A DNA stretch of 64,000 nucleotides from Terriglobia bacterium (GTDB lineage: Bacteria > Acidobacteriota > Terriglobia > Terriglobales > Acidobacteriaceae). The stretch lies in the NCBI GenBank assembly GCA_020073495.1, contig JAIQFD010000001.1, positions 310,001-374,000 of the forward strand, written 5' to 3'. Position numbers and translations under genes: made by a program. Of the stretch, positions 1 through 64,000 are shown in pieces. Below the pieces are notes generated by a model. That model saw nothing but the letters and a program-made list of their open reading frames with translations, searched no databases and was not told the DNA's origin. Positions within the stretch are counted from its first letter, which is position 1; every line of letters starts with the position of its first letter.

Positions 1-134
1 AGCTCGCGCCAGTAGTCCGCCCAGAGGCGGCAAAAGGAGCAATCGCCGTCATACACCAGCAGCGGTTTCGCCTTGTTCGTTTCTTCGATGGGCGGGAGCG
101 GCTGATCAGTCACTGAAGGTCCACGGAGGGTCAT
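1..134 (-). CDS. DCC-family (DUF393) thiol-disulfide oxidoreductase-like protein, N-terminal fragment
   Basis: Only the first 44 codons are inside the window; the gene runs off the left edge. After about 24 polar residues the protein reads LLVYDGDCSFCRLWADYW, the signature of the DCC1-like/DUF393 family, in which D-x-x-C-x-x-C (here DGDCSFC) forms a thioredoxin-like redox motif. The family is widespread in bacteria, often next to membrane proteins, and its substrates are mostly unknown. The start chosen is the ATG at 134; a GTG eight codons further in is an alternative. Family assignment is firm from the motif; the function beyond a likely redox role is not. Confidence 0.75.
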   Translation of the reverse strand, partial: MTLRGPSVTDQPLPPIEETNKAKPLLVYDGDCSFCRLWADYWRE

Positions 135-343
135 TATGGCCTATCGAGACCAGGCGGCCGCAAGAGAGGGCCAGGGCCCGGCTCGCAGCTCTGGGACCGC
201 TGCACAGGCGAGACCATCTGCGGGCGACCGAGGCACGGCCATAACCGGCCGGCCGAGGCGGGCTTTATCAATTCATCCTGAGGGACGAGATGTGAGCAAC
301 GGGGCGAACGGTGGGCTCCCCGACCAGCATGGTGGCCGCCCGC

Positions 344-712
344 CTAGGATGCGCGCCGACAGGCAGAAGCATCGCCAAAGGAAGCCAAACCCTCCGCTTC
401 CGTCCCGTGACATTCCAGTGCCTGGGTGAGGTGGGTCAGGGAGATGAGGCGGGCAACGTGTCCGGGCACGTTGCAGAGCCTGATGGCTCCGCCGGAATCG
501 GAAGCTAACGCAGCCATGTCCGCCAGCAGCCCGAGTCCGGCAGCGTCCATGGCCTCGACTTCCCCGAGGTGCAGCAACGCCCGACGTTTCTCGGCCAGCA
601 CACTACCGATCTGGGTGGCCAGTAGCTGGATCCCGTTACCGAAAGTCAGTCGCCCTTTGCAGTGAACAACGACCACATCACCCACCGAACGACAATCAAA
701 CCGCAAGCTCAT
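344..712 (-). CDS. STAS-domain protein (anti-sigma-factor-antagonist-like) lacking the phosphorylatable serine
   Basis: A 122-residue protein from the internal ATG at 712; the open frame extends to 874 but the extra N-terminal residues do not look like part of the domain. It has the STAS pattern: a beta strand VVVVHCKGRLTFGNG, a helix, the strand ALLHLGEVEAMDAAGLGLL and later IRLCNVPGHVARLI. In SpoIIAA-type antagonists the loop reads D-S-S-G and the second Ser is phosphorylated by an anti-sigma kinase. Here it is D-A-A-G, so classical phospho-switching is not possible at that site. It may be a constitutively binding antagonist or a non-switching scaffold. No kinase or phosphatase gene lies beside it. 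Confidence 0.75.
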   Translation of the reverse strand: MSLRFDCRSVGDVVVVHCKGRLTFGNGIQLLATQIGSVLAEKRRALLHLGEVEAMDAAGLGLLADMAALASDSGGAIRLCNVPGHVARLISLTHLTQALECHGTEAEGLASFGDASACRRAS

Positions 713-973
713 CTCTGACCCTTGGAAACCAATTTCGCGGCCAACGCGCGGCCGGCTGAAGACCAGCCTTCCCGTGCGGTCTCTAAGAACATACGCAGCG
801 GGAAGACTGACGGTTCCTGCCATCTCGGGTGGCGAAATGAGAGAACCACCACCCGCCGAGATCGGGACTTTCATGAGTAATTAGACGCATCTCGCGGAGA
901 AAAGTTAGAAAACAATCCCCTGTCCGCCCAGCGATCCACCGGGAGCCCACGAAATGATCTAGAATAGCGGGGC

Positions 974-1246
974 GTGGGAGGCCCTTCGAGACCAGTCCGT
1001 TCGTTGTTCGCGGTGCTTTGCGCACTGGCACTGGCCGGCATCCTCATTTCTCCTGCCGTCCCGAGCCCACCGACAGTCGTGGGCAAGGCCATCGGCGCCG
1101 CAGTCTCTGTGCTAGTGGCGGCTGTGCTGCCGCCGCCATGCTCCCTGCGCGCCCTTGTGATGCGCTTCACGTACGGCGCCCCTGAAATGGACGCCCGCGC
1201 CGCCGAACCCGGCTCGGGTGATGTCGCCATTCCGCTCCTGCGCTAG
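974..1246 (+). CDS. Small hypothetical membrane protein
   Basis: A 90-residue frame starting at GTG 974 with two hydrophobic stretches (about residues 10-27 and 37-53) and a polar tail. I do not recognise a family. A TAGAAT hexamer at 960-965 could be a -10 element, which would make the transcript leaderless or nearly so, but no -35 match is seen. The opposite strand is also open across most of this stretch, which lowers confidence. It lies between a divergent STAS gene and the radical SAM gene. Confidence 0.4.
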   Translation: MGGPSRPVRSLFAVLCALALAGILISPAVPSPPTVVGKAIGAAVSVLVAAVLPPPCSLRALVMRFTYGAPEMDARAAEPGSGDVAIPLLR

Positions 1247-1334
1247 ACGCATCGATCGCTCAACCTTTATGCGCCCCGCAGCACTTGCGGACGCACCAGC
1301 AGTTGTCACACGGAAATGACCTCGAGGAGAGTCG

Positions 1335-2420
1335 ATGAGCAGCACAAGCGCAAATTGCAAATCGCCTGGCATCAAACCTCTGGAACTCATGTCGGCGTGG
1401 TTCCGGATCCTGAACGGCCGGGCCCCGATGCTGTCGATCGAGATCACGCGGGAGTGCCCGCTGCATTGCCCCGGATGCTACGCCTACGACGAGGCGCACC
1501 TGGGCGGCAGGACCACACTCCGGCAACTCAGCGACCTCCGCGGGGACGCGCTGGTGAACGGTGTCCTTGACTTGGTGAAGAAGCACCGCTCGCTGCACGT
1601 GTCGCTGGTCGGCGGGGAGCCGCTGATGCGCAAACCGGAACTGGAGCGGATCCTGCCCGCGTTGAGCGAGATGGGCATCTTCAGCCTGCTGGTGACCAGC
1701 GCCGTGGCCCCCATCCCGCGCGAGTGGAAGCAGATCCCGCGCTTGAAGATCACGGTGTCGGTGGACGGGCTTCCGGAGCATCACGACGTGCGCCGCGCGC
1801 CCGCGACCTACGAGCGCATCCTGCGCAACATCGAGGGCCTGCGCATCAACGTGCACCTGACCATCACGCGCCCGATGGTGCAAAGCTCCGATTATCTCGA
1901 CGAGTACTTCCGGTTCTGGACCTCACGGCCGGAGGTCGATCGCATCTGGGTGAGCACGTACACCCCGCAGGTCGGCGAGCAAAGCCCCGAGATGCTGACC
2001 CGGAGCGAGCGCCGCGACCTGATCGAGCGCATGGCGGGGTGGAGAGCGCGCTTCCCCCAGGTGCTGATGAACCCGTACATCGCGCACGCGTTCGAGAATC
2101 CGCCGCAGAACCCGTCTGACTGCGTGTTCGCCAAGATGTCGGTGAACTATTCCGCCGACCTGAATACGCGGGTGGAGCCCTGCATCTTCGGAGGCAATCC
2201 CGACTGCGCCCAGTGCGGCTGCGCCTCCAGCGTGGGGTTGCACTCGCTGCGCCGCATGAAGCTGGTCGGTCCGGTGAAGATCGGACACATGATCGGGGGC
2301 TCGATGAAGGTGGGCTCGTTCGCCAACCGCATCCGCCGCTCCATGGCTCCCGCGCGCTGGCAGAACGGCCAGACTAAGCCGACGGAGCTTACCCAGATCG
2401 GCGCGCAACGGGAGCAATAA
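1335..2420 (+). CDS. Radical SAM protein
   Basis: A 361-residue enzyme. The radical SAM [4Fe-4S] motif is C41-x3-C45-x2-C48 (ECPLHCPGCYAY), followed by a GGEP motif at about residues 93-96 that contacts the SAM methionine. The C-terminal third carries several further Cys (EPCIF...NPDCAQCGC, around residues 280-296) that could bind an auxiliary cluster, although the spacing is not a textbook SPASM motif. A ribosome-binding sequence (GAGGAGA) lies just before the ATG at 1335. The substrate is unknown. A second, B12-binding-type radical SAM gene lies about 1 kb downstream, with a secreted DUF1326 gene between them on the other strand, so a shared pathway is possible but unproven. Confidence 0.85.
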   Translation: MSSTSANCKSPGIKPLELMSAWFRILNGRAPMLSIEITRECPLHCPGCYAYDEAHLGGRTTLRQLSDLRGDALVNGVLDLVKKHRSLHVSLVGGEPLMRKPELERILPALSEMGIFSLLVTSAVAPIPREWKQIPRLKITVSVDGLPEHHDVRRAPATYERILRNIEGLRINVHLTITRPMVQSSDYLDEYFRFWTSRPEVDRIWVSTYTPQVGEQSPEMLTRSERRDLIERMAGWRARFPQVLMNPYIAHAFENPPQNPSDCVFAKMSVNYSADLNTRVEPCIFGGNPDCAQCGCASSVGLHSLRRMKLVGPVKIGHMIGGSMKVGSFANRIRRSMAPARWQNGQTKPTELTQIGAQREQ

Positions 2421-2424
2421 GGAT

Positions 2425-2449
2425 GGCCACGCCCGAGTGCGGCGTGGCC
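2425..2449. terminator. Hairpin between convergent genes
   Basis: A 9-bp perfect stem (GGCCACGCC / GGCGTGGCC) with a 7-nt loop sits directly after the stop of the radical SAM gene and before the end of the convergent DUF1326 gene. There is no U-tract on either side, so it may act as a bidirectional stop or an mRNA 3' end stabiliser. Confidence 0.5.
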
Positions 2450-2467
2450 TGATTACGGCGAAGATCC

Positions 2468-3190
2468 TCAGTAGCTGCTCATCGGGCTGTCGCTCTTCGT
2501 GGCTACATCTTTCGAAGTGATGTCGAAGGTGAGCATGAAGCCGTTGGTGCCCTTGAATTCGTAAGCGTTGGGGCCCTCGCGGTACGTTTCGATCTCGTTG
2601 GGCATCATCACGAAGCCGTCGTTACGCGGTGTTCCCCAGTAGCGCACGTTCTTCAGGACCGCGGGCTCGTTGGTCAATCCCTGGAAGCGCTTCAGCTTGA
2701 CCTCCGCCGTCTTGCCGCCGTTCAGGGTGGCGTGCGCGGAGTTCTTGTCGAAGGTCCAGGTGTCGATATTGCCCTCATCCGTCTGGAACGATTTCCATTT
2801 CACCGGGAAGACGTGCCCGAGGATCTCACCCAGAGCCTTTCGCTGTTCCGGCGTGGTGGCTTTGTCAAAGGTGACCACCGCCCAATCCAGCTGGCCCTGC
2901 GAGAAATCGCCGCCCAGGTCGCCGTGGATCCAGAATTTCGCCCCGTCCAAGCTCACCTCGCCGTAATGGCCGTGGTTGACCTTGTAGGCGTTGTTGAACT
3001 TGCAGTAGTGCGCCATCTTTCCGTTGTCGTGGTGTGCGGTCGGATGAGGATTGAAGTAGCAGGGACAGAAATGTGTGCAGCTACACGCCTCGATCGCGGT
3101 GGCATTCAACGCCCAGCCGGCGGGCGGAGAAGAGTGCCCCACCGTGACCCCCAACAACGCAATGACAGCAAGCAATCCGAGCTTGCGCAT
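2468..3190 (-). CDS. Secreted DUF1326-family protein
   Basis: A 240-residue protein with an N-terminal signal peptide (basic MRK, then hydrophobic residues up to about 18). The mature part starts with the DUF1326 hallmark, a Cys-rich N-terminal motif (EACSCTHFCPCYFNP), followed by a pattern resembling a substrate-binding fold (WAVVTFDKATTPEQRKALGE). The biochemical role of DUF1326 is not established; the clustered Cys suggest metal binding. It lies convergent to the first radical SAM gene and divergent from the second. Confidence 0.8.
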   Translation of the reverse strand: MRKLGLLAVIALLGVTVGHSSPPAGWALNATAIEACSCTHFCPCYFNPHPTAHHDNGKMAHYCKFNNAYKVNHGHYGEVSLDGAKFWIHGDLGGDFSQGQLDWAVVTFDKATTPEQRKALGEILGHVFPVKWKSFQTDEGNIDTWTFDKNSAHATLNGGKTAEVKLKRFQGLTNEPAVLKNVRYWGTPRNDGFVMMPNEIETYREGPNAYEFKGTNGFMLTFDITSKDVATKSDSPMSSY

Positions 3191-3277
3191 ACCTTCACCC
3201 CCCTATGGGCCCGAGATTATGCGCCTAACCCGCGCCGGACCGCAAGGTGGAATCAGGACAATAAGGCATTGCGGCGT

Positions 3278-3306
3278 TTGACATCCAGCTGTCACCCGGG
3301 TCTAAT
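3278..3306 (+). promoter_or_regulatory. Sigma-70-type promoter for the second radical SAM gene
   Basis: TTGACA at 3278-3283, a 17-bp spacer, then TCTAAT at 3301-3306. The -35 is a perfect match and the -10 matches four of six positions including the key A and T. The gene start at 3453 would leave a leader of about 140 nt. The 3191-3452 stretch is the divergent intergenic region and holds nothing else I can identify. Confidence 0.6.
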
Positions 3307-3452
3307 CCGTGCGTGGGGACTACCGGTCGTCCGACCTCGCCTCCGAGTGCTTCCCTCATCTCTCGCCGGCAACGCCGTAAACGCGGAATGAGTCCTTTCT
3401 AACAGGCGGTCTGATCCGGTCGCCGCTGCGGTTCGCAGGAGAATCGTCGATC

Positions 3453-5012
3453 ATGAGAATCCATCTCGTGAATCCGAGCAGTGTCTCGTTCGGAACCGCG
3501 GTGATCACGCCGCGCTGGCTGTACGTGCTGGCCGGCGCCACTCCGAAGGACTTCGGCGATCCGATCATCACCGACGAGACCCTGGAGCAGGTTGACCCGC
3601 AGCGGATCCTGCCCGGAGACGTGGTTGGGATCGGCATCCACACGGCGAACGCGCTGCGCGGATACGAGATCGGTCGGATCGCAAAAGGCCGTGGTGCGCA
3701 CGTCATTTTCGGCGGCATCCATGCCACGCTCTACCCCAACGAAGCGCGGGAACTGGGCGCCGCGGATGCGGTCGTGCAGGGGGATGGCGATGTCGTGTGG
3801 CCGCTGGCTCTGAACGACTGCTCCCGCGGCGCCTGCCAAGCCATCTATGCCGGCGGCCGGATCGAGGCGGACAGGTTTGTACCGGCACGATGGGACCTGG
3901 TCCCCCGCAGCCGCTACATGTGGGCGTCGGTGCAAACCGTGCGCGGGTGCCCCAAGCACTGTTCCTTCTGCTCGGTATGGCGCACCGACGGGCAGCGGCC
4001 ACGCCAACGTTCCTCCGACGCGGTCATCGAAGAGATTGTCCAGCTTCGTCGTCTGGGCTTCCGTTTTGTCGCGCTGGCCGACGACAATTTCTACCCCGTC
4101 ACTCTGACCGACCTGGATCTGGCGCGCCGCAATGGCCAGGGCGCACGTTTGGCGGAGCTGGAGTCCCTCCGGCAGGAGCGTTTCGAATTGATGTCCCGCC
4201 TGGCGCAGCTTCCGGATGATATGGGTTTCTTCACCCAGATCACGATGGAAGCGGCCGAAGACCCAGCTTTCCTGGACGCGATGAAAGCGGCGCACATCAA
4301 AGGCGCCCTGGTGGGCGTCGAGTCCGTCACGCCCGAGGGTCTCAAGGACGTCTACAAGGACTTCAACCAGGCGGGTGATAACTTGGTGGAACGCCTGCGG
4401 ACCTTCCGCCGCCATGGCGTGCACGTCCTTGGCTCCTTCATTTTCGGCCTGCCGAGCGACCGGCCGGAGACCTTCGCCGCCACCGCTTCCGTCGCCGACC
4501 GCTCCGAGCTGACTTTCGCCCAATTCGTGATGCTCACACCCTTCCCCGGGACCGTCGATTTCGAACGCTGGGAGAAGAAGTTGGGAGACCATCCGCAGGA
4601 GATCGCCGGCGTGCCCATCACCCGGCGCTGGCTCATCCCGCAGGCGCTTCGTCCGAAGCTCTACTGGCCCCATCCGACCATGTCAGCCGACGAGATCCGC
4701 GAGCGCACCCAGCAGGTGTGGGACAAGTTCTATGAGTGGGGCTCGATCTGGAAGCGATCCGCCTTCATCCGCTCCCGAAAAGGCCGCCTGGCTTTTCTTC
4801 TGATCTCCCGCATCTACCGGCACATGTACGCCGATACCGGCATCGCGACCGACAGCGCCCGCGTCTCCTGGTCCGCCCGCTGGACGCGCTGGATGGCCAT
4901 ACCGTGCCGCCTGCTTTTCGCGGGGAAGCCGATGGCTGGTCTCGAGGTTCCACAACTCGAAGACCGCTTTGGCGGCCGTCCATTCGACCCTTCCTCGGAG
5001 GCCGCCGACTAG
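3453..5012 (+). CDS. B12-binding-domain radical SAM protein
   Basis: A 519-residue protein. The N-terminal ~140 residues form a Rossmann-like cobalamin-binding-type domain (MRIHLVNPSS..., GIGIHTANALRGYEIGRIA, VIFGGIHATLYPNEA). The radical SAM core follows with C166-x3-C170-x2-C173 (GCPKHCSFCSVW) and a later ADDNFYP motif. The layout matches enzymes such as B12-dependent methylases or hopanoid-modifying proteins of the BchE/HpnJ type, but I cannot assign a substrate. The base-off DxHxxG motif that coordinates cobalt is not evident, so the N-terminal domain may bind cobalamin base-on or not at all. Confidence 0.85.
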   Translation: MRIHLVNPSSVSFGTAVITPRWLYVLAGATPKDFGDPIITDETLEQVDPQRILPGDVVGIGIHTANALRGYEIGRIAKGRGAHVIFGGIHATLYPNEARELGAADAVVQGDGDVVWPLALNDCSRGACQAIYAGGRIEADRFVPARWDLVPRSRYMWASVQTVRGCPKHCSFCSVWRTDGQRPRQRSSDAVIEEIVQLRRLGFRFVALADDNFYPVTLTDLDLARRNGQGARLAELESLRQERFELMSRLAQLPDDMGFFTQITMEAAEDPAFLDAMKAAHIKGALVGVESVTPEGLKDVYKDFNQAGDNLVERLRTFRRHGVHVLGSFIFGLPSDRPETFAATASVADRSELTFAQFVMLTPFPGTVDFERWEKKLGDHPQEIAGVPITRRWLIPQALRPKLYWPHPTMSADEIRERTQQVWDKFYEWGSIWKRSAFIRSRKGRLAFLLISRIYRHMYADTGIATDSARVSWSARWTRWMAIPCRLLFAGKPMAGLEVPQLEDRFGGRPFDPSSEAAD

Positions 5013-5051
5013 CGGCCACACGCTCTTTGTTACAATTTCAGCGCAGACTCC

Positions 5052-6218
<1,167 letters not shown>

Positions 6219-6242
6219 GCTCCAGATCACATCAGCAAAACC

Positions 6243-6300
6243 AAGTCAGATCGAAGAACGCAGATTGCAGAAGTTACTTCTGCGTTCTGCAATCTGACTT
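6243..6300. repeat. Self-complementary spacer repeat after ribBA
   Basis: Nested inverted words: AAGTCAGA (6243) pairs with TCTGACTT (6293), CAGATTGCAGAA (6261) pairs with TTCTGCAATCTG (6285), and a shorter CAGAAGT/ACTTCTG pair lies inside. The same architecture recurs in other spacers of this window. Function unknown. Confidence 0.7.
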
Positions 6301-6329
6301 CTGCATCGTTTTCCCTCTCCTAAACTGAA

Positions 6330-6355
6330 AAGGCACAGGAAATCTCCTGTGCCTT
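6330..6355 (-). terminator. Hairpin terminator between convergent genes
   Basis: An 11-bp perfect stem (AAGGCACAGGA / TCCTGTGCCTT) with an AATC loop. On the minus strand it is followed by a short T run (TTTTC when the last stem bases are counted), so it best fits the 3' end of the small gene at 6381-6644, while also lying downstream of ribBA. Confidence 0.6.
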
Positions 6356-6380
6356 AGGTGTCTCGGTCCCGCCGAAGCGT

Positions 6381-6644
6381 CTAGCTCGCCTTGCGCACCA
6401 CGATGTCGCTGTCGTTGATGAAGAACTGGGCGGAGCAATGGTCCGAGCCGCAGATGACCGGGATCAGTCCCGCGATCTGGCGGCGCGTGATCAGCCCCAG
6501 CACGCCGCAGGATGGGCAAGCCAGCACCGCGAAGTAGGGATCCTCGGGTTCGCCGACCTCGCCGGCGTTTTCCAGCACGAAGAGAGTGCCGGGGGACATC
6601 TGTTCGGGGATCCACTCGCTGAGGACGTTCACTTCTCCGACCAT
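6381..6644 (-). CDS. Small hypothetical protein with a zinc-ribbon-like cysteine pattern
   Basis: An 87-residue protein. Two Cys groups (CPSCG at about residue 43 and CGSDHC at about residue 65) could bind a metal in a ribbon-like fold; the remainder is acidic and hydrophobic without clear motifs. It starts at ATG 6644 and is followed by a terminator hairpin. I recognise no named family. Codon use resembles the surrounding genes, which supports a real gene. Confidence 0.6.
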   Translation of the reverse strand: MVGEVNVLSEWIPEQMSPGTLFVLENAGEVGEPEDPYFAVLACPSCGVLGLITRRQIAGLIPVICGSDHCSAQFFINDSDIVVRKAS

Positions 6645-6731
6645 GTGACCTCCGTTCCGCGGGGTCCCCGGCGCGAGCCGTCGTTGCTCGCGCTGGGGTG
6701 CAGGAAAACGTGCGCCCGAGTTGAGGACAGC

Positions 6732-6757
6732 AAAAAAGCCCCGCTCAAGCGCGGAGC
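6732..6757 (-). terminator. Rho-independent terminator of the MerR-family gene
   Basis: On the minus strand, GCTCCGC pairs with GCGGGGC (one G-U pair) around a 6-nt loop, followed directly by six T. The stem overlaps the last codons and the stop (6745-6747) of the MerR-family gene. Confidence 0.75.
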
Positions 6758-7221
6758 CTTCGGACTGTCCGGTTGACGGTCGAACCGCCGCCGGCGCTTG
6801 CCGGCGCCTGCCGTCGGACTTCCGCGCGCACCCGGCGCACGGCGTCGCTGAGGCAGACGGTCAGCATCGGCTGGCGGGCGTTTTTCAGAATGTCGATGAC
6901 CTGCTTCTCCGAGGTTTCAAGAAATAAGTGCTTGCCGTCGGTGAGCAGGTGGTAGTCGGAGTCGCCGGTGACGGTCTGCGCCAGGCGCCGCCCGAGCTCG
7001 TTGCGCAGGAAACGGATCACCTTGCGCATGCGCTGCAGGGAGAATCCCTTGCGGCGGAGTTCGAGGATGACCGCGACCTCGGCGACGTCTTCCATCGAGT
7101 ACAGGCGGCGATGTCCCTCGCGGGCGGGGACGACCAGGGCGCGCTCGTCCCACCACTGAAGCTGGCGGGCCGTGATGCCCGTCAGCGCCACCACCTCATT
7201 CGATGTGAACCGGCCTTCCAT
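6745..7221 (-). CDS. MerR-family transcriptional regulator
   Basis: A 158-residue protein with an N-terminal MerR-type winged helix (FTSNEVVALTGITARQLQWWDE, then GHRRLYSMEDVAEV) and a helical region (RRKGFSLQRMRKVIRFLR) that would form the antiparallel dimer coiled coil. The C-terminal ~80 residues carry no recognisable metal or drug site. ATG 7221 is preferred over the upstream ATG at 7242 because the latter would put the start codon inside the palindromic operator pair at 7235-7270. The operator arrangement suggests autoregulation. The target genes are unknown; thiS lies upstream on the same strand. Confidence 0.85.
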   Translation of the reverse strand: MEGRFTSNEVVALTGITARQLQWWDERALVVPAREGHRRLYSMEDVAEVAVILELRRKGFSLQRMRKVIRFLRNELGRRLAQTVTGDSDYHLLTDGKHLFLETSEKQVIDILKNARQPMLTVCLSDAVRRVRAEVRRQAPASAGGGSTVNRTVRRLRA

Positions 7222-7234
7222 GTGTCCGTAAGAA

Positions 7235-7270
7235 TGTTTCAAACAAAAGCTGCTACGAATGTTTGAAACA
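7235..7270. promoter_or_regulatory. Paired palindromic operator upstream of the MerR-family gene
   Basis: Two copies of the palindrome TGTTTSAAACA (S = C or G): TGTTTCAAACA at 7235-7245 and TGTTTGAAACA at 7260-7270, with centres 25 bp apart. The second is extended to a 15-bp palindrome (AATGTTTGAAACATT). The position directly before the MerR-family start and the AT-rich content against a GC-rich background make it a likely autoregulatory site. Confidence 0.65.
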
Positions 7271-7329
7271 TTTTAGGCGCAAGGTGTTGGCTGTCAAGGA
7301 CTAATGTTGGTGCAACTGTGGATTCTGGA

Positions 7330-7533
7330 TTACAGGCCGCCGCCGACGAAGTGGACGATTTCCAGGCGGTCGCCGTCGCGCAGCGGCGTCTCGGACCAGC
7401 GGGTGCGGGGGACGATCTCGCAGTTCAGCTCGACGGCGACCCGGTCGCCCTTCATGCCGAGCTGCTCCACCAGGGCCGCCAGGCTGGACAGCTCGCCGAA
7501 GCTGCGCTCTTCCCCGTTGATGATGAGCTGCAT
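7330..7533 (-). CDS. thiS: Sulfur-carrier protein ThiS
   Basis: A 67-residue ubiquitin-fold protein ([12 protein letters not shown]... [17 protein letters not shown]). ThiS carries sulfur as a C-terminal thiocarboxylate for thiazole synthesis, after adenylation of its terminal Gly-Gly. Here the chain ends GGGL, so one Leu follows the diglycine; either the tail is trimmed or the partner tolerates it. The start is ATG 7533; longer upstream extensions of the frame are not supported by homology. No thiG, thiF or other thiamine gene lies next to it in the window. Confidence 0.8.
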
Positions 7534-7617
7534 CTGTCCATCATAGCGCGGCCGGAAACCTGCCCCGGCGTGTAACGAAACTGGTAAAGTTACGTCCATA
7601 AAGGGAGGGGAGTGGGG

Positions 7618-8376
7618 ATGAGCCGGACAGCGAATATAGCGGTCGTTGGCGATTACAAAGCCGACAATCGCACGCATGTGGCCACGACCAATGCATTGCG
7701 TCATGCGGCGCGCGTGGTCGGGGCCGCGCTCGACTTGCAATGGGTGCATACGTCGCGGGTGAAAGCCGACAACCCTGGCGGGACACTCGACGAGTTCGAC
7801 GGCCTGTTCCTGGCGCCGGGAAGCCCTTACGCGAACTTCGAAGGAGCGCTGGCGGCGGTGCGCTTTGCCCGCGAGCAGGGCCGCGCCTTCGCCGCCACTT
7901 GAGGCGGCTTCCAACATACTCTGTTGGAGTATGCAAGGAACGTGATGGGGATTGCTGACGCGGATTCAGAAGAGCATGGCACGGGGTCGAAGAATCTGAT
8001 GGTGACCGCGTGCTCGCTGCCGCAACGGCAGCCGGGCGCCGCGTACGTCGACCGGCAGGAGCCGATACAGTTGAAGCCCGGATCGCAAGCGGCTCGGGTA
8101 TTTGGTCTCGAGGCAAGGACGGAGGAGTACCTCTGCAACTACGAGTTCAACCGCGAATACCAGGAGCAGGTGGACGCCGCCGGCCTTAAGGTGGTCGGAT
8201 TCGACGATCGCGGAGTGGGTCGCGTGGTCGAGCTGCCGGAGCACCGCTTCTTCATCGCGACGCTGTTCCTGCCGCAGTTGAAGTCGAGCGACGCGCGTCC
8301 GCATCCGTACCTGGTGGCTTTCATTGAGGCCGCGAGCCACGGCAAGCCGAAGAATTTGGGCGCAAGAATCGGATAG
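7618..8376 (+). CDS. CTP-synthase-like class I glutamine amidotransferase with in-frame TGA at the catalytic cysteine (candidate selenoprotein)
   Basis: Two open frames in the same phase are separated by one TGA at 7900-7902. Read through, they give one 252-residue protein that aligns end to end with the CTP-synthase-like glutamine amidotransferases: [15 protein letters not shown], then [16 protein letters not shown], then [22 protein letters not shown], then [15 protein letters not shown] and [11 protein letters not shown]. The TGA (codon 95) falls where relatives have the nucleophilic Cys of T-C-G-G-F-Q-H. A stem-loop starts 12 nt after the TGA (7915-7933). The start is ATG 7618, with GGAGGGG 8 bp upstream. 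Alternatives are a recent nonsense mutation or a base-call error (TGC to TGA). The rest of the frame is intact, which favours a working gene. Confidence 0.7.
7915..7933 (+). promoter_or_regulatory. SECIS-like stem-loop downstream of the in-frame TGA
   Basis: CATACTC (7915-7921) pairs perfectly with GAGTATG (7927-7933) around the loop TGTTG. Nineteen nucleotides separate the TGA from the loop, and G is the second loop base. Both agree with the bacterial SECIS model as I know it (loop about 16-37 nt after UGA, a G in the first two loop positions). The codons here (CAT ACT CTG TTG GAG TAT GCA) are unusually AT-rich for this gene, as expected if RNA structure constrains them. A competing 6-bp stem, CCAACA/TGTTGG, overlaps it. 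Confidence 0.5.
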
Positions 8377-8409
8377 CGCGCGCCGCCGCCACTTCCCTAT
8401 CCTGCGGAC

Positions 8410-9501
8410 ATGGCGAATGCTACAGTGATGCCCGATTTCCAGATGCTCCTCATCGCCGACGACGATCCACGGTGGGCCGCAGTCCTGGCGCGCGACGCGT
8501 CGCAGGACGGCAGCTTCTTTTATGCCGTGCGCTCGACCGGAGTTTATTGCCGGCCGTCGTGCCCGTCGCGGCGCCCTCGGCGGGAAAACGTCCAGTTCTA
8601 CCGCACGCCGGAGCAGGCGGAGCGCGCCGGTTTCCGCCCGTGCTTGCGCTGCCAACCTCTGGCGGTACGCACCGGCGACACGCGCGTCGAGTTCGTCGAA
8701 CGGGTCTGCCGCCACATCGAGGAGCACCTCGACGAGCCCCTGCGGCTTAGCAGCCTGGGGCGTGAGTTCGGGATGAGTCCGTTCCATCTGCAGCGGACCT
8801 TCAAGTCCGTGCTCGACATCACGCCGCGCGAATATGCGGAAACCTGCCGCATGAAGTCGCTGAAGAATGGGTTGCAATCCGGGCATTCGGTGACCGAGGC
8901 CATGCACGAGGCGGGCTATGGTTCCACCAGCAGGCTGTACGAGAAGACCGGCGGCCAGCTCGGCATGACGCCGACGCTCTACCGGCTGGGCGCGAACCGC
9001 ATCACCATCCGTTATGCGACGGTCAATTCCCCGCTGGGCCGGATGCTGGTGGCCGCCACTGACAAGGGCATCTGCTCCATCACCTTCGGTGGATCAGAAG
9101 CAGGTCTGGTGAAAGACCTGCGCAAGGAATATCCGCAAGCGCAGTTCAAGAGAGCCGAGGCGGTCCTGCACCGCTGGATCGGGGCCTTGCTCAAGCAGAT
9201 GTTCGGCGAGCCGCAGAAGACCAGGCTGCCGCTGGACATCCAGGCCACAGCGTTCCAGCGTCGCGTGTGGCAGCATCTGCAATCCATCCCCTTCGGCTCG
9301 ACCAAGAGTTACTCAGAAGTGGCCCGCGAGATCGGTGAGCCGAATGCGACCCGCGCGGTGGCGCAGGCCTGCGCGAGAAATCCCGTGGCCATCGCTATCC
9401 CCTGCCATCGCGTGGTGCGCAACGACGGCTCGCTCGGCGGGTACCGCTGGGGCATCGAGAGAAAGAAGCAGTTGCTGGAGCGGGAGGCGGGGCGGGCGTA
9501 G
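8410..9501 (+). CDS. ada: Bifunctional Ada: methyl-responsive regulator / O6-methylguanine-DNA methyltransferase
   Basis: A 363-residue protein with the full Ada layout. The N-terminal Zn domain has the four ligands C47, C51, C78 and C81 (GVYCRPSC ... FRPCLRC), one of which takes a methyl group from phosphotriesters. An AraC-type helix-turn-helix follows (about residues 95-195, SSLGREFGMSPFHLQRTFK). The C-terminal MGMT domain has the active-site PCHRV with acceptor C332. It repairs alkylated DNA and activates the adaptive response. An ATG six codons in is an alternative start. The gap to the gene upstream is 33 bp, so co-transcription is possible. Confidence 0.95.
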   Translation: MANATVMPDFQMLLIADDDPRWAAVLARDASQDGSFFYAVRSTGVYCRPSCPSRRPRRENVQFYRTPEQAERAGFRPCLRCQPLAVRTGDTRVEFVERVCRHIEEHLDEPLRLSSLGREFGMSPFHLQRTFKSVLDITPREYAETCRMKSLKNGLQSGHSVTEAMHEAGYGSTSRLYEKTGGQLGMTPTLYRLGANRITIRYATVNSPLGRMLVAATDKGICSITFGGSEAGLVKDLRKEYPQAQFKRAEAVLHRWIGALLKQMFGEPQKTRLPLDIQATAFQRRVWQHLQSIPFGSTKSYSEVAREIGEPNATRAVAQACARNPVAIAIPCHRVVRNDGSLGGYRWGIERKKQLLEREAGRA

Positions 9502-9641
9502 CCGCCCGCCGATCCGCTGTCCCTGCCGGACTCCTTGCCGGACGACTCTGAGCCGCCGCCCTCCGAGCGAAACGTGCAAGCTCCGTGGATTACGCGCCCG
9601 CGTGTTACGATTCTCGGACTTTTCTTCCGAGAGGACTCTGC

Positions 9642-12600
9642 ATGATCTTCAGGCGACTCGTTGTGGTCCTGGTGTTCCTGGCCGGTTTCAATGGGACTCC
9701 CTCTGCTGCGCAAGGGTACGATCCGAATCTTTTCAACGAGATGAAGTGGCGCCTCCTGGGTCCCTTCCGGGGCGGCCGCGCACTGGCAGTCACGGGCGTT
9801 CCTGGTGATCCGAGTGTCTATTATTTCGGAGCCGTTGCAGGCGGGGTATGGAAGAGCGCGGATGGCGGAGCCACCTGGAAGCCGATCTCCGACCACGAAC
9901 CCATTTCGTCGATCGGCGCGATCGCCGTGGCAGAGTCCGATCACAACGTCATCTACGCGGGCACGGGCGAAGCCTGCATTCGCGGCAACATCTCCTACGG
10001 CGATGGCGTGTACAAGTCCACGGACGGGGGCAAGACCTGGAGCAACATCGGGCTGCGCGATACCCGACACATCGGGGCCATCGTCGTGGATCCTCGCAAC
10101 GCGGACATCGTTTTCGTCGCCGCCCTAGGCCATGTTTACGGTCCCAATGCCGAGCGCGGCATCTTCCGCACCACCGATGGGGGAAAGACGTGGCAGAAGG
10201 TGCTCTCCAAGGACGAGCGCACCGGGGGCATCGACGTGGTCTTCGACCCGGGCAATCCACGGGTCGTGTATGCGGCCCTGTGGCAGGCGTACCGGACGCC
10301 GTGGAGCCTCAGTAGTGGCGGCCCGGGCAGCGGTCTCTACAAATCCACGGACGGCGGGACCACGTGGAAGCGGCTGGAAGGACATGGTCTGCCCGAGGGC
10401 GTGCTCGGCCGCATCGGCATCTCCGTTTCGGGCGCCGATTCAAACCGCGTGTATGCGCTCATCGAGGCCAAGGCAGGCGGGCTGTACCGGTCCGATGACG
10501 CGGGCGACACCTGGACGCGAGTGAACGACGACGAGCGCTATCGCCAGCGCGCCTGGTATTTCACCCACGTGTTCGCCGATCCCGCCAGCGTGGACACCGT
10601 GTACCTGCTGAACACGGGCCTGTTCCGTTCGACCGACGGAGGCAAGAGCTTTACTCTGCTACCGGCCCCCCACGGAGACCACCACGGGCTGTGGATCGAC
10701 CCTGCCAACTCCAAGCGCCTGATCAACGGCAACGATGGCGGCGTGAGCATCAGCGTCGACGGCGGGCAAACCTGGACACAGCAGGGCAACCAGCCGACCG
10801 CGCAGTTCTATCACGTTATCACCGACAATCAGTGGCCCTACTACGTCTATGGCACGCAGCAGGACAACAGCAGTGTAGGGATCCCCAGCTTTGACGACTC
10901 CGGCGTGATCGGCCGCTGGAGTTGGTTCGACTTCGGCGGTGAGACTGGGTTTGTGGCTCCCGACCCGAGCGATCCGAACATCATTTACTCCAACAACGAA
11001 GGCACGGTCGGGCGCTTCGACAAACGGAGCCAGCAGACCCAGGACGTCTCCCTTTGGCCACTCGACGTGTCCGGACACGGCGCTAAGGACCTGGAATACC
11101 GCTACAACTGGACCTCGCCGCTGATGATCTCTCCCCACGATGCCAATACGATCTATTCGGCGAACAACCGCCTGTTCCGCAGCCGCAATAAGGGCATGAG
11201 CTGGGAAGCGATCAGCCCGGATCTCACCCGCAACGACAAGAGCAAACAGGAGCCCTCCGGCGGGCCCATCACGCTCGACATCACCAGCGTGGAGTACTTC
11301 GACACCATCTTTGCCGTGGCCGAGTCGGCGCGGCAGAAAGACCTGCTGTGGGTCGGCACCGACGACGGCCTGGTCCAGGTCTCCCGCGACGGCGGAGCCA
11401 ACTGGAGCAATGTGACGCCCAAGGCGCTGCCCGAGTGGAGCCTGGTGAGTGTCATCGAGGCGTCGCCGCTCGATGCGGGGACGGCCTACATCGCCGTGGA
11501 CCGGCACAAGCTCGACGATTTCCGTCCCTACATCTTCAAGACCAACGATTACGGCAAGACCTGGACGTCCATCAGCAATGGGATCCCCGACGGGTCTTTC
11601 GTTCACGCCGTGCGCGAGGACTCGAAGCGCAAAGGACTGTTGTATGCCGGCACCGAGAGGGGCGTGTTCGTTTCATGGGACGATGGCGCGCATTGGCAGC
11701 CGCTGCAGTTGAACCTGCCGACGACGCCGGTCACCGACCTGGTCGTGCACGACGACGACCTGGTGATTGCGACCAATGGCCGCTCCTTTTGGGTTCTGGA
11801 TGACCTGATGCCTCTGCGCGAGCTGGATGCACAAGTCGCCCACGCCGACGTTCACCTGTTCCGGACCGAGTCGGCCGTTCGCTTGCATCTGCCTGAAGAT
11901 GTGAACCGCCGCCGGCCGGTGGGACAGAATCCGCCTCCCGGGGCCATCATCGACTACTACTTGAAAACTAAACCGGCGGGGGATGTCACGCTCGACATCC
12001 TCGACGCCCAAGGTGGACTTGTCCGGCACTACTCGAGCAAGGAGAAGAAGATCGCGGAGCAGCCGCCAGAGTGGCCTGATCAGGAGAAGCCGAAGGAGGT
12101 CATCCCCGCCGAGGCCGGCTTGAACCGCTTTGCCTGGGACCTTCGCCACGAGCCGCCCATCAAGATCCCCGGCGCCTTCTACTCGGGGATCGGGCCTCAA
12201 GGCCCGCTGGCGCTGCCCGGCGCCTACCAGGTGAAGCTGACGATAGGCGGGCAAACCCAGACGCAACCCCTGGAGCTGCGCATGGATCCGCGCGTGAAAA
12301 ACGTCTCCCTGGATGACTTGCAGAAGGAATTCGAGTTGGGAAAGAAGATCCGCGACGCCAACAGCCGCCTGCACATCGCCGTGAATCAGATCCGACAGTT
12401 GCGCGGCGAACTGGAGACGCTGCGCAAGTGGGCGGGGACCAGCCAGGGCGCCGCGCCAGTGATCGCGGCCGCGGAGCAGTTGGACAAGAAAATGACGCCC
12501 ATCGAGGAGCAGCTCATCCAGGTGAAGATGAAGAGCTCGGAGGGCAACCTGCGCTATCCGAACATGCTGAACGAGCAGCTCGATTCGCTCAGCCACACGG

Positions 12601-12788
12601 CAGACGCCGCGGATGCGGCGCCGACCGGACAGCTGTACAAAGTCTTCGATGATCTTAAGAGGAAGCTTGAAGCCGAGCTCGCGCAATGGGCGGACATCGT
12701 CCAGAAAGACCTGCCCGCGCTCAACCAATTGATGCGCTCGCAGGGCGTGCCCGCCCTGGAGGCGCCGAGCGGAAACCCGGCCGACTGA
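9642..12788 (+). CDS. Secreted VPS10/BNR-repeat (sortilin-like, glycosyl-hydrolase-annotated) protein
   Basis: A 1048-residue protein starting at ATG 9642 with a signal peptide (MIFRRLVVVLVFLAGF... ending near SAAQG). The body contains many Asp-box/BNR repeats (KSADGGATW, KSTDGGKTW, RTTDGGKTW, RSTDGGKSF, VSWDDGAHW) that build beta-propellers like VPS10/sortilin domains. The C-terminal ~200 residues are a beta-sandwich-like part followed by a helical region (about residues 880-1000). These proteins are abundant in Acidobacteriota and Bacteroidota and are often labelled glycosyl hydrolases, but no catalytic motif is evident. Likely extracytoplasmic; the ligand is unknown. Confidence 0.85.
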   Translation: MIFRRLVVVLVFLAGFNGTPSAAQGYDPNLFNEMKWRLLGPFRGGRALAVTGVPGDPSVYYFGAVAGGVWKSADGGATWKPISDHEPISSIGAIAVAESDHNVIYAGTGEACIRGNISYGDGVYKSTDGGKTWSNIGLRDTRHIGAIVVDPRNADIVFVAALGHVYGPNAERGIFRTTDGGKTWQKVLSKDERTGGIDVVFDPGNPRVVYAALWQAYRTPWSLSSGGPGSGLYKSTDGGTTWKRLEGHGLPEGVLGRIGISVSGADSNRVYALIEAKAGGLYRSDDAGDTWTRVNDDERYRQRAWYFTHVFADPASVDTVYLLNTGLFRSTDGGKSFTLLPAPHGDHHGLWIDPANSKRLINGNDGGVSISVDGGQTWTQQGNQPTAQFYHVITDNQWPYYVYGTQQDNSSVGIPSFDDSGVIGRWSWFDFGGETGFVAPDPSDPNIIYSNNEGTVGRFDKRSQQTQDVSLWPLDVSGHGAKDLEYRYNWTSPLMISPHDANTIYSANNRLFRSRNKGMSWEAISPDLTRNDKSKQEPSGGPITLDITSVEYFDTIFAVAESARQKDLLWVGTDDGLVQVSRDGGANWSNVTPKALPEWSLVSVIEASPLDAGTAYIAVDRHKLDDFRPYIFKTNDYGKTWTSISNGIPDGSFVHAVREDSKRKGLLYAGTERGVFVSWDDGAHWQPLQLNLPTTPVTDLVVHDDDLVIATNGRSFWVLDDLMPLRELDAQVAHADVHLFRTESAVRLHLPEDVNRRRPVGQNPPPGAIIDYYLKTKPAGDVTLDILDAQGGLVRHYSSKEKKIAEQPPEWPDQEKPKEVIPAEAGLNRFAWDLRHEPPIKIPGAFYSGIGPQGPLALPGAYQVKLTIGGQTQTQPLELRMDPRVKNVSLDDLQKEFELGKKIRDANSRLHIAVNQIRQLRGELETLRKWAGTSQGAAPVIAAAEQLDKKMTPIEEQLIQVKMKSSEGNLRYPNMLNEQLDSLSHTADAADAAPTGQLYKVFDDLKRKLEAELAQWADIVQKDLPALNQLMRSQGVPALEAPSGNPAD

Positions 12789-12806
12789 TGGCCCGAAGGC
12801 CGGCAG

Positions 12807-13391
12807 CTACGAGCTCTTCTTGAGGCGAAACTTGCGGGTGGCGGACTTGTCGCCGTAAATGGCCTGGATCATGACAGAGCCGTCCTGGAGGGCGTGCTCG
12901 TCGAGGGTGACGACCATGGCGGCGGTGCCGTTCGCGTCCGTGGTCGTCTCGCAGGCCAGGTCAGCGTCCGAGGCGAGGAAGGGCCGTGACCGGACGCGCG
13001 CGCCAGGAACGGCGCTGCCGGCGTCGTTGACGATGAACTTCATGGTCACGGTATTGCCGTTCGGCGCCGCATCGGTGTTCAGCCAGCGGACGGCGAGGCC
13101 GCAGCCGTCCACGTCTTGGATCTCGTTGTTCAGGTCGACGATGCCCTCGACCTTCCCTTCCTTGACCGCGTCGAGCACCAGGCGGTGCTGGCCCTTCAGC
13201 ATCTCGTGCATCTGCTCTTCGGAAAAACCGGCGCGGGTGACGCTCTCGGCGTAGGATGTGGCCCGCTTGCCGATGCACCGCCCCTTCACGAAGACCTGGG
13301 TTTGGAGGAGAAGATCGTTGGCCCGTGCTTCGCTCTGCACGTGGTAGACGGTGTCACCGTACTTCACGTCAGTATTGAAGCCGAAGATCAT
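12807..13391 (-). CDS. Hypothetical protein with C-terminal Ig-like domain
   Basis: A 194-residue protein. The N-terminal ~90 residues begin MIFGFNTDVKYGDTVYHVQSEAR and include a helical segment; the C-terminal half (about residues 110-190: NTVTMKFIVNDAGSAVPGARV ... TTTDANGTAAMVVTL) resembles a bacterial Ig-like/carboxypeptidase-regulatory beta-sandwich. There is no signal peptide. It is convergent with the VPS10-like gene (18-bp gap) and divergent from the nuo cluster, whose promoter begins only 30 bp away. Function unknown. Confidence 0.65.
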   Translation of the reverse strand: MIFGFNTDVKYGDTVYHVQSEARANDLLLQTQVFVKGRCIGKRATSYAESVTRAGFSEEQMHEMLKGQHRLVLDAVKEGKVEGIVDLNNEIQDVDGCGLAVRWLNTDAAPNGNTVTMKFIVNDAGSAVPGARVRSRPFLASDADLACETTTDANGTAAMVVTLDEHALQDGSVMIQAIYGDKSATRKFRLKKSS

Positions 13392-13421
13392 GGATTCCGC
13401 TGGCCGCCGCGCGCGAGCGGC

Positions 13422-13450
13422 TTGACACCCTCGCGACCGAAATCTATAGT
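13422..13450 (+). promoter_or_regulatory. Sigma-70-type promoter of nuo cluster 1
   Basis: TTGACA at 13422-13427, a 17-bp spacer, TATAGT at 13445-13450. It lies 50 bp before the nuoA start in the divergent gap and is the best promoter match in the window. Confidence 0.8.
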
Positions 13451-13499
13451 CGGATGTTTTGTAACTCGTTGTTGGCGCGCATTATATACACCCCTTTCT

Positions 13500-13892
13500 A
13501 TGCCGGACAACTACTTCGCCCGATACCTGCCGCTGCTCCTCCACATAGTGATCGTGGGCGGGATCGCAGTGGCGATGGTGGTGCTCTCCCAACTCGTGGG
13601 CAAGCACCGCTGGACGCGGGCGAAGATGTCTCCGTATGAATGCGGCATCATTCCCACGGGCGACGCGCGCCAGCGCTTCTCGGTGAAGTTTTACCTGGTC
13701 GCCATGCTCTTCATCCTGTTCGACGTGGAAGTGGTCTTCCTCTACCCCTGGGCCATCCTCCTCAAGGAACTCAAGATGTTCGGGTTCTGGGAGATGCTGG
13801 TGTACATCGGGGTGATCCTCGTGGGGTTCTTCTACATCTGGAAGAAGGGCGCGCTGGACTGGTCGAAGCCGGAAGCAGAACGGAGCGAGTAA
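13500..13892 (+). CDS. nuoA: NADH-quinone oxidoreductase subunit A (cluster 1)
   Basis: A 130-residue membrane subunit with three predicted transmembrane helices and the conserved loop SPYECGIIPTGDARQRFSVKFYLVAMLFILFDVEVVFLYPWA, shared by all NuoA/ND3. The ECG cysteine lies in the loop near the quinone site. It is the first gene of a 12-gene operon; nuoC follows after 6 bp. The usual nuoB between nuoA and nuoC is absent. Confidence 0.95.
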   Translation: MPDNYFARYLPLLLHIVIVGGIAVAMVVLSQLVGKHRWTRAKMSPYECGIIPTGDARQRFSVKFYLVAMLFILFDVEVVFLYPWAILLKELKMFGFWEMLVYIGVILVGFFYIWKKGALDWSKPEAERSE

Positions 13893-13898
13893 GGCCCG

Positions 13899-14396
13899 AT
13901 GCCGCTAGTGCCCGCGATCACTGATCTGGAGAAGCTCAAGGACCATCCCGCGCTGGCGCGGCTGCTGGCGTGGGCCCCTTCCGCCGTGCAGGGGGCCAGG
14001 TCGGACCGCAACGAGCTGTCGATCTACATCGACCGCGCCTTCATACGCGAGGCGACGACGGTCCTCAAAGACGATCCCGGCCTGAAGTTCGATTTCCTCT
14101 CCGACCTGAGCTGCGTGGACTGGCATCCCAATGAGCCCCGCTTCGAGGTGGCGTACCACCTGCTCTCCATGCAGCGGAAGGAGCGGCTGCGGCTGAAAGT
14201 AAAGCTGGCGGGGGACGATGCCAGCGTCGAGTCGCTGACCTCGGTCTGGCCGGGAGCAAATTCTTTCGAGCGCGAGGTCTGGGACCTGTTCGGAGTGCGC
14301 TTCCTCGGACATCCCAACTTGTCGCGCATCATGATGCCGGAGAACTGGGAAGGACACCCACTAAGGAAAGATTACCCGGTTGAAGGCTATCGGTAA
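13899..14396 (+). CDS. nuoC: NADH-quinone oxidoreductase subunit C (cluster 1)
   Basis: A 165-residue peripheral-arm subunit (30-kDa subunit family). The signature is complete: W-P-G-A-N-S-F-E-R-E-V-W-D-L-F-G-V-R-F then GHPNLSRIMMPENWEGHPLRKDYP. It packs against NuoD in the quinone-reducing module. It is not fused to NuoD, unlike the E. coli protein. ATG 13899 follows nuoA by 6 bp. Confidence 0.95.
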   Translation: MPLVPAITDLEKLKDHPALARLLAWAPSAVQGARSDRNELSIYIDRAFIREATTVLKDDPGLKFDFLSDLSCVDWHPNEPRFEVAYHLLSMQRKERLRLKVKLAGDDASVESLTSVWPGANSFEREVWDLFGVRFLGHPNLSRIMMPENWEGHPLRKDYPVEGYR

Positions 14397-14397
14397 T

Positions 14398-14435
14398 TTC
14401 GGATTTGTAATTTGTAATTTGTAATTTCCAAATTG
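14398..14435 (+). repeat. Word-repeat spacer between nuoC and nuoD
   Basis: Three tandem copies of the 7-bp word TTTGTAA fill the spacer up to the nuoD start, in a strongly GC-rich neighbourhood. Similar words occur inverted in the spacers at 27079-27164 and 43197-43265. Confidence 0.7.
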
Positions 14436-15638
14436 ATGGCACACCTGACGACATCGCCGAACATCGACTTGCAAGACAAGACGATGATCCTGAACATGGG
14501 CCCGCAGCACCCGTCCACGCACGGCGTGCTCCGGCTCCTGCTCGAGATCGACGGCGAAAAGATCGTGCGGGTGATGCCCGACATCGGCTACCTGCACACC
14601 GGCATCGAGAAGACGGCAGAGGCCAAGTTCTACCAGCAGGTGGTGCCGCTTACCGACCGCATCGACTACCTCTGCCCCATGACCAACAACCTGTGCTACG
14701 TGCTGGCGGTAGAGAAACTGCTGGGGCTGGAGATCCCGCCGCGCGCGCAGTGGGTCCGGGTCATGCTGAACGAGCTGACCCGCATCAACTCGCACCTGGT
14801 GTGGCTGGGTACCCACGCCATCGATATCGGCGCGATGTCGGTGTTCCTCTACTGCTTCCGCGAGCGTGAGGACGTGCTGCGGCTGTTCGAGGAGGTCAGC
14901 GGACAGCGCATGATGACCTCCTACTTCCGCGTGGGTGGGCTGGCCATGGACGTACCCATCGGCTTCTTCCAGCGCGTGAAGAGATTCGCCGACCGCTTCC
15001 CCGAAAAAGTGGATGAGTACGAGGACCTCCTGACCGCCAATCCCATCTGGATGAAGCGCACCAAAGGCGTCGCCAAGCTGACGAAAGAAGACGCCATGGC
15101 GCTGGGCGCGACCGGCCCCACCGCCCGCGGCAGCGGCGTGGACTGGGACCTGCGCCGCGACATGCCGTACTCCGGCTACGAGCAATTCCAGTTCCAGGTG
15201 CCCGTGGGCACTGACGGCGACGTCTTCACGCGGTACATCCTGCGCGTGCAGGAGCTGCGCGAATCCTGCAAGATCGTGCAGCAGGCGCTGGCCGGCATGC
15301 CCGAGGGACGGGTGAAAGCCGACGCGCCGCACGTCGTCCTGCCCGACCGCGAGAAGATGAAGACGCAGATGGAAGCGCTCATCTACCACTTCAAGATCGT
15401 GACCGAAGGGTTCGCGGTGCCGGCAGGCGAGGTGTATCAGGCGGTCGAGTCGCCCCGCGGCGAGATGGGCTACTACGTGGTCTCGGACGGCACCGCCAAG
15501 CCCTACCGCTGCCACATGCGCGGCGCATCGTTCGCCAATCTTCAGGTGCTCGCAAAAATGTGCGAGGGAAATCTGATTGCCGATGTCGTGGCAGCTATCG
15601 GCAGCATCGACATCGTTCTCGGAGACGTGGACCGGTGA
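14436..15638 (+). CDS. nuoD: NADH-quinone oxidoreductase subunit D (cluster 1)
   Basis: A 400-residue subunit homologous to the large subunit of [NiFe] hydrogenases. It shows the quinone-site signature [22 protein letters not shown], the IGYLHTGIEK motif and the C-terminal SFANLQVLAKMCEGNLIADVVAAIGSIDIVLGDVDR. The start is ATG 14436; a TTG three bases earlier is less likely. The gene overlaps nuoE by 4 bp. It differs clearly in sequence from the second nuoD at 39223-40398, so the clusters are not a recent duplication. Confidence 0.95.
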   Translation: MAHLTTSPNIDLQDKTMILNMGPQHPSTHGVLRLLLEIDGEKIVRVMPDIGYLHTGIEKTAEAKFYQQVVPLTDRIDYLCPMTNNLCYVLAVEKLLGLEIPPRAQWVRVMLNELTRINSHLVWLGTHAIDIGAMSVFLYCFREREDVLRLFEEVSGQRMMTSYFRVGGLAMDVPIGFFQRVKRFADRFPEKVDEYEDLLTANPIWMKRTKGVAKLTKEDAMALGATGPTARGSGVDWDLRRDMPYSGYEQFQFQVPVGTDGDVFTRYILRVQELRESCKIVQQALAGMPEGRVKADAPHVVLPDREKMKTQMEALIYHFKIVTEGFAVPAGEVYQAVESPRGEMGYYVVSDGTAKPYRCHMRGASFANLQVLAKMCEGNLIADVVAAIGSIDIVLGDVDR

Positions 15639-16117
15639 AATTTTCGGACGAATTCGAGCAGCGCTTCGCGGAGATGCTGACGCATTATCCGATCAAGCGC
15701 TCGGTCCTCGTGCCTACGCTCCTCTACATGCAGGACGAGCTCGGCTACCTGACCGAGGAGGCGATCGAGGAGATCGCCCATCGGCTCGACCTGCCCGTGC
15801 TCGAGATCCGCAACGTGATCTCGTACTACTCGATGCTCACCACCAAGCCGCGCGGCAAGTACAACGTGCAGGTGTGCACCAACGTGAGCTGCATGGCCCG
15901 CGGCGCCGAAGACCTCTTGGAGCACTGCAAGAAGAAGCTGGGCATCGGACACAGGGGCACGACACCCGATGGCACGTTCTCCCTGGAGGAAGTCGAGTGC
16001 ATCGGGGCGTGCAGTTGGGCGCCGGCGGCGCAGGTCAACTACGACTTCCACGAGAACCTGACAGCGGACAAGATGGATGAACTGATCGAGCAATACAGGA
16101 AGAAAGGCACACCGTGA
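15635..16117 (+). CDS. nuoE: NADH-quinone oxidoreductase subunit E (cluster 1)
   Basis: A 160-residue thioredoxin-fold subunit of the NADH-oxidising module carrying the N1a [2Fe-2S] cluster. All four ligands are present: C81 and C86 (CTNVSC), C122 and C126 (CIGAC). The start is GTG 15635 overlapping the nuoD stop (GTGA), typical of translational coupling. There is no nuoE in cluster 2. Confidence 0.93.
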   Translation: MKFSDEFEQRFAEMLTHYPIKRSVLVPTLLYMQDELGYLTEEAIEEIAHRLDLPVLEIRNVISYYSMLTTKPRGKYNVQVCTNVSCMARGAEDLLEHCKKKLGIGHRGTTPDGTFSLEEVECIGACSWAPAAQVNYDFHENLTADKMDELIEQYRKKGTP

Positions 16118-16190
16118 TTTTCGATTTGTGATTTGCGATTTGTGATTTGCGACCCGTCTACTCTCGCAAATCACAAGTCAGAAATCGCAA
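16118..16190. repeat. Inverted word-repeat spacer between nuoE and nuoF
   Basis: Alternating words ATTTGTG and ATTTGCG run four times on the left arm; the right arm carries their complements (CGCAAATCAC, AAATCGCAAAT), so the transcript can form a long imperfect hairpin directly before the nuoF start. Confidence 0.75.
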
Positions 16191-17513
16191 ATGGCTGACC
16201 TGGTCTCCCATCCCGACGAAGTACGGGTCGTCAGCAAGCGCTTCGGCAAGGGCGCGGCCGATATCGACCGCTACCTCGAGCTGGATGGCTACAAGGCCGT
16301 GCAGAAGGCGCTCGCCATGGCGCCCGACGCCATCATCAACGAGGTGAAAGCGTCGAACCTGCGCGGGCGCGGCGGGGCGGGCTTCCCCGCGGGCATGAAG
16401 TGGTCGTTCGTCCCGAAACAGGCGCCCAAGCCGAAGTACGTGCTGTGCAACGGAGACGAGAGCGAGCCCGGCACCTGCAAGGACCGCCTCATCTTCGAGC
16501 ACGATCCCCACTCGGTGATCGAGGGCGTGGTGATCGCGGGGCTCTCCATCGAGTCCAAGGTCGGCTACATCTACATCCGCGGCGAGTACCGCTACCTGTC
16601 GAACATCATGCAGAAGGCGATCCGGGACGCCTACGCGCGCGGCTTTCTGGGCAAGAACATCTTCGGCAGCGGCAAGGATTTTGACGTGTACTGGCACGGC
16701 GGGGCCGGAGCGTACGAGGTCGGCGAAGAGTCGGCGCTGATGGAATCGCTGGAAGGCAAGCGTGGCGTGCCTCGCATCCGCCCGCCGTTCCCCGCTGTGG
16801 TGGGGCTCTATGGCGGGCCGACCATCATCAACAACGCCGAGACGCTGGCCAACGTTCCGCACATCATGCTGGGCGGCGGCGAGTGGTACGCCGGCCTGGG
16901 TGTCCCGAAGAACGGCGGCACGCGCCTGTTCTGCCTGAGCGGGCAGATCGAGAAGCCCGGCGTCTACGAGCTGCCCATGGGCTACAACCTCAAGAAGATG
17001 ATTTATGACGTGGGCGGCGGGATCTGGAAGGGCCACAAGCTCAAAGGCGTGATCCCCGGCGGCTCGTCCACCCCGGTGCTGACCGCCGACGAGGTCGACA
17101 TCCCCATGGACTTCGATTCGGTGGCGAAGGCCGGCTCGATGCTGGGCTCCGGCGGAGTGGTGGTGATCGACGATCACACCTGCATCGTCAGGCTGGCCAC
17201 GCGGATCATGAAGTTTTACCAGCACGAGAGCTGCGGCTGGTGTATCCCGTGCCGCGAAGGCACCGACTGGCTAAAGAAGACGCTGGTGCGCTTCCATAAC
17301 GGCGGCGGCGTCAAGAAGGACATCGACAACATCCAGTACCTGGCCGAGAACATGCTGGGCCGGACGTTCTGCCCCCTGGGCGATGCGGCCGCCATGCCCA
17401 CCATCGCGTTCGTGAAAAAGTTCAGGAAAGAATTTGAGGACCACCTCGAAGGAAAGCCGTGTCCCTTCGGGGAAACGAAGACTATTGAGATGCTCCCGGT
17501 GTTTTCGCATTGA
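16191..17513 (+). CDS. nuoF: NADH-quinone oxidoreductase subunit F (cluster 1)
   Basis: A 440-residue catalytic subunit that binds NADH, FMN and the N3 [4Fe-4S] cluster. The FMN/NADH loop GRGGAGFPAGMKW and the CNGDESEPGTCKDR segment are present. N3 ligands are C348, C351, C354 (ESCGWCIPC) and C394 (RTFCPLGD). One variation: the usual AYICGEET reads AYEVGEES, losing a conserved but non-ligand Cys. It lies between nuoE and nuoG, each separated by a word-repeat spacer. Confidence 0.95.
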   Translation: MADLVSHPDEVRVVSKRFGKGAADIDRYLELDGYKAVQKALAMAPDAIINEVKASNLRGRGGAGFPAGMKWSFVPKQAPKPKYVLCNGDESEPGTCKDRLIFEHDPHSVIEGVVIAGLSIESKVGYIYIRGEYRYLSNIMQKAIRDAYARGFLGKNIFGSGKDFDVYWHGGAGAYEVGEESALMESLEGKRGVPRIRPPFPAVVGLYGGPTIINNAETLANVPHIMLGGGEWYAGLGVPKNGGTRLFCLSGQIEKPGVYELPMGYNLKKMIYDVGGGIWKGHKLKGVIPGGSSTPVLTADEVDIPMDFDSVAKAGSMLGSGGVVVIDDHTCIVRLATRIMKFYQHESCGWCIPCREGTDWLKKTLVRFHNGGGVKKDIDNIQYLAENMLGRTFCPLGDAAAMPTIAFVKKFRKEFEDHLEGKPCPFGETKTIEMLPVFSH

Positions 17514-17544
17514 GTAATCGGGTGATTGGGTAATCGGGTAATTG
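17514..17544 (+). repeat. Word-repeat spacer between nuoF and nuoG
   Basis: Variants of GGGTAATCGGGTAATTG fill the spacer up to the nuoG start. The same words appear in the same orientation relative to transcription in the nuoJ-nuoK spacer of cluster 2 (36893-36962) and upstream of the ABC gene pair (28953-28990). Confidence 0.7.
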
Positions 17545-19911
17545 ATGGCTGACGTCAACATAACTGTCGATGGCAAGAAGGTCACGGCGGCTGCCGGGAC
17601 TCTCCTCATCGAGGCCTGCAAGAGCGTGGGCATCGAGGTGCCGTCGTTCTGCTATTACCCGGGGCTCTCGCTGCAAGGCGCGTGCCGCATGTGCCTGGTG
17701 AAGGTCGAGAAGATGCCCAAGCTGCAGACGGCCTGCACTACCGTGATCAGCGAGGGCATGGCGGTCACCACCGACTCTGACGAGATCCGCCAGGCGCGCA
17801 AGGCGATGCTGGAGATGGTCCTGCAGAACCATCCACTGGATTGCCCGGTGTGCGACGCGGGCGGCGAGTGCGAACTCCAGGACATGACTTTCAGCTACGG
17901 CGCCGCCGAGTCCATGCTCATCGATCCCAAGAACCACCGCGAGGAGCAGCAGTGGTCGCCGGTGGTGTACTTCGACCGCCCGCGCTGCATCCTGTGCTAT
18001 CGCTGCGTGCGCGTCTGTGGCGAGGGCATGGACGTGTGGGCGCTGGGCATCCAGCAACGCGGCTCGTCCTCCGTGATCGCGCCCAACAAGGAAGACCACC
18101 TCGAGTGCGAAGAGTGCGGAATGTGCATCGACATCTGCCCGGTCGGCGCGCTGACCTCGGGCGCGTACCGCTACAAGACGCGGCCATGGGAGATGAACCA
18201 CGTGGGCACCGTCTGCACGCACTGCGCCGACGGCTGCAAGACCACGCTGGGCGTCCGCCGCCACGAGACCGGCATGGAGATCGTCCGCGGCGACAATCGC
18301 GACAAGAGCGGTATCAACGGCGACTTCCTTTGCATCAAGGGGCGCTACGCTTTCGACTTCGCCCACCACGAGGAGCGGCTGACCACGCCGCTCATCCAGC
18401 GTGACGGCAAGCTCGGGCCGGCGTCCTGGGACGAGGCGCTGGAGACGATTGGGACGAAGTTCCGCGAGATCCGCGATACGCATGGTGGTAAGGCGATGGG
18501 CGTCATCGGCTCTCCTCGCGTGACCAACGAAGAGAACTATCTGCTCCAGAAGTTCGCGCGGCTGGGGCTGAAGACCAACAACATCGACCACCACCGCACC
18601 GCCGACTTCCCTGGCTTCGCCGCCGCGCTGGCCGGCAAGCCGGATGCGACCGCCAGCATGCGCGATGTCTTCAACGCGCCGGCCGTGCTGCTCATCGGGA
18701 ACAACCCCACCGAGCAGCATCCGCTGCTGGCGTGGCAGATCCGCACTGCGGTACGTCTGCGCCGCGCCAAGCTCTACGTGGTGAACTCCCAGCCCATCAA
18801 GCTGCGGCGGCAGGCAGTGGCTTTCGCGCAGATCCCGGCAGGTGCGGAGCCGAAATTCGTCGCATACCTGAACGGCGACGATGCCGCGGCCGATGCGCTC
18901 GCCGGTGAGAAGCTGACCAAAGACGCTCTCGCCAAGCTACGCGACTCGCTCAGATCCGAGCAGAACCTGGTCATCGTTTTCGGCTCGGAGCTGCGCGGCG
19001 ACGACATCGCCGCCCTAGTGCGCTGGGGATCGGGGATCGCGGGCGCGAAGTTCGTCTGCCTCGGCGATTACGCCAACTCGCGCGGCGTCGCCGACATGGG
19101 CCTCTACCCTGACCTGCTCCCGGGATATCTGCCGCTTTCGCAGGGCTCCCGCCTGAAGGAAGAGTGGCCCGACCTGCCGGCCGAGCCGGGCATGAACATC
19201 GAGCAGATGATCGATGCGGCAAAAAAGGACGAACTGAAGGCGCTGTACGTGGTGAGCGCCAACATCGTGTCGGCCCACAAGATCGATCCCTTCATCCTGC
19301 AGAAGCCCTTCGTGGTCGTGCAGGATATGTTCCTGACCGAGACCGCGCTGCTCGCGGACGTGGTGCTGCCGGTGCAGAACATCTACGAGAAGTCGGGCAC
19401 CATGACCAACACCTGCGGCGACCTCCAGGCTGTACGCAAGGCGGGCGAATTCGTCGGGGCGAAAACGGATCTGGAGATCATCGTGCGCATCGCCGACCGC
19501 ATGGGCATCGCGCCGCAATCGCTGGTGCCATTTGGTCCACGTGGAGTGCACGCCGACATGGGCCAGTCGCGCGGCGCACAGTCAGGCGAGGCGGACCGTC
19601 ACATGGTCTACCTGCAATCGCACGGCCTGGAACCGAAGATGAGCCCCTTCGACCCCATGGCGCTGCTCGACGAGATCCTGCGCCTGGTGCCGGGCTACGA
19701 GGTTTCGCGGACCGAGCTGCTCGCGGGCAATGACGTGCACACCCGGCTTGGACACTCGACCGGCAGGCAGCAACATGCCGCCGAACTGGTCCGCCCGGCG
19801 AATGACACCCTGTTCACCTCGGGCACGCTCGGCAGGTATTCCAAGGTCCTGAATTCGGTGATGGAGAACAAGAAGGGCGTGCCCGTGGATGGGAAGGTTG
19901 CCGCGGATTAG
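17545..19911 (+). CDS. nuoG: NADH-quinone oxidoreductase subunit G (cluster 1)
   Basis: A 788-residue iron-sulfur subunit. The N-terminal ferredoxin domain holds the N1b motif (CYYPGLSLQGACRMC with a later Cys), followed by the His-ligated N5 motif (HPLDCPVCDAGGEC) and two ferredoxin-like clusters (CILCYRCVRVC, CEECGMCIDICP). A further CTHCADGC motif with a Cys ~31 residues later fits the extra N7 cluster found in only some bacteria. The rest is the molybdopterin-oxidoreductase-like fold. The start is ATG 17545. Confidence 0.95.
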   Translation: MADVNITVDGKKVTAAAGTLLIEACKSVGIEVPSFCYYPGLSLQGACRMCLVKVEKMPKLQTACTTVISEGMAVTTDSDEIRQARKAMLEMVLQNHPLDCPVCDAGGECELQDMTFSYGAAESMLIDPKNHREEQQWSPVVYFDRPRCILCYRCVRVCGEGMDVWALGIQQRGSSSVIAPNKEDHLECEECGMCIDICPVGALTSGAYRYKTRPWEMNHVGTVCTHCADGCKTTLGVRRHETGMEIVRGDNRDKSGINGDFLCIKGRYAFDFAHHEERLTTPLIQRDGKLGPASWDEALETIGTKFREIRDTHGGKAMGVIGSPRVTNEENYLLQKFARLGLKTNNIDHHRTADFPGFAAALAGKPDATASMRDVFNAPAVLLIGNNPTEQHPLLAWQIRTAVRLRRAKLYVVNSQPIKLRRQAVAFAQIPAGAEPKFVAYLNGDDAAADALAGEKLTKDALAKLRDSLRSEQNLVIVFGSELRGDDIAALVRWGSGIAGAKFVCLGDYANSRGVADMGLYPDLLPGYLPLSQGSRLKEEWPDLPAEPGMNIEQMIDAAKKDELKALYVVSANIVSAHKIDPFILQKPFVVVQDMFLTETALLADVVLPVQNIYEKSGTMTNTCGDLQAVRKAGEFVGAKTDLEIIVRIADRMGIAPQSLVPFGPRGVHADMGQSRGAQSGEADRHMVYLQSHGLEPKMSPFDPMALLDEILRLVPGYEVSRTELLAGNDVHTRLGHSTGRQQHAAELVRPANDTLFTSGTLGRYSKVLNSVMENKKGVPVDGKVAAD

Positions 19912-19953
19912 TCGTCAGTCATCAGTCGTTATTCGTCAGCAAGAGAGAAGACG
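19912..19953 (+). repeat. Short word-repeat spacer between nuoG and nuoH
   Basis: Words GTCGTCAGTC, ATCAGTCG and ATTCGTCAGC repeat with single changes across the 42-bp gap, ending in a purine-rich AGAGAGAAG just before the nuoH TTG start, which could serve as ribosome-binding site. Confidence 0.45.
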
Positions 19954-21000
19954 TTGAACTACCCGGACATCACGGCCTACATCGTCGTCAGTCTCGTCAA
20001 GATCGCGATCGTCGTCGTCATCTTGCTGACGGCGGTGGCTTACACCGTGTTGCTGGAGCGGAAACTGGTGGGACACATCCAGAACCGCTGGGGACCTACC
20101 CGCGTAGGCCCGTTCGGCCTGCTGCAACCACTGGCCGACGGTCTGAAGATCATCCTCAAGGAAGATCTCACGCCGCCGCACGTGTACCGGCCGCTGTACA
20201 TCCTGGCGCCCATCCTGTCGCTGACGCTCGCCCTGACCAGCATCTCCGTGATTCCCTTCGGCAACGTCATACACATCGGCAAGAACATCATCACCCCGCT
20301 GCAGATCACCGACCTCAACATCGGGCTGCTGGTGATCCTGGGCGTGACCTCGATGGGCGTGTACGGCGTCGCGCTGTCGGGTTGGTCGTCGAACAATAAG
20401 TACTCCCTGCTCGGCTCGCTGCGCGCCAGCGCGCAGATGGTCAGCTACGAGCTGGCGCTGGGGCTGTCGCTGATCGGCGTGCTGATCCTGTCGGGCACGC
20501 TCAGCCTGCGCGGCATCGTGGACGCGCAGAAGGGCGGCATCCTGCACTGGAATTTCTTTGGCGGGTTCCAGTTCGTGGCCTTCTTCATCTATCTGATGGC
20601 GGCCTACGCGGAGACCAACCGCATCCCCTTCGACCTGCCCGAAGCCGAGACCGAGCTGGTCGCCGGCTACCACACCGAGTACAGCTCCATGAAGTTCGCC
20701 ATGTTCTTCATGGCGGAGTACGCGAACATGATCACCGTCGGCTGTCTGGCCACTATCCTGTTCTTCGGCGGATGGCATGGGCCGGTTCCGTACTTCACGC
20801 CCGTCTTCTTGCAGCCATTCCTGCCGGCGTTCTGGTTCGCGGCCAAAGTTTTCTGCTTCCTCTTCCTGTACATCTGGGTGCGCGGAACGCTGCCGCGCTT
20901 CCGTTATGACCAGCTGATGGCATTCGGCTGGAAGGTGCTGCTGCCGCTGGCCATCGCAAACGTGATCTTGACCAGCCTGTGGGTGGCGTTGAAGTCATGA
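19954..21000 (+). CDS. nuoH: NADH-quinone oxidoreductase subunit H (cluster 1)
   Basis: A 348-residue membrane subunit with about eight predicted helices that links the quinone cavity to the proton-pumping arm. Signatures present include ERKLVGHIQNRWGPTRVGPFG, GWSSNNKYSLLGSLRASAQMVSYE and AETNRIPFDLPEAETELVAGYHTEYSSM. It uses a TTG start at 19954 and overlaps nuoJ by 4 bp. In most bacteria nuoI would follow; here nuoJ follows directly. Confidence 0.94.
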   Translation: MNYPDITAYIVVSLVKIAIVVVILLTAVAYTVLLERKLVGHIQNRWGPTRVGPFGLLQPLADGLKIILKEDLTPPHVYRPLYILAPILSLTLALTSISVIPFGNVIHIGKNIITPLQITDLNIGLLVILGVTSMGVYGVALSGWSSNNKYSLLGSLRASAQMVSYELALGLSLIGVLILSGTLSLRGIVDAQKGGILHWNFFGGFQFVAFFIYLMAAYAETNRIPFDLPEAETELVAGYHTEYSSMKFAMFFMAEYANMITVGCLATILFFGGWHGPVPYFTPVFLQPFLPAFWFAAKVFCFLFLYIWVRGTLPRFRYDQLMAFGWKVLLPLAIANVILTSLWVALKS

Positions 21001-21500
21001 TTCATCCGGTCTTGTTCTTCATCTTCGCGGCGGTGGCGGTGGCAGGGGCGGTGAATCTGCTGGCGCAGAAGCATCCCATCAACAGCGCGCTGTCGCTGAT
21101 CGTGGTGATGGGCTCGCTGGCCGTGCTTTACCTGCTGCTGGGAGCGGAGTTCGTGGCCGCCATCCAGGTGATCGTGTACGCCGGCGCGGTGATGGTGCTG
21201 TTCGTATTCGTGATCATGCTGCTCAACGCCGGCGAGGAAGAACACGAGGGCCCGGGCAGCCGTGTGGCCAAGATCTTTGGCTATCCGGCGGTGGTGCTGC
21301 TGGCCGGACTGCTCACCTACGTGCTGACCAGCCGCGCGACTCCCGAGCAGTTCGTCGAGATCGGGCGCTTCGTGGGCAGCACCAAGGACATCGGGCGCCT
21401 GCTCTTCCGCGACTTCCTGCTGCCCTTCGAGGTGACCTCGGTGCTGATCCTGATCGCCATCATGGGCGCCGTGGTCCTGGCCCGGAGAGGAGAACAGTAG
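20997..21500 (+). CDS. nuoJ: NADH-quinone oxidoreductase subunit J (cluster 1)
   Basis: A 167-residue membrane subunit with five predicted helices. It shows the ND6 pattern (NSALSLIVVMGSLAVLYLLLGAEFVAAIQVIVYAGAVMVLFVFVIMLLN) with the pi-bulge helix region. The start is ATG 20997, overlapping the nuoH TGA (ATGA). nuoK begins directly after its stop. Confidence 0.94.
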   Translation: MIHPVLFFIFAAVAVAGAVNLLAQKHPINSALSLIVVMGSLAVLYLLLGAEFVAAIQVIVYAGAVMVLFVFVIMLLNAGEEEHEGPGSRVAKIFGYPAVVLLAGLLTYVLTSRATPEQFVEIGRFVGSTKDIGRLLFRDFLLPFEVTSVLILIAIMGAVVLARRGEQ

Positions 21501-21803
21501 ATGGTCCCTGTTCACTACTACCTAGTGCTGAGCGCGGTGCTGTTTTCCTGCGGCGTGGTCGGCTTCCTCATCAAGCGCAACATCATCACCATCTTCATGT
21601 GCATCGAGCTGATGCTCAACGGGGTGAACCTGGCCTTCGTGGCCTTTGCCTATGAGTGGCACAAACTGAGCGGGCACGTGTTCGTCTTTTTCGTCATGGT
21701 AGTGGCCGCGGCTGAGGCTGCGGTTGGTTTGGCGATCATCATCACTGTATTCCGGACTCGCGAGACCTTGAACGTCGACCGCGTCAATCTATTGAAGCTG
21801 TAG
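21501..21803 (+). CDS. nuoK: NADH-quinone oxidoreductase subunit K (cluster 1)
   Basis: A 100-residue ND4L-type subunit with three helices. The proton-pathway Glu residues are visible in [17 protein letters not shown] and in [19 protein letters not shown]. It starts immediately after the nuoJ stop. Confidence 0.95.
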
Positions 21804-21865
21804 TTCTTATTCGTTCTTCGCTCTTGGTTTTTGGCTAGGAGCTAGTGACTAGCAGCTAGAAGCTT
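21804..21865 (+). repeat. Word-repeat spacer between nuoK and nuoL
   Basis: Two word sets: TTCTTATTCGTTCTTCGC and then GCTAGGAGCTAGTGACTAG / CAGCTAGAAGC, the latter built from CTAG-containing palindromes able to form alternative hairpins before nuoL. Confidence 0.55.
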
Positions 21866-24127
21866 ATGAACCTTCATGTCTGGCTTATCCCGGTGCTGCC
21901 GCTGGTGGGCGCGGCCGTCAACGGGCTGTTCGGTCGGCACTACTCGAAGAAGGTAGTGGCGGCGGTCGGACTGGCGTTCGTGGGACTGGCATTCCTCTGG
22001 TCCGTGTACGCGGCCATCCAGTTCGGGAACCTGCCGCACGATCAGCTGCCCTACATCGAGACCCACTTGCCGTGGATCCAGGCGGGCGACTTCCGCGCGG
22101 ACTTTGGCTTCTACCTCGACCAGCTCTCCCTAGTTATGATCCTGGTGGTCAGCGGCGTCGGTTTCGTCATTCATATCTACTCGGTCGGCTACATGTGGGA
22201 AGAGGGCGGGTTCTACCGTTATTTCTCGTACCTGAACCTGTTCATGTTCTTCATGCTGACCCTGGTGCTGGCGAACAACTACCTGCTGATGTTCGTCGGT
22301 TGGGAAGGCGTGGGCCTGGCGTCGTACCTGCTGATCGGGTTCTTCTTCCTGCGCGACTCAGCCGCCAGCGCCGGCAAGAAGGCGTTCATCGTCAACCGCA
22401 TCGGCGACTTCGGTTTCCTGATCGCGCTGTTCCTCCTTATCAAGCACTTCGGCTCGCTGAACTACGCGGAAGTGTTCGGAGCGGCCTCGCACCTGACGAT
22501 TGAGCCCGTGCCCGGCGTGCTGACCGCGATCGCCATCCTGATGATGGTGGGCGCGGCTGGAAAGTCGGCGCAGGTCCCACTCTACGTCTGGCTGCCCGAC
22601 GCCATGGAAGGCCCGACGCCGGTTTCGGCGCTGATCCACGCCGCCACCATGGTCACCGCGGGCGTCTACATGGTTTGCCGCTCCAACCCCATCTTCAGCC
22701 GCTCGCCGGAGGCGATGCTGGTAGTGGCCGTCGTCGGCTGCTTCACCGCGTTCTTCGCAGCCACCATCGGCATGGCCCAGACTGACATCAAGCGCGTGCT
22801 CGCCTACTCCACCGTGTCGCAGCTCGGATACATGTTCCTGGCGGCGGGTGTCGCTGCGTATTCGGCGGCCATCTTCCACCTGATGACCCACGCGTTTTTC
22901 AAGGCGCTGCTCTTCCTCGCCGCAGGCTCCGTCATCCACGGCCTTGGCGGACAGCAGGACATGCGCAACATGGGCGGACTCAAGAAGTACATGCCAGTCA
23001 CTTTCTGGACCATGACCGCTGCCACCTTCGCCATCGCCGGCTTCTTCCCCCTGTCGGGCTTCTTCTCCAAAGACGAGATCCTGTGGCAGGCCTATTCCAG
23101 CCGGCACGGCCACTGGCTGCTGTGGCTGATCGCGACTGTCACCGCGCTAATGACCTCCTTCTACATGTTCCGCCTCTGGTTCCTGACCTTCTTCGGCGAG
23201 TACCGCGGCGTCGAGGGTGCGGGCCACGGCCAAGCGCCAGGGCAGCCCATCCCCGAGGAAGCGAGATCTGCCGAACCGGCCGTCACCGAGGACTCCGCGG
23301 AGATCCTGATCCCCGCCGAGTATGAAAAGCTCGTCCTCCGCGAAGTGAAGTTGCGTCATGGAACGGTCATCAAGGTCGAGCAGACCGGCGATTCGAAGCT
23401 GCTGAAGGCCACCTTCCCAAAAGGCCGCATGATGTATCTGGAACAGGACGTCAAGAAGGTCAGCAACGGGAGGGGGACCGCGACCCTGCGTTTCACCGAT
23501 GTGGTCCGTGCTTCCAGGCCGGCAGCGGCTCCGCCCCCTGTCCACCATGGGCCGCACGAAAGTCCCTGGGTGATGCTCGGTCCGCTGGTCGTGCTGGCCA
23601 TCGGCAGCGTGATCGCCGGATGGATCGGCTGGCCGCAGGCGCTGGGCGGCTCGAACCACTTCGAACACTTCCTCTCTCCTGCGATCCAGCAGGTGGAACA
23701 GACCGCCGCCGAGGGGCACGTTGAGGCTGCATCGACCGAGATCGCGTTCATGCTGATCTCTCTGGGCGCGTCGGCGCTGGGCCTGTTCTTCGCCTGGCTG
23801 CTCTACTACAAGCGGCGCGAGCTGCCCGCGAAGATCACGGTCCAGCTGGGTGGCCTCTACGACGCGGTGCGCAACAAATACTGGGTGGACGAAGGCTACA
23901 ACACGCTCTTCGTCCAGCCGCTGATCGAAGGCTCGACTCGCCTGCTCTGGCGCGCCATTGACGTGGGCGCCATCGACCGCTCTGTCAACGAAGCCGCCGA
24001 AGGCGCGCAAGCGCTTTCCGGCGAGGTGCGCCAGATGCAATCCGGCAACATCCGCTCCTACGCCGGATGGGTGGCTGCCGGCGCCGCCGTCGCGCTGCTC
24101 TACATGATCTGGGCAGGTGGGCGATGA
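21866..24127 (+). CDS. nuoL: NADH-quinone oxidoreductase subunit L (cluster 1) with an extra soluble insertion
   Basis: A 753-residue antiporter-like subunit. Core motifs are intact: NNYLLMFVGWEGVGLASYLLIG, KSAQVPLYVWLPDAMEGPTPVSALIHAATMVTAGVYM and the FFKALLFLAAGSVIHGL helix. Between GEYRG (about residue 443) and HESPW (about residue 563) lies a segment of roughly 115 residues with strand-like character (EYEKLVLREVKLRHG..., GTATLRFTDVV). The NuoL of cluster 2 has only a short loop there. The C-terminal lateral helix region is present. It overlaps nuoM by 4 bp. Confidence 0.94.
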   Translation: MNLHVWLIPVLPLVGAAVNGLFGRHYSKKVVAAVGLAFVGLAFLWSVYAAIQFGNLPHDQLPYIETHLPWIQAGDFRADFGFYLDQLSLVMILVVSGVGFVIHIYSVGYMWEEGGFYRYFSYLNLFMFFMLTLVLANNYLLMFVGWEGVGLASYLLIGFFFLRDSAASAGKKAFIVNRIGDFGFLIALFLLIKHFGSLNYAEVFGAASHLTIEPVPGVLTAIAILMMVGAAGKSAQVPLYVWLPDAMEGPTPVSALIHAATMVTAGVYMVCRSNPIFSRSPEAMLVVAVVGCFTAFFAATIGMAQTDIKRVLAYSTVSQLGYMFLAAGVAAYSAAIFHLMTHAFFKALLFLAAGSVIHGLGGQQDMRNMGGLKKYMPVTFWTMTAATFAIAGFFPLSGFFSKDEILWQAYSSRHGHWLLWLIATVTALMTSFYMFRLWFLTFFGEYRGVEGAGHGQAPGQPIPEEARSAEPAVTEDSAEILIPAEYEKLVLREVKLRHGTVIKVEQTGDSKLLKATFPKGRMMYLEQDVKKVSNGRGTATLRFTDVVRASRPAAAPPPVHHGPHESPWVMLGPLVVLAIGSVIAGWIGWPQALGGSNHFEHFLSPAIQQVEQTAAEGHVEAASTEIAFMLISLGASALGLFFAWLLYYKRRELPAKITVQLGGLYDAVRNKYWVDEGYNTLFVQPLIEGSTRLLWRAIDVGAIDRSVNEAAEGAQALSGEVRQMQSGNIRSYAGWVAAGAAVALLYMIWAGGR

Positions 24128-25641
24128 GCCCGCAAGACCTGAACGGGATCATCCTGACGCTGGTCACGTTCCTGCCGACCGCGGGCGCGCTGCTGCTCCT
24201 GCTCTTTCCCCGGCGCGACAGCAGTATCCGCTCCTTCGCGCTCATCATCTCGGTCATCAACTTCATCCTCTCCCTGCACCTGCCCATCTACTTCGACAAT
24301 GCGCGCGCGGGCTTTCAGTACCGCATCGACCTGCCGTGGATCGCCACGCCCAACATCCACTACCACCTCGGCGTGGACGGCATCTCCATATGGCTGGTGG
24401 TGCTGACCACTTTCCTGGTGCCCTTGGGCGTGCTGGTCTCGTGGAAGTCGGTCCACGAGCGCGTCAAGGAATTCTTCATCCTCTTCCTGCTGCTGGAGAC
24501 GGCGATGATCGGCGTCTTCGTCAGCCTCGATCTCTTCCTGTTCTATTTCTTCTGGGAAGCGTCTTTGATCCCCATGGCGCTGCTCATCGGCATGTACGGA
24601 CACGAGCGGCGCGTGTACGCCGCGGTGAAATTCTTTCTGTTCACGATGATCGGCTCGGTTTTCATGCTGGCGGCCATCATCTGGCTGTACGTGAAGGTTG
24701 GCAGCTTCGATTTCCTCACCATCCAGGCGGCGCTCCGGGCGGAGCGGATCCCGGGCATCTGGACGGCCTCCGAGTGGCTCTTCCTCGGCTTCTTCATCGC
24801 CTTTGCAGTGAAGGTGCCGCTGTTCCCGCTGCACACCTGGTTGCCCGATGCGCACGTCGAAGCCCCGACCGCAGGCTCCGTGCTGCTGGCCGGCGTCCTG
24901 CTGAAGATGGGAACTTACGGCCTGCTGCGCTTCAACGTCGGGCTCTTCCCCGCCCAGTCGCGCGAGCACGCGCCCTGGATCGTCACCCTGGCCATCATCG
25001 GCATCATCTACGGCGCGCTGGTGGCCATGGTTCAGCCCAACATGAAGAAGCTGATCGCCTACTCCTCGGTCAGCCACCTCGGCTTCGTGGTGCTCGGCAT
25101 CTTCACCTTTACCCAGGCGGGCGTGGACGGCGCGGTCTACCAGATGCTGAACCACGGCGTCTCCACCGGCGCGCTGTTCATGCTCGCCGGCATGATCTAC
25201 GAGCGCCGCCACACTTACGAGATCAAGGACTACGGCGGCCTGGCCACTCCCATGCCGGTGTACGCCACCTTCTTTCTGGTGATCACGCTGTCGTCCATCG
25301 GCCTGCCGCTGCTGAACGGATTTGTCGGCGAGTTCCTGGTGTTGAGCGGCGCCTTCAAGGCCAAAGCCGTCTACGGCATCCTGGGCGCTACGGGCGTCAT
25401 CTGGAGCGCGTGTTACATGCTGTGGATGTACCAGCGCGCATTCTTCGGAAAGGTGACCAGCGAAGCGAACCGCGCGGTGCCCGACATTGACGTGCGCGAA
25501 CGCATCGCGCTCTGGCCGACGGCGATCGCCGCGCTGGCCATGGGCGTCGCGCCACCCATCTGGTTCGCCTCCATCGACCCGGCGGTCCGCATCGCGCTCG
25601 GGCCTCTCGCTCAGCAGATCGGAAGATTGGTGGGCCAATGA
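24124..25641 (+). CDS. nuoM: NADH-quinone oxidoreductase subunit M (cluster 1)
   Basis: A 505-residue antiporter-like subunit with about 14 helices. Signatures: YHLGVDGISIWLVVLTTFL, FYFFWEASLIPMALLIG, HTWLPDAHVEAPTAGSVLLAGVLLKMGTYG and KKLIAYSSVSHLGFVVLG. The start is ATG 24124 overlapping the nuoL stop (ATGA); it in turn overlaps nuoN. Confidence 0.95.
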   Translation: MSPQDLNGIILTLVTFLPTAGALLLLLFPRRDSSIRSFALIISVINFILSLHLPIYFDNARAGFQYRIDLPWIATPNIHYHLGVDGISIWLVVLTTFLVPLGVLVSWKSVHERVKEFFILFLLLETAMIGVFVSLDLFLFYFFWEASLIPMALLIGMYGHERRVYAAVKFFLFTMIGSVFMLAAIIWLYVKVGSFDFLTIQAALRAERIPGIWTASEWLFLGFFIAFAVKVPLFPLHTWLPDAHVEAPTAGSVLLAGVLLKMGTYGLLRFNVGLFPAQSREHAPWIVTLAIIGIIYGALVAMVQPNMKKLIAYSSVSHLGFVVLGIFTFTQAGVDGAVYQMLNHGVSTGALFMLAGMIYERRHTYEIKDYGGLATPMPVYATFFLVITLSSIGLPLLNGFVGEFLVLSGAFKAKAVYGILGATGVIWSACYMLWMYQRAFFGKVTSEANRAVPDIDVRERIALWPTAIAALAMGVAPPIWFASIDPAVRIALGPLAQQIGRLVGQ

Positions 25642-27074
25642 TCCCGGCCGAAGAGTACATCCGCCTGCTGCCGGAGATCGTGCTCACCCTGTTCGGCATC
25701 ATCGTGATGATCGCCGACCCGCTGCTCGACCATAAAGCTTCGCGCAAACCGCTGGGCATCGTCGCCTTCGTCGGCACGCTCTGCGCGCTCGCGGCCACGC
25801 TCTACCAGGCCGACAACCTCGGACCGGCGTTCTTCTCCCTGGTCCGCGTGGACGACTTCAGCGTCTTCTTCCACCTGGTGATCGAACTGATCGCCGCGGT
25901 CGTGATCCTGGCCTCGCTCGACTATCTCGACACACAGCACATCCGCGCCGGCGAGTTCTACGCCCTGATCCTGTTCGGCAGCGTCGGCATGGTGCTGATG
26001 TCGTCGGCCATGGAACTGGTGCTCATCTTCGTCGCGCTGGAGATCTCGTCCATCTCCACCTACATCCTGGCCGGCTTCCGCCGACGCGTCGCCACCAGCA
26101 CCGAATCGTCCCTGAAGTATTTCCTGCTGGGATCGTTCGCCACCGCCTTCTTCCTCTACGGCGTGGCGTTGATGTTCGGCGCCACCGGCTCCACCAGCAT
26201 CCCGGACATCGCCGACGTTCTGCGCTCCGGCCACACCTCCACCCTGGTCTACACCGCCGTCGCCATGATGTTCGTCGGCCTCGGCTTCAAGGTCGCCTCC
26301 GCGCCTTTCCACGTGTGGACCCCGGACGTCTACGAAGGCGCGCCTGCGCCGGTGGTCGCGCTGATGTCCACCGCGCCCAAAGCGGCGGTGTTCGCCGTCA
26401 TGCTGCGCATCTTCTTCATGGCCTCGGCGCCGGGTTGGTTCTGGATGGTGTGGGTCTCGGCGGTGCTTTCCATGTTCATCGGCAACATCGGCGCCCTGGT
26501 GCAGACCAACGTCAAGCGTATGCTGGCCTACTCGTCCATCGCGCACGCCGGCTACCTGCTGATCGCGTTCGCTGCGGCCCAGGAAATAGGCATCTCGGCG
26601 GCGATGTTCTACACCGCGTCCTACGCGGCGATGAACGTGGGCGCCTTCGCCGTGGTCGGCCACTTCGCCGGCGCCGGCGAGCGCTACGTCAGCATCGAGG
26701 ACTACGCCGGCCTGGGCAGACGCTATCCCTTGCTGGCCGCAATCCTCACCGTGTTCCTGCTGTCGTTGATCGGGATTCCTGTGACCGGCGGCTTCTTCGC
26801 CAAGTTCTACGTGTTCAGCGCGGCGCTCAAGTCGAACCTGGTTTGGCTGACCATCCTCGGCGTCATCAACAGCGCCATCGCCGCGTACTACTACCTGCGC
26901 GTGATCGTGGTGATGTACATGCGTGAGTCGGAGGTGGAGGAAGAGGTTGCACCCGTCTCCCCGGCGCTCGGGGCCGCGCTCGCCGTTAGCGTGCTGGCGA
27001 CCCTCTACTTGGGCGTTCTCCCAGGCCGCGTCTTGCAATTCGCGCAATCCAGCGCCCGGCAGCTCCTGAAATGA
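25638..27074 (+). CDS. nuoN: NADH-quinone oxidoreductase subunit N (cluster 1)
   Basis: A 478-residue antiporter-like subunit, last gene of cluster 1. Motifs: LVLIFVALEISSISTYILAGF, SAPFHVWTPDVYEGAPAPVVALMSTAPKAA and NVKRMLAYSSIAHAGYLLI. It starts inside the nuoM stop (ATGA). The operon ends here against a convergent ABC transporter pair, with an inverted word-repeat between them. Confidence 0.95.
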   Translation: MIPAEEYIRLLPEIVLTLFGIIVMIADPLLDHKASRKPLGIVAFVGTLCALAATLYQADNLGPAFFSLVRVDDFSVFFHLVIELIAAVVILASLDYLDTQHIRAGEFYALILFGSVGMVLMSSAMELVLIFVALEISSISTYILAGFRRRVATSTESSLKYFLLGSFATAFFLYGVALMFGATGSTSIPDIADVLRSGHTSTLVYTAVAMMFVGLGFKVASAPFHVWTPDVYEGAPAPVVALMSTAPKAAVFAVMLRIFFMASAPGWFWMVWVSAVLSMFIGNIGALVQTNVKRMLAYSSIAHAGYLLIAFAAAQEIGISAAMFYTASYAAMNVGAFAVVGHFAGAGERYVSIEDYAGLGRRYPLLAAILTVFLLSLIGIPVTGGFFAKFYVFSAALKSNLVWLTILGVINSAIAAYYYLRVIVVMYMRESEVEEEVAPVSPALGAALAVSVLATLYLGVLPGRVLQFAQSSARQLLK

Positions 27075-27078
27075 ATTG

Positions 27079-27164
27079 GTAAAGTCAAATTTGTAATTTG
27101 TAAAGCTTGCAAACCCTTAGCCGATCCTTACTTTGCAAATTGCACATTACAAATCGTACTTTAC
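27079..27164. repeat. Inverted word-repeat between convergent nuoN and ABC permease
   Basis: The left arm GTAAAGTCAAATTTGTAATT and a right arm ending ACATTACAAATCGTACTTTAC are imperfect complements spanning about 86 bp, with an inner GTAAAGCTTGC/GCAAA pair. It replaces a conventional terminator in this convergent gap and contains the permease stop codon. Confidence 0.75.
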
Positions 27165-27865
27165 TCGACCGCCACTGCGACATCCCTCGTCGAGAAGATC
27201 ATCGCCGCCAGCAGCCAGAAGCCTGCCGCCTCGAGCACGGCGATCAGGATCAATGTCCACGAGGGATGCCAACTGAGCGCGATCGAATTCTCCGTGATCA
27301 TTGCCCCCAGCGTATAGACCGGCAGCGAATCCAGCCAGATGGGCGCCAGCGCACGGGCCAGAGCCACGGGGAGGATGATGAGCACGCCCGTAGCGGCGGT
27401 CGCCACGATCGGCGGCAGGAAGCTGGCGAAGAAGAGCGCGACCGCGGCGGTCAGCAGCGCCGTAACCAGCGCCACCAGCATCATGATGCTGAGTTGTGCC
27501 GCGGAGCCGCGTCCGCGCAGCATCCACAGGCCCCCGGCCCAGATCACGAAGCAGTACAGCCAGATGATCGCCTGCGCTCCGGCCAGCAGCCCGGCGATGT
27601 ACTGCGCCCGCGTCACCGCTTTCGAAAGCACCGAGAGCATCCGCCGCGACTTGCGTTCGTTGTGGATCGCCGACACCGCCAGAAACCCGCTGAAGATGAT
27701 GGCGTAGATCGCCTGCTGCTTGAGGACGAAAGCCATGTCGTCCAGCGTGGTGTCGTGGAACAGGCCGAAGAACAAGGACGTGACCAGGGCATAGGCGACC
27801 AGCAGGATGCAGATCAGCCGCTGCTCCCGCGCGAAATTCCCCGCAATCAGCAGCACCGCCCTCAC
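27161..27865 (-). CDS. ABC transporter permease
   Basis: A 234-residue integral membrane protein with about six helices (e.g. LICILLVAYALVTSLFFGLF, AIYAIIFSGFLAVSAI, IMMLVALVTALLTAAVALFF). A cytoplasmic segment NERKSRRMLSVLSKAVTRAQYIAGLL fits the coupling-helix region of ABC-2 type permeases. It overlaps the ATPase gene by 4 bp, so the two form an exporter. The substrate is unknown. Confidence 0.8.
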   Translation of the reverse strand: MRAVLLIAGNFAREQRLICILLVAYALVTSLFFGLFHDTTLDDMAFVLKQQAIYAIIFSGFLAVSAIHNERKSRRMLSVLSKAVTRAQYIAGLLAGAQAIIWLYCFVIWAGGLWMLRGRGSAAQLSIMMLVALVTALLTAAVALFFASFLPPIVATAATGVLIILPVALARALAPIWLDSLPVYTLGAMITENSIALSWHPSWTLILIAVLEAAGFWLLAAMIFSTRDVAVAVE

Positions 27866-28770
27866 GAGCGTCCCTCCTCGCCCGAGGTCAACTCGACGAA
27901 GATCTGCTCCAGCGACTTCTTCTCCGGGTAGAGGGAGACCACTTCGCCGCCCAGCGACCAGACCTTCTCCAGCACAGCGCGCTGCTCCGATGCCGCAACA
28001 GTGAACCGCACCAGCCCGTCGACAGCTTCGGCGCCGGCAAACGCTGAGGCGGAGATTCCCCGAGCGGTGACGCGCAACTTCTCGCGCGATTCCAGCAGCT
28101 CCGAGGTGCGGCCGGAGCGCGCGATCCGGCCGCGATGCAGGATCGCGACCCGGTCGCAGATCAACTCGATCTCCGACAGCAGGTGCGAGCTGAGGAACAC
28201 GGTCTTCCCCGCTTGCTTGGCGGCCAGCAGGAGCTCGCGGACGGCGATGCGCGCCAGCGGGTCCAGCGCCGCGGTGGGCTCGTCCAGGATGAGCAGCTCC
28301 GGATCATTCACCAGCGCCTGTGCCAGCCCGACCCGCTGCAGCATGCCCCGGGAAAACTTGCCCACGTTGCGGTCCGAGTCGGAGTCGAGCTCCAGCGTCT
28401 CCAGCACCTCGCGGGCACGCTGTGCCAGGTGTGGGTCGTGCAGCCCGTTCAGTGCGCCGTAGAAGCGCACCAGCTTGAGTGCGGGACGGTGGTAAAGTGC
28501 GACGTTCTCGGCCAGGAATCCGACGCGGGCGCGGGTGGGCGCGTGTCCGAAGGGCCGCCCGAGCATCCGCCCGGAGCCGCGGCTGGGGCGCATGAATCCC
28601 AGCGCCAGATGGATGGCCGTGGTCTTCCCCGCTCCGTTGGGACCGAGAAACCCGAAAATCTCGCCCGCTTCGATCGTCAGAGAGAAATCGTCGAGCGCCC
28701 GCACGGTCTGGCCGCGGAAAAAGGAGCGATACAACTTCGAAACCCGGTCGAATTCGAGGACGGCAGGCAT
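27862..28770 (-). CDS. ABC transporter ATP-binding protein
   Basis: A 302-residue ATPase of the ABC-2/CcmA-like exporter class. Walker A is GPNGAGKTT (about residues 43-51), the signature is FSRGMLQRVGLAQAL (a variant of LSGGQ), Walker B is LLILDEP, and the switch His lies in SSHLLSEIE. A C-terminal regulatory-like domain of about 80 residues follows. It forms an operon with the downstream permease (ATGA overlap). Confidence 0.9.
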   Translation of the reverse strand: MPAVLEFDRVSKLYRSFFRGQTVRALDDFSLTIEAGEIFGFLGPNGAGKTTAIHLALGFMRPSRGSGRMLGRPFGHAPTRARVGFLAENVALYHRPALKLVRFYGALNGLHDPHLAQRAREVLETLELDSDSDRNVGKFSRGMLQRVGLAQALVNDPELLILDEPTAALDPLARIAVRELLLAAKQAGKTVFLSSHLLSEIELICDRVAILHRGRIARSGRTSELLESREKLRVTARGISASAFAGAEAVDGLVRFTVAASEQRAVLEKVWSLGGEVVSLYPEKKSLEQIFVELTSGEEGRS

Positions 28771-28819
28771 CCGCCGATGGCACCTTCAGGCCGTAGAGCT
28801 TCCACGCAACATCTTAATC

Positions 28820-28990
28820 TCCGCTCCGGCGAAACCGGTCCTTTGTGCGTCTTCGTGTCCGTTGTGATCAATTCTTGTTTTCCGATCCCGGCGATGTCGG
28901 CGATCACCGGATCCCGGCGATTTCCTCTGTGTCCTTTGTGTTGAGCTTTTTCTTCCAATTATCCGATCACTCAATTACCCGATTACCCAA
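28820..28990 (-). repeat. Word-repeat leader upstream of the ABC operon
   Basis: Read in the ABC direction the stretch contains GGACACAGAGGA, GGACACGAAGACGC and CACAAAGGAC words, a GATC-rich centre with GATCCCGGCGAT-type repeats, and GGGTAATCGGGTAATTG-type words nearest the atp terminator. No gene fits here. Confidence 0.6.
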
Positions 28991-28998
28991 TGAAGAAA

Positions 28999-29018
28999 GC
29001 CTCCGCCGCAGCGGAGGC
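28999..29018 (-). terminator. Rho-independent terminator of the atp (Fo) operon
   Basis: Stem GCCTCCGC/GCGGAGGC (8 bp, 4-nt loop), followed on the minus strand by TTTCTTC. It lies 22 bp after the atpE stop. Confidence 0.75.
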
Positions 29019-29040
29019 TTGGAACTCGAACCGGGTCTCG

Positions 29041-29352
29041 TCACTTCACTTTGGCGAAGATGATCACCAGGGTGTAGAGGGCCAGGGATTCGATCAGCGC
29101 CAGGCCGAGAATCAGTGAGAGCTGGATACCCGGGCGGGCGGCTGGATTACGGGCCAGCCCTTCGCAGGCGGCGGCTGTCGCCCGCGACTGGCCGATCCCG
29201 CATACTGCGGAGGCGATCGCCATGGCGAAGCCGGAAGTGATGGCCACCCAGTTCGTTCCCGCCGCGGCGGCAGGCTCACCCTGGGCGTACACGGGCATGG
29301 CAAAGCATAGCGCCGCCATGACCAGGAAGACGTACATCATCGTTTTGCGCAT
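29041..29352 (-). CDS. atpE: ATP synthase Fo subunit c
   Basis: A 103-residue proteolipid with an N-terminal signal-like extension (MRKTMMYVFLVMAALCFAMPVYAQG) before the usual two-helix hairpin, so it is longer than the typical ~80 residues. The ion-binding carboxylate is the Glu in LALIESLALY. The helix-1 Gln in GIGQSRATAAACEGLARNP and the Ser after the Glu align with residues that bind Na+ in Ilyobacter-type rings, though the following Thr is Leu here. Ion specificity cannot be decided by eye. ATG 29352 is preferred to an upstream frame extension. Confidence 0.9.
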   Translation of the reverse strand: MRKTMMYVFLVMAALCFAMPVYAQGEPAAAAGTNWVAITSGFAMAIASAVCGIGQSRATAAACEGLARNPAARPGIQLSLILGLALIESLALYTLVIIFAKVK

Positions 29353-29433
29353 TGGTGTTGCTCCTTCTATGAATCGCCGCCAGTGGGTGGTTGACGTCAT
29401 CCTCGTGCAGACGCCCTCACGCTTGCGGCAGTT

Positions 29434-29502
29434 GTCAGTACCCAGTACTCAGTTCCCTTCGCCGTCTTTAACTGAGTACTGAGTACCGAGTACTGAGTAC
29501 TT
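29434..29502. repeat. Inverted word-repeat between atpB and atpE
   Basis: Variants of AGTACTG/AGTACCG: left arm GTCAGTACCCAGTACTCAG, right arm with four words (CTGAGTACTGAGTACCGAG and onward). Arms are reverse complements, so an imperfect hairpin of about 20 bp forms inside the operon. A sister copy lies at 30694-30768. Confidence 0.8.
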
Positions 29503-29505
29503 GAA

Positions 29506-30237
29506 TCAGTGCTCTTCCGCCACTGCTCCCGCCAGGTACACGGTGGTCAGTAGCACAAAAATATATGCCTGCAAGAACGACACGCCGATGTGCAGCCCCA
29601 GGAAGATGATCGGGACTCCCACCGGCACCAGGGAGAAGAAAACCAGGGTCACCATGTCGCCCGCGAAGATGTTGGCGAAAAGACGGATGGTGAGCGACAG
29701 CATGCGGGCGCTGTGGCTGATGAGCTCGATGGGGATCATTAGCGGCGCCAGCAGCGGCATCGGCCCGGCAAAGTGCTTCAGGTAGTGCAGCACGCCCTGC
29801 TTCCGCATGCCCGAGAAGTTGTAGTACGCGAAGGCGCAAATGGCGCACCCCAGCGGCACCGATGGATTCGCGGTGGGCGATTCGAACGCCGGCAACAGGC
29901 CGAGCAGGTTGCAGCCCAGGATGAACAGGCCCAGCGTCACCAGGAATGGCGTGTAGGCCTCGCTGTGATGGCCGATGATCTCCTGGCTCTGGCCCTGGAC
30001 GAAGCCGTGGATGCCCTCCATCACGTGCTGCAGCCCGCCCGGGCTCTCCACCGACAGGCGCGAACGCACCAACAGGAAGAACCCCACCAGGATCAGCGCC
30101 ACCAGGATCTCCATGGCCACGAAGTTGGAGATGGGCGCTTCCGGATGCTGGGGATGGATACCGAGGGCGTTCAGGAGCGAGAGGGCGATCCCGCCGAAAA
30201 ATTTGTTTAGCAGTGCTGTGAACGGCAGTTGTTCCAT
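29506..30237 (-). CDS. atpB: ATP synthase Fo subunit a
   Basis: A 243-residue membrane subunit. The essential Arg is in the helix HSARMLSLTIRLFANIFAGDMV, and the preceding helices (LFILGCNLLGLLPAFESPTAN) match the family. It forms the ion half-channels together with the c-ring. The genes for b, delta and the F1 sector are not in this window, so the ATP synthase is encoded in at least two loci. Confidence 0.95.
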   Translation of the reverse strand: MEQLPFTALLNKFFGGIALSLLNALGIHPQHPEAPISNFVAMEILVALILVGFFLLVRSRLSVESPGGLQHVMEGIHGFVQGQSQEIIGHHSEAYTPFLVTLGLFILGCNLLGLLPAFESPTANPSVPLGCAICAFAYYNFSGMRKQGVLHYLKHFAGPMPLLAPLMIPIELISHSARMLSLTIRLFANIFAGDMVTLVFFSLVPVGVPIIFLGLHIGVSFLQAYIFVLLTTVYLAGAVAEEH

Positions 30238-30249
30238 ATCAATGCCCAG

Positions 30250-30675
30250 CTACTCCCCGCGGCGCACCGCCACGTATAACTCGTACACTGCCTCGATCAG
30301 GATTGCCGCGACCGGGAGAAACAGGCCCGCCAGGAGCCCGTAAAGACTGGCTAAAGAAACTCTGAATATAACATACGCAGCCCCCGCGACCAACAGGTAG
30401 CGGAACAGAAACCGGCCTACTATCCCCTTGCTGGACTGCGACTTACCGGTAGTGGCGGCACGCTCGACCAGGGCGCTGGCCACCGTCTTCAGCCAGTGGA
30501 AATTGAGCATGGCGATGGCGCATCCCACGGCGAACCCTGCCGCTACGATGCCCCCAAAGCGGAGATAGGCGCCTCCCGTCAGCGAGATCCCCAGCACCAC
30601 CATCAGGCGGACGATCCGCCCGTAGGCGCCGGAGTAAAAATCCTCGGATCTCTGCGAGATGGTTTCTTCGCCCAC
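30250..30675 (-). CDS. atpI: ATP synthase subunit I-like protein
   Basis: A 141-residue protein with four hydrophobic segments (e.g. GGIVAAGFAVGCAIAMLNFHWL) resembling the AtpI/ATP synthase I family thought to help c-ring assembly. It sits just upstream of atpB (12-bp gap). The weak conservation of this family makes the name less certain than for atpB and atpE. Confidence 0.7.
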   Translation of the reverse strand: MGEETISQRSEDFYSGAYGRIVRLMVVLGISLTGGAYLRFGGIVAAGFAVGCAIAMLNFHWLKTVASALVERAATTGKSQSSKGIVGRFLFRYLLVAGAAYVIFRVSLASLYGLLAGLFLPVAAILIEAVYELYVAVRRGE

Positions 30676-30693
30676 TGATACCGATTGTAGAAG

Positions 30694-30768
30694 AGTACCC
30701 AGTACTCAGTACTCAGTTCGAATCGCCCGGTCTTAGCTGAGTACTGAGTACCGAGTACTGAGTACTCA
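30694..30768. repeat. Inverted word-repeat between atpZ and atpI
   Basis: The same AGTACTG/AGTACCG word set as at 29434-29502: left arm AGTACCCAGTACTCAGTACT, right arm CTGAGTACTGAGTACCGAGT and onward. It ends at the last codons of atpZ. Confidence 0.8.
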
Positions 30769-30984
30769 CTCTTTCCTTTCGGCGGCGAGGACCGTTCTTA
30801 TGAGCTGCACAAACCCCGCCACGATCCCCAGGATCAACCCGACGAGATAGATCCACGTGGTGTGCAGCCACTTGTCCAGCGCAGCTCCGATCAACCACCC
30901 GACGAAGGTCGCTGCGGGCAACAGGACGCCGAGCTCGACGAAGCGGCTCGCCTGCAGCCACGCGTTCTTCTTGTCCTCGGGCAT
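30766..30984 (-). CDS. atpZ: AtpZ/AtpI-type small membrane protein
   Basis: A 72-residue protein with two helices (ELGVLLPAATFVGWLIGAALDKWL and YLVGLILGIVAGFVQLI), the pattern of AtpZ/F0F1-ATPase subunit (putative gene 1) proteins. It is the first gene of the atpZ-atpI-atpB-atpE operon. Confidence 0.75.
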   Translation of the reverse strand: MPEDKKNAWLQASRFVELGVLLPAATFVGWLIGAALDKWLHTTWIYLVGLILGIVAGFVQLIRTVLAAERKE

Positions 30985-30997
30985 CTAAGAGAATTTA

Positions 30998-31072
30998 ACC
31001 GCAGAGGCCGCAGAGCACGCAGAGAAAAATGATTCGCAAGAACTTCTCTGCGATCTCTGCGTTCTCTGCGGT
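30998..31072. repeat. Inverted word-repeat upstream of the atp operon
   Basis: Left arm ACCGCAGAGGCCGCAGAGCA, right arm TCTGCGTTCTCTGCGGT, built from the 9-bp word CGCAGAGNN. The arms can form a hairpin of more than 25 imperfect pairs. It occupies the gap between the nuo cluster 2 terminator and atpZ. Confidence 0.8.
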
Positions 31073-31081
31073 AAAACAAGA

Positions 31082-31101
31082 AGCGCGGCCTAAGCCGCGC
31101 T
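31082..31101 (-). terminator. Terminator of nuo cluster 2
   Basis: Stem AGCGCGGC/GCCGCGCT (8 bp, 4-nt loop), followed on the minus strand by TCTTGTTTTACC. It lies just after the nuoN stop of cluster 2. Confidence 0.65.
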
Positions 31102-31119
31102 CTCGGAGATTGGTCTAGA

Positions 31120-32676
31120 CTAGCGCACGTTCTGCGCCACGGACGCCGCCGTTTGCGCGATCCCGATGCTCCAGTTCGTTAGCCGGATGAAAACATCAGG
31201 CAGGAGCCCGATGCCGATCGTGGCTGCGGCGGTGATGGCCAGCGCCGCGCCCATTCCGGGCGAGATGTGGACCGGCTCCGTGTCCACCGCCGGTCGCATC
31301 AGCATCGCGTTGGTGACCCGCAGGTAGTAATACATCGCCACCGCAACGTAGAGCACGGCAATCGAAGCCAGCCCATAGTGTCCGGTCTCGATCAGCGACA
31401 GGAAGATGAAGTACTTTCCGTAGAACCCGGCCAGCGGAGGAATGCCGGCCAGCGACAGCAGGAACACCACCATCAGCATCGCTTCCACCGGCGCCTTGAA
31501 GTACAGGCCCGCGATGTCGTCGATCTCGTCACCGATGATCTCCCGCCGCCGCAGCGACGTCAGCACCGCGAACACCCCCAGGTTCATGAACGTGTACACC
31601 ATCAGGTAAAACAGGATGCCCTTGATCCCGGTGGCGCTGGGGCTATAGGCGTCGCCCGCGATCAGGCCCAGCAGCATGTAGCCGACGTGGGCGATCGAGG
31701 AGTAGGCGAACAGGCGCTTGAGATTGGTCTGTGTCAGCGCCGCCAGGTTGCCGCCGGTCATGGTGGCGATGGCCACGAACACCAGCAGGGGCAGGTAGAG
31801 GGGCCGAACCGCCGGCAGCGCCCAAAGGAAGATCCGCAGCAGCAGCGCCCAGGCCGCCGCCTTGCCCGCCACCGACATGAATCCGGTGATCGAGGTTGGC
31901 GCGCCCTCGTACGCGTCCGGCGCCCACTGGTGGAAGGGCACCGCGGCGATCTTGAAGAATAGCCCGACCGACGTGGTCAGCAGCGCCAGGATCACGATCG
32001 GGCTGTGCGGATTGTTCCGCAGGACGCGGCCCAGCATCCCCGCGATGACGTTCAGGTTGGTGCTCCCCGACAACCCGTACAGCAGCGACAGGCCGTAGGC
32101 GAAGATCCCCGAGGAGAATGCCCCCAGCAGCAGGTACTTCAGCGACGCCTCGTTCGAGCGCTTGTCGCGCCGCAAGAATCCCACCAGCACGTAGGTCGAG
32201 AGGGCCATCAGCTCCAGGCTGATGAACAGCATGATCAGGTCCATGCCCATGGCCATGCCCATCATGCCGATGACGGAGAGCAGGATCAGCGCGTAGAACT
32301 CCCCATGGCTCTCGTTCTCGATCTCGAGATACCTCACCGACATCAGGATGGTGATCGCCGCTCCGGCCAGGAACAGGTAGCAGAAGTACATGGCGAAGGG
32401 GTCCATGCGCACTGCGCCGCCGAAGCCGCGCAGGAACGCTCCGAGCGGCACTCCCTGGCTGGCCATCGCGTTGTACGGAACGTGTATGCGCGTGATGAGT
32501 GCGACTGTGGCGAAGGCGAGGCCGATCAGCGCCGTGACCGCGTTCAACCGCTTCCATTCCGCCGGCAGCATCAGATCGATGAGCAGGATGCCCAGCGCGA
32601 ACATCGTCAGCAGCAGGATGGGCAGTGCGAGCGTGTAGTCGGAGCTGGCGAAAAAATTGGAGAAGCTACCTGGCAT
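31120..32676 (-). CDS. nuoN: NADH-quinone oxidoreductase subunit N (cluster 2)
   Basis: A 518-residue antiporter-like membrane subunit, last gene of cluster 2. Motifs: LIMLFISLELMALSTYVLVGFLRRDKRSNEASLKY, VPFHQWAPDAYEGAPTSITGFMS and NLKRLFAYSSIAHVGYML. It is clearly diverged from the cluster 1 NuoN. It follows nuoM by 2 bp and is followed by a terminator. Confidence 0.95.
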   Translation of the reverse strand: MPGSFSNFFASSDYTLALPILLLTMFALGILLIDLMLPAEWKRLNAVTALIGLAFATVALITRIHVPYNAMASQGVPLGAFLRGFGGAVRMDPFAMYFCYLFLAGAAITILMSVRYLEIENESHGEFYALILLSVIGMMGMAMGMDLIMLFISLELMALSTYVLVGFLRRDKRSNEASLKYLLLGAFSSGIFAYGLSLLYGLSGSTNLNVIAGMLGRVLRNNPHSPIVILALLTTSVGLFFKIAAVPFHQWAPDAYEGAPTSITGFMSVAGKAAAWALLLRIFLWALPAVRPLYLPLLVFVAIATMTGGNLAALTQTNLKRLFAYSSIAHVGYMLLGLIAGDAYSPSATGIKGILFYLMVYTFMNLGVFAVLTSLRRREIIGDEIDDIAGLYFKAPVEAMLMVVFLLSLAGIPPLAGFYGKYFIFLSLIETGHYGLASIAVLYVAVAMYYYLRVTNAMLMRPAVDTEPVHISPGMGAALAITAAATIGIGLLPDVFIRLTNWSIGIAQTAASVAQNVR

Positions 32677-32678
32677 CG

Positions 32679-34340
32679 CTACTTCCTCGCGGTGACGCGG
32701 TTCGGATTCGGAGCTGCCTGCGCCTGCTCCGCCATGCCCGGCGTCTTCACTGGCGCGGTGGCCGCAGCATGCTCTTCATGCTGGACCCTCGCCTCCGCCG
32801 GCCCCGGTTTGGGCAACTCTCGATGCAGCTGGTTGTACACGATGTTGTTCACCGGCTGCTCCAGGATCTGGAAGAACGGCTTGGGGAACAACCCGATCCA
32901 GAACGCCAGGATGACGAGCGGCACGAAGGTGACCACCTCGCGCGGCGTCAGGTCGTGCAGCTTCTCGTTTTTCGGATTGTTGACCGGGCCGAAGAACACG
33001 CGCTGGTAGAGCCACAGCAGGTAAGCCGCTCCGAGGACCACGCCCAGCACGGCCCACGCCGCCCACACCCGTCCGCTGTACCCGGCGATCATCGGCTCCA
33101 TGAAGGTGCCTTGCAGGATGGTGAACTCTCCGATGAACCCGTTCAGCAGCGGCAGGCCCATCGACGACAGGAACATGATCAGCGTGATGGTCGCGTACAC
33201 CGGCATGCGGTTCGAGACGCCCCCGTACTCCGCGATCTCGCGTGTGTGCCGCCGCTCGTACAGGATGCCGACGATCAAGAACAGCGCGCCCGTCGAGATC
33301 CCGTGATTGACCTGTTGCAGCACCGACCCGCTCAGCCCCAGCGGGTTCAGCGCGAAGATGCCCAGGGTGCAGAAGCCCAGGTGGCTGACCGACGAGTACG
33401 CCACCAGCTTCTTCATGTCCTTCTGCATCAGCGACACCAGCGCGCCGTACACGATGCCGATCACCGACAGCACCATCATCCACAGCCGCATCGAGTCGCT
33501 CATCGCCACCTTGGGGAACAGCGGCAGCGAGAACCGTACCAGCCCGTACGTCCCCATCTTCAGCAGGACGCCGGCCAGGATCACCGAGCCCGCCGTGGGC
33601 GCCTCCACGTGCGCATCCGGCAACCAGGTGTGGAACGGGAACATCGGCACCTTGATGGCGAAGCCGACGAAGAACGCCAGGAACAGCAGCGTGGCCGCCG
33701 TGCCCGTGATGTCGGGCGCCGTCTTGTAGATCTCCGTCACGCTGAACGTGTACACACCGGTCTTGGCCTGGTGGTTGAAGTACAGGTACAGGATGCCCAG
33801 CAGCATCAGCACCGAGCCCACCAGCGTGTAGAGGAAGAACTTGATCGCCGCGTAGAGTTTCCGCGGGCCGCCCCAGATGCCGATCAGCAGGTACATCGGC
33901 ACCAGCATCACTTCCCAGAACACGTAGAACAGGAAGAAGTCCAGCGACATGAACACGCCGAGCATCCCCGTCTGCAGCACCAGGAACCAGACGTAATATT
34001 CCTTCACCCGCTCTTCAATCGCCGTCCACGACGACAGGATCGAGACCCACCCCAGCAGCGTGGTCAGCATGATCAGTAGGAAGCTGATGCCGTCGATGCC
34101 CAGGCTGTACTCGGCGCCGATCGACGGGATCCACGTCGTCCGCTCCATGAACTGGAAGCCCGGCTGACCTTTTACCGCCCAGAACCACGGCACCAGCGGC
34201 AGCGACACCACCAGGCCGGCGAAGGCGAAGATGTTCGCCACCCAGCGGATGACGTTTTTGTTGTCCTTCGGAAGAAAAAGGAGCACCAAGGCGCCCACCA
34301 GCGGCGTAAACAGCACGATCGAGAGGATGTGGTTGTACAT
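32679..34340 (-). CDS. nuoM: NADH-quinone oxidoreductase subunit M (cluster 2)
   Basis: A 553-residue antiporter-like subunit with the standard motifs (YSLGIDGISFLLIMLTTLL, FYVFWEVMLVPMYLLIG, HTWLPDAHVEAPTAGSVILAGVLLKMGTYG, KKLVAYSSVSHLGFCTLG). The C-terminal ~45 residues are a polar, Ala/Pro-rich tail not seen in the cluster 1 copy. Downstream nuoN starts after 2 bp. Confidence 0.95.
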   Translation of the reverse strand: MYNHILSIVLFTPLVGALVLLFLPKDNKNVIRWVANIFAFAGLVVSLPLVPWFWAVKGQPGFQFMERTTWIPSIGAEYSLGIDGISFLLIMLTTLLGWVSILSSWTAIEERVKEYYVWFLVLQTGMLGVFMSLDFFLFYVFWEVMLVPMYLLIGIWGGPRKLYAAIKFFLYTLVGSVLMLLGILYLYFNHQAKTGVYTFSVTEIYKTAPDITGTAATLLFLAFFVGFAIKVPMFPFHTWLPDAHVEAPTAGSVILAGVLLKMGTYGLVRFSLPLFPKVAMSDSMRLWMMVLSVIGIVYGALVSLMQKDMKKLVAYSSVSHLGFCTLGIFALNPLGLSGSVLQQVNHGISTGALFLIVGILYERRHTREIAEYGGVSNRMPVYATITLIMFLSSMGLPLLNGFIGEFTILQGTFMEPMIAGYSGRVWAAWAVLGVVLGAAYLLWLYQRVFFGPVNNPKNEKLHDLTPREVVTFVPLVILAFWIGLFPKPFFQILEQPVNNIVYNQLHRELPKPGPAEARVQHEEHAAATAPVKTPGMAEQAQAAPNPNRVTARK

Positions 34341-34399
34341 AAGTTCTCAGTTCTCGGTTATCAATTCTCTGTCGCGACGCCCATCAGGGCGTCTCGAAT
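34341..34399 (-). repeat. Spacer between nuoL and nuoM (cluster 2) with hairpin
   Basis: Holds a perfect hairpin GACGCCC-ATCA-GGGCGTC (34376-34393) plus TTCTCAGTTCTCGG-type repeated words. It lies within the operon, so processing or attenuation is more likely than full termination. Confidence 0.5.
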
Positions 34400-36517
34400 T
34401 CACCGCGCCAGGTAATACACGACGAATCCCAGTAATCCGATCACCATCACGAACGCATACCACTGCACCAGGCCCCACTGCACCAGGCGCGACACGTACG
34501 AGCCGCCCAGCGTCAGGATCGGCACCGTGTGGACGCCGACCCCGTCTACCACCCACTTGTCGAACCACATCGAGACACTTGAGGTAAAGCGCGTGAACCA
34601 CCCCGCGCCGTTCACCCCGCCGTCCACGAAGTTGGCATCGAACTTCCACGCCGCCTCGCCCAGTCCCATCGCGCCCAGGCGCACCGGGCCCAGCGAGCGG
34701 CGTCCGGTGAAGGCGTAATCGTAGGCCTCGTCCACGTACCACTTGTTGAACAGCACCTGGTAAACGGGAGGCGCGATCGCGTCGATGGGCTCGCGGTAAT
34801 CCTTCTCCGCCTTGCCGTAGGAACGCTTCGCCAGGCCCCACCCGGCAAACGCCGCGCCCACCGAGAGCAGCATCAGCAGGTACTCGGTGTTGTCGTGCTT
34901 GGGCGCTTCAGCCGTAGCCGCTGCGGCATGCGCTTCACCCTCCGCCGCAGCCTCGCGAGCGAACACCGGCTCCAGGTATTTCTCGAAACGATTGGAGCCG
35001 CCCAGCGCCGGCGACACTCCCAGGAATCCGGCCAGCACCGAACCGGCCGCCAGCACCACCAGCGGCCCGGTCATGGACTTGGGCGACTCGTGGATGTGGT
35101 GCTCCACCTCGTGGTCCACCCGCGACGGGCTCCAGAAGGTCAGATAGATAAGCCGGAACATGTAGAACGAGGTCATCACCGCGGTGGCGAAACCGATGAC
35201 CCACAACGCGCGGAAGGCGCCGTTCTCCGCCGACCACGCCTGCCACAGGATCTCGTCCTTGGAGAAGAAGCCGGCCAGCGGCGGCACGCCGGCGATGGCC
35301 AGCGTCCCTACCAGCATGGTCTTGAAGGTGGTCGGGATCTTCCCTGCCATCGCTCCCATCTTCTGCATGTTCTGCTCGCCGGAAAGCGCGTGGATCACCG
35401 AACCGGAGCCCAGGAACAGCAGCGCCTTGAAGAAGGAGTGCGTGAACACGTGGAACACCCCGGCGGCGAACGCGCCCACACCCAGCGCCAGGAACATGTA
35501 CCCGAGCTGCGACACCGTCGAGTAGGCCAGTACGCGCTTGATGTCGTTCTGCACCAGGCCGATCGAGGCCGCGAAGATCGCCGTCACCGCGCCGATGATC
35601 GCCACCACCTTCATCGCTTCCGGCGCCAGCACGAACAGCGCGTTGGAACGCGCCACCATGTACACGCCCGCGGTCACCATGGTCGCCGCGTGGATCAGCG
35701 CCGAAACTGGCGTCGGGCCTTCCATCGCGTCCGGCAGCCAGACATACAGCGGCACCTGCGCCGACTTGCCGCACGCTCCTACGAACAACAGCAGGCAGGC
35801 GGCGGTGATGACCGGGTCGCCCGTCTGGAAGTGTCCGCTGCGCGCCAGTTCGTTCACCACCGTGTACTTCACCGACCCCAAGTACCAGGCGATGGTGAAC
35901 ATTCCCATCAGGAAGCCGGCGTCACCCACGCGATTGACTATGAATGCCTTGTTGGCCGCGGTCGAGGCCGAATGTCTCAGGAAATAAAAGCCGATCAGCA
36001 GGTAGGAACAGAGACCCACGCCCTCCCACCCCACGAACATCATGGCGTAGTTGTTCCCCAGGACCAGGGTGAGCATGGCGAACATGAACAGGTTCAGATA
36101 GCCGAAGAAGCGGTAATAGCCGCCCTCGTGCCCCATGTAGCCGATGCTGTAGATGTGGATCAGCATGCCCACGCCGGTCACGAACAGCAGCCAGATCGCC
36201 GACAGCGGATCCAGCAGGAACCCGGCCTCGGCCTTGAAGTTGGCGAATTTCGCGTCGCGCGTGGCGTAGCCCAGGTTGCCGGTGTCGCTGCCCAGCCAGG
36301 TGTACATCACCTTCTCGAAGGGCTTGCCGTGGTTTGCCGCCGAGTAGTCGCTGAGCTGCCACACCGCGCCGCAGGCCATCAAGAACGACAGCACTACCAC
36401 GCCCACGCAGATGACGCTCACCGCCCGCTTCGACACCTTCCGGCCGAAGAAAAACATCATGGCCGCCCCGAACGCCGGCAGCAGCGGAATCACCCATATG
36501 TACTCTAAGAAGAACAT
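34400..36517 (-). CDS. nuoL: NADH-quinone oxidoreductase subunit L (cluster 2)
   Basis: A 705-residue subunit with the antiporter core (NNYAMMFVGWEGVGLCSYLLIG, KSAQVPLYVWLPDAMEGPTPVSALIHAATMVTAGVYMV) and a C-terminal lateral helix region. In contrast to the cluster 1 NuoL it has a short loop (SPSRVDHEVEHHIHESP) at the point where that protein carries a ~115-residue insertion. A second shorter Ala/Glu-rich loop (REAAAEGEAHAAAATAEAP) lies near residue 540. Confidence 0.95.
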   Translation of the reverse strand: MFFLEYIWVIPLLPAFGAAMMFFFGRKVSKRAVSVICVGVVVLSFLMACGAVWQLSDYSAANHGKPFEKVMYTWLGSDTGNLGYATRDAKFANFKAEAGFLLDPLSAIWLLFVTGVGMLIHIYSIGYMGHEGGYYRFFGYLNLFMFAMLTLVLGNNYAMMFVGWEGVGLCSYLLIGFYFLRHSASTAANKAFIVNRVGDAGFLMGMFTIAWYLGSVKYTVVNELARSGHFQTGDPVITAACLLLFVGACGKSAQVPLYVWLPDAMEGPTPVSALIHAATMVTAGVYMVARSNALFVLAPEAMKVVAIIGAVTAIFAASIGLVQNDIKRVLAYSTVSQLGYMFLALGVGAFAAGVFHVFTHSFFKALLFLGSGSVIHALSGEQNMQKMGAMAGKIPTTFKTMLVGTLAIAGVPPLAGFFSKDEILWQAWSAENGAFRALWVIGFATAVMTSFYMFRLIYLTFWSPSRVDHEVEHHIHESPKSMTGPLVVLAAGSVLAGFLGVSPALGGSNRFEKYLEPVFAREAAAEGEAHAAAATAEAPKHDNTEYLLMLLSVGAAFAGWGLAKRSYGKAEKDYREPIDAIAPPVYQVLFNKWYVDEAYDYAFTGRRSLGPVRLGAMGLGEAAWKFDANFVDGGVNGAGWFTRFTSSVSMWFDKWVVDGVGVHTVPILTLGGSYVSRLVQWGLVQWYAFVMVIGLLGFVVYYLAR

Positions 36518-36541
36518 TTCGTTTTTCTCACCAGCTACTAG

Positions 36542-36844
36542 CTACCACTTGAGCAGATCGATATCGTCGGCGTTCACCGTCTCTTTGTTCCGGAAGAGCG
36601 CGATCAGGATGCCCAGCCCCACCGCAGCTTCCGCCGCCGCGTCGGTGATCACGAAGACCGAGAACACCTGTCCTTGCAGGTTGTACAGCCGCGAGAACGC
36701 CACCAGGTTCAGGTTCACCGCGTTCAGGATCAGCTCGATGGACATCAGGATGATGACGATGTTGCGCCGCGTCAGCACCCCGATGGTGCCGATGATGAAC
36801 AGCGCCGCCGCCACCACCAGGTAATGTAAGGTCGTGATCTCCAT
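36542..36844 (-). CDS. nuoK: NADH-quinone oxidoreductase subunit K (cluster 2)
   Basis: A 100-residue ND4L-type subunit with the conserved Glu residues in [18 protein letters not shown] and [18 protein letters not shown]. It lies between nuoJ and nuoL of the second cluster, with a word-repeat spacer on the nuoJ side. Confidence 0.95.
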
Positions 36845-36892
36845 CTCTTCTCTTCCTCTGCGCCCCTCGTGCCTACCCTTGCGTCCTTTGCA

Positions 36893-36962
36893 TTGAGCTT
36901 TTGCTTCTCAATTCCTCAATTCCCCAATTACCCGATTACTCAATTACCCAATTACGCAATCC
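36893..36962 (-). repeat. Word-repeat spacer between nuoJ and nuoK (cluster 2)
   Basis: In the direction of transcription the stretch repeats GGGTAATTG, GAGTAATCG and GGGAATTG words five or more times, the same words as before nuoG in cluster 1. A TTTGCATTGAGC/GCTTTTGC segment follows. Confidence 0.7.
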
Positions 36963-36964
36963 GC

Positions 36965-37470
<506 letters not shown>

Positions 37471-37474
<4 letters not shown>

Positions 37475-37932
37475 TTCACGTACACCGTCGGTTCCGGCCC
37501 CTTCTCCAGCCGCTCCCGGTCCAGGATCAGACCCTCGCGGCTGTACAGGGCGATTTCGAAGTCCTGGGTGAGCTCCAGCGCATCGGTCGAGCAGGCGTCC
37601 TCGCACAGCCCGCAGAACATGCAGCGGCCCAGGTCCACCGTGTAGCTGGTCATCTTCTTGCGCTTGCTCACCGGGTCGCGCTCGCTGGTGACCTTGATCA
37701 GCTTCTCCGGGCAGGCCAGCGCGCACAGGTCGCAGGCGATGCACAGCGTTTCCCCCGTCTCCGGGTTCACGTTCAGCCGGTGCAGACCGCGATACCGCTC
37801 CGCGATCTGCGGACGCTCCATCGGATATTGCTCCGTGTAGATCTCCTTCGGATGCTGGTAGCGGAACGTGACCGACATCCCCTCGATCAGGTCCACCAGC
37901 AGGATGTGGCGTAAGAATTGCGAGACGCTCAT
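37471..37932 (-). CDS. nuoI: NADH-quinone oxidoreductase subunit I (cluster 2)
   Basis: A 153-residue ferredoxin-like subunit carrying N6a and N6b. Ligands are C64, C67, C70, C74 (CIACDLCALACP) and C104, C107, C110, C114 (CMFCGLCEDACS); the second motif has Ser in place of the usual Pro after the last Cys. The start is ATG 37932 overlapping the nuoH stop. It is the only nuoI in the window. Confidence 0.95.
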
Positions 37933-39212
37933 TTCAGTATCAGTCCTGCCGCCGCTGTAAGAATAAGGACGGCGATGCCGGTCGGGATCATGAACTTCCA
38001 TCCCAGCTTCATCAGTTGATCGAAGCGATACCGCGGGAACGTGCCCCGGTACCAGATGTACAGATACATGAAGACGGAGACTTTGAGGATGAACCAGTAG
38101 ATGTCCTCGATGCGCACCCGCACCGGCGGGATCAGAAGCACCAGCCCGATCAGCGCCAGTACCGCGCCGAATCCGCCCAACCCCAGCTTCTGAATCTTGA
38201 ACGCGGGATGGGTCGGCATGCGCACGAAGGTGCGGAAGGTCAGCCCCGCCAGGAAGAAGAAGGTCAGCGCCGGAAAGCAGGAGAACGCCACGTCCCAGGT
38301 CGATCCGCTCAGCCAATGCGGGAACGGACGCATCCAGCCTCCCAGCCACAGCGTCACCGCGATCGAGGAGACCGCGACCATCGCGGCGTATTCACCCAGC
38401 ATGAAGAGCGACCATCGCAGGCCGGAGTATTCCGTGTGGAAGCCGGCGGTCAGCTCCGATTCCGCCTCCGGCAGGTCGAAGGGTGTCCGGTTGGTTTCGG
38501 CCACCATGGCCACGGCGAAGATAAAGAATGCAATCAGCCCCAGCGGGAAGAACTTGAAAATGAACCAGGTCTCTTGTGCGTACTGCGCCTGCACGATGCC
38601 GATCATGCTCAGCGTGCCCGTGCCCTCGGTGCCGAAAAGCCACTTCTTGTCCACCTGCGGCGTAAGGCTGGTCATCAGCACCGCCGAGACCACCGCCATT
38701 CCCATCGCAATCTCGTACGACACCATCTGCGCGCTGGAGCGCAGAGATCCCAGCAGCGGATAGTGCGAGTTCGACGCCCAGCCCGCCATGATGACTCCCA
38801 GCGTCGTCATCGAACTCACCCCGAGCATGAACAACAGTCCGATGTTCATGTCGGTGACCGCGTGCGTCCGGCCGAACGGCACCACGATGTACGTCGTGAA
38901 GGCCACCGTCACGATCACCACCGGCGCCAGCCAGAACACCAGCTTGTCCGCCTGGTCCGGGATGATGTCTTCCTTGGTCAGCAGTTTGATGGCGTCGGCG
39001 ATCGGTTGCAGCAGCCCGTGCGGGCCCACCCGCATCGGCCCCAGACGCACCTGCATGTGCGCCAGCACCTTGCGCTCGATCCAGTTCATCGCCATCACGA
39101 TCAGCGACACGCCCGCGAAGATGATCAGGATGTAGACCAGCGCCCACAGCTGGTTCCCCGCCTCCCCGGGCGTCACGTTCTGACTCAAATATCCAGTGAT
39201 GTAATCCAGCAT
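37929..39212 (-). CDS. nuoH: NADH-quinone oxidoreductase subunit H (cluster 2)
   Basis: A 427-residue membrane subunit, longer than the cluster 1 copy (348) because of extra segments around the middle and C-terminal loops. Signatures: ERKVLAHMQVRLGPMRVGPHG, GWASNSHYPLLGSLRSSAQMVSYEIAMG and AETNRTPFDLPEAESELTAGFHTEYSGLRW. It is flanked by nuoD (10-bp gap) and nuoI (4-bp overlap). Confidence 0.94.
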   Translation of the reverse strand: MLDYITGYLSQNVTPGEAGNQLWALVYILIIFAGVSLIVMAMNWIERKVLAHMQVRLGPMRVGPHGLLQPIADAIKLLTKEDIIPDQADKLVFWLAPVVIVTVAFTTYIVVPFGRTHAVTDMNIGLLFMLGVSSMTTLGVIMAGWASNSHYPLLGSLRSSAQMVSYEIAMGMAVVSAVLMTSLTPQVDKKWLFGTEGTGTLSMIGIVQAQYAQETWFIFKFFPLGLIAFFIFAVAMVAETNRTPFDLPEAESELTAGFHTEYSGLRWSLFMLGEYAAMVAVSSIAVTLWLGGWMRPFPHWLSGSTWDVAFSCFPALTFFFLAGLTFRTFVRMPTHPAFKIQKLGLGGFGAVLALIGLVLLIPPVRVRIEDIYWFILKVSVFMYLYIWYRGTFPRYRFDQLMKLGWKFMIPTGIAVLILTAAAGLILK

Positions 39213-39222
39213 GATTGTTCCG

Positions 39223-40398
39223 CTACCGGTCTACTTCGCCGAGGACGATGTCGAGCGTTCCGATCACCGCTACGACATCTGCCACAAGCTGTCCCTTCAC
39301 CATCACGTCCAGCGCCTGCAGGTTCACGAACGATGGTGGACGCACCCGCACGCGGTACGGCTGTGTCGACCCGTCGCTCACGATGAAGTATCCCAGCTCG
39401 CCCTTGGGCGCCTCGATCGAGTGGTAGATCTCGCCCACCGGCGGCTTGATCACCTTGGGCACTTTGCCCATGATTGGTCCTTCCGGGATCGAGTCCACCG
39501 CCTGCTCGATGATGCGCAGCGACTGCCGCATCTCCGCGATCCGCACCATGTACCGGTCGTACGTGTCGCCGTTCTGGCCGGTGGGGATCTCGAACTCGAA
39601 GTTCTTGTACGCGGCGTACGGTTGCGCCTTGCGGATGTCCCACTTCAGCCCGCTGGCGCGCAGCACCGGTCCCGTGACTCCCAGCGCGATGCAGTCCTTC
39701 GTCGAGATCACTCCCACGCCTGTCGTGCGTTCCACCCAGATGCGGTTGGTGGTGAGCAACTGCTCGTACTCGCCGATCTTCGGGGCGACGAACTTGCAGA
39801 AGTTCTTCACGTCGGCCTCGAAGCCGTCGTAGGTCTCGTACAGGCAGCCCCCGATGCGGAAGGCGTGTGTCGTCAGCCGCGCCCCGCAGTATTTCTCGAA
39901 GATCTTCAGGATCTCTTCCCGGTCGCGGAAGGTGTAGAACAGCGGCGTCATCGCCCCGATGTCCAGCGCGTGCGTGCCCAGCCAGAGCTGGTGGCTGGCG
40001 ATCCGGTTCAGCTCCGTCAGGATCGTCCGCACCCACGCGGCTCGCGGCGGCGCTTCGATGTTCAGGATCTTCTCCACCGCCTCGCAGTACCCCAGCCCGT
40101 TCGACACCGCCGCCACGTAGTCCATGCGGTCCACGTAGGGATTGAACATCGCGTACGTGCGGTTCTCCGCGATCTTCTCCACCCCCCGGTGCAGGTAGCC
40201 GATCACGCACTCCGTGCCCAGCACCTTCTCGCCGTCCAGCTTCAGGATCACGCGCAGCACCCCGTGCGTGGACGGGTGCTGCGGGCCCATGTTGATGATC
40301 AGCTCGCTGGCATCGAGTACCGTCCTCTCGGACGCAGGCGCTTTCTCCAGGTGCTCCAGCGCCAGCGGGTTCTGTTCGCTCTTGAAGATGTCCGCCAT
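39223..40398 (-). CDS. nuoD: NADH-quinone oxidoreductase subunit D (cluster 2)
   Basis: A 391-residue subunit with [32 protein letters not shown] and the C-terminal [36 protein letters not shown]. It begins immediately after the nuoC stop. It differs clearly from the cluster 1 NuoD, consistent with two old paralogous complexes. Confidence 0.95.
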
Positions 40399-41052
40399 TT
40401 ACTGTCCGCTCTCGATCCCGAGGTTGATCTTCACCCACTCCTGGTCCTGCTGGATGATGCTGTGGTCCTTGCGCAGCGGGTGGCCCTTCCATTCGTCCGG
40501 CAGCAGGATGCGCCGCAGGTCCGGATGCCCTTCGAAGCGGATGCCGAACATGTCGTAGCACTCGCGCTCCAGCCAGTTGGCCGCCGGCCACAGCGGCACG
40601 GCGCTTGCCACCGCCTCGCCCTCCTTGAGCTGGGTCTTCACCCGCATGCGCTCGTTTTTCGGAAACGAGTACAGGACATAGACGATGTCGAACTGCGTCT
40701 CCTCGCGCTTGGGGTAGTGCACCGCGGTGGCGTCCACCAGGTAGTCGAACTGCTCCTCGTCGCGCATCGCGCGCAGGACTTCGTGCACGATGGACTTGTC
40801 CACCACGACGTAGTTCTGCCCCAGGTAGGTGCTGGCTTCTTTGACCCCCGAGCCGTACTGCTTTCTCAGTTTGGCGACGCGCTCGTGCTCCCATGGCGTC
40901 GGTGTCGGGCCGGCTGGTTTCGCCGGAGCGGCTGGCTTCGCGGCGGCGGGCGCCGCTGCCGGCGGAGGAGTTGCTGGCTTGTCTCCCGGCGCGGCTGCGC
41001 CGGGCTGTGAGGGAGAGACGGGCTGCCCTTTCTCTTTGCTTTCTTCCGTCAT
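40399..41052 (-). CDS. nuoC: NADH-quinone oxidoreductase subunit C (cluster 2)
   Basis: A 217-residue subunit whose first ~55 residues are a low-complexity Pro/Ala/Lys-rich extension, absent in the cluster 1 copy. The conserved core ends with WPAANWLERECYDMFGIRFEGHPDLRRILLPDEWKGHPLRKDH. It lies 7 bp after nuoA, with no nuoB between. Confidence 0.93.
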   Translation of the reverse strand: MTEESKEKGQPVSPSQPGAAAPGDKPATPPPAAAPAAAKPAAPAKPAGPTPTPWEHERVAKLRKQYGSGVKEASTYLGQNYVVVDKSIVHEVLRAMRDEEQFDYLVDATAVHYPKREETQFDIVYVLYSFPKNERMRVKTQLKEGEAVASAVPLWPAANWLERECYDMFGIRFEGHPDLRRILLPDEWKGHPLRKDHSIIQQDQEWVKINLGIESGQ

Positions 41053-41059
41053 AGTTCGC

Positions 41060-41416
41060 TTAGACCCACTCCAGAGCGCCCTTCTTCCAGATCCACACGT
41101 AGCCCACCACCAGGATCGCCAGGAACACCATCATCTCCACGAATCCGAACATTCCCAGCTGCTTGTATTGCACCGCCCACGGAAACAAGAATACGGTTTC
41201 AATATCAAAAATCACGAAGAGGATGGCGACGATGTAGAAGCGGACGGTGTAGCGCTGGCGGCTGTCGCCGATGGGATCGACGCCGCACTCGTAGGGCATG
41301 AGCTTGATCCTGCCGGGGTTTTGCGGGCGCACCAGCTTGGCCACCATCAGCGTCACGGGGATCAGAACGGCCACCACGGCGGCGAAGATGAAGATCGGCA
41401 CGTAGTTCTGGGGCAT
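41060..41416 (-). CDS. nuoA: NADH-quinone oxidoreductase subunit A (cluster 2)
   Basis: A 118-residue subunit with three helices and the loop LMPYECGVDPIGDSRQRYTVRFYIVAILFVIFDIETVFLFPWA. It is the first gene of cluster 2, 33 bp downstream of a good promoter. Confidence 0.95.
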   Translation of the reverse strand: MPQNYVPIFIFAAVVAVLIPVTLMVAKLVRPQNPGRIKLMPYECGVDPIGDSRQRYTVRFYIVAILFVIFDIETVFLFPWAVQYKQLGMFGFVEMMVFLAILVVGYVWIWKKGALEWV

Positions 41417-41449
41417 AGGGCTCGTCTATCGAAAGTAAAAGAACCCGCA

Positions 41450-41478
41450 ATACTAAACTGCTTCGCCGCCGCGTTCAA
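41450..41478 (-). promoter_or_regulatory. Sigma-70-type promoter of nuo cluster 2
   Basis: On the minus strand TTGAAC (41478-41473), a 17-bp spacer, TAGTAT (41455-41450). The leader to nuoA would be about 27 nt. Confidence 0.65.
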
Positions 41479-41633
41479 TCGGCAACATCGCTGCCCGGTG
41501 TGATTCAGGACACAGGAGACCGTGGGCCGGGTCCCAGGGGACCGCTATGAACCTGAAAGAGGGGGCGGGCGCGACCCTTCCTTTATAATCGCTGGTTCGT
41601 CCCTGACCCTGACCGAAAGATAAGACCCCTCAC

Positions 41634-43196
<1,563 letters not shown>

Positions 43197-43265
43197 GATT
43201 TGTGATTGGCAAAGTCAGAATGCAGCGGCGTCTTGACCTTACAAATCGTACTTTTCAAATTACAA
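43197..43265. repeat. Word-repeat spacer after lysS
   Basis: GATTTGTGATTGGCAAAGTC on the left and ACCTTACAAATCGTACTTTT with CAAATTACAAG on the right form an imperfect inverted repeat. The words ACAAATCGTACTTT are identical to the right arm at 27079-27164, 16 kb away. Confidence 0.7.
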
Positions 43266-43289
43266 GTTCGTTCGCGGCGTGGTCGCCCG

Positions 43290-43395
43290 CAGTCGCGGTG
43301 GGATAGGACACGCCTTGTGCGGTGCCGGTGGGAGAGGACACGAATTCAGCGGTGCCGGTGGGAAAGGGCACGAATTCAGCGGTGCCGGTGGAAGG
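43290..43395 (+). repeat. 30-bp tandem repeat upstream of the SRPBCC gene
   Basis: Two near-identical 30-bp units (43319-43348, 43349-43378; each begins GCGGTGCCGGTGGGA and ends CACGAATTCA), a partial unit at 43379-43394 and a degenerate one at about 43292-43318. A hairpin GCGGC-TTTA-GCCGC follows near 43416-43429. No gene is evident in the stretch. Confidence 0.75.
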
Positions 43396-43454
43396 TTTGC
43401 AAGGCCCTAAATGACGCGGCTTTAGCCGCTGAGGGCCCCAGGGGGCGAAAACCA

Positions 43455-43886
43455 ATGCCGAGCATCAAACACGCGATCACGATCGACGCGCCGCTGGAGC
43501 GGATCTATCCGCTGGTGTCGTCGGGACGCGGGTTCGGACAATGGTGGGCGGCGGACATCACCGAAGTGAGCGCCGACTCCGTGGAACTCGGCTTCTTCAA
43601 CCGCACGACCATCTACCGCCTGCAACGGATCCGCTCCGCCGCGCCCACGGAAGTGGAATGGCTGTGCACCTCGGGCAAGGAGTGGAAGGACACGCGCCTG
43701 GTCTTCCGCCTCAGCCCTTCCAAGACCGGCGCGCAGCTCCAGTTCTCCCACGCCGACTGGCGCTCGGAGACCGACTACTTCGTCTCCTGCAACACCACCT
43801 GGGGCGAGCTGATGTTCCGCCTGAAAGCCGCCGCCGAGGGTAAGACGCCGGGGCCGTTGTTCACCAAGGACGGACTGGGGTACTGA
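43455..43886 (+). CDS. SRPBCC (START/polyketide-cyclase-like) protein
   Basis: A 143-residue protein with the SRPBCC pattern: ITIDAPLERIYPLVSSGRGFGQWWAADI at the N-terminus, followed by beta strands and a C-terminal helix (TTWGELMFRLKAAAEG). The fold makes a ligand pocket, and members include AHSA1-like and polyketide-cyclase-like proteins; the ligand is unknown. The start is ATG 43455; the frame is open upstream only through the tandem repeat. Confidence 0.8.
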   Translation: MPSIKHAITIDAPLERIYPLVSSGRGFGQWWAADITEVSADSVELGFFNRTTIYRLQRIRSAAPTEVEWLCTSGKEWKDTRLVFRLSPSKTGAQLQFSHADWRSETDYFVSCNTTWGELMFRLKAAAEGKTPGPLFTKDGLGY

Positions 43887-43947
43887 GCGCCTTGGGGAAA
43901 ATTGGGCGCACAGGACGCGGAGGAAACTCTCGCAGCAGGCAGACGAG

Positions 43948-45255
43948 TTACTCGATGTTCGGGTCCGCGCGATCTTGTCCCTGCATGTTCTCACGCTTGT
44001 TCACTACCAGCTTGACGATCTCGTCCGTATAGACAACCTGACCTTCGACTACGAAGGCTACGACTTCATTCCGCTGGAAGAAGCTCAGAAACAGATGTTT
44101 CTCGGGATCAATTCTGTCTTGGTACTCTTTACATTTCGCCGACACAAATTCCGTTAGTTTGAGAAGTTCATCTTTTGTGGGTCTCGCCGATTCCGGCGAA
44201 AGATCGAATCTAATCACTAGCCGCCGTCCACGTCCGATCTGAATTAGTGGAGGAGGAACCTTCATCTCGTCAGCAATAGCATCGGCAAGCCGCTCTAGCT
44301 CCGGGCCAGAGCGGATTACGTCCCGTTGTCGTGCCAGAAATCGTGCCAGCTCGAGGACGCGATAAATTGCTGCATCGCAATCTCGGTCTGGCAAATTCTT
44401 CGGCAGGTGTCCCGTCTTGTGAACAATTTCGTTCCGCCAGCTGATTGCTTTTAGGACGCGGTCCAGCTCAAGTTTCTTAATTTCATCGGGAGTTAAAACG
44501 AGCTCTAGAATTAAGCCAACTCGTGCGGACAGATGCAGGTTGGAACTTAGAAGGTTATCGATTCTCTTACTGGAGAACCCCTTCTTCAGACCTAAATAGG
44601 CCTTCAGGTATTGAGTAAGAACTATCTCAAGACAGACTACAGACTCCAGCAGCGCGGCACGTCTATTCTGTAGCCTGAGATACTCAACTGCGTTTGCCAG
44701 GAATTCTTGTTCCGGCTTCGGCTCCAGGTTCTCCTCTATTGCCTCCTCAATTTCCTCCCAGTCTCGGACGCTGAACAAATCACGAGTTTCGTGTGGTGCC
44801 CGTCGGAGTAGCGCTTCCAGAAGAGCGTTCGGCTCGAACATCAACGCGTACTCGCCCCCATCTGCGATACTCGTTTGCCACTCGCGAAGTAAGCTATCAA
44901 TTCTGGTCGCGTCGAAGGAAATTTCGTTGACTGCAGTCACAATACCAATGTTTCTAAGGGCTAAATTGATTCGGCTCGTTATCTGCACCAATGTCCTTGC
45001 AAGTTCTTCTCGGTTCTCTGGCGCCGCCAAGCGCTCTACAACACGCTCGTCGGAGGCGTTCTCGATCTCGACAACTTGGTGAGTCAAGAGCCGCAGGAAC
45101 TTTTCCTCCCGGTCAGGAACCTCTATCGGATCCAGAGAGGCAAACGACAGACTTACCCGCAATCCCCCGTGAACAAATGCAGTGCTTAGGTCCATCCTGT
45201 TCTGTGCGAAGCCTGACAACCAGCATGCAAACGGAATTCGTACTCGAATCTTCAT
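43948..45255 (-). CDS. HEPN-motif protein of unknown family, in a lower-GC two-gene island
   Basis: A 435-residue protein that I do not recognise as a named family. Around residues 195-285 a helical segment (ALLESVVCLEIVLTQYLKAYL ... ISWRNEIVHKTGH) contains R274-x4-H279 (RNEIVH), the HEPN-type RNase motif found in many toxins and defence effectors. The C-terminal part (about 310-435) is alpha/beta and may be a sensor or regulatory domain. Codon use is visibly more AT-rich than in neighbours, suggesting transfer. It lies 42 bp downstream of the EVE-domain gene, likely in one operon. An ATG at 45195 is an alternative start. Confidence 0.65.
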   Translation of the reverse strand: MKIRVRIPFACWLSGFAQNRMDLSTAFVHGGLRVSLSFASLDPIEVPDREEKFLRLLTHQVVEIENASDERVVERLAAPENREELARTLVQITSRINLALRNIGIVTAVNEISFDATRIDSLLREWQTSIADGGEYALMFEPNALLEALLRRAPHETRDLFSVRDWEEIEEAIEENLEPKPEQEFLANAVEYLRLQNRRAALLESVVCLEIVLTQYLKAYLGLKKGFSSKRIDNLLSSNLHLSARVGLILELVLTPDEIKKLELDRVLKAISWRNEIVHKTGHLPKNLPDRDCDAAIYRVLELARFLARQRDVIRSGPELERLADAIADEMKVPPPLIQIGRGRRLVIRFDLSPESARPTKDELLKLTEFVSAKCKEYQDRIDPEKHLFLSFFQRNEVVAFVVEGQVVYTDEIVKLVVNKRENMQGQDRADPNIE

Positions 45256-45297
45256 ATACTGACGGAATAAGAGTGCAGTTGGGACGGTCCTTTGGCG

Positions 45298-46431
45298 TCA
45301 CCCCGAGACGGTCGACGCCGATTCGCCGATTGCTTCGGAGAAAGAATCGAGAAAATCCGCCTTTAGAACGCTGGCAAGCCCATGCTCGTGCACGATGGCT
45401 GATTTACTCTTTAGCTGCGCGAAGCTGATGTAGCGGCAAACCTGTTTCAGCGGAGGGGACAGCATCGTAAATGTGGGCCGTAACACCTCCGATTCCACCT
45501 TTCCTCGCCTCTCTTCAGGTGCAACGAGATACAGCTTCACATTCAGATTCGGAACTAACGCCAGCAAGTCGCTCATTCGGAGCAACCCTGAATAAATCGA
45601 TGTTGTGTGCTCAACCTCAAACGCGGCGACGATCGCCTTCTTGTCGAGCCACAAAACATCGATAAACTCGATGATCTTTTGGGCCGGCTCGCTAAACTGC
45701 GCCGGCAATGCCGACAGCATCCTCGGCATTGAACCGAGCGCTATTCCAGTTGCTTGTTTCTTGCGATCGTTTTTCGCTACCCAAACGTCGAAACCCATAG
45801 CCGCACCGAGACGCAGCAGCTCATATTGAATAGTCGTGTGTTCCGTTGTCTCTTCGACGGTAGTCATGCCAGGTAGCGCTGGCTGCTCCTCTTCCTCGGG
45901 GATGCTTATGACCGCAGAGACGCTCTTGTCTCCCTTCTTGAGCTTGACCTGAAAGAACGGCTTCTTCGCGAGCTTCTTCGGATCGACAGGGAGGAATACT
46001 GGGTGCAAGTTCGCCTCGTTCATGAGGCTGAGAATGAAATCACCGTCCGGAGGAGAAAATTTGTTAAGGCTCTGACGGATGAACCCCTTGAACTTTCCTT
46101 TATCCTTCGCGCCCCTGAAGAACACAACTTTGCCTTCAAGCGTCCCCATGGGAACACCGTGCTCGGGCTTTAGCTGAACCATCGGTTCAACGGCGAATCG
46201 TACAGGGTAGTTGCCCTCACCCCAGATCGGGTCCTTGTTCACGATCGGCCCGATTACGCGAAGCGCGCCCACCCATCTCATTACGCCTGTCAAGTAACAG
46301 AGCAGCACATCGTCGGGCTTAACCCGTGCTGCCAACTTTGTTGAGCGCTTGTTGAACCCCGAGACTTTCGATCCGGCTTGCTGGAATTGCTGCCAGGTTT
46401 GGCCGGTAAACAGGTCCAGCCAATAATTCAT
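45298..46431 (-). CDS. EVE-domain protein with nuclease-like C-terminal domain
   Basis: A 377-residue protein. Residues 1 to about 145 are an EVE (PUA-like) domain: MNYWLDLFTGQTWQQFQQAG, KPDDVLLCYLTGVMRWVGAL. EVE domains read modified bases in DNA or RNA. Residues about 197-340 look like a PD-(D/E)xK-type nuclease fold: IQYELLRLGAAMGFDVWVAKND, then IDVLWLDKKAIVAAFEVEHTTSIYSGLLRMSDL, with candidate metal ligands D258, E272 and E274. The combination suggests a modification-dependent restriction enzyme, an inference from domain content. It is the upstream partner of the HEPN gene and shares its lower GC. Confidence 0.75.
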   Translation of the reverse strand: MNYWLDLFTGQTWQQFQQAGSKVSGFNKRSTKLAARVKPDDVLLCYLTGVMRWVGALRVIGPIVNKDPIWGEGNYPVRFAVEPMVQLKPEHGVPMGTLEGKVVFFRGAKDKGKFKGFIRQSLNKFSPPDGDFILSLMNEANLHPVFLPVDPKKLAKKPFFQVKLKKGDKSVSAVISIPEEEEQPALPGMTTVEETTEHTTIQYELLRLGAAMGFDVWVAKNDRKKQATGIALGSMPRMLSALPAQFSEPAQKIIEFIDVLWLDKKAIVAAFEVEHTTSIYSGLLRMSDLLALVPNLNVKLYLVAPEERRGKVESEVLRPTFTMLSPPLKQVCRYISFAQLKSKSAIVHEHGLASVLKADFLDSFSEAIGESASTVSG

Positions 46432-46533
46432 AGTGACACCATTATGATGAGTGTCCCGAAGCTATATCGATTTCCGATGGATTTCCAGCATATTCTCAAT
46501 ACGCCACGCTTGGAACGCCCGCCTCCGGGGGGC

Positions 46534-47019
46534 GGAAACAGTAGGCCCGGGCTTCAGGCCGGGGTTCGGAGGCCAGTCCGAACGAGGGGTACGCGTCCCC
46601 CTTTGCTCCCGAGTCCCGTAGGGACGACACGAACTTCGTTCATCACAGAGATTGGGGGATTTCTTTCTTACGCCCCTGAAGGGGCTGGGGCAATCTTCGC
46701 AGCTTTCCCCTCGTTCGCGACCGGCGTCGCGAAGTCAGGGCTCAAGCCCTGACCTACCGCGCCCGGGGTTCGGACGCCGGTCCGAAAAAGGGGTACGCGT
46801 CTCCCGTTACTCCCGAGTCCCGTAACGACGGCACAAACTTCGTTCGTCACAGAGATTGGGGGATTTGTTTCTTACGCCCCTGAAGGGGCTGGGGCAATCT
46901 TCGCAGGTTTCCCCTTGTTCGCGACTGAGGTCGCGAAGTCAGGGTTAAAACCCTGACCTACCTCGCCCGGGCTGGATTCTTACGCCCCTGAAGGGGCTGA
47001 GAGCGATTGTCGCCGTTTT
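46534..47019. repeat. Multi-hairpin (REP-like) repeat array, two ~204-bp units plus a partial
   Basis: Two direct copies about 204 bp apart (e.g. AGAGATTGGGGGATTT at 46647 and 46851). Each unit holds three hairpins in order: GCCCCTGAAGGGGC; TTCGCGAC-4nt-GTCGCGAA (46714-46733 in copy 1); GTCAGGGCT-ca-AGCCCTGAC (46734-46753), which in copy 2 is GTCAGGGTT-aa-AACCCTGAC, a compensated pair change. A third partial copy (first hairpin only) starts at 46979. More copies lie at 49305-49540, across a transposase gene. The 46432-46533 stretch holds nothing else I can name. Confidence 0.8.
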
Positions 47020-47214
47020 CTACAGAGTGGCGTACTCGAGCCGGCCGATATTCAGTTTTTTCAGCTCACCGGCGAAGGTTTCCAGGGCGGAGACGGCGCG
47101 GCCGGCGTCGCTGTCGGGATTCGGCAACCTGCCGTTGCGTACTTTGAATTCCTTGACCGTCCCGTTCAGCCTCTCGAGTTCGTCAAGCGCGGCCTGGAGC
47201 TTGGAGTTTGTCAT
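47020..47214 (-). CDS. Small hypothetical coiled-coil protein
   Basis: A 64-residue protein from ATG 47214 (MTNSKLQAALDELERLNGTVKEF...), mostly helical with heptad-like hydrophobics. The frame is open further upstream to 47322 but the extra residues read like repeat DNA. It is embedded among hairpin repeats. No family recognised. Confidence 0.45.
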   Translation of the reverse strand: MTNSKLQAALDELERLNGTVKEFKVRNGRLPNPDSDAGRAVSALETFAGELKKLNIGRLEYATL

Positions 47215-47718
47215 TCCACCCCTCCACTGCCATCCTACGCTCCCAACCACTCGCCCGCTATAAGCGGAAGCTCCATGCCCTGGATCGAGAGGTAGTGCCG
47301 CGGTTGTGGCGCTCCGTCGCAAGCGGCTGCGCGCCAGCCTTCGGCAGAGTGGAGGTTGGGATCTGTGTTGTCTCGTACCCCGGGCCCGCTGAAGCGGGCG
47401 TGATTGGAGTAGGGGTCCCTTCGACTTCGCTCAGGGCAGGCTCTTCGACTCGCTCAGGGTAGTGGTCCCTTCGACACGCTCAGGGCAAGCTCTTCGGCTC
47501 GGCATCGGCAACCGCGGCCGATGCTTCGCTCAGGATGACACCACCTTTTATAGCGCGGGCTGCCCGGACGAGGGCCTCCGCGCTTCATAAGCCTCAGCGG
47601 CTAAAGCCGCCCTCCATCCGAGACTGTTTCCCCGGCCTGAAGGCCGGGCCTACCTCGGCACGTCCGAGGAATCCGTTCTAAGCCACCCTAGCCCGACTTT
47701 AATCAAGGTGGGTGTAGA
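47215..47718. repeat. Repeat-filled intergenic region
   Basis: Contains a 73-bp segment (47304-47376) that recurs almost exactly at 54761-54833; a CCCGCTGAAGCGGG hairpin; CCCTTCGACTTCGCTCAGGG-type words several times between 47417 and 47540, ending CGCTCAGGATGACACCACC; an inner hairpin GCATCGGC/GCCGATGC; and GCGGCTAAAGCCGC plus GGCCTGAAGGCC hairpins near 47600-47650. No credible gene. Confidence 0.75.
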
Positions 47719-47745
47719 ATGCGTCCCCAACGAGGGGGTGGGCTG

Positions 47746-48261
47746 GTGAGTTCTCAAGGCGTGCGCGCGTCCGAGGTGTTCTCAGAAAGAATCACAGCAT
47801 TGGCGCCCGAGGCGGGAGAAGCAAGATGGTGGCTGGGCGGTCTGGCGGTGATCAAGCTGACGGGCAAGGAGACGGAAGGCCGATTCTCACTCATCGAGCT
47901 CCTGTACCCGCCCAAGCTCGAAGTGCCGCTCCATGTTCACACCCGCGAGGATGAGCTGTTCCATCTGCTGGAGGGGACGATCTCCTACCGCATCGGAGCG
48001 TCGAGGCTCGACGCTGCTCCCGGCCACACCGTGTTCGCCCCGAGGAACATCCCGCACAACTTCACCGTGACCTCTCCCGGGCCAGCGCGCTATCTGATCG
48101 TGTACTCGCCCGCCGGGTTCGAGGACTGTATTCGCGAGACCAGCGAACCGGCCCAAGCCCTGACCTTGCCGCCCAACCCCTACGCGCCTATCCCACCGGC
48201 GGAAATACAGAGAATCGCCACCTTGATGGCTACCAAGTACGGCTGCCAGTTCGTCGGGTAG
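47746..48261 (+). CDS. Cupin-domain protein
   Basis: A 171-residue protein from GTG 47746 (an ATG at 47719 would add nine residues, but it overlaps a TAGAAT -10-like element, so the downstream start is preferred; GAGGGGG lies just before it). The cupin motif 1 is PLHVHTREDELFHLLEG (His, His, Glu metal ligands) and motif 2 is DAAPGHTVFAPRNIPHNF. Single-domain cupins of this type include quercetinase-like and isomerase-like proteins; the substrate cannot be named. Confidence 0.8.
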   Translation: MSSQGVRASEVFSERITALAPEAGEARWWLGGLAVIKLTGKETEGRFSLIELLYPPKLEVPLHVHTREDELFHLLEGTISYRIGASRLDAAPGHTVFAPRNIPHNFTVTSPGPARYLIVYSPAGFEDCIRETSEPAQALTLPPNPYAPIPPAEIQRIATLMATKYGCQFVG

Positions 48262-48282
48262 GACGGGCACCCGGCGGCAGGG

Positions 48283-48400
48283 GTCCATTCGCTCCGCTCA
48301 GGGTAGGGGGGCCCTTCGACTTCGCTCAGGGTAGGAGTCCTTCGACTCGGCGCCAAGGGCGCCTCGCTCAGGATGACACCATCTTTTGTGGCGCGGGCTG
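48283..48400. repeat. CTTCGACT...CTCAGGATGACA repeat with hairpin core
   Basis: The same family as 47417-47545 and 54925-55020. Here the inner hairpin is GGCGCC-aag-GGCGCC instead of GGCATCGGC/GCCGATGCC, while the flanks (TTCGACTCGGC and GCCTCGCTCAGGATGACACC) are kept. Paired bases change together, which points to a structural constraint. Confidence 0.7.
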
Positions 48401-48421
48401 CTGCGGTGTATTTCTGTGGTG

Positions 48422-48447
48422 CACAATGGTGCATTGTGGTGTAGAAT
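48422..48447 (+). promoter_or_regulatory. Operator and -10 element of the RHH gene
   Basis: An inverted repeat CACAATG-gtg-CATTGTG (48422-48438) sits immediately before TAGAAT (48442-48447), a -10-like element 7 bp from the ATG region. This is the usual position for autorepression by a ribbon-helix-helix dimer. Confidence 0.55.
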
Positions 48448-48453
48448 GCATCC

Positions 48454-48717
48454 ATGCCCACCGCAAAGAAGCCGAAGATCGTGCGCCGCAGCGTTTCCCT
48501 GCCCTCCGAGACCGACAGCAAGGTGCAAAAGCTGGCGCGCCGCCAGAACCGCAGCGCCAACCAGGTGATCGAGAACCTGATCGAGACCGGCCTGGCCGCC
48601 AAGGAAGCCGAGAAACGCCGCTTCTTCGAGCTGACTGATCGCTTGCAATCGGCCTCCGACCCCGCCGAAGTCCAGCGACTCAAGGATGAGCTCGCGCGCA
48701 TGACCTTCGGGGCCTGA
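48454..48717 (+). CDS. Ribbon-helix-helix (CopG-like) protein without an adjacent toxin
   Basis: An 87-residue basic protein: VRRSVSLPSETDSKVQKLARRQNRSANQVIENLIETGL is a typical RHH DNA-binding segment (short strand, two helices), followed by a charged helical tail (KEAEKRRFFELTDRLQSASDPAEVQRLKDELARM). Such proteins are commonly antitoxins or repressors. No toxin-like frame follows; the next gene is a convergent transposase. A palindromic operator precedes it. Confidence 0.75.
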   Translation: MPTAKKPKIVRRSVSLPSETDSKVQKLARRQNRSANQVIENLIETGLAAKEAEKRRFFELTDRLQSASDPAEVQRLKDELARMTFGA

Positions 48718-48754
48718 TGCGACACAATCAGCCCGCCGCGGCGGGCGTAAGATT

Positions 48755-48822
48755 TTAGCCCCGGGCGTAAGCCCGGGGTACGCGGGCATAACCTCCCTTA
48801 GCCCCTTCAGGGGCGTAAGAAA
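48755..48822. repeat. REP-like hairpins left of the IS200-like gene
   Basis: CCCCGGGC-GTAA-GCCCGGGG near 48762-48781 and, at 48796-48819, CCCTTAGCCCC-TTCA-GGGGCGTAAG. The second is the inverted copy of the hairpin at 49305-49328 on the other side of the transposase gene. Confidence 0.75.
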
Positions 48823-49275
48823 TCAATCCCACAGATGCTCGGGATCGAAGGCAATCCCGTTCTTGCGTAGAAACGCAATGAACTCATCCTGGAACGACAC
48901 CTTTTCGTGGTGCTCCTGCTGACGCTCGATGTAACGCGTCACCACCGGAACGTTCGACGTGCTCACCGAAGACGCGCCGTATCCCGTCTGCCAGGCGAAT
49001 TTCTTCCGGTCGGGCCAGGTTTCGTGTACCCAGCGCGAGGAGTTCGTCTTCACCACGCGCAAACACTCGGCCAATGCGACCTCCGCCGGCAATTGCACCA
49101 GCATGTGCACGTGGTCCGAGACGCCGTTCACGATAGCCGCCGTTCCACGCATCTCGCGCACCATCCCGCCCATGTAGGCGAAATCGCGGGAGCGGATCTT
49201 TGCATCGAGGAATGGAGCTCTGTCTTTGGTAGAGAAGATGACGTGGGTGTGCAGGGTGGTGAAGGTGTGCGCCAT
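48823..49275 (-). CDS. IS200-like / REP-associated tyrosine (RAYT-type) transposase
   Basis: A 150-residue Y1 HUH transposase. The HUH motif is HVHMLVQLP (about residue 55) and the catalytic Tyr is probably the one in VVTRYIERQQEHHEK (about residue 112). HTHVIFSTKDRAPFLD at the N-terminus is typical. Flanking inverted GGGGC hairpins on both sides resemble the REP sequences associated with RAYT proteins. It may act on the hairpin repeats nearby. The length is close to that expected, so it may be active. Confidence 0.85.
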   Translation of the reverse strand: MAHTFTTLHTHVIFSTKDRAPFLDAKIRSRDFAYMGGMVREMRGTAAIVNGVSDHVHMLVQLPAEVALAECLRVVKTNSSRWVHETWPDRKKFAWQTGYGASSVSTSNVPVVTRYIERQQEHHEKVSFQDEFIAFLRKNGIAFDPEHLWD

Positions 49276-49299
49276 TCCGCCTCCCCCTCACCCCGTCCC

Positions 49300-49560
49300 G
49301 GATTCTTACGCCCCTGAAGGGGCTAGGGTCAACCTTCGCAGCTTTCCCCTTGTTCGCGACGGAGGTCGCGAAGTCAGGGTTATAACCCTGACCTACCGCG
49401 CCCGGGGCTAAGTTCTTTCGCCCCTGAAGGGGCTCTGGTCTATTTTCCCGGCTTTCCCCTTGTTCGCGCGACTGAAGTCGCGAAGTCAGGGTTCCCTCGG
49501 CTCCGCTCGGGACAGGTTTCGCCCTGACCTACCGCGCCCGAGGTTCGGACTCCGGCCTAC
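49300..49560. repeat. Two further multi-hairpin repeat units right of the transposase
   Basis: Copy 3 (49305-49404) shows the same three hairpins as at 46667 (CTGAAGGGGC; TTCGCGAC-4nt-GTCGCGAA; GTCAGGGTT-at-AACCCTGAC). Copy 4 (from about 49411) has the third hairpin split by an inserted CCCTCGGCTCCGCTCGGGAC-type segment, i.e. another repeat nested inside the loop. Confidence 0.75.
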
Positions 49561-49603
49561 CTCCGCGCCCGGGGAACATTCTGGCAGGCGGCTGCCCTAT
49601 GGC

Positions 49604-49636
49604 TTGTAACCGGTGAGAAGGGCTGTTCCCAACAGT
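49604..49636 (+). repeat. Direct repeat, left copy flanking adhE region
   Basis: TTGTAACCGGTGAGAAGGG followed by CTGTT-ccc-AACAG-T. The right copy is at 53344-53376; the first 24 bp are identical and only the hairpin loop differs. The stretch 49637-50037 up to adhE holds no gene or motif I can identify. Confidence 0.75.
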
Positions 49637-50037
49637 AACCCGCGAGCGCTAGTTTCCGAGAAGGCCGTCGTCCCGAGGTAGACCAACGGGGCCTCAGTCT
49701 CTAATGCCCAGACGCCTTTTCATAACATGTAGTGGAACACTAAACCGTCCAGCCAGCTGCTTGGGGTCATTCATTCCAGTAGAACGAAGATCGCGGATCA
49801 ACGCCCGCGGCATCAGTGGTTTTCGTAAGACTTTCGCAGATACTGTATGGCTCGATCCTTTTCACCCAAACGCATCCGGTGGACTGAACTCCCGGGCCCC
49901 GGCAGAAACGATGTTCGTTTTCACTGCTGAGCGGCGGTCACGTCCCTACGTGAGTCCCGTCACCGACCCGCAGGCACCGTTGGGCTTCTCATATAGGTCT
50001 GGCGCGAAGGCGGCGTCCCGACAGGAAGATTGTTGCT

Positions 50038-52668
50038 ATGACTGACACTGTTCCGCGTCTCAGTGAAGAGCGCATTTCCTACCTGGAATCATTGGTCAGT
50101 CAGGCCAGAAGCGCCGCTGCCGTGTTCACCCAATACACGCAAGCGGACGTGGACCGAATCGTCAAACCCATGGTCCTGGCTGGATTAGAGAAAGCCGAAT
50201 ACCTGGCCCGCCTGGCGATCGAGGAAACCAAGATCGGCGTCCTCGAAGACAAGGTCATGAAGAACATGGTGGCCACGGAGTTTGTCTACAACTACGTCAA
50301 GGACAAACGCACCGTTGGCGTGATCCACGAATATCCGGAACGCGGCCTGGTGGAGTTGGCGGAACCCATCGGTGTCATCCTGTCGCTCACGCCAATCACG
50401 AACCCGACTTCCACGGTCCTGTTCAAGTGCATCATGGCGATCAAGACCCGGAACGCCGTGATCTTCAGCCCCCACCCGAGCGCATGGCGCTGTTCCTACG
50501 AGGCGGTGCGCGTGATGTGTGAAGCTGCCGTGAAGCACGGAGCGCCTGAAGGTGTCTTCACATGCCTGGAGTCCCACACCCTCAAAGACAACTGCTATCT
50601 CATGCGGCACAAGGATGTCTGCCTGATCGACGCCACCGGCGGACCAGGCGCGGTGCGGGCCGCCTACAGTTCCGGTAAACCGGCCTTGGGAGTGGGAGCG
50701 GGCAATACGCCCGTGTACGTGGAAAAAACCGCGGACCTGGGCATGGCCGTGGTGGACATCCTTACCTCGAAGACCTTCGACAACGGGACGATCTGCGCCT
50801 CAGAGCAGACCTTGGTGATCGATGACGAGATCTATGACGTCGTACTGAAGAAGTTCGCCGACCTGGGAGCGCACCTCTGCAACGAGGAGGAGTCGGAACT
50901 GCTGGCGCGCGCGGTGATCGATCCCCAGACCGGATGCATGCAGCCCGCTGCCATCGGCCAGAGAGCCACCGACATCGCCCGCGTAGCGGGTTTTGCGGTC
51001 ATGCCGAACACCAAGGTCTTGATCGCTCCGATCCAGGGTGTCGGCCGCGATCATCCTCTCTCGGTCGAGAAACTGTTCCCTGTGCTCTCGGTGTATCGCG
51101 CGAAGTCCCTGGATGAGGCGCTCAAGGTGTGCGTCGACGTCAATCATTGCGGCGGGCTTGGCCACACGGCAGTCGTTTTCTCGCGCAACGAAGAGATCAT
51201 CCGCAGATTCGGCGAGGTGCTCAACGCCGGGCGGATCATCGTGAATTCACCCGGGGCCATCGGAGCTCTCGGCGGCGTTTACAACGACATGGTGCCCAGC
51301 TTCTCCTTCGGATGCGGGACCGGCGGCGGCAACAGCACCACTGACAACGTCAACCTCTCTCACTACCTGAATATCAAACGCCTGGCGCGAAGGACGCAAG
51401 CGCATATGTGGTTCCGCGTTCCGAATCAGATTTATTTCAACTTCAACGCCGTGGAAGAGCTGCGCCATCTTCCCTCGCACTCCACCGTCATCATCACCAA
51501 TCCGGCTTTGGAGCAGATCGGCCACGCGGACATCGTCCGGCGCTACATCCCCAAGCAAACACTTGTGCATGTCTCCGTCATTCCTGACGCGGAGCCCGAG
51601 GTCGCGGTCATCCTGCAGGGCGTGGAGACGCTGAATTCCTACAAGGCGGACCAGATCATCGCGCTGGGCGGCGGCTCCGTCATCGACGCGGCGAAGATCA
51701 TGAAGCTCATGTACGAATCGCCGCAGGCCGACTTGCAGGAACTGGCCGCGCCGTTTCTGGATTTCCGCAAGCGCGTGGCGCGGTTCCCGACCGAAAAGAT
51801 CCACCACGCGCGGCTGGTCGCCATCTCCACCACCAGCGGAACGGGCAGCGAGGTCACTCCGTTCGCCGTTCTTTGCGACAAAGAGCGCGGGCGCAAGGTG
51901 ACCCTTGCCGACTACTCGCTGACTCCGGATGTGGCGATCGTGGACCCGCAGTTCGTCATGTCCATGCCAAAAGGCCTCACCGCCGATACCGGCATCGATT
52001 GCTTGACCCACGCGCTGGAGGCCGCGGTTTCCATTTACGCCTCGCCATACACTGATTCCCACGCCATGCAGGCGATCCAACTGGTGTTCAAGTACTTGCC
52101 CATCGCCTATGAGAACCCGCGCGACGAAGAGGCGCGCACCATGATGCACAATGCCGCCTGCATCGCAGCGATGGCGTTTGCCAATGCGTCGGTGGGCGTG
52201 AACCACGCGCTGGCCCATGCCTTCGGCGCACGGTTTGGGGTCGCGCACGGGAGAGCCAATGCGCTCATGTTGCCCCATGTCATCCCGTACAACGCGTCGG
52301 TGCCCACGAAATTCATGCCCTCACCGAACCAGCGGGCGTATGTCGCACACAAGAAATATGCCTTGGCCGCGGATTCGCTGGGGCTGGGCGGCCGTACGAC
52401 CGAGGAGAAAGTGAAGAACCTTGTGGCAGCCACCGAACAGTTGCTTGACCGGGTGGGCATGCCCCGTTCCATCGCCGAGCTGGGGATCTCGGACCAGGCG
52501 TTCGAGGCGGCGCTCCCTGAACTGGTCAAGCTCGCCTATGAAGATCCTTCCTGGCGCTCGAACCCGCGCATGCCGCTGCTGAGCGAATTGGCCGAGCTGT
52601 TTTGGAGCGCGTATTACGGACGAGGCCTGGCGAAGTCGGCTGCCGCATGTCAGCAACAAACTGCGTGA
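50038..52668 (+). CDS. adhE: Bifunctional acetaldehyde-CoA / alcohol dehydrogenase
   Basis: An 876-residue two-domain enzyme. Residues 1 to about 450 are a CoA-acylating aldehyde dehydrogenase with catalytic C253 in [10 protein letters not shown]; the C-terminal part is an iron-dependent alcohol dehydrogenase with [10 protein letters not shown] for NAD and the Fe ligands in [19 protein letters not shown]. It converts acetyl-CoA to ethanol, oxidising two NADH, and forms spirosomes in relatives. The TGA overlaps the next ATG (TGATG). It suggests fermentative capacity in an otherwise respiratory gene set, and it lies between direct repeats. Confidence 0.95.
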
Positions 52669-52958
52669 TGGACGGTGATGCCATGGCGACGATCGCGGTG
52701 TGGCTCAAGGTGGATGGAGAACGCGTAGCCGACGACTTGCAAGACACATGCGAAAAACTGCACAGCGCTGACGGCGAAGTGGTTCTGGATCTCTCGTCGG
52801 TGCGACGCATCGACTCCAATGCGCTCTCCGCGATAGACAGGTTGGCCACCGAAGCGGATGAGCAAGCGATCAAGGTCGTGCTGCGGGGTGTAAACGTCGA
52901 GGTTTACAAAGTCCTGAAGCTGGTGAAGCTGGCGCGGCGCTTCTCGATTGTGACCTGA
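52668..52958 (+). CDS. STAS-domain protein coupled to adhE
   Basis: A 96-residue protein ([23 protein letters not shown]... VVLDLSSVRRIDSNALSAIDRLATEAD ... VLRGVNVEVYKVLKLVKLARRFSIV). It has the STAS order of strands and helices; the switch loop reads I-D-S-N-A-L, with Ser at one of the usual positions. The start at 52668 is inside the adhE stop (TGATG), which implies translational coupling; an ATG at 52683 is possible. What it regulates is unknown; coupling to adhE is unusual. Confidence 0.7.
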   Translation: MDGDAMATIAVWLKVDGERVADDLQDTCEKLHSADGEVVLDLSSVRRIDSNALSAIDRLATEADEQAIKVVLRGVNVEVYKVLKLVKLARRFSIVT

Positions 52959-52967
52959 AATCTTGAG

Positions 52968-53022
52968 GCGGGGATTCGAGCCCCCGGTACCCGTCAGGGT
53001 TACGGCAGTTTTGAAGTTCCCT
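52968..53022 (-). other. tRNA 3'-half-like fragment (possible attachment-site remnant)
   Basis: On the minus strand the sequence has an anticodon-loop-like AAAACTGCC, a variable-arm-like hairpin GTAACCCTGACGGGTAC, and a T-arm-like stem with loop CTCGAAT followed by CCCC. This resembles the 3' half of a class II (serine-type) tRNA. The 5' side has no matching anticodon stem, D arm or acceptor, so no functional tRNA is present. Such remnants often mark integration sites. Confidence 0.4.
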
Positions 53023-53561
53023 CTGAGGCACGCCGTGCTTACCACCTTCCGCCCTTCGGAAACAGCGCAATTCTCCTCCTCGACCGAATCGGTGGCAACC
53101 AGGAACTCGCGTTTGTTCTGGATTTGGAACACCAATGGAAGCCGCTCAGTGCCCCGAAGACTACGGTCGTCGGGCTAAATTTTGTTAGCCGTGACAAGGC
53201 GAATGTCGAACTAGCGGGGTGCCGGGCGGACCCCCAGACAATCAACGTCGGGATTACTGTGTTGGCCGTATGGGGCGGCCATAAATCCGCCCGGCCCTGA
53301 TAGCGGTCGCTGATCTCACGACCACAATATGTGGGGGAGCAATTTGTAACCGGTGAGAAGGGCTGTTATCAACAGTTATCGCCCTTTCGGACGCTGCTCC
53401 AAAGGCCCTCGCTAGGGTGGTGGATTGGCCCTCAGCGGGCTAAGGCGCAGCTGCCTTGGTGGCTGGAAGGATGGTGAATCCTTTGCGCGAGCGGACGCGT
53501 GCCTTCCTTGCGGGTCTAAGGAGGACGAAGTGCCGTCAAGTATCTTGTCTCCCTGCGTCGC
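53023..53561. other. Gene-poor stretch with right direct repeat and a hairpin
   Basis: No convincing gene. It contains the hairpin GGCTAA-6nt-TTAGCC (53173-53190), the right copy of the direct repeat (53344-53376, first 24 bp identical to 49604-49627), and short open frames with no recognisable content that may be decayed coding DNA next to the tRNA-like fragment. Confidence 0.5.
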
Positions 53562-54503
53562 TCAGGGCATGGTCAGTGTTGCCGCCGCTTTCTCCAGTTC
53601 CTCAAGCTCTTTGGCTTCTTGCGCCCTGATGAACACATGCGCGTATTCACGTAAATGGAAATTCCCTTGGACGGTGTCTGACAGCACTACCAAGGCATCT
53701 GCATTCATCGCACCCGGAGTTCGCGACTCGTGCCACTGAGAAGACTTCCCGAACAGAGTCACAGGAATCACCTTGCCCGACGTCCCTTGGTATGAGGGGA
53801 AGTTGCCCACGTAGAGCCCCAGGCTGGCCGGCTTCGTTCCAAGAGCCGCAATCTTCTTGACCTTGTAGACAATGAAATCCGGACCACGTTGTTCCGAGGT
53901 CACATAACCAGGCGGTAATTGGAGCCCGAAGCGGTTTCCGAACTTGGCCCGCCCACCGGTAAGAGACAAGCGGCGGCTGCCCGGCCGCAGCGTCGCTGCC
54001 ATGCGTCTCGCCTGCGACGGGCACTCTTCCGGTAGTTGCGCCTGCGGACGGTCCCCATAGAATGCGATGCGCTGCACCGTCCCGTCAGGATGGGCAATGT
54101 AGGCGCCCCAGAGAAGGTTGGCCTGTGCTTGGGGAGCGGCTGGAAAGAACGCGAACCCCTTCAGCGGCTGCTGCAATTCCGCGCGTTGGACCTTCACCGG
54201 GTCATTTCCAAGGTCCTTGCGGACCGCGCCTTCGAAGTCGCCAGGAGGCGTGGCGAAGAGCTCCTGGACAACGAAAATCATTTCGGATCCCGACGACCCG
54301 ATCACCGCTCGCGTTTCCTCCTGCTGCGATTCTGGAGCTGCCATGATGCTTCGTTGCCGCTGCTCAATTCGCACTTGGCTAGGCACGCGCATGGTCAAAT
54401 GAGCGCCTAGTAGATCCATGTCCTTGGTGAGAGGCGCTCGGCAGACATCTTCAGACGCGGCCGAGCATGCTGCGACGGCCAGGAGTACGAGAACTCTCTT
54501 CAT
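53562..54503 (-). CDS. Putative lipoprotein of unknown function
   Basis: A 313-residue protein with a short signal sequence ending in a lipobox-like LAVAAC (Cys at about residue 13), so probably a lipoprotein. Two repeats of similar shape are visible: LTMRVPSQVRIEQRQRS ... and RFGLQLPPGYVTSEQRGPDF ..., each followed by a strand-rich part, suggesting an internal duplication. I recognise no family. Confidence 0.65.
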   Translation of the reverse strand: MKRVLVLLAVAACSAASEDVCRAPLTKDMDLLGAHLTMRVPSQVRIEQRQRSIMAAPESQQEETRAVIGSSGSEMIFVVQELFATPPGDFEGAVRKDLGNDPVKVQRAELQQPLKGFAFFPAAPQAQANLLWGAYIAHPDGTVQRIAFYGDRPQAQLPEECPSQARRMAATLRPGSRRLSLTGGRAKFGNRFGLQLPPGYVTSEQRGPDFIVYKVKKIAALGTKPASLGLYVGNFPSYQGTSGKVIPVTLFGKSSQWHESRTPGAMNADALVVLSDTVQGNFHLREYAHVFIRAQEAKELEELEKAAATLTMP

Positions 54504-55196
54504 CGGCCGCCTCCTTGGCTTTTGATCTGTTCCAGGATGGGGTACTGGGAAAGCGTGGCTTGCACGGGGCCTCCGACGGGGCCCGGGATCCGTGTAGAGA
54601 TAGCAGCCTTAATCACAAGGATGCAGTGACCGAGGTCACCAGCAGCGGTGAGGAGATCCAGTCGTCGCTGCTGGACTCTCGTGGCTGGCGATAACTGGCG
54701 ACAAATCCTCTTCTCACCAATTGCGCGGCGGAAGAGTCGCGATGTCTTAAGGCAATTCTCTTGTGGCGCTCCGCCGCAAGCGGCTGCGCGCCAGCCTTCG
54801 GCAGAGTGGAGGTTGGGATCTGTGTTGTCTCGTGCCCCGGGCTTACGCCCGGGGCTAGAGTCTTACGCCCGCTGAAGCGGGCTGGGATCACCAGCGCTAA
54901 AGCGTGGGTGACCTCGTACGGGTAGGGGCCCTTCGACTCGCTCAGGGCAGGCTCCTTCGACTCGGCATCGGCATCCGCGGCCGATGCCTCGCTCAGGATG
55001 ACACCATCATTGATGGCGCGGACGAGGGCATCCTCACCCCATCGCGCGAAAGAACGCGCGCTGGGGGCCCCGATGTCCGCGCCAGAAGCGCCACCGCGGC
55101 TAAAGCCGCTCCATTGTGCAGTCCTCTTTCCCACGCCTAAAGGCGTGGGCTTCCACCCCGCCCGTGCGCGTTCTCCGATAGGTTACCGGATGCCGT
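54504..55196. repeat. Repeat-filled intergenic region
   Basis: After about 250 bp without recognisable features: the 73-bp repeat shared with 47304-47376 (54761-54833), hairpins CCCCGGGC-TTAC-GCCCGGGG and CCCGC-TGAA-GCGGG, the third CTTCGACTC...CTCAGGATGACACC repeat (54925-55020) with its inner GGCATCGGC/GCCGATGCC stem, GCGGC-TAAA-GCCGC and CCACGCC-TAAA-GGCGTGG. No credible gene. Confidence 0.75.
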
Positions 55197-55925
55197 TCAG
55201 GAAGGGCTCTGCGGTCTCAAGACCCAGATCACCCAGGGTGCAACGGTAGTCTCGCTGAGCCAGCGGTACGGCTCTTTGCCGGTAGCCATGGGGCGGCGGG
55301 TTTCGAGTACCTGCAGTCTGGAGTGCGCGTACAGGTCCAGGTAGGCGTGATCCGTACACAGCACGTCGGCACAGGGGCGGCGGTCCTCGATATCCGTGGT
55401 GACGATCAGTACCGTGTCCCCGTCCTTCGCCTTGCGGTTCTGCGCTGCGTAGTCGCGGGTGGAGAACGATGCCCACTCGTGCCAGTAGATCTCCGGCGAG
55501 GAAACCAGGTTCACCAGCACGCCAGAGGGTTTCAGCGAAGTCGCGAGCTGGGTGAAGAGCGGCAGCTTGTTTTCGGCGGGGATGTTGTCGAACGTGAATG
55601 CCGACAGAGCCAAATCGTAGCCAGGAGCGAGCGGCCCCAGGTCGCCGCCGGCCACGCGCCGGTAATCCCCGTTGGGGTCCGCCTGCCGTGCCTTGCGCAG
55701 CATGTCCTCGGAAATGTCGACGCCCGTGACCTCGAAGCCCAGGCCTTTCAGGAATCGTGACGACCGCCCCGTGCCGCAGCCGAAATCGAGAGCCTTGCGT
55801 CCCTTCGCGTACTTCGCGGCGATCTCCGGCAGGTCGCGAAATGCCAGGTAGTAGGTGTTGGCGAACTCCAGCCTGGAATACGCTTCGGCCCGCGCAGCAT
55901 CTTCATAAACGTTGACGAAGGCCAT
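55197..55925 (-). CDS. Class I SAM-dependent methyltransferase
   Basis: A 242-residue protein from ATG 55925 (MAFVNVYEDAARAEAYSRLEF). Motif I is ALDFGCGTGRSSRFL (about residues 45-59), followed by GVDISEDMLRKAR and DLALSAFTFDNIP, the usual SAM-binding Rossmann pattern. The substrate is unknown. The frame is open upstream of the ATG but without conserved content. The gene is divergent from the HEAGH membrane protein. Confidence 0.85.
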   Translation of the reverse strand: MAFVNVYEDAARAEAYSRLEFANTYYLAFRDLPEIAAKYAKGRKALDFGCGTGRSSRFLKGLGFEVTGVDISEDMLRKARQADPNGDYRRVAGGDLGPLAPGYDLALSAFTFDNIPAENKLPLFTQLATSLKPSGVLVNLVSSPEIYWHEWASFSTRDYAAQNRKAKDGDTVLIVTTDIEDRRPCADVLCTDHAYLDLYAHSRLQVLETRRPMATGKEPYRWLSETTVAPWVIWVLRPQSPS

Positions 55926-56153
55926 GACGATCTCCTGGGTGCGGCGTATCCGGGGCGGAATTGTATGCAGGGGGATGAGCACGCGTCTGTGATGTGAGGC
56001 ACGAGGACTGCCAAGAAAGAACGGGGGGGCGAAGGAAGATCCCGGCGGGTGACCGCTCATCGCGGTGCTTCCATACGCGGAAGAAGACGAAGCGAGGCGG
56101 ATACAGGTAAGTATTGATTCCAGCGGGTGATTCGGACAGGATGCGGTCAACCA

Positions 56154-56699
56154 ATGAGTCTCTTCGACGATCTGCGGGAGACGTTCCGCGAGCCCTGGCG
56201 GCCGGTGGGGCGGACGGCGCTGCTGGCGTGGACGGCGTGCTACGCCCTGTTCCTGGTGTACGCCTTCCGCAACCGCGAGGGGTTCCTGCTGGTGGACAAC
56301 GCCAACCTGGTGGTGCACGAGGCCGGCCACGCGCTATTCGGGTGGTTCGGGCCGACGCTGGGGCTGTGGGGCGGCACCATCCTGCAACTGCTGGTGCCGC
56401 TGCTGCTGGCGGCGTCGTTCGCCTACAAGCGGCAGACGGCGGCGGCGGCGTTCTGCATGTTCCTCTTCTTCGAGAACTTCCTCTACGTCGCCACGTACAT
56501 GGCGGACGCGCGCACGCAGCTACTGGACCTGGTCAGCCTGGGCGGCGGCGAGCCCCCGGAACACGACTGGTATCTGATGCTGACGCAGATCGGGATGCTG
56601 CAGAAGGACACAGCGATCGCGGCAGTGGTGCGGGTGATGGGCTACTTGGGCATGATCGGCAGCGTGGGTTGGCTGTGGCTGCGCGCTCGCGCGCGCTAG
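56154..56699 (+). CDS. Membrane protein with HEAGH motif (putative M50-like metallopeptidase)
   Basis: A 181-residue protein with about four transmembrane helices. HEAGH at residues 55-59 (NLVVHEAGHALFGWFG) sits in a hydrophobic helix, the arrangement of zinc site-2-type proteases, though a second Zn ligand motif (such as NxxPxxxLDG) is not obvious and the protein is short. It may be a degenerate or non-proteolytic member. The start is ATG 56154. It is convergent with the carbonic anhydrase gene. Confidence 0.65.
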   Translation: MSLFDDLRETFREPWRPVGRTALLAWTACYALFLVYAFRNREGFLLVDNANLVVHEAGHALFGWFGPTLGLWGGTILQLLVPLLLAASFAYKRQTAAAAFCMFLFFENFLYVATYMADARTQLLDLVSLGGGEPPEHDWYLMLTQIGMLQKDTAIAAVVRVMGYLGMIGSVGWLWLRARAR

Positions 56700-56703
56700 A
56701 ACT

Positions 56704-57234
56704 TCAGCGCACTTCGCCGATCTTGCCGGTCTTGACGTCGTAGATGAAGCCGCGGACGGCGAGGTCGTGCGGAAACCAGGGGTGCGAGCGCACGCGGGCG
56801 ACCTGCTCGCGGACGCTTCCTTCCAGCGAACTGAATCCGCCGAAATGCGGCGGTCCCTGCGAGTGGATGCCGTAATCCTTCTCCAGGCGGGCGCGCAGTT
56901 CCGCTTCGCGCAGGTCGAGCAAGCCGCACTCGGTGTGCTGGATGATCATGATCTCGCGCGTGCCCTTCAGGTGGACGGAGATGAGCAGCGAGCGCAGGAC
57001 GTCGTCGGTGACCAGGCCGCCGGCGTTGCGGATGAAGTGCGCGTCCCCCGGGCCGAGTCCGAGCATGGCCTTGAGCGGCTGGCGCGAGTCCATGCAGGAG
57101 ACGACGACCAGCTCGCGGGTGGGCTCGGCGGGCAGGTGTCCCCAGGCGAAGTCACGGGCCCATTGCTCGCAGCTGGTGAGGACTTCGTCTATGACGTTGC
57201 CGACAGGCGTGGGCCGTAGTGTGTGGGTATGCAT
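56704..57234 (-). CDS. Beta-class carbonic anhydrase
   Basis: A 176-residue enzyme. Zn ligands are in SCMDSR (Cys, with the Asp-Arg dyad) and QHTECG (His, Cys), and RNAGGLVTDD follows the first site. It interconverts CO2 and bicarbonate. ATG 57234 is chosen because GGAG lies 6-7 bp upstream; an in-frame TTG at 57249 is less likely. A tiny open frame ends 11 bp upstream. Confidence 0.88.
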   Translation of the reverse strand: MHTHTLRPTPVGNVIDEVLTSCEQWARDFAWGHLPAEPTRELVVVSCMDSRQPLKAMLGLGPGDAHFIRNAGGLVTDDVLRSLLISVHLKGTREIMIIQHTECGLLDLREAELRARLEKDYGIHSQGPPHFGGFSSLEGSVREQVARVRSHPWFPHDLAVRGFIYDVKTGKIGEVR

Positions 57235-57245
57235 AAAGTCTCCAC

Positions 57246-57338
57246 TCAATGAATGAGGTACCAGGCTTCCTGGAGCCTCCGGGCAACAACGGGGCCTACG
57301 AGCAGAAAGAGGGCGACACCAAGGACCGGTTTGCGCAT
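57246..57338 (-). CDS. Possible 30-residue membrane peptide
   Basis: ATG 57338 to TGA 57246 encodes MRKPVLGVALFLLVGPVVARR followed by a short amphipathic tail: basic start, one hydrophobic helix. It lies between the basic protein gene and the carbonic anhydrase gene, all on the same strand. There is no family evidence; the hydrophobic design alone supports it, so it may be chance. Confidence 0.3.
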   Translation of the reverse strand: MRKPVLGVALFLLVGPVVARRLQEAWYLIH

Positions 57339-57366
57339 CCGCGAACCTCGGGATTGGAATGAGGGG

Positions 57367-57564
57367 CTACTGTCCGGAGGGCTCGTCGCCGCCGGGCTTC
57401 ACGATGCCAGCGCGGACAGCGACCTCGCCCAGGGTCGTGCCGATCTTGCGCGCTACATCGACCAAGGGACCGGCCGGGGCGCTGCGCTTGCGCGCGCTTC
57501 GTTTCCCGGAAGACTTCGGCGGTTTTGCGGGCTTCTTGGCCGCGGCTTTGCGTTTGGTGGGCAT
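57367..57564 (-). CDS. Small Lys/Ala-rich basic protein (histone H1-like tail)
   Basis: A 65-residue protein: the first ~32 residues are MPTKRKAAAKKPAKPPKSSG and similar, a histone-H1-like low-complexity tail, then a short conserved-looking segment PLVDVARKIGTTLGEVAVRAGIV. Such proteins may bind DNA or RNA. The gene lies between the pseudouridine synthase and carbonic anhydrase on the same strand. Confidence 0.6.
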   Translation of the reverse strand: MPTKRKAAAKKPAKPPKSSGKRSARKRSAPAGPLVDVARKIGTTLGEVAVRAGIVKPGGDEPSGQ

Positions 57565-57597
57565 GAGTTCTCCTCTATCCAGTATCGGCGGGTCATT

Positions 57598-58336
57598 CTA
57601 CTGCAAATCGTCCAGGGCACGCTTCTCTTCCCTGGTGAGTTCCCGGACGGCGCCCTTGGGAAGATCGCCGAGGGCGAGGGGGCCGATGGCCACGCGCACC
57701 AGGCGCAGCACTTCGACCCCGAGGCCCTCCAACATGCGGCGGATGTGGCGGTTCCTGCCTTCGTCGAGGACGATCTCCAGCCAGGTGTTCTTCTGTCCAC
57801 CCCGCAGGATGCGGACGCGCTTGGCGCGTAGCAATTCGTCCCCGTCCGTCCGCACGCCCTTGACCAGAGCGGCGAGCAGGGGCGGGCCGGCGGATGTTCC
57901 CACCTGGACGTGGTAGGTCTTGTCGAGGCGCGTCTGGGGCGCGGCTATGCGCGCGCCCCACTCGGAATCGTTGGTCAGCAGCAGAAGACCTTCGCTGGCC
58001 TTGTCGAGGCGGCCGACGGGGGCGACCCAGGGGGTATCGGGCGGCAGGCAGGCATAGACGGTGTCGCGGCCCTTCTCGTCGGAGGCGGTGGTCACGGACA
58101 CCGCGCGGCTTGTTCAACATGAGGTAGAGGGGAGTCGCGGCGGCCACGGTCTGGCGATCCACCGCGATGCGATCGCGCTGCAGATCGACCGGCGCTTCCG
58201 GCTCGCGGCAGAGGCGGCCGTTCAGGCGGACATGGCCGGCCCGGACCAGTCCGAAGGCCTGAGCACGCGAACAGTAGCCCAGCTTGGAGAGAGCCCGAGC
58301 CAGGCCGACCTTCCGCCGATGGACTATGCGAGACAT
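57598..58336 (-). pseudogene. RsuA/RluB-family pseudouridine synthase with a single-base frameshift
   Basis: The N-terminal S4 domain (KVGLARALSKLGYCSRAQAFGLVRAGHVRLNG) starts at ATG 58336 and leads to LMLNKPRGV. The frame then shifts by one base at about 58096-58097 (one extra C in the coding strand, GTCCGTG for GTCGTG), after which VTTASDEKGRDTVYACLP... continues with the catalytic GRLDKASEGLLLLTND and NRHIRRMLEGLG. Everything else is intact, so this is either a sequencing error or a very recent inactivation. The enzyme would modify uridine in rRNA. Confidence 0.8.
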
Positions 58337-58373
58337 GCAAAGCGCAACGCATGATAGCCGAAGGCGTGTTGGG

Positions 58374-58412
58374 GAAGAAAAAGGCCCGGGCGTCGGAGGC
58401 GGTGCCCGGGCC
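58374..58412 (-). terminator. Rho-independent terminator of the STAS gene
   Basis: On the minus strand GGCCCGGGC pairs with GCCCGGGCC around a 12-nt loop and is followed by TTTTTCTT. It lies 22 bp after the stop of the STAS gene at 58434-58784. Confidence 0.8.
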
Positions 58413-58433
58413 GATGGAGTGGCAACGAAATGT

Positions 58434-58784
58434 CTAGCCGGCCGGAGCGAAGGCGGCGATGGCGTCTGCCTCCGTTTCGTAGACAGGAAATACGCTGTTG
58501 AGCTTGGTGCTTTCCAGCAAGCGAGCGATCTTGCGAGAAGGCCGGGCGAAGCGCAACTTCCCGCCATGGGCGGTGGCCGAGGTGTACAGGCTCAGCAGGG
58601 CGCCGATCCCGCTGGGATCGACGAAGAACAGGCCGTCCAGGTCAATGACGATCTGCGGGTTCTTGGCGATGAGGTCCCGCAGCCATTCGGTGGCTTCTGA
58701 GGAGGCCTGGCCGAGCACCATTCGCCCGGAGAACCTCACGACGACTACGCTCCCGGCATGGCGTGCGCGTACAGTAAGTTCCAT
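58434..58784 (-). CDS. STAS-domain anti-sigma-factor-antagonist-like protein
   Basis: A 116-residue protein from ATG 58784 (MELTVRARHAGSVVVVRFSGRMVLG). The switch loop is V-D-P-S-G-I-G, keeping the Ser that is phosphorylated in SpoIIAA-type proteins (D-S-S-G), so phospho-regulation is possible, unlike the STAS protein at 344-712. The C-terminus is typical (RPSRKIARLLESTKLNSVFPVYETEADAIAAF). A strong terminator follows. The partner kinase is not in the window. Confidence 0.85.
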   Translation of the reverse strand: MELTVRARHAGSVVVVRFSGRMVLGQASSEATEWLRDLIAKNPQIVIDLDGLFFVDPSGIGALLSLYTSATAHGGKLRFARPSRKIARLLESTKLNSVFPVYETEADAIAAFAPAG

Positions 58785-58940
58785 GTTCCACCTGATCACT
58801 GCTATAAATCTAGAAGGCCGAATGAACGCGGTGACAGTGTCAGAATGCGCCCACCGCGCCGGGTGGGCAAGTAACCGAGGTAATGGAGGTCCGGTAACCG
58901 ACGAGATTCGGGCCGCGCCGGAAGATAAAATCCTCACGCC

Positions 58941-59450
58941 ATGAAATGGGATATCGGTAAACGGAGCCGGAGGCTGCAGGTCTGGGGGGCACTTTGTGCC
59001 TTCATCGCATGCCTGCTGGCGGCCGCGCCAGGATGGGCCCAGAAGCAGCCCAACTTCTCGGGCCGATGGAATTTGAACCTGGAGAAAAGCGAGTTGGGCC
59101 CCATGCCGAAGCCGGATTCCGGCCAGTACGTCATTCGCCACGCCGGCGCCAACCTGACGCTAGACTACACGCAGGACGGCAAGACGACGCACGCCGAAAT
59201 CACCACCGATGGCGAAGAGCGGGTCACGGACTCCAACCCGGATACCGAGATCTGGACGCGGGTGTACTGGGCGGGGCCGGTGCTGGTCTTCGAGTCACGC
59301 CAGAAGGCGCGCCCCGCGCACGAAAGCCAGGGCATCAAGTGGACAAGCCGATGGAGCTTGTCCGACGACGGTAAGACGCTGGCCCTCCAGAAACACTTCA
59401 CCACGCCGGACGGAGAATTCGATCAGAAACTGCTCTTCGACAAGCAGTGA
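58941..59450 (+). CDS. Secreted hypothetical protein (lipocalin-like beta protein)
   Basis: A 169-residue protein with a signal peptide (MKWDIGKRSRRLQVWGALCAFIACLLAAAPGWAQ). The mature part is strand-rich (FSGRWNLNLEKSELGPMPKPDSGQYVIRH..., LTLDYTQDGKTTHAEITTDG) and resembles the small secreted beta-barrel-like proteins common in Acidobacteriota. Function unknown. Confidence 0.7.
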   Translation: MKWDIGKRSRRLQVWGALCAFIACLLAAAPGWAQKQPNFSGRWNLNLEKSELGPMPKPDSGQYVIRHAGANLTLDYTQDGKTTHAEITTDGEERVTDSNPDTEIWTRVYWAGPVLVFESRQKARPAHESQGIKWTSRWSLSDDGKTLALQKHFTTPDGEFDQKLLFDKQ

Positions 59451-59702
59451 GCAGAGGGTGAGCGGGGAAGGGACCGAAACGTGCATCTCCGCCGGTGTTC
59501 GACACAGAAAACTTCTAACCACCATAAGAAAAATCGATTGGACGGGCTCCAGGGCGCGCACTACGCTCAAGTGTCGAGTCAGCGCCGATCCGATCCGGCG
59601 GCCCGGGCGGTGGTTCCGTCTCCTCCCCTGTCGGGCTAATGTGCCAGTTCTCAAGAGTGAGGCCAGAGCGGTTCGAGGCTGCTCCGGCCGGGGTGTCACC
59701 GT

Positions 59703-59882
59703 ATGAAGGTTGCGGGCTTTCTGTTGCTGCTGGCGGGATGGGGAATCGTTCTCTCGGCGCTCGCGCTGCTCGCGCCGTCGGCGCTGCGGACCGGCTTTGT
59801 GCTGGCCGGCATCGGTGTCGAGGTGCTGGGCCTGATCCTGGCCGTGCGCGCCCATCTGGTCCTGCGAGAGGAAAGAGATTGA
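59703..59882 (+). CDS. Small two-helix membrane protein coupled to the amt gene
   Basis: A 59-residue protein (MKVAGFLLLLAGWGIVLSA..., then GFVLAGIGVEVLGLILAVRAH, ending REERD) with two predicted helices. Its TGA overlaps the TTG start of the ammonium transporter-like gene (TTGA), and the GAGGAAAGAG near its end serves as ribosome-binding site for that gene. The close coupling suggests a shared role, possibly an accessory membrane subunit. The 59451-59702 stretch upstream shows nothing else. Confidence 0.6.
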   Translation: MKVAGFLLLLAGWGIVLSALALLAPSALRTGFVLAGIGVEVLGLILAVRAHLVLREERD

Positions 59883-61222
59883 CGTCCGCGCCTGTTCCTG
59901 CGCTCTCCGAGCTAGCGGCCGCCCTCTGCGTCGCGCTCATTTTCCTTGTTCCTCTGGCCCTGGCGGGGCTTTCGCTGATCAATGCCGGATTGGGGCGGTC
60001 GCGTAGTGCGGCGCACTCGATGGTCGCTTCCCTGTGTGTCGTGGCGGTGGCCGCAGTCGTGTACTTCGCCTGCGGGTTTGCGCTGCAGGGTTATCCCGGC
60101 CGGCCGGCGCACGTGTTGACCGTGGCGGGAAAACCCTGGAACTGGATCGCGGCGGAGCGGTTCTTTCTTCGCGGACTGGATCTGGACGGCTCTCCCGCCT
60201 CATTGGCGGCCTGGCTGCAGATGTTCAGCGTCGGGTTGGCAGCGCTGATCCCACTGGGGAGCGGAGCCGACCGCTGGCGGTTGGGGGCGAGCTGCGTTTC
60301 GACGGCCCTGCTGGCCGGCTTAACCTATCCCGTGTTCGCGCACTGGGTCTGGGGTGGCGGATGGTTGGCGCAACTCGGGGTCAATTTCGGGTTGGGCCAG
60401 GGCTTGGTGGATGGCGGTGGCGCGGGCTCGATCCAAGCGCTCGGAGGCCTGACCGCACTCGCAATGAGTTGGATCCTGGGTCCTCGCCGGGGCAAGTACG
60501 CCGCCGATGGCATGGCGGCTGCCATTCCCGGCCATAACGCCGTCTTCGTTCTCTTCGGGTGTCTGCTGGCCTTGCTGGGCTGGTGCGGCCTGAATTCCGC
60601 CGGCGCGATCCTTTTCAGCGGGGTTGAGGCCAAACGAGTGGGGCTGATCGCGGTCAATACCACGCTGGCCGCGGCGGCTGCCGCGTTGATGGCGGTGGTG
60701 ATGACGCGCCTGCGATTCGGCAAACCGGACGCATCGCTCAGCGCCAACGGCTGGGTAAGCGGGCTGGTGGCCAGCAGCGCCGCGTGTGCGTTCATCCGAC
60801 CGGGGACAGCACTCGTGATCGGCTTGGTCGCGGGCGCTGTGGTCACCTACGCGGTGGAGTTTTTCGAGTTGCGACTCGGAGTGGACGATCCCGGAGGAGC
60901 AATCGCGGTGCACGCCGTGGGTGGAATCTGGGGCCTGTTGGCGCTCGGCCTTTTCGCGCGTCTTCCTTACGCAGCGACCGGTGGGGCCTGGCGTGGATGG
61001 GGAAGCGGCGGTTCCAGCCAGTGGCTGGCGCAACTGGTGGGCGTCGCTACCCTGCTGGGCTTTGTACTGCCGATGACCTACGGTTTGAATTGGCTATTGA
61101 ATCGTGTTTACCCGCAGCGGGTAGCATTGGAAGGCGAACGCCTGGGCCTGGATCTATACGAGCTGGGCGCGGGCGCCTATCCGGAGTTCGTCACCCATAC
61201 TGACGAATTCGTCCAGCGGTAA
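59879..61222 (+). CDS. Amt/MEP/Rh-family transporter with first twin-His replaced by Gln
   Basis: A 447-residue membrane protein with about 11 helices aligning to AmtB. The Asp of the substrate site is kept (D178, in DGGGAGSIQ), but the residue eight positions later, the first twin-His (H168 in E. coli AmtB), is Q186. The second, H345, is conserved in VDDPGGAIAVHAVGGIWG. The protein may still conduct NH4+ or act as a sensor; the function is inferred from family. It uses a TTG start, overlapping the small upstream gene. Confidence 0.85.
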   Translation: MTSAPVPALSELAAALCVALIFLVPLALAGLSLINAGLGRSRSAAHSMVASLCVVAVAAVVYFACGFALQGYPGRPAHVLTVAGKPWNWIAAERFFLRGLDLDGSPASLAAWLQMFSVGLAALIPLGSGADRWRLGASCVSTALLAGLTYPVFAHWVWGGGWLAQLGVNFGLGQGLVDGGGAGSIQALGGLTALAMSWILGPRRGKYAADGMAAAIPGHNAVFVLFGCLLALLGWCGLNSAGAILFSGVEAKRVGLIAVNTTLAAAAAALMAVVMTRLRFGKPDASLSANGWVSGLVASSAACAFIRPGTALVIGLVAGAVVTYAVEFFELRLGVDDPGGAIAVHAVGGIWGLLALGLFARLPYAATGGAWRGWGSGGSSQWLAQLVGVATLLGFVLPMTYGLNWLLNRVYPQRVALEGERLGLDLYELGAGAYPEFVTHTDEFVQR

Positions 61223-61281
61223 AGGCCGGCCCTTCCCCACCGCATCGGCCACACGACTGCAATCATCCCCGGCAGAACGGT

Positions 61282-62250
61282 TCAGCCGTGCCGCGCCAGA
61301 TAAAACATCAGGGCGAAGATGATGACGGGAATCAACGCCAGCACCACATAAAATAGGATGGTTCTGGCCAAGGGCGAGCGCCGCCGTTTCCAGTCCCGCA
61401 GCTCGGGACGCTCCGCCACTCCGACCTGGTCCAGATGCCGGAGATCCCTGGCAAACTCGCGGGCGCTGCCGTACCGGTTCTTGGGGTCCCGTTCCAGGGC
61501 GCGGTAGATGACCTCCTGGAGCTGGGGGGAGATAGCAGGATCGATCTCGCGCGGAGGGATGGGGTTGTTCAGCAGGCGATCGTTCATGATGAGGAAGGGA
61601 TTGGAGCCGGTGAACGGGACCTTCCCGGTCAGCATCTCGTACAACATGACCCCCAGCGCGTAGATGTCGCTGCGGGCGTCGCCGCGCTTCGCCTTCACCT
61701 GCTCCGGAGAGATGTAGTCGGGCGTGCCCATGGTCTGAGACAGACGGGAGAAGGTGATCCTGCGCGCCCCGACGTTGGAGGCGATGCCGAAGTCGATGAG
61801 CTTGATGCGGTCCTCGGCGTCCACCATGATGTTCTCGGGCTTCAGATCGCGGTGCACGACCCCCTGGCTGTGGATGTACTCCAAAGCGTCACAGACGCCG
61901 AGGGCGATGCGGACCGCGCGATCCGCTGGAAGCTTGCGCTGCTCGTTGAGGACTTGACGCAGCAGCCGCCCGTCTACCCATTCCATGACCATGTAGACCC
62001 GGCTGCGGTCATCGTCGGTGAACACCCTCATGACGCCGGGATGGTCCAGCTTTGCGCCAATCTCCTCCTCGCGATGAAAACGCTCGAAGAAGACCGGGTC
62101 ACTCTCGACTTCGGGATGGGGAATCTTGATGGCGACGGGGCGACCGGTGAGGAGATCGATGCCGCGGAAGATGGAGGCCATCCCGCTGCGGGCAACAACT
62201 CCTTCGATGCGATAGTGGTCGAGTTGATCGCCGGGATGGATGGAATTCAT
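61282..62250 (-). CDS. Membrane-anchored Ser/Thr protein kinase (Hanks type)
   Basis: A 322-residue protein. The kinase core has VAIK (K42), HRDLKPEN (catalytic D135) and DFG (153-155), plus GTPDYISPEQ. The Gly-rich loop is altered (ARSGMAS instead of GxGxxG), so nucleotide binding may be weak. A single helix near the C-terminus (ILFYVVLALIPVIIFALMFYL) puts the kinase domain in the cytoplasm. It lies 45 bp downstream of a PP2C phosphatase gene on the same strand, a typical signalling pair. Confidence 0.92.
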   Translation of the reverse strand: MNSIHPGDQLDHYRIEGVVARSGMASIFRGIDLLTGRPVAIKIPHPEVESDPVFFERFHREEEIGAKLDHPGVMRVFTDDDRSRVYMVMEWVDGRLLRQVLNEQRKLPADRAVRIALGVCDALEYIHSQGVVHRDLKPENIMVDAEDRIKLIDFGIASNVGARRITFSRLSQTMGTPDYISPEQVKAKRGDARSDIYALGVMLYEMLTGKVPFTGSNPFLIMNDRLLNNPIPPREIDPAISPQLQEVIYRALERDPKNRYGSAREFARDLRHLDQVGVAERPELRDWKRRRSPLARTILFYVVLALIPVIIFALMFYLARHG

Positions 62251-62295
62251 GTGGCAGCGCCGATCCGCGGCGACAAGCGGGTGCGATTCCCAGGC

Positions 62296-63186
62296 TCAGC
62301 GAAGCTTGTAGGGGCGCCCGCGGTACATGCCGACACGTTCAACGCCTCGAACGCGGATCAATTGAACGCTGACATTATCGCTGCCGTCGCGTTGATTGGC
62401 AATCGCGACCAGTTCGTGCGCCGCTTCCTGCAAGTCAGCGCGCCGGCTGACGGCGTGGGCCATCTCCGATTCGGTGACCGGGCCGTGCAGCCCGTCGGAA
62501 CACAGCAGCAGGACATCGCCGGGAAGAAGGAGGTTCTCGCAACAGTCGACGGCGACGAAAAGATCGTTTCCCAGCGAGCGGCTGAGGAGGTGGCGAGTGG
62601 GTGCCGCAGCCGCCTCGCGGGCTGAGAGCACGCCCAGCCGGAACTGCTCACCGGCGACGGTATGGTCGCGGGTCAAGAGCCGGGCGTGGCCGCGCCGGAT
62701 GAGGTAACAACGCGAATCACCCACGTGGGCCACGACTGCATGATCGAAGCGAAGAGCGCAGGCCACGATGGTGGTCGCCATGGCCACAGCCCTGGGTACG
62801 GCCGTGCGCCCAGCGTCGTACACATGGGTATTGGCCGCCTGGATCAGACGCGTCAACAAGGCGGCGTGGGGTTCGTCTTTCGGAGCTGTGCGAAAGCCAG
62901 CGGCCAGGTCGTCCACCGCGGTGCGAGAGGCCACGTGTCCCTGCTCCTGTCCGCCGACTCCATCGGCCAGCGCGAACATCCAGCCATGAGTGCGGGCCTG
63001 CTCCGGCGTCGCGGGAAGCGCATGGCCGAGATAATCCTGGTTCTGCTCGCGCACGCAGCCGTGGTCGGAAAGCTGCGCGAACTCGAGATCCAGCACAGAC
63101 GTATGCGCAGGACGGTGCGTGCCGGAGAGCTTGCCGGCCCCGCCAGAGAGCGGCCCTCGAGATTGCTTCAACATTTGCTCCTTCAA
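62296..63186 (-). CDS. PP2C-family Ser/Thr phosphatase
   Basis: A 296-residue PPM phosphatase. Metal-binding motifs are present: NQDYLGH, ALADGVGGQEQGHVAS, AHVGDSRCYL, LLLCSDGL and GSDNVSV. It probably reverses the action of the kinase encoded immediately downstream. The start may be ATG 63186 or the one four codons later (63174). A terminator hairpin lies upstream, belonging to the APC permease gene. Confidence 0.93.
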   Translation of the reverse strand: MKEQMLKQSRGPLSGGAGKLSGTHRPAHTSVLDLEFAQLSDHGCVREQNQDYLGHALPATPEQARTHGWMFALADGVGGQEQGHVASRTAVDDLAAGFRTAPKDEPHAALLTRLIQAANTHVYDAGRTAVPRAVAMATTIVACALRFDHAVVAHVGDSRCYLIRRGHARLLTRDHTVAGEQFRLGVLSAREAAAAPTRHLLSRSLGNDLFVAVDCCENLLLPGDVLLLCSDGLHGPVTESEMAHAVSRRADLQEAAHELVAIANQRDGSDNVSVQLIRVRGVERVGMYRGRPYKLR

Positions 63187-63190
63187 GAAG

Positions 63191-63210
63191 GGGCGGGCCT
63201 AAGCCCGCCC
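63191..63210. terminator. Hairpin between APC permease and PP2C genes
   Basis: A perfect 8-bp stem GGGCGGGC/GCCCGCCC with a CTAA loop, directly after the APC permease stop. No clear T-tract. Confidence 0.55.
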
Positions 63211-63234
63211 ATTCTCACGAGCAATCGCACGTCG

Positions 63235-64000
63235 TCACACCGCCTGTGTCCGGCTTGCGACCAGCGTGGTCCTCCCCATCGTGCGACTGCTGCGGACAAA
63301 GAAGATCCCACCGTAGATCCCCCAGACCAGAGCGATCCCTAAAGCCAGCAGCGGCTCCATCTTTGTGCCGTAGCCCAGGAACGGTCCGACCAGGTAGAAA
63401 ATCATGCAGGCCAGGTTGGCAACCAGCCCGAAGACAGGGATCAAGAGGTGCCGCAGAACGCTGAACTTCGGGTGGCCATGGTAGGCGACGATGCAGATCA
63501 CGCAGCTCAGGCCGTACAGCAGGAAGGTACCGAAGTTCGACGCCAGCGTGATGGTCAGCAGCGAATTGGGCAGCGCCGCCATCTTGTCATGAGTGGTGTA
63601 CCCAAAGCTGGACCAGAAGCCATGGGGCAACGCCTGGATTGCGCTGTCGGTGGGCGCACCGGCGTCGCCGAAGGCCATCACGACCGCGATGCAACCGACC
63701 ACCGCCGAGATCGCCGCCAAGGTCCAGATGGCGCGATGAGGAGTGAGGTTTTTCCCGTGCAGGAAGCCGAAGTGCTCCGGCACTTCCTGATCCTTCCCCA
63801 TGGAGTAGGTCACGCGCGCCCCGGTGTTCATGCAGGACAGAGTGGTTCCGATAAGCGCCAGGAACACGGTGAAGGCCTCGCACAACATGAAGATACGTCC
63901 CCGCCCCGCGCCGAACAGAGCATCGCCCACCATGATCATCATGTCACCGATGGGCGCCGCCGAGCCCGCGGCACTTTGCAGGGTGTAGCCACTGTTGAGG
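63235..64000 (-). CDS. APC-superfamily amino acid permease, C-terminal part
   Basis: The gene continues past the right edge; 254 codons are visible. Several hydrophobic helices are evident (IFMLCEAFTVFLALIGTTL, IWTLAAISAVVGCIAVVMAF, LIPVFGLVANLACMIFYLVG), together with RVTYSMGKDQEVPEHFGFLH, a loop typical of the APC superfamily. The substrate cannot be determined. It ends with a hairpin terminator. Confidence 0.85.
   Translation of the reverse strand, partial: LNSGYTLQSAAGSAAPIGDMMIMVGDALFGAGRGRIFMLCEAFTVFLALIGTTLSCMNTGARVTYSMGKDQEVPEHFGFLHGKNLTPHRAIWTLAAISAVVGCIAVVMAFGDAGAPTDSAIQALPHGFWSSFGYTTHDKMAALPNSLLTITLASNFGTFLLYGLSCVICIVAYHGHPKFSVLRHLLIPVFGLVANLACMIFYLVGPFLGYGTKMEPLLALGIALVWGIYGGIFFVRSSRTMGRTTLVASRTQAV

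Follow-up and report, generated by a model that had tools for sequence, protein, structure and literature searches.

Class I glutamine amidotransferases have a Cys-His-Glu catalytic triad, and in CTP synthase (PyrG) the amidotransferase forms the C-terminal domain. A selenocysteine (Sec) version of such a protein has been predicted before: the deep-Sep paper of 2025 assigns to Desulfosediminicola ganghwensis a predicted Sec-containing glutamine amidotransferase (COG0504, PyrG), presented there with a predicted SECIS and with homologues elsewhere that carry TGA or Cys (PMC12013277). A 2026 review, in its passages on the family, lists it under NF004836 with the motif GxUxG (PMC13188914), and NCBIfam NF004836 (PRK06186) is itself named CTP synthase C-terminal region-related (seleno)protein. 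A preliminary description of the gene studied here considered Sec in a class I amidotransferase to be new, a claim that these three sources overturn. Our literature search found no paper naming PRK06186, and the 2026 review was the only one containing both "CTP synthase" and "C-terminal region-related". Neither "triad" nor "histidine" occurs in the main text of the 2025 paper, and the loss of the triad His and the two invariant Cys residues described below were not mentioned in the pertinent passages of either publication or in anything returned by the literature search.

The gene lies in a 64,000-nucleotide stretch of DNA from a Terriglobia bacterium (the window), and its features are collected in Table 1. 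Its frame contains a single internal TGA, is open throughout the remainder and ends at TAG, so that the lone interruption of an intact frame noted at the outset is real. When compared with solved structures, the read-through product aligned with the amidotransferase domain of CTP synthases across its entire length, and residue 95 fell in the column of their catalytic Cys, which is the nucleophile position to which the TGA had been assigned.

Table 1. Features of the predicted selenoprotein gene, in coordinates of the window.
Feature	Coordinates	Strand	Observation
Predicted selenoprotein gene, relative of the CTP synthase C-terminal (amidotransferase) domain	7618..8376	+	252 residues, UGA as Sec
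In-frame TGA, residue 95, nucleophile elbow T-U-G-G-F-Q-H	7900..7902	+	TGA in 8 genes including that of the window, Cys codon in 86
bSECIS-like hairpin	7915..7933	+	7-bp stem, UGUUG loop, loop 19 nt after TGA
Cys132	8011..8013	+	94/94 homologues; of 18 CTP synthases, 17 have Glu and 1 has Asp
Cys173	8134..8136	+	94/94 homologues; His in 18/18 CTP synthases
Leu218-Pro219-Gln220, replacing triad His-Pro-Glu	8269..8277	+	Alignment with CTP synthases

The best family match of the window protein was NF004836 (258.2 bits, versus 135.3 bits for CTP synthase). Because this score misses the equivalog cut-off of 260 by only 1.8 bits, the gene is a further member of an already predicted kind of selenoprotein or a very close relative of it; formally, it is a close relative of NF004836 and not a member. 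The four other TGA homologues scored lie on both sides of the cut-off, two under it (257.0 and 258.0 bits) and two over it (282.2 bits and, for L029, 303.3 bits). Homologues over the cut-off share Cys/Sec95, Cys132 and Cys173 with the window protein, and these three positions, which are our own criterion for the family and not NCBI's, were each present in 94 of 94 homologues. The D. ganghwensis protein likewise has Sec in a COG0504-type protein, though it comes from another organism and the likeness is one of description only. With CTP synthase, the window protein shares the fold and homology along the whole C-terminal domain, but it lacks the triad His, has two extra invariant Cys residues and has no N-terminal synthase domain, its 252 residues covering only profile positions 288-529 of 534. 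A separate CTP-synthase-type frame of 597 residues is found elsewhere in the same genome (G000:C1:711192).

The 94 aligned homologues comprised 12 from a phylum survey (including the window gene), 79 from a named-genome search and 3 from a pattern search of the class. Two retrieved entries were duplicates (L134 of the window gene and L136 of the L029 gene), and one further sequence, L123, was excluded from the group counts as a CTP synthase (PF06418, 417 bits; CTP synthase model, 815.5 bits). The alignment yielded the Cys/UGA pairs at residue 95 that the preliminary description had proposed to look for, and the seven further TGA homologues, 40–48% identical to the window protein, have their TGA at the same codon. 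In the phylum, 10 of 396 genomes had a protein passing the NF004836 cut-off, one of which (L029) has TGA, with the window gene falling just under; in the class, 4 of 399 genomes, including that of the window, contained an exact match to a pattern written for a single form of the TGA motif, which other TGA forms escape. Among the best 80 of 216 relatives in the named-genome search, TGA was present in three (L052, L053 and L054, with the titles Bryobacterales, Terriglobia and Acidobacteria). The Cys version occurs in, among others, Klebsiella, Kluyvera, Serratia and Pseudomonas, and the Sec residue flags residue 95 as the reactive position of these proteins as well. The gene of Escherichia sp. 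ESNIH1 had no DNA-level match in Escherichia coli genomes. A plasmid search matched 65 records, all at less than 60% identity, and most of the 30 listed were annotated as CTP synthase or unannotated.

The hairpin proved to be exactly as first reported, with CATACTC (7915-7921) and GAGTATG (7927-7933) forming seven perfect pairs around the loop TGTTG (7922-7926). Bacterial SECIS (bSECIS) rules, as given in the relevant passages of the 2026 review, call for a loop of 3-9 nt, a stem of 4-16 bp, a G in the first two loop positions, a spacing of 16-37 nt and a minimum free energy of at most -7.5 (PMC13188914). The hairpin fits all of them (a 5-nt loop with G at position 2, a 7-bp stem and a spacing of 19 nt), folding with 4-nt flanks at -8.5 kcal/mol, a value equalled or bettered by 7 of 200 shuffles. 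The AT-rich codons remarked upon across the stem are also present, 5 of 8 codons (residues 99-106) ending in A or T in a gene with a GC3 of 0.77. There was no Rfam SECIS match; the lone Rfam match between 7600 and 8400 (E up to 5), isrK at 8016-8103, was rejected at 19 bits versus a gathering score of 50. Taken alone the hairpin is weak evidence, and Sec could not have been established from the window without its homologues. When the window gene was shuffled synonymously, 323 of 20000 trials restored all seven pairs in the exact register (151 to 865 of 20000 across the TGA genes) and 1968 of 5000 gave a stem of at least 8 bp anywhere in the stretch; across the TGA genes, 316 to 1968 of 5000 shuffles produced somewhere in the stretch a stem that equalled or exceeded the observed 8 bp (G-U counted). 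Stems of at least 8 bp (G-U counted) were also present in 9 of the 67 Cys genes examined for stem length, a pattern-selected set that misses 19 Cys rows.

It is the comparison among homologues that lends the hairpin its weight. All eight TGA genes carry CAT(A/G)CTC-TG(T/G)T(G/A)-GAGTATG starting 12 nt after the TGA. Scored by alignment in the same register, a stem of seven pairs (G-U allowed) is complete in 8 of 8 TGA genes versus 1 (L061) of all 86 Cys genes. Codon use follows the same pattern: with the TGA codon, Met and Trp left out, the eight genes share one codon at 5 of 5 amino-acid-invariant positions within residues 99-105 and at 0 of 41 elsewhere (including Ala106, whose first base closes the stem), four of the five fixed codons lying within the hairpin and the fifth, Gln99, just ahead of it. 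Compared pairwise, the eight proteins have identities of 0.37 to 0.56, except for one pair at 0.83, so that recent common descent does not explain this conservation. Base-pair covariation in the eight genes is small, one stem pair changing from A-U to G-U and none being altered on both sides. Being kept across eight diverged homologues, the hairpin is more than a chance structure, and its identification as a bacterial SECIS element with Sec at the nucleophile position is strongly supported. The same eight genes put the computational Sec prediction of 2025 on firmer footing.

The preliminary description had named selA, selB, selC and selD as the genes to look for, and the source genome (3.70 Mb in 8 contigs, listed as 100% complete) contains all four: profile searches returned selA (566 bits), selB (337 bits) and selD (376 bits), each over its cut-off, and a tRNA-Sec (selC) with the UGA-reading anticodon tca was found. 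The tRNA-Sec search gave 14 further, weaker matches besides; a second tRNA-Sec-like match, at C1:218844, is a tRNA-Ser. The selD gene (L010, G000:C4:415672-416595) is itself a predicted selenoprotein gene with an in-frame TGA at the active-site motif AGUASK. Among the genomes behind the aligned genes from the phylum survey and the class pattern search, selA was over the cut-off in 5 of 5 with a TGA gene versus 4 of 10 with a Cys gene.

If the TGA were instead a real stop introduced by a nonsense mutation, as its meaning in translation table 11 would have it, the gene would be a decaying pseudogene or encode a short product. Translation table 11 is the sole point for this reading, and against it stand the full Sec system of the genome, the TGA at the same codon in seven further genes and the conservation of the sequence downstream. 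Decay after the TGA, raised early on as a reason for doubt, was looked for and not found: compared with each of the seven other TGA members, the window protein is 0.32-0.42 identical ahead of the TGA and 0.40-0.53 identical beyond it, L029 being the exception with slightly lower identity after than before. A stop codon or pseudogene was thus rejected on the eight TGA genes and the downstream conservation, and we regard it as extremely improbable. Insertion of another residue at the TGA was set aside because the full Sec system and the Cys homologues already explain it. We thus conclude that the internal UGA is very probably read as selenocysteine.

What the protein does is a separate matter, and here the name glutamine amidotransferase, used in the preliminary description as in the literature, holds for ancestry and fold but probably not for activity. 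Homology to the CTP synthase amidotransferase domain is matched by an AlphaFold model (pLDDT 90.5, pTM 0.89) in which residue 95 sits between a strand and a helix in a nucleophile-elbow-like position, and the 50 listed of 91 PDB matches at E up to 0.001 were all CTP synthases or their glutaminase domains. The triad positions of the window protein, however, read Sec-Leu-Gln and not Cys-His-Glu. At position 218, the 94 homologues have Gln (84), Val (8) or Leu (2) and never His, which is present in 18 of 18 comparison CTP synthases (L034-L051, from the phylum survey, classed by frames of 551-723 residues); at position 220, where most of the group, including most Cys members, retain the triad Glu, the window protein has Gln. 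All 18 CTP synthases have His at positions 171 and 173 and Arg at position 174; the first two are altered throughout the group and the third in most of its members. The excluded CTP synthase L123 has Ser95, Glu132, Asn173, His218 and Glu220. By alignment, then, the group has lost the triad His218 and gained the invariant Cys132 and Cys173, and on these grounds glutaminase activity has probably been lost. "Glutamine amidotransferase" is therefore probably a misnomer, in conflict with the active site of the group; some residual hydrolytic role is conceivable in the Cys members, since most of them keep Glu220.

We propose that the hairpin recruits SelB and tRNA-Sec so that Sec would be inserted at the UGA, giving a 252-residue selenoprotein with the predicted fold of the CTP synthase amidotransferase domain but probably without its glutamine hydrolysis. 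Placed on the nucleophile elbow, Sec95 would then most likely serve as a selenol in a redox or soft-metal/metalloid reaction, resolved by Cys132 and/or Cys173, a role suggested by the three invariant positions and by the usual use of Sec. As a whole we consider this account quite probable, although a specifically redox role for Sec95 stands at about an even chance. Somewhat short of even, and offered tentatively, is the broader proposal of a new type of thiol/selenol enzyme, derived from the amidotransferase fold, in which the glutaminase site has been rebuilt as a three-chalcogen site (Sec95, Cys132 and Cys173) for redox or soft-metal chemistry, with at least three Sec/Cys exchanges.

Two other functions deserve to be weighed against this account. 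A true Sec-dependent glutamine amidotransferase, its Sec nucleophile activated without His and its ammonia passed to a partner, would accord with the full-length homology and fold match to CTP synthase and with the invariance of Glu119, Gly97 and Gln99 in both the homologue group and the CTP synthases; a selenol, moreover, ionises without a general base. Yet the 86 Cys members also lack the His and have no selenol to compensate, the changes at positions 171, 173 and, in most members, 174 speak against it as well, and the neighbours inspected included no recognisable synthase gene, so we judge this function improbable. Somewhat less so, but still unlikely, is a metal or metalloid site in which Sec95, Cys132 and Cys173 bind a soft metal, the purpose being to sense, store or detoxify it and not redox turnover. 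The three invariant thiol/selenol positions and the His at position 100 in many members (69 of 95 rows, L123 included) would suit such a site, but none of the neighbours inspected was recognisable as a metal-resistance gene.

In a phylogenetic tree built from 37 group members together with 6 CTP synthases, a branch with 97/92 support divides the TGA genes into two sets, and the one holding the window gene has 83/82 support (not starred). Within the latter falls a Cys gene, L031, paired with a TGA gene at 100/86. This gene has the Cys codon TGT and lacks the full stem, and its genome (G084) keeps selA; it is possibly a Sec-to-Cys reversion. At least three Sec/Cys changes are required on this tree.

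Clustering of the frames around the 94 genes (25 largest clusters listed) and inspection of 23 loci revealed no neighbour common to the whole group and neither a substrate nor a partner for it, the neighbours differing by lineage. Among the 25 largest clusters, two lineage-bound frames recur, an MFS transporter (40 loci) and a second one (37 loci). A LysR-type frame lies directly upstream on the opposite strand in L066 (whose cluster comprises 11 Pseudomonas loci) and in L055, and a short-chain dehydrogenase and another shared frame lie downstream of the TGA genes L053 and L054. A 2-thiouracil desulfurase of the DUF523 family (L073:2332-2838; Pfam PF04463, 142 bits) belongs to a cluster found close by in 13 loci, the 12 listed being enterobacterial; DUF523 is also a family with predicted Sec in the deep-Sep paper, as described there (PMC12013277). 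One homologue (L033:922-2226) carries a GNAT acetyltransferase domain (54.1 bits) as an N-terminal fusion, which may be a clue to function, and GNAT frames lie near L110. The recurring MFS, LysR-type, short-chain dehydrogenase and 2-thiouracil desulfurase neighbours and the GNAT fusion agree on no function. In the window itself, the gene is followed on the same strand (8410-9501) by an Ada-type protein with Ada metal-binding, AraC-type and methylguanine methyltransferase domains.
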